Assembly (NCBI GenBank): GCA_004524365.1
Contig: SDNL01000004.1
Coordinates: 1-36,961, forward strand
Origin: Promethearchaeota archaeon
Lineage (GTDB): Archaea; Asgardarchaeota; Lokiarchaeia; Sigyniarchaeales; SOKP01
DNA: 36,961 bases
Direction: 5' to 3'
Below the pieces are notes generated by a model, which made no database searches, had not been told where the DNA came from, and worked only from the letters and a program-made list of their open reading frames with translations. Both the position numbers and the translations under genes were made by a program. Shown here one piece after another: positions 1 through 36,961 of the stretch (its first letter is position 1; every line of letters begins with the position of its first letter).

Positions 1-19
1 AATAAAAAATACTCGGTAC

Positions 20-44
20 TGTTTAGGGCGGGGAGGCTTCAATC
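20..44 (+). mobile_element. Possible IS200/IS605-family right-end / omega-RNA 3'-end-like remnant (tgtttagggcggggaggcttcaatc)
   Basis: GC-rich tttagggcggggaggcttcaatc motif in AT-rich intergenic DNA; nearly identical motif on the minus strand at 20284-20309; resembles the conserved 3' end of many tnpB-associated elements. No tnpB visible; one would lie left of the window. Confidence 0.45.
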
Positions 45-148
45 GTATGTAGAATAGATATTAAAAAAATTCTGAAATCCTTATACTTAAATAATTAAAT
101 TAGAATATTGTATATAATTTAAAATATAAAATATAATTCTGATTAAAA

Positions 149-829
149 ATGGACATCATATCAATGGTTTTTCAAGTAGTTACGGTTGTATCTGCGTTTT
201 ATGTTGTATTTCTTATCTTTCGTAAAAATTTTGAATATATAGGGAATAAATTATTTATAGTTTCTTTTTTCTTATTTGGTACATATGCACTCGTTTTATT
301 TCTTTATGAATTTCCCATCTCTATTTTAGTAAATGAGATTCTTCTTAATCTTTCATTATATTTAGTTGTTATTGGTGTTCTCTTCTTTGTTTTAAGTATG
401 CAAACTTTTACACAAGGATCTATGTTTTTAAAAGGGCTAACCACTAGAATTCTAATATTAATCACCATAATTATATGCATAATTTTAGCATTCTTTCCCT
501 ATAAAGTTTTACAGGTTTCTCCAAATATAGAAGCAAATAAAAACATAATCTCTCTGTTAGCCACGGGAGTCTTATCACTAGGATTTATGATCTATAATTT
601 AATCCTTCTTTATATAGCCTTAAGCAGAATTAATAAATCAGAAACATTTATTCGGAAGAAAATTAAAGTTCTAGCGATTGCTCAGATTATAGGATTAATG
701 TCACCTATTATGAGTGTAATTGGGAATATTTTAAAGAATGATATTATCCATGGATTAATGTTCATCTTTTTAGCAATTGCTATGGTGATCGTTGGCTTTT
801 TGATTAAACAAAAGGAGAAAATACCTTAA
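149..829 (+). CDS. Multi-pass (about 7 TM) membrane protein, unknown function
   Basis: ORF of 226 aa with about seven hydrophobic segments. Confidence 0.7.
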   Translation: MDIISMVFQVVTVVSAFYVVFLIFRKNFEYIGNKLFIVSFFLFGTYALVLFLYEFPISILVNEILLNLSLYLVVIGVLFFVLSMQTFTQGSMFLKGLTTRILILITIIICIILAFFPYKVLQVSPNIEANKNIISLLATGVLSLGFMIYNLILLYIALSRINKSETFIRKKIKVLAIAQIIGLMSPIMSVIGNILKNDIIHGLMFIFLAIAMVIVGFLIKQKEKIP

Positions 830-869
830 TAATAAATATTAAAGATTTTAATGCTTAAACTATTTTTTT

Positions 870-1499
870 TTATTTTATCTGTGCTTTAATTAATGAATAT
901 GTTTCTTTAATCCGAGATTCTATTGCCTGTAAACTACTTCCTTTAACTAACCAACTTCCAGCGCATGCTAAAACATTATCCATCTTTAGATAATTTATGA
1001 AATTGATATTATTTATTCCACCAGTAGGAATAAATTTCACTTTTTCAGATGGATACGGTCCAGATATTGCTTCCAAAAAAGAAATACCTCCAGATACTTC
1101 AGCTGGAAAGAATTTTAACACCTTTAATTTCCGTTCTAATCCCCATTCTATAAATGTCGGGGTGTTTATTCCCGGAATAATAAATATGTTATTATCTATA
1201 CAATAATCAACTAATTTAGAATTAAATCCAGGAGTAACGATAAATTTTGCTCCATTATTAACTGCTTTTTTAACTTGTTTTATGTTTAAAACAGTCCCAG
1301 CACCAACCAATAAGTTAGGATATTCCTTAGTAAGATTAAAAATGATATCCTTGGCGATCTCTGTTCTAAAGGTTATTTCCACAATAGGAAGATTTGAATT
1401 ATTTAAAACTTTCCCTAATTCCAGAGCAAAGTCCAAATTTTCGATGGAGGCAACGGGAATTACTTTTAAATTTTCAATAATATTATAAATTTTATTCAT
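870..1499 (-). CDS. eda: 2-dehydro-3-deoxy-phosphogluconate (KDPG/KHG) aldolase
   Basis: LVGAGTVLN, FFPAEVSGG, FIPTGGIN and AGSWLVKG motifs; start trimmed to MNKIYN at 1499 (ORF extends to 1529). Confidence 0.9.
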   Translation of the reverse strand: MNKIYNIIENLKVIPVASIENLDFALELGKVLNNSNLPIVEITFRTEIAKDIIFNLTKEYPNLLVGAGTVLNIKQVKKAVNNGAKFIVTPGFNSKLVDYCIDNNIFIIPGINTPTFIEWGLERKLKVLKFFPAEVSGGISFLEAISGPYPSEKVKFIPTGGINNINFINYLKMDNVLACAGSWLVKGSSLQAIESRIKETYSLIKAQIK

Positions 1500-1578
1500 G
1501 AGTATAATATAATAGAAAGAAATAATCATTTTATTAATTATATACTTTCTTTATTTATAATAAAAGAATGTTGTAAAA

Positions 1579-2616
1579 ATGACAGATAAAACACTTACAT
1601 TTGGAGAAATTCTACTCCGATTATCTCCCCCTAATTTTCAACGAATTGTACAAACTCGATCTTTTGAGGTCATATTTGGAGGTGCTGAAGCAAATGTTGC
1701 AGTTTCACTTGCTAATTTTGGAACAAATGTTGAATATTTAACGAGATTACCTAAAAATGAGCTTGGTGACGCTTGTCTTAATTATCTGAGACAATTTGGG
1801 GTTGATACGAAAAAGATTATAAGAGGAGGCAAGAGATTAGGAATATATTTCTTTGAAAAAGGCGTTTCCGTGCGATCGGGGAAAGTGATTTATGATAGAT
1901 CCCATTCTGCTTTATCCATGGCAACAAAAGAAATGTTTAATTGGGATTCTATTTTTCAAGGTATAGATTGGTTTCACTGGACAGGTATCACGCCTGCTCT
2001 TTCCGCTAATTTAGCTGAGATTTGCTTAAATGCATTACAACAAGCTAAAAAAAAGGGAATAATGATTTCTTGTGATTTAAATTATCGTAATAAATTATGG
2101 AAGTATGGAAAAGATCCAATAGAAATTATGCCTCAATTGGTTGAAAATTGCAATATTCTTATTGGAAGCAAATTTAATATTAAAAAAATGCTAGGAATTT
2201 CACTTTCTGATGTAGAAAATGATTCAGAAAGAAGTGAAATAGAAAAAAATAAACTCATAATTGAAAAAGTATTTGAAAAGTTTCCCAATATCGAAAAAAT
2301 AGCAATTACTATACGTAATTCAATAACATCATCCCATAATACACTAATGGGATTTCTTCACGATGGTGAAAAAATATATTCATCTCCAACTTATGATATT
2401 GATTTTATAGTTGACAGAGTGGGAGCCGGAGATGCTTTTAATGCCGGACTTATTTATGGATTAAAAGAGTTTGGTGAAAATTTGCAGAAAACAATAGATT
2501 TTGCTATTGCTGCAGCAGCTCTAAAACATACTATAATTGGCGATTTTAATATAGTTAATAAGAATGAAGTGGAGAAAGTATTGGAAGGTAATTCTTCGGG
2601 TATCATTTCCCGATAA
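1579..2616 (+). CDS. kdgK: PfkB-family sugar kinase, probable 2-keto-3-deoxygluconate kinase
   Basis: GGAEANVAVSLANFG N-terminal and DRVGAGDAFNAGLIYG C-terminal PfkB signatures; divergent from the KDPG aldolase. Confidence 0.9.
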   Translation: MTDKTLTFGEILLRLSPPNFQRIVQTRSFEVIFGGAEANVAVSLANFGTNVEYLTRLPKNELGDACLNYLRQFGVDTKKIIRGGKRLGIYFFEKGVSVRSGKVIYDRSHSALSMATKEMFNWDSIFQGIDWFHWTGITPALSANLAEICLNALQQAKKKGIMISCDLNYRNKLWKYGKDPIEIMPQLVENCNILIGSKFNIKKMLGISLSDVENDSERSEIEKNKLIIEKVFEKFPNIEKIAITIRNSITSSHNTLMGFLHDGEKIYSSPTYDIDFIVDRVGAGDAFNAGLIYGLKEFGENLQKTIDFAIAAAALKHTIIGDFNIVNKNEVEKVLEGNSSGIISR

Positions 2617-2622
2617 TATTAG

Positions 2623-3552
2623 TTATAATATATTATTTAGCCAAGGAACAATCTTCTCAAGGCAGACAGAGATATTCTCTTGAAATATTAGATGAGAAGC
2701 ATCTTCTATTATTTCTAATTTTTTATTTGGACAAGTTAATCGATTATAGATCTCTTCCATATAATCTTTAGAAAATAATACATCTTTTTCACCATTTATA
2801 ATCATTACTGGTGTTTTTATTTTCTCAATGGGTTTTGCTAACGGTGCTTTCATCTGGGTTCTTATTGCAGTAGTGGTATATTTATCAGCAAGGATCTCAT
2901 CATCTAAAAGGAGAGGGATTCGCTTTGAAAATCGTTCCGTTTTACATAAACGATAAAAATCTAAATATAAAAACACGCTAAACTGAGCTTTTGGTGCTAT
3001 TTTTGCAGCAACTGGGATAAAAGGTAATAATAATTTCAGCTTTAAATTCATTTCTATAATTTTTTGGTATGCTTTTTCATTAAAAATTGCCGCATTATGG
3101 CAAACTGCTCCAAAAAGTCTATCATCATCAAATGCTGCCGAGTAAAGAGCATTTATTCCGCCTAGGCTTGATCCCATAATAGCATTTCGATGACCATAGT
3201 TTTCTATAACCCATGTATTCACATCATAAATAGCTTTTGAAAGTAATTTCATATTAAAATGTCCTCTTTTTCCTCCACTTAAACCATGACCAGGTAAATC
3301 TAAAGCGACAACTCGAAATCTTTTTTTATACAAATTATAGAGCCATTCCGCATAAAATCTAGAATATACTGATGTTCCATGGCAAAATATAATCGTTTTG
3401 TCTAAATCTTTTTCTTTAGTATCAAATATATCTAAATGTATCTTAATTCCTTGAGAACTTATATATTCTTCGTGAATTAACTCCTTAATCTTTTCTGGCT
3501 CTTCATCTACAACATAATTGAACCAATAATCCTTATATGTAAGTTTTGACAT
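2623..3552 (-). CDS. Alpha/beta hydrolase (monoacylglycerol-lipase-like)
   Basis: CHGTSVYSRFYAEW, DLPGHGLSGG, GSSLGG nucleophile elbow, NGEKDVLF, and a C-terminal SH likely catalytic His. Confidence 0.85.
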   Translation of the reverse strand: MSKLTYKDYWFNYVVDEEPEKIKELIHEEYISSQGIKIHLDIFDTKEKDLDKTIIFCHGTSVYSRFYAEWLYNLYKKRFRVVALDLPGHGLSGGKRGHFNMKLLSKAIYDVNTWVIENYGHRNAIMGSSLGGINALYSAAFDDDRLFGAVCHNAAIFNEKAYQKIIEMNLKLKLLLPFIPVAAKIAPKAQFSVFLYLDFYRLCKTERFSKRIPLLLDDEILADKYTTTAIRTQMKAPLAKPIEKIKTPVMIINGEKDVLFSKDYMEEIYNRLTCPNKKLEIIEDASHLIFQENISVCLEKIVPWLNNIL

Positions 3553-3700
3553 CTTTCGCTCTACTTATACACTTTTTAATAACTATTTTAAATTTAGATT
3601 ATATTTCATTAATAAAATATTTGATAATTAATTATGAACTAACTAGCAATTAATGAAAATTTAACCTTAAACTCAACCCATTTTTAAGGGTGTGAATAAA

Positions 3701-4555
3701 ATGAGAATAAATAAAATTTTTATCGAGCATAAACTTAAGGAATTTTTAAGAGAGGATTGTAGTTTCAAGGATGTGAGCTCGGAATTTATTCCGCCTAAAT
3801 CTTCCACATCTGCAAAAATTATCGCGAAAAGCGATGGTTATATCTCTGGATTAGAAGTCATTAAAATCCTTTTTCAACTATTAGATGTCTCTATTAAACT
3901 TCTTAAGAAGGATGGAGACCCAATTCATCCTGGTGATACAGTTATAGAATTAAAAGGGAATACAAGAGATATATTGCTAGGAGAGAGAGTTGGGTTGAAT
4001 CTACTAACATTAATGAGTTCTATAACAACTACAACAAAAAAGTTTACTAAGATTATTGAAAAATCTCAGAAACAAGTAAAAATTGCTTGTACGAGAAAAA
4101 CAACTCCTGGGTTAAGAATATTTGAAAAATTGGCAGTTCAAATTGGTGGAGGAGACACACATCGGTATTCTTTAGACGATATGATCTTATTAAAAGATAC
4201 TCATTTAAAATTCTATAATGGTGATATTAAAAAATTACTTTCCGAGGTTAGAAAAAATGCGAGTTTTTCTAAAAAAATCGAATTGGAAATCGAAAATGTG
4301 AAAGATATAGTTTCTGCTGTTAATAATGGGGTTGATATCATTATGCTTGATAATATGTCTCCAGCAGAGGCGAGAGATGCTGTAAATTTGCTCAGAGAAA
4401 AGGATTTACGAGATAAAGTTAAAATTGAAATATCAGGCGGTATAACTATTGATAATATCAAAACTTACCTTGATGCTGAACCTGATATTATTAGCACGAG
4501 CGAACTAACTCTTATTCCCTCCGAAAAAGTAGATCTTTCTCTTCGTTTTGAGTAA
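3701..4555 (+). CDS. nadC: Nicotinate-nucleotide pyrophosphorylase (quinolinate phosphoribosyltransferase)
   Basis: RKTTPGLRIFEKLAVQIGGGDTHRYSLDDMILLKDTH and EISGGI motifs; ATG at 3701 follows a GGGTG SD-like site (ORF track uses GTG at 3692). Confidence 0.88.
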   Translation: MRINKIFIEHKLKEFLREDCSFKDVSSEFIPPKSSTSAKIIAKSDGYISGLEVIKILFQLLDVSIKLLKKDGDPIHPGDTVIELKGNTRDILLGERVGLNLLTLMSSITTTTKKFTKIIEKSQKQVKIACTRKTTPGLRIFEKLAVQIGGGDTHRYSLDDMILLKDTHLKFYNGDIKKLLSEVRKNASFSKKIELEIENVKDIVSAVNNGVDIIMLDNMSPAEARDAVNLLREKDLRDKVKIEISGGITIDNIKTYLDAEPDIISTSELTLIPSEKVDLSLRFE

Positions 4556-4718
4556 ACTTTTCGGGATTGATAAAATTACATATTATAATCTCATCCTTCT
4601 TCTGATTCAATAACGGACTCTTTCAAAACAATTTTTTTCAGAATTTCTAATAAGATGAATTAAAAAATATAATCATTTTATCTCAAATTTAGTATAAATT
4701 AAGGAAAATAAATAGAGA

Positions 4719-5393
4719 TTAAAGATTTTTTAACTGTTTCCTAGGAGCGTTTGAAAATAAACCTTTAAACATTGCTTTAAATTTGCTTAAATCCTCATCA
4801 TCTAAAACATAAGGCTCTCCTGCTTGGAGGGCACCCCAATAAATCTTTGCTAATTTTTCTGTCAATTCTGCAAATTTGACAGCATGGTCAATAGATCGAC
4901 CACATAAAATAGAACCATGATTTGCTAAAAGTGCACTATTTTTATAATCTAAAGCATTTAATGCCACACTACCTAAATCTGTAGTATGCGCTTCCCCATA
5001 AGAGCTTACGTCTACTCCACCTCCTAAAAAGACGACTTGTTCTTCCATTATTATTGGTATACTTTTTCGAAGCACAGATAGCATAGTTGCATAAGTTGAA
5101 TGAGTATGAATTACCGCATTCACTTTTTTCCGAGCCTTATAAATTGCAGTGTGCATTTTTGCTTCTGTTGAAGGTAATTTGCCACTACTTAGCGTTTCTC
5201 CCTCAAAGTTCATATGTACCACATTTTCTGGTTTCAAATCAAAATATTGATTAAATGATGGCGTAATATAGAATTCATCTTCTTTTTCTCCCCTTATAGA
5301 GACATTTCCCTCTCCTGCTTCCACTAATCCTCTCTCAAATATAGCTTTTGCAGCTCTTACTATATCTTCTCTAATTTTCTCTTCATTTACCAT
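4719..5393 (-). CDS. fucA: Class II aldolase/adducin family protein (L-fuculose-phosphate aldolase-like)
   Basis: GNVSIRG, HTHSTYATMLS, ALLANHGSILCG motifs. Confidence 0.85.
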   Translation of the reverse strand: MVNEEKIREDIVRAAKAIFERGLVEAGEGNVSIRGEKEDEFYITPSFNQYFDLKPENVVHMNFEGETLSSGKLPSTEAKMHTAIYKARKKVNAVIHTHSTYATMLSVLRKSIPIIMEEQVVFLGGGVDVSSYGEAHTTDLGSVALNALDYKNSALLANHGSILCGRSIDHAVKFAELTEKLAKIYWGALQAGEPYVLDDEDLSKFKAMFKGLFSNAPRKQLKNL

Positions 5394-5678
5394 ATAATTA
5401 TCCCTTTTTTAGTTGAAGTTTCTAATTTTTTATTTTAACTCATATAGATTAAGGATATTTCAAAAATAAGTTTTTTTGGACCAGAAGCAATTAAGAGGGT
5501 TTTATTATTCCACCAATTTATTGAGAAAAACTTGATTAAAATTATTTTTTAAAGGGAAGAATTATTTAAACAAAAGAGAAAAATATTAGCTCTCTTTTTT
5601 TCCGTATTTTCCAGAATTTTTAATAAAAAAAATTTACTTTCTATGATAATAATCGTTTTTTATTGGGGTTAACTTTTA

Positions 5679-6962
5679 TTGGATTTAAACAAAATTAAAC
5701 TAAGTACAAGTAGATACTTCATTGGATTATCTTCATTTCAAAGTCTTATAATGTTTAGAAGAGGTTTATTCTATACATATCTATCGATTTATATGCGTGA
5801 CTTTTTACAATTATCTGTAACAGCAACGACCCTTTATGCTACTCTTCCAATGATTGTTAGTGTTCTGATGCAAAACTTTATCTGGGGCCCACTTAGTGAT
5901 AAACTTCAAAAACGCAGAACATTTATTATTTTAGGAGAGATATTAGCAGGTATTGGAACTATATCTGTTTGGGGTGTACATTTTCTCGTTTCAAACTTAC
6001 TTATCGCGGGTTATATAATAATAATTGGTCTCTCTTGCACGGAAGCTTTTTGGGGTATGTCTAATATTGGTTGGACTGCTCTTATTAGTGATTTATATCC
6101 ATCAGAAAAGCGTAGTAAAATAATGGGACAATTATCTAGTATTGGTGGTCTTGGAAGAATTATTGGTATTACAATTGGTGGATTTTTATATGATGGGGGA
6201 TGGGGTTTTCGAAATGGATTATTATTTTTTGCGGCGTCATTTGTAATGTTTATTTCTACTATTCCTATGCTTTTTGCCCCAGAAGGAGGAATTAATGTAC
6301 CGGAGTTAAAAAAAGAGAGCCAATTAAAAAATACTATTAATAATAATTTAACTACAAGATTAAAACTGATCTTTTTTATTTTTATAATTTCATTAGTTTT
6401 CATTAATTTTGGGAGGAATAGTATTTCTGTGACCTATTCACAATTCCTTATTCTAGATTCAAGTTTTAATGTAGACAGTATTCTTTTAAGCTTTATTACA
6501 AATACACGTTCACTTGCCGTTCTATCTATTGGATTACTGGTAGGTGCATTAAGTAAAAGGATAGGATATGCGTATACATTAATCTCTGGAACATTAATAG
6601 CTATAATCGCCCTTTTAATGACTGCATTGACAAACTCCTTATTTTTTATATTTGTAGGTAGTTTTTTAATCGGAACGGGAGAAGTAATCATCTACTCCTC
6701 TTCTTATAGTATAGCATCAAATTTAATTCCAAAAAAAATACGGGCAAAATTATTTGGAGTTTATAACACTACATTTTTTCTCTCTTGGGGATTGGCAGGA
6801 ACAATTATTGCAGGACCTCTCATAGATGTCTTGATCCTAAATGGTTTTACGGAAGTTTTTTCCTATCAAATGTCATTCATAATGGCTGCAATTATAACGG
6901 GTATAGGTCTCCTAATTTATACTTTATTGGAATTTAAATTAAGAAAAACAGAAGAAATCTAA
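5679..6962 (+). CDS. MFS transporter
   Basis: 12-TM pattern; GPLSDKLQKRRTFI loop 2-3 MFS signature; TTG start. Confidence 0.85.
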   Translation: MDLNKIKLSTSRYFIGLSSFQSLIMFRRGLFYTYLSIYMRDFLQLSVTATTLYATLPMIVSVLMQNFIWGPLSDKLQKRRTFIILGEILAGIGTISVWGVHFLVSNLLIAGYIIIIGLSCTEAFWGMSNIGWTALISDLYPSEKRSKIMGQLSSIGGLGRIIGITIGGFLYDGGWGFRNGLLFFAASFVMFISTIPMLFAPEGGINVPELKKESQLKNTINNNLTTRLKLIFFIFIISLVFINFGRNSISVTYSQFLILDSSFNVDSILLSFITNTRSLAVLSIGLLVGALSKRIGYAYTLISGTLIAIIALLMTALTNSLFFIFVGSFLIGTGEVIIYSSSYSIASNLIPKKIRAKLFGVYNTTFFLSWGLAGTIIAGPLIDVLILNGFTEVFSYQMSFIMAAIITGIGLLIYTLLEFKLRKTEEI

Positions 6963-7076
6963 TTTGATTTCAATTAATTATTAGGGGGTATTTATTTAAA
7001 TATATTTAATTGTTATTTCAATTAAGTTATAAAACAATTTTTTATTAAGAATATTTCCCTGATAAAATAGGATAAA

Positions 7077-8165
7077 ATGCCTCGTTTTGTATTACACGCT
7101 GACCTTGATTGTTTTTTTGCCTCAGTTGAAATGCGGGATAATCCCGAATTAAAGGGTAAGCCTGTTATTATCGGAGCAGATCCTAAGGGAGGTGAGGGAA
7201 GAGGAGTTATATCAACATGCTCTTATGAGGCTAGAGAATATGGGTTACACTCTGCTATGCCAATTTCAAAAGCATATAAATTATGTCCTCATGGGATTTA
7301 TTTACGGGTTGATGGAAAAAAGTATTCTAAGGTTTCAGATGAAGTAATGGAAATTTTAGAATCTTTTGCCGATAAATTTCAGAAAGTGAGTGTTGATGAG
7401 GCATATTTGGATGTATCTGAAAGTTGTATTAATTTTGATGAGGTAAAACAATTAGCTTATACTATTAAGGAAGAAATAAAGAGATGTTTGGGAATTACAT
7501 GTTCAATAGGAGGTTCAAATTCTAAAAGCATCGCAAAGATCGCCTCAGACCAAAATAAACCTGATGGAATATGTATTGTCAAACCCAATGATATTAAAGA
7601 ATTCTTAAGTCCAATGAAAATAACAAGGATCCCTGGAATTGGGAAAAAAACAAAAAACCCCTATTATAAACAAGGAATTAGAAATATAGGAGATCTGTAT
7701 GATTTTCCCCTATATAAGATGATGAATCTGTTTGGTAAGCATAGTAAATGGGTTTGGAAAGTTATTAACGGATTAGATAAAAGAAAAGTTAAAGAAGGTC
7801 ATAAAGGAAGAAAATCGATAAGTAAAGAGCGAACTTTTTACAAAGATACTAATAACCAACAACAAATTGTCTCTACAATTGAGAAACTCAATATAATATT
7901 GCACAAAAAATTAATTCAAAAAAATATTGCCTATCGCACAATTACTTTAAAAATAAGATTTGAAAACTTCCGAACTTATACAAGATCCTATTCACTAGAC
8001 TACCCTATATGTGATCAAAATAAAGCTTTGGAAATAATAGTAGATCTTTATGAGGAGTTTTCTAAAATGTTTAAAAAGGTTCGCTTAATTGGGGTCAAAT
8101 TCTCTAATTTTGAGAGAACACCAAAAATTTTACAAACAAATCTAATGATGTTTGTTAATTGTTGA
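7077..8165 (+). CDS. dinB: Y-family DNA polymerase IV (Dpo4/DinB)
   Basis: HADLDCFFASVEMRDNP, CSYEAREYGLHSAMP, SVDEAYLDVS, PGIGKKT motifs. Confidence 0.95.
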   Translation: MPRFVLHADLDCFFASVEMRDNPELKGKPVIIGADPKGGEGRGVISTCSYEAREYGLHSAMPISKAYKLCPHGIYLRVDGKKYSKVSDEVMEILESFADKFQKVSVDEAYLDVSESCINFDEVKQLAYTIKEEIKRCLGITCSIGGSNSKSIAKIASDQNKPDGICIVKPNDIKEFLSPMKITRIPGIGKKTKNPYYKQGIRNIGDLYDFPLYKMMNLFGKHSKWVWKVINGLDKRKVKEGHKGRKSISKERTFYKDTNNQQQIVSTIEKLNIILHKKLIQKNIAYRTITLKIRFENFRTYTRSYSLDYPICDQNKALEIIVDLYEEFSKMFKKVRLIGVKFSNFERTPKILQTNLMMFVNC

Positions 8166-8514
8166 TTCTTTAAAATTGAATAATGTTCAAAAACGATTAT
8201 TAACTCTTTTTATGTTTCTAATTGATGATTAATCTGAGATTTCCTAATTTTTATTTCGGGTAGAATCTTTAATTTATATAATACAATCATTTAAGCTTCA
8301 TATGTAGTTTTCCTATTTATTTATGCTTATAAGATTTAATACATACGATTCTGGACAGTGTTCATTAATATATTTATGAAAAAAAATTTAATTTTCGGCG
8401 AAACGTCTTATATTAATCATTTAAATCAATCATATAATCATAGAAAATTAAAAGAATAGATTTATATATCTAACTTTCTTTCCTTTTTTCATTGAAATTC
8501 ATTAAAAAACCATT

Positions 8515-8529
8515 CATCATCATCATCAT
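8515..8529 (+). repeat. (CAT)5 microsatellite directly upstream of a start codon
   Basis: catcatcatcatcat read directly. Confidence 0.9.
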
Positions 8530-8534
8530 TGAAA

Positions 8535-9215
8535 ATGGTAATTAAATTCCGAAAAAACATAAGAACTTGGAATATAATTGTTTTATTAATAATCCTCGGC
8601 ATTTTGACACTTTCTGCTATTGGTAATGAAAATCAATTTGAGGAAAAAAATACTCTTACTACAGATCTTTATATATATGAATCAAGTTCTATTTTTTCAT
8701 CTTTTAATGACACAATAATTGATGAAGACCCTCATTTAGAATTTGATTGGCGTTATATAGATGATGATAATTCAGGTGAATCATCAGGGAATAATGATAG
8801 AGTTGCTGATACTGGTGAAACTATTCAATTAAGAATCTCACTAAAAAATACCGGGAGTGGGACAGCTTATGGTGTAAGTGCGACTTTATCAACCTCAGAT
8901 TCATTAATTACTATTACGGATAATTATGAAACATATCCAGATATTCATGCAGGTTCCATAGAGTTATGTGATAATTATTATATATTCTCAATAAAACCAT
9001 CAACTTTTGGTCGAAGAGTGAACTTTACATTAGCTATCACTTGTTTACAAAATGATTGGATAAACAAATTTTCTATCCAAGTTTATGGAGATTATGGGGG
9101 AGTTTATTATCCAAACATTCCTAGCTTTCCACTAATACTATTTGTACCAATAGCAATGAGTACTATTATTTTCTCATTAATTCTATATAAAAAAAAACTA
9201 AACTTAAATCATTAA
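8535..9215 (+). CDS. Secreted/membrane-anchored protein with CARDB-like extracellular domain
   Basis: N-terminal signal/TM, GETIQLRISLKNTGSGTAYGVSATLST CARDB-like repeat, C-terminal TM; ATG at 8535 preferred over TTG at 8529. Confidence 0.6.
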   Translation: MVIKFRKNIRTWNIIVLLIILGILTLSAIGNENQFEEKNTLTTDLYIYESSSIFSSFNDTIIDEDPHLEFDWRYIDDDNSGESSGNNDRVADTGETIQLRISLKNTGSGTAYGVSATLSTSDSLITITDNYETYPDIHAGSIELCDNYYIFSIKPSTFGRRVNFTLAITCLQNDWINKFSIQVYGDYGGVYYPNIPSFPLILFVPIAMSTIIFSLILYKKKLNLNH

Positions 9216-9340
9216 TAAACATCTAACTATTTGATTCTTTTTATATAGAAAACTGGTTTTTTTATCTATTCCTTTACTCTATAAATTTTATTAATCTTCA
9301 GAACTCAACTGAATTTATTTTAGAGAATTATTATAAATAA

Positions 9341-10540
9341 TCATATAACTTTTTTCTGTGTTTCGGTCGAAGTTAGGATAGGCATAGTTTCCAATTTTAA
9401 TGGGGGTTGGACTATTTCCTCTTTATATATAAGATTCGCAATTAAATTCGCTGCAACACCTAATTGATGTTTTAGGGAAAAATGATTTCCAATTAATCCA
9501 TGAATCCCTTTTGTTACAAGTCCCACTCCAAGCACTATCATAGACCAAAATATAAATACAAGCCATAAATCCAGAGCTGGAATAAAAAATATATCAAAAA
9601 TATAGTGTAAGAGAAAGATTGAAAGAGAATAATAAGAAAAGTAATATACAAATCGATATTTTTCATTTATTTTCAAAAACTGGCTTTTCTCAATTGTTAA
9701 CATAAGAGTATATGCATTTATTAACATCCCTAAAGAATATGTGAGCCAACTTATTGAACGGAAGGAAAATAAAAATGATTTGTCTCCCATTGAGATTATT
9801 CCAGGGGGAATAAGAAAAATTCCTGCTAAAATTAATGAAGTTCCTATTAAAAATAAAGGTATAATTCTTTTCTTAAAAAATGTAAGATTTGGATTATTTA
9901 TAATTGGATTATTATAATGTTCATGAATAATATCTCCAAAAAAGGCGCCTATAATGAAAAATGGAAAAAATCCGAGGATCGGGCTTAAATGATCTCCATT
10001 AAACAAGATAAATTGAATAATGAATAGGGGATGATTATATTCGGCTTTAAAGGGATATAAAAAACTGATAAGAATTTGATATAGAATTAATGAAGATAAA
10101 GCCGCGAGAATTTTATAATATTTATTCCTATTTAATAAGGGCCATGCTAAAATCATTGAAATTGGTAATGTTTGTAAAATAAACCATATCCATATTACTG
10201 TAGGGTCTTGTCCTGAAACTACGAAATAGATAAATAGATTAAACCCAAAACTAAGAACTAAAAGTAAAATTGCCTTTAAAAAGTACTTTAAACGCAGTTT
10301 TTTATAAATATTATCTTGTTTGCTAAACGTCTTTTGGTATTTTTTTCTATGAGATAAAGTGATTCCTAATCCTGAAACAAAGAGAAACGCACCAGAACCA
10401 AACCCATCAAAAATATTTACAATTAGATCAAGTAAGGGAAATGCGTTTGCATTCGCTAACCAGAGGGTTATATGTTGGAACAACATCCATATAATGCATG
10501 CACCACGTAAAAAGTCTAAACTGTGTAATCTTTTATCCAT
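9341..10540 (-). CDS. Heparan-alpha-glucosaminide N-acetyltransferase-like (DUF1624-like) multi-pass membrane protein
   Basis: MDKRLHSLDFLRGACIIWMLFQHI N-terminus and about 10 TM segments. Confidence 0.65.
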   Translation of the reverse strand: MDKRLHSLDFLRGACIIWMLFQHITLWLANANAFPLLDLIVNIFDGFGSGAFLFVSGLGITLSHRKKYQKTFSKQDNIYKKLRLKYFLKAILLLVLSFGFNLFIYFVVSGQDPTVIWIWFILQTLPISMILAWPLLNRNKYYKILAALSSLILYQILISFLYPFKAEYNHPLFIIQFILFNGDHLSPILGFFPFFIIGAFFGDIIHEHYNNPIINNPNLTFFKKRIIPLFLIGTSLILAGIFLIPPGIISMGDKSFLFSFRSISWLTYSLGMLINAYTLMLTIEKSQFLKINEKYRFVYYFSYYSLSIFLLHYIFDIFFIPALDLWLVFIFWSMIVLGVGLVTKGIHGLIGNHFSLKHQLGVAANLIANLIYKEEIVQPPLKLETMPILTSTETQKKVI

Positions 10541-10991
10541 CTTGTGAGCTCAAATTTGTTTTATGCTTCATTCTAGTATCTAATGCTTTTATATATTCTT
10601 AAGATCAAATAAGAAGAAATTTAACCTTAACCGCTCAATGCTTTAGATAAAAACGATAATATTAATAAAATAAAAAATTTGTGTGTTTTAAATGTTTGTA
10701 TATTAAAACATTAGATCTATTTTTTTTATCGGATTTCAGTTTTGTATTAGTTATATAACAAAAAATAGTTACATAATTCCTTAAATTATCGGTTTTTACC
10801 ATCTTATTTATATGATTTATTTGGCTGAAATATAAAATAAAAATTTAAAAATAATAATTGGTCTCTCTAATTTTTATAAATCTTAATGATATATTATGTT
10901 TTAATATTAATTAGATTAATATATATATTAATTTTGTTTTTTTTATATTAATAATAACACGAATTAATTTTTGTTTAGATGGGTTTTTTTT

Positions 10992-11396
10992 ATGAAAGTA
11001 TTGAGAGATATATGGATTTTGGATAAAGCGGGAATCGTAGTATTTCACCGTACATTTGAGGAATTAGATGCTCAGTTATTTGGGGGTCTCATGTCCGCAT
11101 TGAACTCTTTTTCCAAAAACTTATCTGAAGAAGGACTTACTAGTTTTGAATTATCCGATAAACGATTTGCCATATATCGACGAAGTGAATTCTTATTTGT
11201 GGGAAATTCAGCCAATAAAATAAAGGAAAAAAGAATTTTTCAAGAATTAGAAGTAATAGCAGACAAATTTTTTCAAATCTATGGGACTATTTTAGATAAA
11301 TGGCAAGGAGATATTAATGTTTTCTCCAACTTCGAAAATCATATAGAGGATTCTCTTGAGGGGACAATAAATAAATTTGAAAAGGCTTTTTGGTAA
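10992..11396 (+). CDS. Longin-like domain small protein (Asgard eukaryotic-signature type)
   Basis: DIWILDKAGIVVFHRTFEELDAQLFGGLMSALNSFSKNL...FELSDKRFAIYRRSEFLFVGNS pattern (beta-beta-alpha-beta-beta-beta-alpha); ATG at 10992. Confidence 0.65.
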   Translation: MKVLRDIWILDKAGIVVFHRTFEELDAQLFGGLMSALNSFSKNLSEEGLTSFELSDKRFAIYRRSEFLFVGNSANKIKEKRIFQELEVIADKFFQIYGTILDKWQGDINVFSNFENHIEDSLEGTINKFEKAFW

Positions 11397-11404
11397 GTCT
11401 TTAG

Positions 11405-11890
11405 CTAAATTTTAATTGCTATTTTAGAACTTGAGGTATATTTATAAATATTAACATCTCTAACAGGTTCAATTTTTCCAATTAGATGATTTAATTCGTT
11501 TAATTGATCCTCCGTTGAATCAAGCAATGAAAAAAAGATGCCAAAATAGCAAAGTTCATTAGTTTTACAAAATCCTGTCGATGTAAGGATATTGTTTACT
11601 TTTTTTTTAATAATTTGAAGACATTTATGTAATAATTCTGGCAGAATTTTCGGAGTTTCGACTTCTAATAAGAATACCGGATCATTTTCGGTTGGGAATA
11701 AGCAAAAATGGATATGATTTTCATGTCCATGCTTTTCTTTTTCAATTGAAGTAGTTAGGAAATAATAATTAAATTTTTTAATTCCTAAGTCCTCTTGTAA
11801 ACTTTTGGGTAGGTTCCATCTTTTTATTTGCTCTTTTTCGTATAAACGACCTTGGAAATGATCAAGAATAGTTTTTTCCTTTTTTTCCAT
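11405..11890 (-). CDS. Conserved hypothetical protein, possible ACT-like C-terminal half
   Basis: 161-aa ORF with alternating hydrophobic pattern; no recognised catalytic motif. Confidence 0.5.
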   Translation of the reverse strand: MEKKEKTILDHFQGRLYEKEQIKRWNLPKSLQEDLGIKKFNYYFLTTSIEKEKHGHENHIHFCLFPTENDPVFLLEVETPKILPELLHKCLQIIKKKVNNILTSTGFCKTNELCYFGIFFSLLDSTEDQLNELNHLIGKIEPVRDVNIYKYTSSSKIAIKI

Positions 11891-11960
11891 ATCTCAAAAT
11901 CACTCTTTAAATTTTCTCTATTCTACTAATAAAATATTATAGAAACCATAAAAACATAAT

Positions 11961-12797
11961 TCATTTTTCCACTCTTTTTCTTTCCAAATCCATTGAATCA
12001 AGATCGATTACGACATAAACCAGATATTCTTCGTTGTGATTTGATTGCCCTGGTTGTATAGATATTGTATCCTTTATTTTAGTACACCAAACATTATATA
12101 TAGAAGGGCTTTCATGAATATGTCCATGTAAAGAAATTAGAGGTTGATGAGTTTTTAAAAATTCATATATTGCTTCAGATCCCACTTTGCTTTTATCAGC
12201 ACATACATCAAGTAAAACATTTGCTGGGGGCATATGAATTACATAAATAGCTTTATCCATATTTTCAGGCAACTTTAAAGCTTCTAGCTCATTTTCAATA
12301 GTAGGAAGTTGGGTTGCATAGCCAATCCAATCATCAATTTTTTTTAACCCCTTTTCTGTTGATATAAAGGCTTTTCCAATTTGCATGGGAAATATAAAAT
12401 TATCCTTGTCCATTCTCGCCCTGTCCTTAAGCCCAAAAGGTAAGTCTGTAACCCAATTCATTCCGATAAATTCAAACCCATTAATTTTATAGAGCTTCTG
12501 GGCAATATTCTGAATATAGTCATATTCATCTGCTACTTCATTTATTAATTTATCATTAGCAATTAAATCATCATTCCCGGTTATGAATAAATAGTGAATA
12601 CCTTCTTTTTCATATAATTGGAAATGGTTGTCGAGAAAATTCTCAATAAACTCATCTTGAATGAAAAAGTTTGGACGAGTAGGAAGCATATCTCCCCCGT
12701 TTATTACAATATCAATTTCGGAAGCTTTAGCGATCTGAAGGATGCGTTCATATTTCCATTTAACTCCATGTATGTCCGTGACGTATAATAGTTTCAT
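11961..12797 (-). CDS. Calcineurin-like metallophosphoesterase
   Basis: LLYVTDIHG, NGGDMLP, FITGNDD, SLHGHIH motifs; start trimmed to MKLLYV. Confidence 0.88.
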   Translation of the reverse strand: MKLLYVTDIHGVKWKYERILQIAKASEIDIVINGGDMLPTRPNFFIQDEFIENFLDNHFQLYEKEGIHYLFITGNDDLIANDKLINEVADEYDYIQNIAQKLYKINGFEFIGMNWVTDLPFGLKDRARMDKDNFIFPMQIGKAFISTEKGLKKIDDWIGYATQLPTIENELEALKLPENMDKAIYVIHMPPANVLLDVCADKSKVGSEAIYEFLKTHQPLISLHGHIHESPSIYNVWCTKIKDTISIQPGQSNHNEEYLVYVVIDLDSMDLERKRVEK

Positions 12798-12831
12798 TAT
12801 TTTCTTATTATATTTCATTAATAAAATATTT

Positions 12832-12851
12832 TTTAATCTAACTAGATTAAA
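12832..12851. promoter_or_regulatory. Perfect 9-bp inverted repeat TTTAATCTA-AC-TAGATTAAA in a divergent promoter
   Basis: Palindrome read directly between divergent genes (12797- and 12887+). Confidence 0.5.
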
Positions 12852-12886
12852 TAGATCAAATTAAAAAAATTGATTAAAGCTAGAAA

Positions 12887-13249
12887 ATGTCCACAGATAC
12901 TGCAATAGGAATGGTTTTTTTATATAATAAGGAAGAAGGCTCCCCAGATAAAGTTTCAGAGGAATTAAGTAAATATTTCTCCGAGATCACGAAACATATG
13001 GTAAATCAAGATTTATTGGGGTTACCCGCATTAAAAGAAATTATGGATGAGAAAAAGATTTATTGGGGGGGCATTAAAAAGGATTTCGAACAAACTCTGG
13101 GAGATAATGAAGCTATAGGAAGTATTGCTTGGGAAGTTTTTAATCAACATTCTGGAATTACCCCTTCTGATGAAGTAAAAGTTCTGATTTATGATGAAGA
13201 TCAAGCTCCATGGAAGTTTACTCTTATGGCGTGCGTATTATATAAATAA
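12887..13249 (+). CDS. Hypothetical protein, acidic, 120 aa
   Basis: Complete ORF, ordinary composition, no recognised family. Confidence 0.6.
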   Translation: MSTDTAIGMVFLYNKEEGSPDKVSEELSKYFSEITKHMVNQDLLGLPALKEIMDEKKIYWGGIKKDFEQTLGDNEAIGSIAWEVFNQHSGITPSDEVKVLIYDEDQAPWKFTLMACVLYK

Positions 13250-13557
13250 AATTTTTATTATTTCAAATATCTAATTTTTTTATTTTGTAAGAGAAATTCG
13301 TCTATTTAAGTTTCTTTCTACCTTAATCTTTTATGTTCTAAACCATTATTTTTATCATTCCAATGTGAATTTGTACCAATTATAAGATTTGAACAAAAAA
13401 GACTTTAAGAATATAAATTGTTAAATATGATTCTTAATTTAATTAAAAATATTTATACGGTTGATGTTAACTCTAATTATGTTATTAATTGGATTGTATA
13501 ACGTTTAGAATTAAATTAGCGAATCATATAAAGTAAAAAAAATTAATGATGTGAGAA

Positions 13558-14046
13558 ATGATGTCAGACAAGGTAAAGAAAAAATTAAGTCTTAGTATGA
13601 AGGGACAAGGGGAAAATATAAAGAGAAGTCTATTCAAAAGTATCGTATACCGAATCATCACAGTATTTTTAGGAATTTTAACAGCATTAATCGTTACGGG
13701 GGACATTTACCAGGCCCTAAGCTTAGGTATTGCTACTGAATTTGTTCAATTCATTAATTATTTTATATTTGAGACTATTTGGAGTTATTATGAAAGACAA
13801 CGACTTCGTCAAAAGTTTAGAAAAGAGTTTCTGGAAAGAGAAATTGAATTAAAAGTGAATTACAGTTCGATTAAAGAGCTTTCTTATGAACTTAGTCGAT
13901 TAGATACATTTGTTAAGTCAATATATACAGCAATTTTAAACTTTTATGACGGATTATTAGAAAACGAGGATTTAAAAGAATTGCACGAGGAGCTTTCAAA
14001 ACATAGAGAATATTTTGTTAAAGCCCACGCTGGTCGCGACTTTTGA
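13558..14046 (+). CDS. DUF2061-family membrane protein with C-terminal helical extension
   Basis: SLFKSIVYRIITVFLGILTALIVTGDIYQALSLGIATEFVQFINYFIFETIWSY matches the DUF2061 pattern. Confidence 0.7.
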   Translation: MMSDKVKKKLSLSMKGQGENIKRSLFKSIVYRIITVFLGILTALIVTGDIYQALSLGIATEFVQFINYFIFETIWSYYERQRLRQKFRKEFLEREIELKVNYSSIKELSYELSRLDTFVKSIYTAILNFYDGLLENEDLKELHEELSKHREYFVKAHAGRDF

Positions 14047-14111
14047 AGAACATAGACTTGAATATAATATATTTACGTATTTATAAAATATAAAAAAAAA
14101 AATTTAAGATA

Positions 14112-16889
14112 TTAGATTTCTAATTTCTGCTTTTCAAGTGTGAGTTCGAATGCTTCTTCCATCCCCTCATCATAGACTCCAATTGAGAATTTATTATGCA
14201 GGGGACTTATTTTCGCACCAATTTCGGCAGATTTATAGATCCCTCTGGCAAATTGTTTGATTAATGGAAGGGTCACCATTTCTGAAGCTTTTTCAAATTC
14301 CTTCAATGTATTGTCATCATATCCTCCCAATAACCCGTCCAAGAATGCATAAAAGAACACGAATAGGAATACTCCTACTATAAATATGAGTGCAGTGTTA
14401 ATCAATTTATCTCCCAAATCAATATTAAAAACTAAATTGCCTAAGAAATAGAGAACTATAAAATTAATGAATGCTGATACAATGGGTGTTATGAAAGTCT
14501 TGAAAGGATAGAGTTTATAATCTGAGATTATACGTTTGACTAAAATCCACGCAACAATATCTTTTGTAAGCACTGCGGGCCAGTAGGCAATTATTACAAA
14601 TCTCATATCATGACTTATGATAAGCAATACCCACATTATTACCCCTCTTATAACTTGCTCTAATATCCAAACTAAGGCTGCCAATCCAGTTTTTCCTGTT
14701 CCTTGGAATACTGCATCCACCAACCATGAATAAATTCCAAAGAAATGAAATATTAATATCAAGGGAAGATATGTGGCTGCGCCACCACCTATTTCTGGTC
14801 CGGCGGCTCCAATTAAAAAGATATTTCCAACAGCAAAAAGCACAGAAAGTAAGAAATACCCGAAATAATTACCCCACCGGAATCCTTGATAAATATACAA
14901 CTTCGTCAATGATTCTTTATCATGATTATAAGATTCGCTATATGCACCCAAAAGTGATTGTCCGTATAGTGTGACAACCTGTATCATCATACCTACTGTC
15001 CAAGCTAATTGATAATATCCCAATTCTGTAGAATAATTTGCAACTAAAAGAGACGTCAATAATGTCTGAATAAACCATCCAATCTGAACAAAAGATTGGC
15101 CAAAAGCCAATTTTGAACCGTAATTCATAGTTTCTTTGAACTCATCTTTAGAAAAGTCAATTCTGAAACAAGTACTTGGTGAATAGCCCAATTTCTTAAA
15201 AATGGTCAAGCTGAAGAAAAAGGTAGCCCAATAGTCAAAATAGCGGGCAAATGCATAACCAACTCCCGCTCCTAGCGCTTCTCCAATTATGGGGATTGTT
15301 CCACCCCATATTTTTCCAAGATAGCAAAAAATTCCTTGTCCAATTAAAAGCCAGAAAATTTCCCAAGATACATAGGTAATAAGATGAAGATCAGCCCTTT
15401 GAAGCCCTTGGAAGGTAAACATAAATACCAAGAAAAAGCCAGGATATTGAACAAGTGAGAAGATAACGAAAATCCATGTCATGTGTGCTAAATTCGTTAA
15501 GGGAAATATTATTGAACCCAAGAACGCAAAGATAAAGACTTGCACCAAACCAGTGAACAATTGCCACCAAACAAAGATTTGAATATAGTGTATCGCTTTT
15601 TCTGGTTGATGTATCCTATATTCGGCAAAATGTTTGGCTAGACTGAAGGATGTTCCAAAATCAAATAAGAGCCAAGCGATCTGGAAGAGATTATAAGCAA
15701 AATTATACCATCCCGAAGCTTGTGCATATGCCTCGCCTAATAGCATAGGGAGAAGGAATGAAGTTAGAAGAAGTTGAGGGATAACTAAAATTAAGCCAAT
15801 AAAGAATGTGAATAAAAACCCACCAACTTGACGATGAATACCTAGTATTTCCCAGTCATCCTTTAAGTCCTCTCTTCCCTTTTCTTCTATCTTCTTTATT
15901 AATTCTTCTCGTTCAGTTATTTCAGCCTTTCTTTCCTCTTCAGCCCTCTGTTTGAGAGTCTCAATAGTTTCTTTATCCATTGTAGATCTCGATTTTTTCC
16001 GTACTGTAATAAAGAGTGCAATAGCAAGACAACCCAATACTACAACAATTATCAATAATATAATTTGATCCATAAAATGGGGTACTGGTGAATATGCCCA
16101 TTGAGCATAAGATTCAATGGGCTCTCCTAAAGTCTCCAAGCTAAGTCCATATAGGAGATAATTAAAATATGGCCATATTATAAACTCATAGTTGTACTGC
16201 TCCGTAGAGTCTCCTTCCAACCATGCTGAAAATAATGAAATTTTTCCAGTTCCCTTTTGTTTTTCCACAATGAAAGGCTTTCTATATGCTTCACGGTTTA
16301 AACTCTTATCCGAACGATAGACATCAATAATTCTATTGACAGATTCATTCAATTCATCCAAATCTAATAAACTCATTGTTTCAGGTTTTATATCCGGTGC
16401 AGAATTCCAATCTATATTTCCACTAATTGCTTTCGAAGAGGATCTGATTAATGAAAGCATATTTTGACTATTATTTGAAAGTGTTGCGGTTGGTTTGATG
16501 AGATCTAATTCTTTTAATAGGGTATCATTTTTTTGGAGAGTTGGACCCATAAAAATCATTAAGCCCTTACCACCATCAACATATGTTTCAATCAAATTAA
16601 TTTCAGAAGAACTTAAATTCGCATCAAATAAAACAACTAAATCATATAAAGCAAGACTTGGTAAAGCCTCGCTATCATCTATCTTACTTATATTAAAGCG
16701 GTTATCAATATGTAATCGTTCATAAAAGTACGAATCGTCTCCATTAGAAACGACTAAAACATCATATCGGCTCCCAGATTGTCCTACTGAAGGTGTGAGA
16801 AATAAAAAGAAAAATGTTCCGCCAGTCAAAATCAATGTAATGATACAAATAATAATTAACGTCGATTTTCCGTTTTTTAGTTTCAACAT
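14112..16889 (-). CDS. GATase-like extracytoplasmic domain + TM + coiled coil + MATE/Wzx-like polysaccharide flippase fusion (925 aa)
   Basis: N-terminal TM then YDVLVVSNG...YDLVVLFDANLSSSEINLIETYVDGGKGLMIFMGP; TM near residue 280; charged KETIETLKQRAEEERKAEITEREELIKKIEEKGREDL helix; then about 12-14 TM segments. Confidence 0.7.
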   Translation of the reverse strand: MLKLKNGKSTLIIICIITLILTGGTFFFLFLTPSVGQSGSRYDVLVVSNGDDSYFYERLHIDNRFNISKIDDSEALPSLALYDLVVLFDANLSSSEINLIETYVDGGKGLMIFMGPTLQKNDTLLKELDLIKPTATLSNNSQNMLSLIRSSSKAISGNIDWNSAPDIKPETMSLLDLDELNESVNRIIDVYRSDKSLNREAYRKPFIVEKQKGTGKISLFSAWLEGDSTEQYNYEFIIWPYFNYLLYGLSLETLGEPIESYAQWAYSPVPHFMDQIILLIIVVVLGCLAIALFITVRKKSRSTMDKETIETLKQRAEEERKAEITEREELIKKIEEKGREDLKDDWEILGIHRQVGGFLFTFFIGLILVIPQLLLTSFLLPMLLGEAYAQASGWYNFAYNLFQIAWLLFDFGTSFSLAKHFAEYRIHQPEKAIHYIQIFVWWQLFTGLVQVFIFAFLGSIIFPLTNLAHMTWIFVIFSLVQYPGFFLVFMFTFQGLQRADLHLITYVSWEIFWLLIGQGIFCYLGKIWGGTIPIIGEALGAGVGYAFARYFDYWATFFFSLTIFKKLGYSPSTCFRIDFSKDEFKETMNYGSKLAFGQSFVQIGWFIQTLLTSLLVANYSTELGYYQLAWTVGMMIQVVTLYGQSLLGAYSESYNHDKESLTKLYIYQGFRWGNYFGYFLLSVLFAVGNIFLIGAAGPEIGGGAATYLPLILIFHFFGIYSWLVDAVFQGTGKTGLAALVWILEQVIRGVIMWVLLIISHDMRFVIIAYWPAVLTKDIVAWILVKRIISDYKLYPFKTFITPIVSAFINFIVLYFLGNLVFNIDLGDKLINTALIFIVGVFLFVFFYAFLDGLLGGYDDNTLKEFEKASEMVTLPLIKQFARGIYKSAEIGAKISPLHNKFSIGVYDEGMEEAFELTLEKQKLEI

Positions 16890-17119
16890 TATAATATTTT
16901 TTATTTTTTGTATTTATTTGTAAATTTTAATATAAATTGGATTAATTACTTTATAAATTTTTATGATTATAATTAAGAATAGTAAATCATTAAAAACACA
17001 TTTTTAGGGATTGAATAGCTAAATTTTGAGATATAAAAAAGAGTTTTTAATGGATTTTAAAAAAATGTTTAGGAATTTTGACGTACAAAGTAAAAGATTG
17101 AATCTTTATATTGAATCTA

Positions 17120-17764
17120 TTAATCTTCGTTGGTTCCAATATACTTTCTGACAACTTTCCCATTAGGTTCAGTTTCCTCAAATAAAATGGCTGAAAATTT
17201 ATATACTTTCGTACTTTCATCCTTCCAAGAATCTTTTGGAAGCCAAGCTTTCCGACAAGTCTGCTCTAAGAACGTTTTCTTATCCCAATCTCGATCATGA
17301 TCGACTGGCACTTGCGGGAGTAGTAAACCTCGTCGCATTCCCCGTTCAATAATAAGCCCATCTCTTCCAATTTGTATTTGTTCCAAATATTCCTGGGGAT
17401 TATCAACATCCATTAATTCTGGGGGCGTTAAAATTGATAATTCAATGGTCAGTTTATCCAATTCCTCAAGAGATACAGATGGGAATCGTGGATCCTCAGT
17501 CGCAGAACTTACTGAAACCTTATGTACAGTTTCATAAAGTGGGAATTTAGGTTCTATATGGCCGATACAACCTCTTAACGGATTTCCGCTTATTCCAATT
17601 TTATTTAACGTAACAAAAGCTCCATATTTTTCTCCAAATTTCTTCTTTATCTTATCTGGAACTATCATTCGTTTATTTGTTTTCAAATAATTTTTAATAT
17701 TATCTCTTGCGAATTTTATTAATAATTCCCCATCCTCTCTTGTAAATTTCTCATCCTCTAACAT
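17120..17764 (-). CDS. AMMECR1-domain protein
   Basis: GNPLRGCIGHIEP, SSATEDPRFPSVSLEELDKLTIELSILTPPELM. Confidence 0.92.
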   Translation of the reverse strand: MLEDEKFTREDGELLIKFARDNIKNYLKTNKRMIVPDKIKKKFGEKYGAFVTLNKIGISGNPLRGCIGHIEPKFPLYETVHKVSVSSATEDPRFPSVSLEELDKLTIELSILTPPELMDVDNPQEYLEQIQIGRDGLIIERGMRRGLLLPQVPVDHDRDWDKKTFLEQTCRKAWLPKDSWKDESTKVYKFSAILFEETEPNGKVVRKYIGTNED

Positions 17765-17889
17765 AATAATTATAAGATATATTGTTTTAATTCTTTAATT
17801 ATTCAATATTACTATGTTCATCTAATTGTATTTTTCAATCGCATTAATATTTTTTGCTTAAAAATTAAATTCCTATATAGTTTTGAATT

Positions 17890-19266
17890 TTAATGAGTTT
17901 TTTTTATAATTCTTCCCGTGGGTTCTTGATCTCTCTTATTTATCTCTATACCTCTTAGGAACACTTTCCAAACTTGGACTTCAGTATAAGAACCATTAAA
18001 TGGGGAAAATTTTGCTTTTGAATAAAATGTTGTAGCTTCTATTGGATATGATGATATTCTATCAATAATAAGTAAATCAGCATCATAGCCTTCTTTGATG
18101 AAACCTTTATTCTTCAAATTAAATCGTTTAGCAGGATTTTCCGAAGCCACAGAAACAAATTTACTAAGTGATAATTGATATTTACAAACTTTATCTAAAA
18201 GCATTAAGGGATACGTTTCAAATCCTGGAAAACCTGACGGAGCCTTATAATAATTTTCGGATTTCTCCTTTATAGTATGGGGCGCATGATCTGTACCAAT
18301 TAAGGATATATTATTTTTATTTAATTGCTCAAATAAAAATCTCGAATGCTCTGGGGCACGAAGAGGTGGTAAAACTTTCCCATAATTCTTATTTTTTAAT
18401 TTTATTTCATTTGAAAGTAATAAATGATGTGGAGTAACTTCAAAACTAATATTTAGAAGAGGATATTTATTTAATGCATCTCTGATTAACACAAAACTAT
18501 CTTTACAACTAATATGACAGAAGTGGACAAGTGGATATTTATCGCCCTTTAAATCTTTATCGGATATAATTGTATAATAGTTTTCCAAGATGAAATTAAC
18601 ATATTTTGCTTCTTTTTTCGGAGGATAAAGTTTATTATGTAATTTTAAAATGTCTATATCTACTTGTTCCTCCTTCATTTCGTGTGTAAGCGGCCAATCT
18701 GGGTGAATAAAGATGGGTTTTTGAAACTCAGATGAAAATCCTAACAGTTGCTGGATATTTTCCGAATCTGTCCAAATTATGGGACTGAGTGGACTTAATG
18801 GATATATTTTAAAGCCGATGACTCCCAATTCTACGATTTCTTTCATTTGATCATAATTAATCTCAGGAGGGATTCCAGCTATAAATCCAACATCAGAAAA
18901 AATATTTTTCTCTGCTTTTTTCATCCATTTTCTCACTTGATATGGACTTGTAGCAGGTGGTACAGTATTTGGCATATTAAATATCGTAGTTATTCCAGAA
19001 TAGGCAGCAGCTTTAGTACCCGTCTGAAAGGTTTCTTTATAACTTTGTCCCATATCACGTAAATGTGCATGAATATCAATAATTCCAGGTAATATTATCT
19101 TGTTTTTACAATCAATAATTTGGTTATCTTGGTTTTTCCTCTTCAATTCCTCAAGAGATTCAGGTTGGGAATCAAATCTTATATGGCTAATTATTCCTGA
19201 TTCGATTAAAATGATTCCTTTCCTTAACGTACCTTCATTGTATATTTTCCCATTCTTTAGAATCAT
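17890..19266 (-). CDS. pyrC: Dihydroorotase
   Basis: GIIDIHAHLRDMGQSYKETFQTGTKAAAYSGITTIFNMPNT, GTDHAPHT, SGFPGFET. Confidence 0.88.
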   Translation of the reverse strand: MILKNGKIYNEGTLRKGIILIESGIISHIRFDSQPESLEELKRKNQDNQIIDCKNKIILPGIIDIHAHLRDMGQSYKETFQTGTKAAAYSGITTIFNMPNTVPPATSPYQVRKWMKKAEKNIFSDVGFIAGIPPEINYDQMKEIVELGVIGFKIYPLSPLSPIIWTDSENIQQLLGFSSEFQKPIFIHPDWPLTHEMKEEQVDIDILKLHNKLYPPKKEAKYVNFILENYYTIISDKDLKGDKYPLVHFCHISCKDSFVLIRDALNKYPLLNISFEVTPHHLLLSNEIKLKNKNYGKVLPPLRAPEHSRFLFEQLNKNNISLIGTDHAPHTIKEKSENYYKAPSGFPGFETYPLMLLDKVCKYQLSLSKFVSVASENPAKRFNLKNKGFIKEGYDADLLIIDRISSYPIEATTFYSKAKFSPFNGSYTEVQVWKVFLRGIEINKRDQEPTGRIIKKTH

Positions 19267-19276
19267 AATATCTAAC

Positions 19277-19909
19277 TCATTTCATATTTTTATTATCAAT
19301 CCAATAATTAATCATTAAAATTTGATCTTCTATTTTTTTGATATTGTTTAATATTAATTGTTTTATGTTTATATTTTCGTAGAGAGAATGGTTTAAAAGG
19401 AATTTTGAAGTTGACATATCGTATAAAGATAAAATATATATACCTTCCTTATCAAGCATCTGTTTATCAATTACGTGTAATTTTTGATCATCTATAACAG
19501 ATCTCTCTTTATCATCAATCACATAAATATTTTTATCATTTAATTCCCAAAGTTCTTTAAAAAATGAATTAAAATCACTAAATCGTTTTAAATAAATCCC
19601 GGGCGTAGATTCTCTCCATATATTCATATTTATTCTTAATTCTCGCTTTTGTAAGGCTTTCTGTAATAAAAGAGCTTGAGAACGCTCATCTGGCCCTAAA
19701 AAACGTAATTGCGAACCAATAAATTTCACGCAAATATTATTTCTAATAAAATATATATAGAAATCATTATATTTTCTTATTGCATAAGATAAACAAAAAC
19801 ATGTCCTTAGACAGCAACAAATTTGATAAATTTCATCTGGACAGAAACCACGGTCGATATCTTTTTTGGTATATTCCGTGATTTTTTTGCTTAAAAGTAA
19901 GAATTTCAT
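19277..19909 (-). CDS. Divergent TrmY-like (DUF358/SPOUT) protein
   Basis: CVKFIGSQLRFLGPDERSQALLLQKAL and ESTPGIYLKR match TrmY; C-terminal SAM-knot motif not present. Confidence 0.65.
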   Translation of the reverse strand: MKFLLLSKKITEYTKKDIDRGFCPDEIYQICCCLRTCFCLSYAIRKYNDFYIYFIRNNICVKFIGSQLRFLGPDERSQALLLQKALQKRELRINMNIWRESTPGIYLKRFSDFNSFFKELWELNDKNIYVIDDKERSVIDDQKLHVIDKQMLDKEGIYILSLYDMSTSKFLLNHSLYENINIKQLILNNIKKIEDQILMINYWIDNKNMK

Positions 19910-20045
19910 AGCTTCGTTTCTAAAGATTATAAAGTATTATTATTATTAAAAATCATATTTTTAACAGAGTATAGGGAAACAAAATTTTTTTATACTTTAA
20001 TTTTTATACTCTTATTAATAAGTATTTATCTATAACAGATTTAAA

Positions 20046-20231
20046 ATGTCAGACAAAAACATAGATTATGAGAGTATTTTCGATAAAAATATAACTCTTG
20101 AAGAATATAAGGACCGCTTGGTTGCTTTATTAAGAGAACATCGTGTTGGAATTGTTGATAGGCGAAAAATTATACGACAAAAAGCACAAGAGTTTAGAGA
20201 TAGAACACGTAGGAGAGATATGAGAAGTTAG
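20046..20231 (+). CDS. Small basic protein, unknown
   Basis: 61-aa ORF with Arg-rich C-terminus (RQKAQEFRDRTRRRDMRS). Confidence 0.5.
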   Translation: MSDKNIDYESIFDKNITLEEYKDRLVALLREHRVGIVDRRKIIRQKAQEFRDRTRRRDMRS

Positions 20232-20283
20232 ATATTTTTCTTTTCTTTTTCCTTTTTTTATTTTTTTGAGAATTCTATTATAA

Positions 20284-20318
20284 GATTGAAGTCTCCCCGT
20301 CCTAAATAAAGGGAGGGA
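20284..20318 (-). mobile_element. Possible IS200/IS605-like right-end remnant / hairpin downstream of srp54
   Basis: Minus strand ttccctccctttatttaggacggggagacttcaatc; shares tttaggRcggggagRcttcaatc with window position 23-44; CCCTCC/GGA(c)GGGG imperfect hairpin. Confidence 0.45.
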
Positions 20319-20336
20319 ACTTGTTTCGCAATTTCG

Positions 20337-21713
20337 TTAAAATCTAAAATCCTTTCCTAACTTCTTCATCATTTCCATTGCTTGTTTGTTCATACCTCCC
20401 ATGCCACCCATTGCTTTTCCTTTTTTCCTTAATTGACCAAGATTCTTCATTAATTTTTTCATTTGATTGTATTGCCCAAGCATTCGATTTATAACAGAAT
20501 AATCAACCCCCGAACCAATAGCAATTCTCTTTTTCCTTGTCCTTTTTATTATTTTGGGATTTTCCTTTTCTAATTGAGTCATAGAAGAAATAACGGTTTC
20601 CCACATTTCTAAATTCTCTTCAGCATCGTCTTTTAATGCATCAGGAATATTTCCTCCCCCCATCATTGAAAGAATATTTTTAAACTTACCCATCTTTCTA
20701 ATAGCTTTCAATTGGGTGCATAGATCATCCAATGTGAATTTTCCTTGCATCATTCTTCTTGCCATTTCAGGATCGGGCATCGCTTCAGCTTCTTGAACCT
20801 TCTCTATTAACCCCTCAATATTTGGAATGCCTAAAAGTGACCCTACAAAACGACTAGGTTCAAACACTTCAAAATCATCAAGCTTTTCCCCAGTTCCTAT
20901 AAATCTAATTGGAGAACTGGTTGCAGCACAAGCAGAAAGCGCTCCACCTCCTTTGGCGGTTCCATCTAGTTTAGTAACAATAATACTTCCAATATTGGTT
21001 TCTTCAGAAAATGATTCTGCTTGAGAATATGCCTGTTGCCCTAAGGTACCATCTATCACTAAAATTACTTCATTAGGTTTTAATACCTTTTCTATTTTAT
21101 TCATCTCATCCATTAATTTTTTCTCTTCTTTATGTCTTCCCGCAGTATCTACAATTACTAAATCATATCCTTTATTGAGTGCTCGTTTTGTTTCTTTCAC
21201 AGCAATTTTAAGAGGGTTATCTTCTTTGGGGTCTCCAAAAGTTTTTACATCTATTTGATTAGTTAATTGATCAAGCTGTTCATATGCACCTGGTCGCCAA
21301 GTATCTGTTGTAACAGTCACAACTTTTAGACCTTTGCTCTTATAATGCTTTGCCAGCTTTGCTACGGTTGTAGTTTTTCCGGAACCTTGAATTCCCACCA
21401 ATAAAATTACATTCTTTTTACCAGGTTTAATTCTTAATGGTGCTGGTTTTCCACCCAAAGTCCTTATTAATTCATCATGAATGAGCTTAATAATAAAATC
21501 TTTTCGCTTTGCTCGTTGAAGTTCCGTATTCATGGCCTCTTTTTTAATATTCTCGGTCATTTCGAATACTAATTCAACTTTTACATCCGAACTTAGCAGA
21601 GCCCTCTGTAGATCCTGAATGAGGGTTATTATTGCATCCTTATCTATTTTAGGGAGTCTACGAATCCGTCGGATGGTTTGATCGAGCTTTCGGCCTAAGG
21701 TCTCAAGAACCAT
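20337..21713 (-). CDS. srp54: Signal recognition particle 54 kDa protein
   Basis: GIQGSGKTTTVAKLA, DTAGRH, TKLDGTAKGGGALS, Met-rich M domain. Confidence 0.97.
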   Translation of the reverse strand: MVLETLGRKLDQTIRRIRRLPKIDKDAIITLIQDLQRALLSSDVKVELVFEMTENIKKEAMNTELQRAKRKDFIIKLIHDELIRTLGGKPAPLRIKPGKKNVILLVGIQGSGKTTTVAKLAKHYKSKGLKVVTVTTDTWRPGAYEQLDQLTNQIDVKTFGDPKEDNPLKIAVKETKRALNKGYDLVIVDTAGRHKEEKKLMDEMNKIEKVLKPNEVILVIDGTLGQQAYSQAESFSEETNIGSIIVTKLDGTAKGGGALSACAATSSPIRFIGTGEKLDDFEVFEPSRFVGSLLGIPNIEGLIEKVQEAEAMPDPEMARRMMQGKFTLDDLCTQLKAIRKMGKFKNILSMMGGGNIPDALKDDAEENLEMWETVISSMTQLEKENPKIIKRTRKKRIAIGSGVDYSVINRMLGQYNQMKKLMKNLGQLRKKGKAMGGMGGMNKQAMEMMKKLGKDFRF

Positions 21714-21925
21714 ATTTAAATATCCTCACGATTTATTTTTTTAATTAATAAAAGAATTCTGTTTTTTATAATTTAAGTTTCAAAAACTCTTATTTAAGAT
21801 AAATGAATTCTCTTATTTAATTTCATTTCTGATAATATAAAATGAAAAAATAATAAAGAAAATACATAGAAAAATAGTTTTCTAACTTTTTAGGGTGATG
21901 GGGAGGATTTATTTAACAAACTTTT

Positions 21926-22348
21926 TTACAGAATACGTTTTATAATTATATTCCCTGCTAATCTCCAGAATCCCATTTTTGCATTACTCATCTTTTCAGG
22001 ATCCCCTTGAAGCTCCTTTAATTTATTCCGTAAACCCTCTTCTTCTGGCCAATCCACGTCAATTGACTGGTAGGTTTCTAAATCGAGGATATTAATCTTA
22101 TCATCATTAATAAAGTTAATTTGGGCGTTTCCTTTCTCTATTATTGGGACATCAACTAAATCCCCGCTGGGAAAGGTTAAACTGCGCTTTTTATCATCAA
22201 AAACACCAACACATACCACTCTTACTTTAGCATGTCCATGTTTACCTGATTTGCTCCGCTCTGTGCTTTTAATTTCACAAGGCTCGCCATCGACCATAAT
22301 ATAATTTCCAGACTTAAGCTTTTGAATTTCATCTCTTCTTATAGACAT
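21926..22348 (-). CDS. eif5a: Translation initiation factor aIF5A
   Basis: STERSKSGKHGHAKVRVVCVGVFDDKKR with hypusination-site Lys; start trimmed to MSIRRDE. Confidence 0.95.
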   Translation of the reverse strand: MSIRRDEIQKLKSGNYIMVDGEPCEIKSTERSKSGKHGHAKVRVVCVGVFDDKKRSLTFPSGDLVDVPIIEKGNAQINFINDDKINILDLETYQSIDVDWPEEEGLRNKLKELQGDPEKMSNAKMGFWRLAGNIIIKRIL

Positions 22349-22557
22349 CGCGTTCAAACACTCTTTTATTTTTATTTAATTTTTATATTCTTGTTACTTA
22401 CGTCTTATATATATTATTATGAGAAAATTATTATATTTTTTCATAAAACTTTGTCTGAAATGATAATCTAGCACATAAACATAAAAAGCTTATACCTAAA
22501 AAACATTAATTTGTATAAATAATTTTAATTAGGATTATACAATTAGTAATAATAAGT

Positions 22558-23469
22558 ATGGACGATAAAGGCATTTTAATCGCCGCCCGAATGGATAAAG
22601 CAGAGGCAATTGAGTTAGCTCGGGGTATCTTTGATTTCCTAAGGGAAAGAGGAGAAAAGGTTTATTATGAAACCCGACTTTCTCCAAAATTTGATGGATA
22701 TCACTCAAAAAGCATAATTTCCGCCACTAATGATATAATTAAATTTATTATTGTTATTGGAGGTGATGGAAGCGTTATGAGGGTAGCAAGCGCAGTAAAC
22801 CAAGAAAACCCGCCGCCTATTTTTGGAGTAAACATAGGGTCTATTGGGTTTTTAGATGAAACAAATGAAATTAAAGTGTTTAAAGATTTAGAAAAAGTAT
22901 TGCAAGGAGATTATATCATTGAAGAAGTCTCTAAAATAACTGCCTATTTAATTAAATCAAATTCAGAAAAATCAAAACTCAGAAATGCCTTGAATGAAGT
23001 CTTAATTGTATCATCAACTCATTCCAAAGTACTTCAAGTAAGTATAAAGATTAACGGAGTATATCTCAATCGAAGCTATTTGGACGGGGTTATAATCTGT
23101 ACTTCAACTGGTTCGACTGCATATAACCTAAGTGCTGGAGGGGCTATTGTCTTTCCGACCTTAGATGTCCTTCAAATTACCTCTTTAAATGCATTTGGAA
23201 GATCAGGATTAAAACCAATAGTGGTGCCTATTGATAGTGAAATTGAAATAAAGTTATTAAGGCCCAGGTTAAATGCCAAGGTGATTATTGATGGGAGACA
23301 TTTTTATGAACAAATTCAACCAAATACTAGAATAATAGTAACCAAAGCAAATAGTTCCTTCAGATTTATTCGATTATCCAAAGATTTAGATAAAAGTTAT
23401 TTTAAGCGTTTAAAGAAAAAAATAATTGGCGCTCTTAAAGTCCCCCTTCAAGATAGTCCGGAAGAATAG
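22558..23469 (+). CDS. nadK: NAD kinase
   Basis: IVIGGDGSVMRVAS, NIGSIGFLDE, CTSTGSTAYNLSAGG. Confidence 0.95.
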   Translation: MDDKGILIAARMDKAEAIELARGIFDFLRERGEKVYYETRLSPKFDGYHSKSIISATNDIIKFIIVIGGDGSVMRVASAVNQENPPPIFGVNIGSIGFLDETNEIKVFKDLEKVLQGDYIIEEVSKITAYLIKSNSEKSKLRNALNEVLIVSSTHSKVLQVSIKINGVYLNRSYLDGVIICTSTGSTAYNLSAGGAIVFPTLDVLQITSLNAFGRSGLKPIVVPIDSEIEIKLLRPRLNAKVIIDGRHFYEQIQPNTRIIVTKANSSFRFIRLSKDLDKSYFKRLKKKIIGALKVPLQDSPEE

Positions 23470-23637
23470 TCAACAAAAATATAACCCTTTAACTTTCTAA
23501 ATATTTAAAATTATTCTTTTCATTCTTTTCCTTTCAGATTAAGTCATAATTTCCTTTAATTAACTATTTATAGAATTGGAAGAATTATATAATATAGACA
23601 AAAGTTGAAAATTATTTGATTTAAAGAATGGGAGGCT

Positions 23638-23883
23638 ATGCAAATTAAAGATATAAAAAAATCAAATCAAAGAGTTTTTGAAGAATTATCTGAGGAAAAG
23701 GGAGAAGAAAAATTAAGGAAATGGGCAGAAGAATTATCATTAGGGGAATTGGCGGATATAATTACCTATAACGAACGGAAGATCGCTCATATTCGTAATA
23801 TTTTATACAAAATCACAAATGAGAATATGAAACAAGAAGCAAAAAACAATATATCCACAGATGGAAAAAGAAAAAAAGAATAA
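23638..23883 (+). CDS. Small charged hypothetical protein
   Basis: 81-aa ORF preceded by a GGGAGG Shine-Dalgarno sequence. Confidence 0.55.
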   Translation: MQIKDIKKSNQRVFEELSEEKGEEKLRKWAEELSLGELADIITYNERKIAHIRNILYKITNENMKQEAKNNISTDGKRKKE

Positions 23884-23983
23884 CGGATTATCTTATTTAT
23901 AACGTTAAGAATGAGTTTATATTTAGGATTAACCAAGAAGGAATAATACTCTCCTAACACTAATAGAATGGATTAATTCAACG

Positions 23984-24517
23984 ATGTTCAAAAAGATAAA
24001 TATTTCAAAAGATACTAATTTAGTTTTTGATACGAATATTTTCTTAATGGGGATAGACTTTAATATTGTAGATAATAAAATCTATACGGTCCCAGGTGTC
24101 TTGGATGAATTAAATGTTGATAGGTATCAAACTGAAAATATATTTATTTTGGAGAGAATTAATTATGGGATTCAATCAAATAATTTAACCATAAAAATCC
24201 CTGAAACTACTTTTCGAGATAAAGTAATTAAAGCAGCAAAAATCACAAATGATTTTCCTCTTCTTTCAGATGTTGATATAAATTTGATTGCTCTTGCCTT
24301 GGAATTAAAATTAAATTTAGAAGAAGAAGTAATTCTTTTTACAAATGATTACTCAATGGAAAATGTGTGCTTAAAATTAGGGGTCTCATTTTCTCCATTA
24401 GGAAAGGATGGAATCTCCAAGATCAGATTTAGAAAAGATATAAGATGCCCCGCTTGTGGTGAAAGAAATCCGATTGGACAGAAGAGGTGTGAAAATTGCG
24501 GAACAGATCTTTCTTGA
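23984..24517 (+). CDS. PIN domain + C-terminal zinc ribbon protein, Nob1-like
   Basis: LVFDTNIFLMG, LSDVDINLIALALEL, LFTNDYSMENVCLKLG PIN motifs; CPACGERNPIGQKRCENCG ribbon. Confidence 0.7.
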   Translation: MFKKINISKDTNLVFDTNIFLMGIDFNIVDNKIYTVPGVLDELNVDRYQTENIFILERINYGIQSNNLTIKIPETTFRDKVIKAAKITNDFPLLSDVDINLIALALELKLNLEEEVILFTNDYSMENVCLKLGVSFSPLGKDGISKIRFRKDIRCPACGERNPIGQKRCENCGTDLS

Positions 24518-24630
24518 CTAACAGATGTTCATTTATTGAAAAAGATTTTTTTTATTTACATAAACGAAGCAACAAAGATTTTTAAATTGAAATAATATTA
24601 AAGATTAAAGAAAAATAGGTTTTTATAATA

Positions 24631-25770
24631 ATGTCGTCAAATAAGTTAAAAATAGGAGTAATCGGCTTGGGGATGGTTGCAAATATCGCTCATTTACCCT
24701 CTTACCATCGTTCTCCGGATACAGAAATATGGGCTGTTGCCGATCCACTTGAATCCCATTGCAAAAAGGCGCAAAAGAGTTATAATATAGAAAAGGTGTA
24801 TAAAGATCCCAATGATTTAATAGATGACCCTGAGATTGATGCAATAAGTATATGTTCTCCTCACTGGGCTCACTCCAAACAGGCAATCCGGGCTGCCAAT
24901 AATGGGAAACATATCTTGTGTGAAAAGCCCATAGGATTAAATTTGGACGATGTTGATAAGATGATTAAAGCAGTTGAAAAAAATAATATCATTTTTCAAA
25001 CCGCTACTCAAAAACGGTTTGATCCTGGGTTTCAATATATCAAGGAAAAAATAGTTGAAAAAGTGATTGGAGATGTTTTCCACGTGTCGGTCTTTTGGTA
25101 TCATTCAATGCCCGATTTGGGAGAGAATCCAAGGAAAGAATTAATCCAAGAGGTAGGATTATGGAGGATGACAGATGATCGATGTAGGGGAGGAGACCTA
25201 TTAGACCACGGCCCTCATTATTTTGATTTATTTCGTTGGTGGTTTGGCGATGTAGCGGATGTAAGTGCTAAAATCCGCCGTATAAATGAAAATCGAGTAA
25301 ATGAGGATCATTCCACAATATTATTATCTTTTAAAGAAAATAATGCTATAGCCGTTTTTGAGCGTTCGGAGGCATTTTTTGGTGGTGTTTATGGCGAAGA
25401 GAAGGGCCGAATACACGGAACTAAAGGGACCTTTTATTTTAACGTACCTAACGAATATAAGAAAAAACCCTTGGAACTTCAGAAATTTGCGAAAAAAACC
25501 AAATTATCAAAACCTTCAAAAGAGCATATTTCCCTTTCCCAAGATCCCCAAGACTTACCTTATGCTCGAGAACTTCGCACATTTATTAATAGGATTTTGG
25601 GGCGCTCGAATGAAGATGTGGGGTTTCCTTTGGAATGGGTGCCAACAATATATGATGGAAGGGCAGGTTTGGAAGTTGTTTTAGCTGCCTATGAATCTCA
25701 GCGATTAAACAAAACCATAAAGTTACCTTTAACAACTTATCAACCAATTAAATGGTCTGAAGGTTGTTAG
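24631..25770 (+). CDS. Gfo/Idh/MocA-family oxidoreductase
   Basis: IGVIGLGMVANIAHLPSY Rossmann motif, HILCEKPIGLN, GGDLLDHGPHYFDLFRWWFG. Confidence 0.92.
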   Translation: MSSNKLKIGVIGLGMVANIAHLPSYHRSPDTEIWAVADPLESHCKKAQKSYNIEKVYKDPNDLIDDPEIDAISICSPHWAHSKQAIRAANNGKHILCEKPIGLNLDDVDKMIKAVEKNNIIFQTATQKRFDPGFQYIKEKIVEKVIGDVFHVSVFWYHSMPDLGENPRKELIQEVGLWRMTDDRCRGGDLLDHGPHYFDLFRWWFGDVADVSAKIRRINENRVNEDHSTILLSFKENNAIAVFERSEAFFGGVYGEEKGRIHGTKGTFYFNVPNEYKKKPLELQKFAKKTKLSKPSKEHISLSQDPQDLPYARELRTFINRILGRSNEDVGFPLEWVPTIYDGRAGLEVVLAAYESQRLNKTIKLPLTTYQPIKWSEGC

Positions 25771-25903
25771 ACCTAATTTATTTTTTTAAATTTAAGTTTC
25801 TATGTCTATTTTGCTAATCGTAAGAGAATATCGTGGAAAATATATATGAAGTATACATTTATTGATTAGGATATAGATATCATATTGCCGAGCTGAAATC
25901 AAA

Positions 25904-26950
25904 ATGGGTGTAAAAATTAATGATCTAGTTAAAGAAGTTAGAAGAACGATTACTTTTGAAAACCTCTTTAATAAGAAGATTGCGATTGATGCTTTTAATA
26001 CCTTATATCAATTTCTAGCGATAATTCGTCAAAGAGATGGGACTCCATTAAAGGATTATAAGGGAAATGTAACTTCACATCTTTCAGGGCTCTTCTATAG
26101 AACAATTAACTTTTTAGAACATAATATTAAACCCGTATATGTTTTCGACGGAAAGCCTTCCGAATTGAAATTAGATACTATTAAAGAACGCAAAGAAGTT
26201 AAAAAGGACGCGAAAAAAAAATTGGAAAAGGCAAGAGAGAAAGGAGATATGGAAGAGGCTAGAAAATACGCGCAAATGACTTCAAAACTAGATTCTGATA
26301 TGATTGAAGAGAGTAAAAAACTTATAAAATATATGGGCATACCTGTAGTCCAAGCACCCTCCGAAGGAGAAGCTCAGTCAGCATTTATGGTTCAGGAAGG
26401 GGATGTTTGGGCTTGTGCATCTCAAGATTATGATACGCTTTTATTTAATGGAAAACGATTAATTAGAAATTTTGCAGTAAGTCGAAGCAAAAAAGTTAAA
26501 GATACGTCAGTTACCTTAGACATAGAATATATTTCATTGAACAAATTATTAGATAAATATGAAATTAGTCGAGAACAACTAATAGAAATGGGTATTCTTA
26601 TTGGTACAGATTTTTTTCCGGGAATTAAAGGAATTGGTCAGCATACTGCTTTAGATCTTATCAAAAAGTATGGAAATTTAACAACGATAATTGAAAAAGG
26701 AGTAGAAGCGGCTGGAAAGAACATAAATTTGGATATTGAAGTTATAAACCAAGTAAAAGAAATCTTTTTACACCCCTTAGTTGAAAAAAATTATCCCAAA
26801 TTAAAGTGGAAAGGGATAGAATATGAAAAAATTAAGGAACTCTTAATAGAAATTCATAATTTCTCTCCCGGGCGTGTTCAAAATGCATTAGATAGGCTCC
26901 GGAAATTAGATCAATCCTCCACTCAAGTTTCATTGGACTCGTTTTTTTAG
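25904..26950 (+). CDS. fen: Flap endonuclease 1
   Basis: KIAIDAFNTLYQFL, VFDGKPSELK, APSEGEAQSAFM, SQDYDTLLFN, GTDFFPGIKGIG, PIP-like TQVSLDSFF C-terminus. Confidence 0.97.
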   Translation: MGVKINDLVKEVRRTITFENLFNKKIAIDAFNTLYQFLAIIRQRDGTPLKDYKGNVTSHLSGLFYRTINFLEHNIKPVYVFDGKPSELKLDTIKERKEVKKDAKKKLEKAREKGDMEEARKYAQMTSKLDSDMIEESKKLIKYMGIPVVQAPSEGEAQSAFMVQEGDVWACASQDYDTLLFNGKRLIRNFAVSRSKKVKDTSVTLDIEYISLNKLLDKYEISREQLIEMGILIGTDFFPGIKGIGQHTALDLIKKYGNLTTIIEKGVEAAGKNINLDIEVINQVKEIFLHPLVEKNYPKLKWKGIEYEKIKELLIEIHNFSPGRVQNALDRLRKLDQSSTQVSLDSFF

Positions 26951-27058
26951 AAACTAAGCATTTCTATAGAGAAATATAATAAAAAAAAATAGAAAAATTT
27001 TTACAAAATGTAAAATTAATTCTCAATAATAATTTAAATTAAAAAGAATACAAATTTC

Positions 27059-29290
27059 ATGACTGCTTCTAATTCTGATGAAAATGACAAAAATGAGGAG
27101 GAAGGTCTCTCCTTAAGGATACAGAAAGCTAAAAAAAGAGATATCGGCCGAAATATCATCCGTATTGATCCTGAAAGCATGGAAAAGCTCGATGTTAAAA
27201 CGGGAGATGTTATTAGTTTAAAAGGAAAGAAAATAACTGCTGGTATTGCATGGCCAAGTTATCCTCAAGATAATGGACTGGGAATTGTGAGAATTGATTC
27301 TCGCCTTCGAAAAAATACTGGTACAAGTATAGATGATACAGTTACCGTAAAAAAAGTAGATGCACAACCTGCTCAGAGCGTTGTTTTAGCTCCTGCAAGC
27401 GTAAATATTCGAAGTAATCCTCGGTTTGAAAGTTTTGTAAAGAGAAAATTAAATAATTATCCTATTACCTTAGATGATATTATCTTAATTTCAATTGGAA
27501 TAAGTAGAGAGATCACTTTTAAAGTTATTAATCTTCGTCCAAAAGGAATTTCTATCATTAAACAAGAAACTAATCTTTCTATTAGTGAACGTATCACTGA
27601 AGAAGAAGAAAAAGGCGCGATGTACGTCACTTATGAGGATGTGGGTGGTTTAGACAATGAAATTCAAAGAGTAAGAGAAATGATTGAACTTCCCTTAAGA
27701 CATCCCTCTCTTTTTAAGCGTTTAGGAATTGATCCTCCGAAAGGCGTATTACTCCGTGGACCCCCAGGATGTGGTAAGACTTTACTTGCACGGGCTGTTG
27801 CAAACGAAAGTGAAGCACATTTTATCTCTATAAATGGACCTGAGGTAATGAGTAAATTTTATGGGGAATCTGAGAAAAAATTGAGGAAACTTTTTATAGA
27901 AGCAGAAGAAGAAAGTCCGTCAATAATTTTTATTGATGAAATTGACGCTATAGCCCCAAAACGTGAGACCGTGACGGGAGAAGTTGAGCGAAGAGTCGTG
28001 GCTCAATTGCTTGCGCTTATGGACGGACTTCATTCAAGAGGACGAGTAATTGTAATTGGTGCAACAAACCGACCCAATAGTTTAGATCCCGCATTACGCC
28101 GACCTGGCAGATTTGATCGAGAAATTGAAATAAAGGTCCCTAATGAGCGAGGCCGCAAAGAAATTTTTCAAATTCATACCCGTACGATGCCACTAAAAGA
28201 TAAAAAAGAATTAATATCCGAATTTTCAAAGATAACTCATGGATTCGTAGGGGCGGATATTTCAGCGGTATGTCGAGAAGCGGCTATGTCTGCTCTGCGT
28301 CGATATCTACCACACATCGATTTAGAATCAGAAATAATAGATCCAGAATTATTAGAACAAATTGAAGTTAGACGAGATGATTTCAATCAAGCCTTAAAGG
28401 AGGTAATGCCTTCTGGAATCAGGGAAGTATTCGTTGAAATTCCAAATGTAAACTGGGATGATGTTGGGGGATTAGAAGAACAAAAGCAAAAGTTAGTCGA
28501 AGCTGTTGATTGGCCATTATCCAATCCCGGAATCTTTGATAGAATGGGAATTGAACCTCCAAAAGGAATTTTATTATATGGGCCTCCCGGATGTGGGAAG
28601 ACTTTACTAGCAAGAGCAGTAGCTTCTGAAAGCAAAGCAAATTTCATATCAGTTAAGGGTCCAGAGCTTTTATCTAAATGGGTTGGAGAAAGTGAAAAAG
28701 CCATTAGAGAAGTCTTTCGAAAAGCAAAAATGGCAGCTCCTTGTATCATCTTCTTTGATGAATTCGATTCAATTGCCCCTTCACGTGGCCGATATACCAC
28801 TGATTCTGGAGTAACGGAAAAAGTTTTATCACAGTTTCTTACAGAATTAGATGGTTTAGAAGTTATGAAAGATATCATTGTTATTGCGGCCACGAATAGA
28901 CCTGATATTCTTGATCCTGCCTTAATACGACCAGGAAGAATAGATAGGATATTATATATTCCTGCACCAACTAAGGAAGAACGACTGGAAATTTTAAGGA
29001 TCTTTACAGAAAAAATGGCATTATCGACCAATATTGATTTAAATGAATTAATTAAAATGACTAAGGGATTTAGTGGTGCTGATATTAAGTCTTGGTGTCG
29101 TGAAGCAGCAATGGAAGCTCTTCGAGAAAATGTTAGAGCAAGAAAAGTATTCTTAAAGCATTTTAAAGATGCAAATGAAGGGATTCACCCAACAATTACC
29201 CCAGAAATTGCTAAATGGTACGAAAAGTTCGGTAAAAGGCTTAAACAACAAAGACCAGAACAAAGAGAAAAACAAGATATCTTTGTTTAA
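27059..29290 (+). CDS. cdc48: CDC48/VCP-family AAA+ ATPase
   Basis: Two GPPGCGKT Walker A boxes, [12 protein letters not shown] and [12 protein letters not shown] Walker B, SRH motifs; N-terminal double-psi domain. Confidence 0.97.
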
Positions 29291-29385
29291 AATCTACATT
29301 AATTTAAATTTAAACAATAATTTTTTAATTTACTAGATTTTATTCTAACTTATTTTAATTATTAACTGTTATGAGGTGAAAAAAT

Positions 29386-29658
29386 ACGAATCCGCGAAAT
29401 TGGAATTTAAAGCCTGTTATTAATTCAATTATAGATATCCTAATTGATAATAAAGGAGAAATCTTAGATAAACGAATGGAAGAATTGTTGAAAAAAGAAT
29501 ATAATTACATAAATAGTTATATGTTACAGGAGATCTTTATGAAGATGGAAAGCTCTAATATAATTAATGTATTCAGAGTTAGTAAATCTAAAAAAATGAT
29601 CCAACTCAACAAAGATAATAAGAAGATCAGTAAAGACATTTTGGAAACTCTCTATTAA
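29386..29658 (+). CDS. Probable small winged-helix-like protein with non-canonical or mutated start (ACG at 29386; track start ATG 29476)
   Basis: Open frame encodes NPRNWNLKPVINSIIDILIDNKGEILDKRMEELLKKEYNYINSYMLQEIFMKMESSNIINVFRVSKSKKMIQLNK...; GAGGTGA SD at 29373-29379. Confidence 0.5.
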   Translation, partial: TNPRNWNLKPVINSIIDILIDNKGEILDKRMEELLKKEYNYINSYMLQEIFMKMESSNIINVFRVSKSKKMIQLNKDNKKISKDILETLY

Positions 29659-31190
29659 TCATCCATATTAATGGCTTTTTTTTCCCAATCCAAACATGTT
29701 TGGGTAAGAGAATTATTTTCAGATGGGGATTTAAATAATCGTTCCCTAACACTAATAAATATTGGATAATTGACCGCATTTCCCATTAAAAGCATTTCTC
29801 CCACTCCAAGTGAAGATATCATATCAGCATATTCTTTGGTTACTGCTTCTGAACTATCCATAAGATGTTTTAAATCGTAAGGATTTTTTATATTTAAGAT
29901 TAATTTAGAGTTCATTTGCGAAAGCGCCGTGGTACTTAATTTTTTGGGCCTTTGACTAATTAAACTTAAGCATGCCATAAATTTTCTTCCTTCTCGGGCG
30001 ATGGTTTCTATTATAGATTTAGAGATAGCTTTTGATTCTGCTGCTTCTGGGCAGAACTGATGAGACTCCTCAATAATCAGTAAGAATGGGGGAATTTTAT
30101 TTAAGCGACGCATAAAAAATAATCGGTTGCATAGATAATCGACAATGATTTGTTTTTTTCTAATATTAATCTCATTTTCGAGTGAAAATATCAATAATTC
30201 ACCACTACGGAGAATATTATTAAGATTGGGATTTTCCATACCACCAAATAAATGTAACCGGTTTAATTCCATAAGCCATCCAATTAATGCTTGTTTTGTA
30301 CTTTTATTTCCTTCAGGGTCTTCTTCGATTAAAGTTATCAGATCTGTTAAGTCATATTTACCTTGTTTATCTTCATCTTTCTTTAATTCTTGAATATATT
30401 GTGAAAGTTCTCTTACTTGGACATAGGATAATTTTCTCTGATATTTTTTAAAGGACCATGCCGAAAGTTTTGAAGTTGCAATTTGAAAATAAGTAGTATC
30501 TTCAACGTGTATTTTATCCTTTAATTCTGAAATTTCGCTTAGATATGAATATTCGCCATGAACATCTATTAGAATAATGCTCGGAGTTCCTCTCTCCCTC
30601 ATCAAAAGTTCCTCTAAAAGTACAGAGGTCAAATAACTTTTCCCTCCGCCACTGATTGAAAGAATGGAAAAATGTTTATTCAATAATCGGTTCATATTCA
30701 CCATAGCAGGACATCTCGTTACTTTAACATTCCCTAAATTCAATCCATATTCTGTATTAAATCCGATAAATTCATTTAAAATTGATTGCTCAACAACATA
30801 TACATCTGCTCCTGGAGTTGCGGGGTATGTCATGCGGTTAATTTTCTTAATTTTTACTTTTTCTTTCTCTGAAAATTCAATAATTCCAAAACAATTAACA
30901 ATTGCAATCGCATATTCAAAATCATCGCTGGGAAAGAATCCTTTAAGAATATTTGGGTTATTATTCTCCTCATAAGATTTGATTGTCAGAGCATCGGAGA
31001 AATACTCATTTAATATAATAATTTTATCTATACTTCCGATTAAATAACCCTCCCTCGATTGAGTATAAACAAACAGCCCTTTTTGAATTAATAAATTCCT
31101 TTTTCTATTTTTAATAATGAATGGGAATTTAGCAACATCAGGGAGTTGTTGAAAATTATATACTGTACCTATTTTTCTTGGAGATGACAT
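29655..31190 (-). CDS. HerA-like / DUF87 ATP-binding protein
   Basis: SISGGGKSYLTS Walker A, SIILIDVHGEYSYL, LLIIEESHQFCPE, IAREGRKFMACLSLISQRP, N-terminal HAS-barrel-like region. Confidence 0.85.
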   Translation of the reverse strand: MSSPRKIGTVYNFQQLPDVAKFPFIIKNRKRNLLIQKGLFVYTQSREGYLIGSIDKIIILNEYFSDALTIKSYEENNNPNILKGFFPSDDFEYAIAIVNCFGIIEFSEKEKVKIKKINRMTYPATPGADVYVVEQSILNEFIGFNTEYGLNLGNVKVTRCPAMVNMNRLLNKHFSILSISGGGKSYLTSVLLEELLMRERGTPSIILIDVHGEYSYLSEISELKDKIHVEDTTYFQIATSKLSAWSFKKYQRKLSYVQVRELSQYIQELKKDEDKQGKYDLTDLITLIEEDPEGNKSTKQALIGWLMELNRLHLFGGMENPNLNNILRSGELLIFSLENEINIRKKQIIVDYLCNRLFFMRRLNKIPPFLLIIEESHQFCPEAAESKAISKSIIETIAREGRKFMACLSLISQRPKKLSTTALSQMNSKLILNIKNPYDLKHLMDSSEAVTKEYADMISSLGVGEMLLMGNAVNYPIFISVRERLFKSPSENNSLTQTCLDWEKKAINMDD

Positions 31191-31377
31191 GATAATAAAT
31201 TCAAAAATATCTATTTAGGTTTAAATACATAAGAATAGTTAAAAATAAACATACCCTAAAGGTTTAGTAATTTGGATAAAATAATAATCAAAAATTATTG
31301 AGAATAAAAAAAGAGATTATTAATGGTTTGACTAAATATTTAAATAAAAAATTGATTGGTTGCTTATTTTAATTATT

Positions 31378-31965
31378 TTAAGCTGAGAGCTTATAGATAG
31401 CTTTAGCGATTAAATAAAATCCGTTTCGTATGCTATATACACAGAGTAGAATAATTCCAACAATTAGAAAGATTAGTAATCCAATAGAAAGAATTAATGT
31501 CCCCGTTGATGTTAGCATTAAAGATAGAATCATTATTAAAAGAGTACTTTCTGTCCCTGGAAGAGCTTCTAAGATAAAAACTATTAAGATACTAATTAAA
31601 AGACCCATAATACTTGCTATAACTCCCCCAGCGGTTATTTTAATCCCAAGGCTATCTTTATATTTCTCTTCTAGTTCCTTTTTGGTGTATAGGATTTTTA
31701 ATAGACTTTTCCTTCCTTTCCTGTAGAACCCAACAAAGAAAATCATTAAAAAGAACAAGAATAAAAATATCGCAAAAATAGCTACAAAAAGATAACCAGG
31801 ATTTGCTTCAAAATAAGCAGTAAGATTCTCAAAAGGGTTAAAAAAGTCAATGAAAGTCCAAATCACGCCCGTAATAGTCACGAGCCACCCTCCAACCAGT
31901 ACTAAATAGAATGCACGTGCTACATTTCCTTGTTTTTGAGAATATTCCATATTAATTTCACTCAT
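31378..31965 (-). CDS. Four-TM membrane protein, unknown
   Basis: ORF with four hydrophobic segments. Confidence 0.65.
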   Translation of the reverse strand: MSEINMEYSQKQGNVARAFYLVLVGGWLVTITGVIWTFIDFFNPFENLTAYFEANPGYLFVAIFAIFLFLFFLMIFFVGFYRKGRKSLLKILYTKKELEEKYKDSLGIKITAGGVIASIMGLLISILIVFILEALPGTESTLLIMILSLMLTSTGTLILSIGLLIFLIVGIILLCVYSIRNGFYLIAKAIYKLSA

Positions 31966-32157
31966 TCTTTTGCACCTACGATTATATTAATAATTAATTA
32001 GCCCAAAGTTAATTCTTTATTTAATTATAGATATATTGCTTTAATATTTATTCTTTATGGAATAAATACCACTTTTGAAATGTTATAGAACACGGAATAT
32101 AAGAGTATGTGAAAATATGTCTAAAAAGAAAAAAATGAGAATAAAACTTAAGAATTC

Positions 32158-33702
32158 CTAAGAAGATTCTTCGCTAATTGATTCGAAAATGGAATTAAAC
32201 TTATTATATATATCATTATTCTCAATAGAATGGTAAAGATCATATGATAGTTGATATAATTTCTGATAAAACTGGTTTCTATCTTCATTAGGTATGTATT
32301 TATCTTTAACCTTACACAGCTTCTCAGCAGCCTCCGAGATATCTGGGAAAACCCCCGCACCTGCAGCAGCTAAGATTGCGGCTCCAAGTGAAGTAGCTTC
32401 TTCAATCACGTTTCTCACACAAGTAACACCTAATACATCAGCTATGATTTGATTCCACAATTCCGATCGAGAGCCTCCTCCAGTTAACATTAATTCCTTA
32501 GGTTCCATTCCAATTTTTTTAAAAACATCAATATTCTTTTTTACTTCAAAGGCAACTCCTTCAAGTATCGCACGATATACATCCTTACGTTGATGTCCTA
32601 ATGAGAGACCGAATAAAAGGCCCTTTGAATGCGGATTCCAATGCGGGGCTCCAGCACCAACCATATGTGGTATAAGTAATAATCCATTTGCACCAGGAGT
32701 AGAGTCTTCGGCTAAATCGGTCATTATATCATAAGGATCTATTCCTTCTTCCTCACCCTTTTGACATTCTACATGTCCAACTTCATCTCTAAACCATCTT
32801 AATACAGCTCCTGTGGTAAAAATACTGGCTTCTTGAACCCATGCTCCGGGAATTGCATGACAGCTACAAAGTACCCTTCTTTCCGGGTCGAATTTGGGTT
32901 CATTCAAGTATCCTAAAATGAAGCTGCCAGTGCCTGTTGTACATTTAATTTCACCGGGTCTAGTTACACCCACTCCTAATGCAGCGGATTGTTGATCTCC
33001 CGCTCCCGTTATCACCAATGTTTTTTTATCAAAAGCAGTTTCATCTGTTTTAATTTCACTAATATCTACGCCGCTTGCAATTGGTTCTGGCATTTTATCT
33101 AGATCAATTTCTAATTCTGAAGCGATCTCTTCTGAATAGCTCAAATCATTAATATCAAAAAGCATAGTTCTACTGAGGTTGCTATAATCGCTTACATATC
33201 GTCCCGTTAATTTATTAATAATAAAATCAGAGACAAGCAAAAATTTATGAGTTTTCCGATAGATTTCTGGTTTGTTATCTTTAAACCAAAGGATCTTTGT
33301 TGCGGAAAAATATGGATCAATAGTTAAGCCTGTAGTATTATAAATTTTATCCAATCCAACTTTTTTTTTAATAAATTCAACTTGCTTAGTCGTCCGGCGA
33401 TCTTGCCATACCAAGGCGTTATGTAGGGGATTTCCATCCTTATCGACTGGTACTATGGTTTCTCTCTGGTTTGTAACAGATAAGCTAACTATTTCTCGAA
33501 TATCTACTCCGCTTTTTTTAATAGCAGAATCAATAGTATTTTTAATTGAATTCCACCATAGATTCGCATCTTGTTCAACAAATGATGGTTTGGGATAATA
33601 ACTTTCCCACTCTTCATAATCCCACGCAATAATTGTACCGGACAAATCGAAAATATATGTTCGGCACCCAGTGGTTCCTAAATCAAGAGCTGCAACAAAC
33701 AT
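32158..33702 (-). CDS. FGGY-family carbohydrate kinase (xylulokinase/glycerol kinase-like)
   Basis: ALDLGTTGCRTYIFD, VWQDRRT, TTGTGSFILG, MLTGGGSRSELWNQIIADVLG. Confidence 0.9.
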   Translation of the reverse strand: MFVAALDLGTTGCRTYIFDLSGTIIAWDYEEWESYYPKPSFVEQDANLWWNSIKNTIDSAIKKSGVDIREIVSLSVTNQRETIVPVDKDGNPLHNALVWQDRRTTKQVEFIKKKVGLDKIYNTTGLTIDPYFSATKILWFKDNKPEIYRKTHKFLLVSDFIINKLTGRYVSDYSNLSRTMLFDINDLSYSEEIASELEIDLDKMPEPIASGVDISEIKTDETAFDKKTLVITGAGDQQSAALGVGVTRPGEIKCTTGTGSFILGYLNEPKFDPERRVLCSCHAIPGAWVQEASIFTTGAVLRWFRDEVGHVECQKGEEEGIDPYDIMTDLAEDSTPGANGLLLIPHMVGAGAPHWNPHSKGLLFGLSLGHQRKDVYRAILEGVAFEVKKNIDVFKKIGMEPKELMLTGGGSRSELWNQIIADVLGVTCVRNVIEEATSLGAAILAAAGAGVFPDISEAAEKLCKVKDKYIPNEDRNQFYQKLYQLSYDLYHSIENNDIYNKFNSIFESISEESS

Positions 33703-33860
33703 AAAGTAATCTCTCTTTATATAATTGTTAATTTATATTTATGTTATTAATATTTATACTTCTTACTAAAACTTTTTCATAAAAAACTATTTGAATCTAT
33801 AAAATAAATCATTTACTTAAATAAAAAGCTAAGAATTAATTTTTTTTATTTGAAAATTTC

Positions 33861-34544
33861 TTATTTCTGATATTTTTCATACCCACAAGTAGGACATACC
33901 CATTTTCGGAACATGAAACGGTATCCTTCCAATTCTTTCATGAAATTACCGCAAATAGGACATTTTGGAGCATAGTTAGGAAACCATTGCCCTTCAATAT
34001 TAGGTTGGCGCTTCAAGTAATTTGCCATTTTAATTTTCTGAAGGTCATCTTTATCAATTTTAAACTGTTGTTGGGTTTCCGCTAACGATTTCCCTTGAGC
34101 GAATAATAGTTTAAGGAATTTAATTTGTTTAGGACTATTTAATAATGAAAGAATTTTTAATAGCGCATCTCTTTGATATTTTTCAATTAATTCAACCACT
34201 TGAGGTGGTGCCAGAGCAACAATAATGATATTTATTTTGTTTTTAGCTTCTTTTCTTTGAACTAGGAACTGATAAATTCTTTCTTTAGCATCCATTGCCC
34301 AGATTAGATTCCAGTATTGGATAGAATAATCTTTATTAGATGGGTCAATAATTCTTTTTATGCTTTTTGTATGGATATAGTGATCATATTTTGAAATATT
34401 CTTATATAGGTCTTTTAAAAATTGTTGGCTAATAATAGGATAGGTTGAACCAAATTTGTCCTTTATTGACTTTAATCTAACTTGGGCTAATTTTCCTTTA
34501 TTCTGAGGGTTCCAAGGGGTATATGTATAAAGAGTCCAAAACAT
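33861..34544 (-). CDS. Hypothetical protein with C-terminal zinc ribbon
   Basis: CPICGNF...KWVCPTCGY paired CxxC motifs. Confidence 0.6.
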   Translation of the reverse strand: MFWTLYTYTPWNPQNKGKLAQVRLKSIKDKFGSTYPIISQQFLKDLYKNISKYDHYIHTKSIKRIIDPSNKDYSIQYWNLIWAMDAKERIYQFLVQRKEAKNKINIIIVALAPPQVVELIEKYQRDALLKILSLLNSPKQIKFLKLLFAQGKSLAETQQQFKIDKDDLQKIKMANYLKRQPNIEGQWFPNYAPKCPICGNFMKELEGYRFMFRKWVCPTCGYEKYQK

Positions 34545-34755
34545 TTTACTTTTTTATTCCAAAGATAGGCTTTCTGAATAGAAATAATATTAAAATACAA
34601 AAAAGCTTTTAGATAAACTTCTATAATCTCATAAAATAACACCAAATAAATAAAATAGGGACATTATTTTTAAAATAGAAGGTGAATATTTAATTTTTTA
34701 ATTCAACTTATCATTATAAAGTTAGTGGAAAAAATAATAGGGATGATTTTAATAT

Positions 34756-35892
34756 ATGTTATGGGATAGAAAAGCAGATGTTCAAAAAAGCGGCGATCAA
34801 TTAAGAGATATTACTCCAGTTAAAACTAAAACGGATGATGAGGGCTTTACTCATTACATATTTGATAAAAATATATTTGATAATCCATGGTATGATATTC
34901 CTAAGGATGATTTAGAATTATTTAAAGATTTTTTAGAGGGAGGCTCTCGTTCTTATCCCTCAGATGGAAATATTCCTGTTGATATTATCGCAGATGAAAC
35001 TAGAAAAGTACTCAATAAAATCCAAGCATTAGCTAATGATCCTGATTCTAAATATTGTATACAAGCGCAAAAAGCTTTTAAAAATGGAAAAAATGATATC
35101 ATCCGAGGAACCTTAAAACTTTATATGGAAAAATATACTACAAGAGATTGGCGTCGAAAGCGCTTTACTGATGATATTGATTTCTGGTGCTTTGATTTTG
35201 AATTATTAGATGCGGTTTTATCGGATTGTGGGTTTAATAGAAATAAAAAAACCGGAGAGTGGGAGAAACGAGTTTCTTGGCATAACCCAAAAACGGATGA
35301 GATACGACATGAAGTGCTCTATGCTGCCAATAATGTGAATCAAATACTTGACTTTGGAGCGGGTAGTTATTTAGAGGGATCTAGTTTGAAAGAAATTTTT
35401 CAAAAGAAGATTAAACGAGGTCATGATGTAGATTTAAGTGATATGATTAATGTTGCTATGGTTCGAAATCATAAAAATCCTGAAGAAGATAGAGAATGGG
35501 TAGAGGCTTGGAATGCATTCGAACAGGCTGCAAATACCCGAAATAAAAGAACCATCTCTAATTTCATCAGTTTATGCAGATATTCTTTGGCTGTAGCGGA
35601 TCATTTAGAAAATGTAGGAAAAGCAATTGAAAAATACCATAACATGATTTTTAATTCTTCAAAATATCCAAAAGAGAAAATAAAGGAGATCTGTAGAATT
35701 TCAATACATTGGCAAAGATATTATGAGAAACATGGTGCTGAGGAGACTAGAAAAATGATTCATGAGTTTTTGATTGATCAGGTCTCAAAACGTGACCAAT
35801 ATGCTGAAAACTTACGAAATTTCGTGCATAAATTGCTAAAATTAGTAAATTCTAAACTCAAGCACCAAAAAATCGTTTTTGAAATTGTTTAG
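34756..35892 (+). CDS. Putative nucleotidyltransferase-fold protein (AbiEii/MNT-like) with helical C-terminus
   Basis: IIRGTLKLYMEKYTTRDWRRKRFTDDIDFWCFD resembles the ...G..A...Y...R.T.DIDF... NTase motif; remainder unknown. Confidence 0.45.
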   Translation: MLWDRKADVQKSGDQLRDITPVKTKTDDEGFTHYIFDKNIFDNPWYDIPKDDLELFKDFLEGGSRSYPSDGNIPVDIIADETRKVLNKIQALANDPDSKYCIQAQKAFKNGKNDIIRGTLKLYMEKYTTRDWRRKRFTDDIDFWCFDFELLDAVLSDCGFNRNKKTGEWEKRVSWHNPKTDEIRHEVLYAANNVNQILDFGAGSYLEGSSLKEIFQKKIKRGHDVDLSDMINVAMVRNHKNPEEDREWVEAWNAFEQAANTRNKRTISNFISLCRYSLAVADHLENVGKAIEKYHNMIFNSSKYPKEKIKEICRISIHWQRYYEKHGAEETRKMIHEFLIDQVSKRDQYAENLRNFVHKLLKLVNSKLKHQKIVFEIV

Positions 35893-36418
35893 AATTAATT
35901 AATCAATATAAACGAGGTATAATATTATCGAAATGAATATCGAACGAAACTATTTTCGTACCGTTGTAATTTTTAAATAAATAAATAAGACTCGCATCGG
36001 CATAACTTAATTTTGTTTTCTGAAGCCATATTTCAAAATAGAATGTTCTACTTAATATATTGTTCTATATTATGATAATAAATTTATATCTAAAAATTTA
36101 ATAAAAAACCTATGATTTACCCTAAAGTATCTTAAAAACATAAAATAAAGGTGGGAATAAATCCTTTTGTTTTTAAAAATTAAATCAACGAATTTTTTAA
36201 ATTTAAATCAATCTCAGATTTATCTTACATTAATTTTCATCAAAGTTATGTTTGAGTATTTGATAATATCTCTATAATATATATATGTGTATATTTCTTA
36301 TTGAAACAGCTCTTTCACGAAAAAATGTAATATAACACAATATCAACACTATTTTAAAAAGGAATGAAAGTTTTAGCTAAATGTTTTTAATATTTTTCCT
36401 AAATTTGACAACATTTAA

Positions 36419-36441
36419 ATCTAAACCTTATAAGTTTAGAT
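36419..36441. promoter_or_regulatory. Inverted repeat ATCTAAAC-CTTATAA-GTTTAGAT, putative operator/promoter
   Basis: Perfect 8-bp arms read directly, about 40 bp upstream of the DUF2283-like start. Confidence 0.5.
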
Positions 36442-36482
36442 ATTAGAAAAAAATATATATCTAATTAACTTTTTAATAAAAC

Positions 36483-36655
36483 ATGGAATTTAATTTTGAT
36501 AAAGATGCAAATGCTCTCTATTTTCGACTTTCTCATCAAGATATTGATTCTACTGAGGAAATATCTGAAGTTATAATTGGGATTATGATAAAAATGGAAA
36601 AATCGTTGGAATTGTAATTCTAAACTTTACTAAAAAATCGCTTAATTACATATAA
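36483..36655 (+). pseudogene. DUF2283-family gene interrupted by a frameshift
   Basis: MEFNFDKDANALYFRLSHQDIDSTEEISEVII | frameshift near 36579-36581 | DYDKNGKIVGIVILNFTKKSLNYI*, matching the DUF2283 pattern across two frames. Confidence 0.7.
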
Positions 36656-36676
36656 ACAAAGAAAACTAATTTGAGT

Positions 36677-36961
36677 ATGTATCCTTCATATCGTCAATTG
36701 CCCAATGGTTGCGGTTTGAATACCTTCCTAATGCTCATAAATCCAGATAAGTATACAGAGTTTAAATCATTTTTATTTAATCTCTATGATGAGATAGAGT
36801 TTATTACTCAAACTATAAGAAGCTATCATAAGAGATTAAAAGAATATAAGTGGGCAATTGCGTTGAATTATCTTTTATTGAAAGTTCTTGGAGAAAATGA
36901 ATTAAGTGAATTTATACATCGTAAATATTCTGAGGAGTTTGAAAACTATAAATTAATTTCT
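36677..36961 (+). CDS. Partial CDS (runs off window) with cysteine-peptidase-like N-terminus
   Basis: MYPSYRQLPNGCGLNTFLMLINPDKYTEFKSFLFNLYDEIEF...; 95 codons open to the window end. Confidence 0.5.
   Translation, partial: MYPSYRQLPNGCGLNTFLMLINPDKYTEFKSFLFNLYDEIEFITQTIRSYHKRLKEYKWAIALNYLLLKVLGENELSEFIHRKYSEEFENYKLIS

Follow-up and report, generated by a model that had tools for sequence, protein, structure and literature searches.

The window analyzed here is the whole of a 36,961-nucleotide contig (G000:C42) from a Promethearchaeota archaeon whose genome is 62% complete. Its minus strand carries a gene for a protein that joins an N-terminal outer domain, anchored by transmembrane (TM) helices, to a polytopic, flippase-like C-terminal half (Table 1). 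The initial annotation had located this open reading frame but given no strand; the frame exists as described, and the plus strand is broken up by stop codons.

Table 1. Features of the fusion gene and its product, in window positions
Feature	Residues	Positions	Strand	Basis and remarks
Whole gene		14112..16889	-	925 aa; ATG start at 16889, stop at 14112-14114
TM helix 1, N terminus cytoplasmic	7-31	16797..16871	-	model helix at low pLDDT; hydropathy 2.64
Extracytoplasmic noncatalytic GATase1/GIFT-type domain	38-271	16077..16778	-	AF2 pLDDT 93.9; Foldseek 3rht E 2.4e-10; hhalign to OST48-like proteins; no conserved Cys
Juxtamembrane stem W-x-x-S-P-V-P-H	264-271	16077..16100	-	conservation
TM helix 2, outside to inside, then KKSR	272-299	15993..16076	-	model and topology
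Charged cytoplasmic linker	300-345	15855..15992	-	24-62 aa across orthologs, not conserved
MOP/Wzx-type flippase core, 14 predicted TM helices	346-853	14331..15854	-	PF01943 at 393-640; Foldseek WzxE/MurJ/MATE; topology, conservation
Conserved cytoplasmic helical tail (D858, N860, E912, K920)	854-925	14115..14330	-	conservation, model

The frame is not a chance one, because it has co-linear, full-length homologs and evolves under constraint. Identity with these homologs is 71-72% within the genus, ~46-59% in other Lokiarchaeal genera, and 33-40% in Sigynarchaeota and other families of the phylum. For most of the pairs whose synonymous sites are unsaturated, dN/dS is ~0.05-0.27 in the N-terminal half as well as the C-terminal one; one value, 0.45 for the N-terminal half of the pair L009/L010, is based on very few changes. 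Purifying selection thus acts on both halves, and the fusion is real and constrained rather than an artefact. The single 925-aa protein finds no match among PDB sequences with phmmer. The AlphaFold model of the whole protein has a pLDDT of 82.8 and a pTM of 0.83.

The C-terminal half scores 38.5 bits against PF01943 (Polysacc_synt; cut-off 28.2), and the search of the whole-protein model against the PDB with Foldseek returns MATE transporters, WzxE (TM-score 0.77 by target length), and MurJ (0.72). The predicted model has 14 TM helices in this half, in line with the 12-14 helices of a polysaccharide-flippase-like protein proposed in the initial annotation. All seven predicted outside loops together contain a single Lys or Arg and the inside loops and tail contain many, a strong positive-inside bias that places both termini in the cytoplasm. 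Within the TM helices, D410, D725, E744, and K776 are invariant. Sequence and model together identify the C-terminal half as a MOP/Wzx-type flippase with 14 TM helices, for which transport of a lipid-linked glycan is predicted. It resembles Wzx/PST-family flippases and MurJ in its Pfam match and MOP fold, and MurJ also in its 14 helices, but differs from them in carrying an N-terminal TM-anchored outer domain and a conserved cytoplasmic tail. The Rft-1 Pfam model matches none of the 31 orthologs at E values up to 0.1, and RFT1 is not known to carry a GIFT domain. RFT1 does share the 14-TM MOP architecture (PMC13385700), and the lipid-linked oligosaccharide (LLO) substrate proposed for it is disputed (PMC4973528).

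Between the two halves, the initial annotation had placed a coiled coil. A charged helix is indeed predicted at residues 306-341 in Lokiarchaea (block pLDDT ~43-59), but it is not a conserved part of the protein, because the linker varies from 24 to 62 aa across orthologs and is in several of them not coiled-coil-like; it is rich in Gly, Pro, and Ala in L043 and of varied make-up elsewhere.

The outer domain was modeled from 36 homologs with high confidence (see Table 1). The model matches the GATase1-like structures 3rht, 3soz, and 2gk3 and ThuA-like proteins (Foldseek E values from 1e-7 to 1e-10, TM-scores ~0.6-0.65). A sequence profile of the domain also finds 3rht among PDB sequences (E = 0.001), with IFT52 not significant (E = 0.19). 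The Pfam matches of the 36 homologs all lie below cut-off: ABC_transp_aux/GldG in 13, DUF7408 in 8, ThuA and DUF4350 in 4 each, and OST48_N in 1. For DUF4350 (PF14258) there is no match in the window's genome, and the best among the homologs is 17.9 bits against a cut-off of 30.4. The structure model agrees with the initial view of the N terminus as a TM-anchored, extracytoplasmic domain with a fold of the GATase, ABC-auxiliary, or DUF4350 kind, and its anchoring and its position outside the cell are likewise upheld. A catalytic role is rejected: no alignment column of the domain has Cys in more than 4 of the 36 rows, so that it is not an amidotransferase. It differs from GATase1-like and ThuA-like proteins (3rht, 3soz, 2gk3, 4e5v) in this lack of a conserved nucleophile Cys and in being membrane-anchored outside the cell, although it shares their fold. 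What is conserved is D62, the loop W161-N-S-A-P165, W239-PYFNY-244, W264, and the SPVPH of residues 267-271; nowhere in the N-terminal half is conservation stronger than in the W-x-x-SPVPH stem at the membrane.

Profile-profile comparison suggests that the outer domain is a remote homolog of OST48/WBP1-type proteins. With OST48-like proteins taken from other Asgard genomes, hhalign gives probabilities of 87.6%, 64%, and 24% for three groups; two additional sets reach 65% and 29%, and none of six unrelated control families exceeds 0.2%. The OST48/WBP1 family cut-off itself is missed (PF03345; 18.6 bits at best against 36, in a single member of 36), as is that of PF09822 (best E = 0.00021, 21.1 bits against 34.7). 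As in OST48/WBP1, a TM helix comes after the outer domain, which is here probably of the GIFT type; unlike OST48/WBP1, the fusion protein lacks a second luminal domain and is joined to a flippase. Genomes of family f18 have both a separate OST48-like gene and the fusion, so that the latter is not simply the local OST48. The second likeness is to GldG (ABC_transp_aux), which pairs with an ABC transporter. There too an outer GIFT-type domain goes with a polytopic transporter, but the fusion's partner is a MOP flippase and not an ABC-2 permease, and no ABC gene was recognized as a consistent neighbor when the neighborhoods were read, mostly by eye. In the literature, sugar binding has been suggested for GIFT domains and LLO recruitment for WBP1 (PMC7226087); according to Eme et al., WBP1 homologs are confined to Heimdallarchaeia (PMC10307638).

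A profile of 31 fused proteins matches 70 of 228 Asgard genomes. Most matches span both halves, the others being contig-end fragments or flippase-only paralogs, and there is usually one fusion per genome. In a scan of contigs that reaches only close relatives, all 13 loci found are titled Lokiarchaeota, Lokiarchaeia, or Sigynarchaeota/Sigynarchaeum; given this reach, the fusion could exist outside Asgard archaea. A tblastn search against plasmids gave no match. The domain order, for which the initial annotation knew of no standard transporter, is common within Asgard archaea and not a curiosity of one lineage, and a search of the literature by terms found no characterization or account of it. 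A survey of Asgard transporters mentions uncharacterized PST homologs in Odin, Loki, and MK-D1, in passages that do not describe the fusion (PMC7997004). Each type of domain is known; the combined architecture is solid and, as far as the literature is searchable, undescribed.

The same two parts also occur as adjacent genes on the same strand, in G048:C305, G030:C263, G045:C423, and G043:C514, and, judging from profile matches, in G039:C90. These split pairs belong to families f2 and f4, plus one genome (G030) of f1, the window's own family. In L047 the domain gene ends at 3823 and the flippase starts at 3827, and in L049, L064, and L066 the frames overlap or abut. That the halves recur as adjacent, sometimes overlapping genes in expanded paralog groups supports a functional pairing. 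In a tree, the flippases of split pairs form one supported clade beside the flippase-only paralogs; long branches make the placement of the root between fused and split forms, with ordinary Wzx as outgroup, uncertain. G039, G041, G043, G045, and G048 carry a large expansion of divergent flippase paralogs, most of which lack an outer domain (for example L050:5326-9163, and L054). Each of these genomes has 15 or more scored homologs, and most of them have 38-49 first-look candidates; the majority of the paralogs fall below the PF01943 cut-off. The domain can also stand without a flippase (L067:3922-5145, L068:3846-5147, L069:3285-4598, L070:3656-4885, L071:346-1620, and L058:4038-6023). It is then followed in L067, L069, L070, and L071 by a secreted, C-terminally anchored protein without a known Pfam family (one was scanned), and in L058 is fused behind another outer domain. 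The stem is kept in split and stand-alone copies.

Comparison of the loci found no glycosyltransferase or oligosaccharyltransferase (OST) gene as a consistent neighbor of the fusion or its orthologs. Ordinary Wzx genes, in contrast, sit within glycosyltransferase clusters in L083 and L077, whereas the fused gene stands alone, its neighbors being unrelated. Gene order is kept among close relatives only. The neighbors concerned, identified for the most part by eye, include MutS-like, hydrolase-like, and AMMECR1/dihydroorotase-like genes and show no functional link. In the window (17120-19909, minus strand), L031, and L038, an AMMECR1-like gene, an amidohydrolase gene, and a gene of 210 aa lie upstream of the fusion, in an order kept in the same genus only. 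Elsewhere in the window, 3.6 kb downstream of the fusion, 9341-10540 (minus strand) encodes a membrane acyltransferase like heparan-alpha-glucosaminide N-acetyltransferase (PF07786, E = 3.7e-14). At 10971-11396 (plus strand) a small protein matches the first longin domain of FUZ/MON1/HPS1 (PF19036, E = 7.5e-8), a eukaryote-type domain.

A search of 22 genomes for the oligosaccharyltransferase STT3 finds it in 21; only the window's own genome, which is incomplete, lacks a match. The STT3 open frames measure ~1217-1362 aa in most Lokiarchaeal genomes tested (f1 and f2; two are fragments), versus 723-939 aa in f8, f15, and f18. In G031, G144, G219, and G086 the search with PF01943, PF13440, PF14667, and MatE found no other full-length MOP flippase, save one sub-threshold MatE match in G086; such a test can miss divergent members below the Pfam cut-offs and sequence missing from the assemblies, and stretches of N adjoin the G144 gene. 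G009 and G055 are not counted among these genomes, because fragments of other flippases lie at contig ends there. Ordinary Wzx genes are found in seven near-complete relatives without the fusion, and also in many genomes with it. This pattern of co-occurrence is consistent with transport of a lipid-linked glycan but falls short of proof.

The explanation we tentatively favor is that the fusion is a single-chain LLO flippase whose outer domain receives or hands on the glycan or docks the OST. A glycan linked to polyprenyl- or dolichyl-(pyro)phosphate would be carried by the 14-TM MOP domain out of the cytoplasmic leaflet and into the outer one. Two TM helices and the SPVPH stem would keep the GIFT-type domain, which is not an enzyme, at the outer face, where it would bind the emerging glycan or dock the acceptor machinery, most likely the STT3 oligosaccharyltransferase, and flipping would thereby be coupled to glycan hand-over. 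The architecture and topology are well supported; the substrate and the role of the outer domain we infer, fairly strongly from homology for LLO as a class, moderately for the N-glycan precursor in particular, and weakly to moderately for hand-over or docking. The fold and family of the flippase, the outer GIFT/GATase1 domain, the adjacent-gene pairs, the co-occurrence with STT3, the genomes with no other full-length MOP flippase found, the ordinary Wzx genes of the seven relatives that lack the fusion, and the proposed sugar binding of GIFT domains all point this way, and a fusion kept usually once per genome and outside glycosyltransferase clusters is as expected of a core function. Against it stand the inconsistent neighborhoods, the ordinary Wzx genes of many fusion-bearing genomes, and the members that the test for other flippases can miss. 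A further objection concerns Tyr383 of yeast WBP1, which presumably lies outside the GIFT domain of that protein. This residue is the reported glycan contact in the pocket for the terminal glucoses that WBP1 helps form (PMC9701220). The many f2 and f4 paralogs, unneeded by one N-glycan pathway, also count against the explanation. A more specific version is on present evidence unlikely: here the fusion would flip the LLO for N-glycosylation in Asgard archaea, and the GIFT-type domain would physically link this step to the STT3 complex, as an analog or an evolutionary relative of the GIFT domain that OST48/WBP1 has in the eukaryotic oligosaccharyltransferase.

Two alternatives have a comparably low standing. 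The initial annotation suggested that the outer domain is a regulatory sensor, which would gate the flippase by glycan, lipid, or envelope state through TM helix 2 and the charged linker. A TM helix does link the domain directly to the transporter, at the cytoplasmic face of its TM1, and the stem at the membrane is conserved; the linker that should carry the signal, however, is unconserved in length and sequence, and the split pairs have no covalent link at all. Glycan reception or docking of a partner protein fits the evidence at least as well as gating, which is possible but improbable. The substrate might instead be a glycan different from the N-glycan (a surface polysaccharide, a glycolipid, or an S-layer glycan), and the domain might be a module for assembly or for handling the polymer. 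Ordinary Wzx proteins of this type have such substrates, the f2 and f4 paralogs suggest diverse substrates, and an acyltransferase-like gene precedes the domain genes in L064 and L065 (PF01757 is below cut-off in L065, and none is called in L064), but the isolation of the fused gene from glycosyltransferase clusters makes this reading doubtful as well.

A purely structural role, with the outer domain as a chaperone or stabilizer of the flippase without a ligand of its own, is very unlikely: the most conserved stretches of the domain lie at the membrane (WPYFNY and SPVPH) and flippase-only paralogs show that the covalent domain is not needed, yet residues elsewhere are conserved (D62 and the WNSAP loop) and stand-alone copies have no adjacent flippase. 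Least probable of all is a MATE-like transporter of drugs or small molecules with an accessory outer domain, since a MATE structure ranks first by E-value in Foldseek but WzxE and MurJ have the highest TM-scores by target, 23 of the 31 orthologs match Polysacc_synt (E up to 0.1) and none MatE, and there are 14 TM helices instead of 12.

For eukaryotes there is no agreement on which protein flips the LLO for N-glycosylation; doubt has been cast on the activity of RFT1, and its origin is obscure (PMC4973528). A flippase widely conserved in Asgard archaea, with a probable WBP1-class domain in the same chain, is a testable candidate for an LLO flippase in the archaea closest to eukaryotes, and its GATase-like outer domain belongs to a fold class also found in the eukaryotic N-glycosylation complex. 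The pairing of GIFT domains with transporters, a theme of ABC systems, would gain a second class of transporter through the fusion, which also provides a handle on what GIFT domains do.
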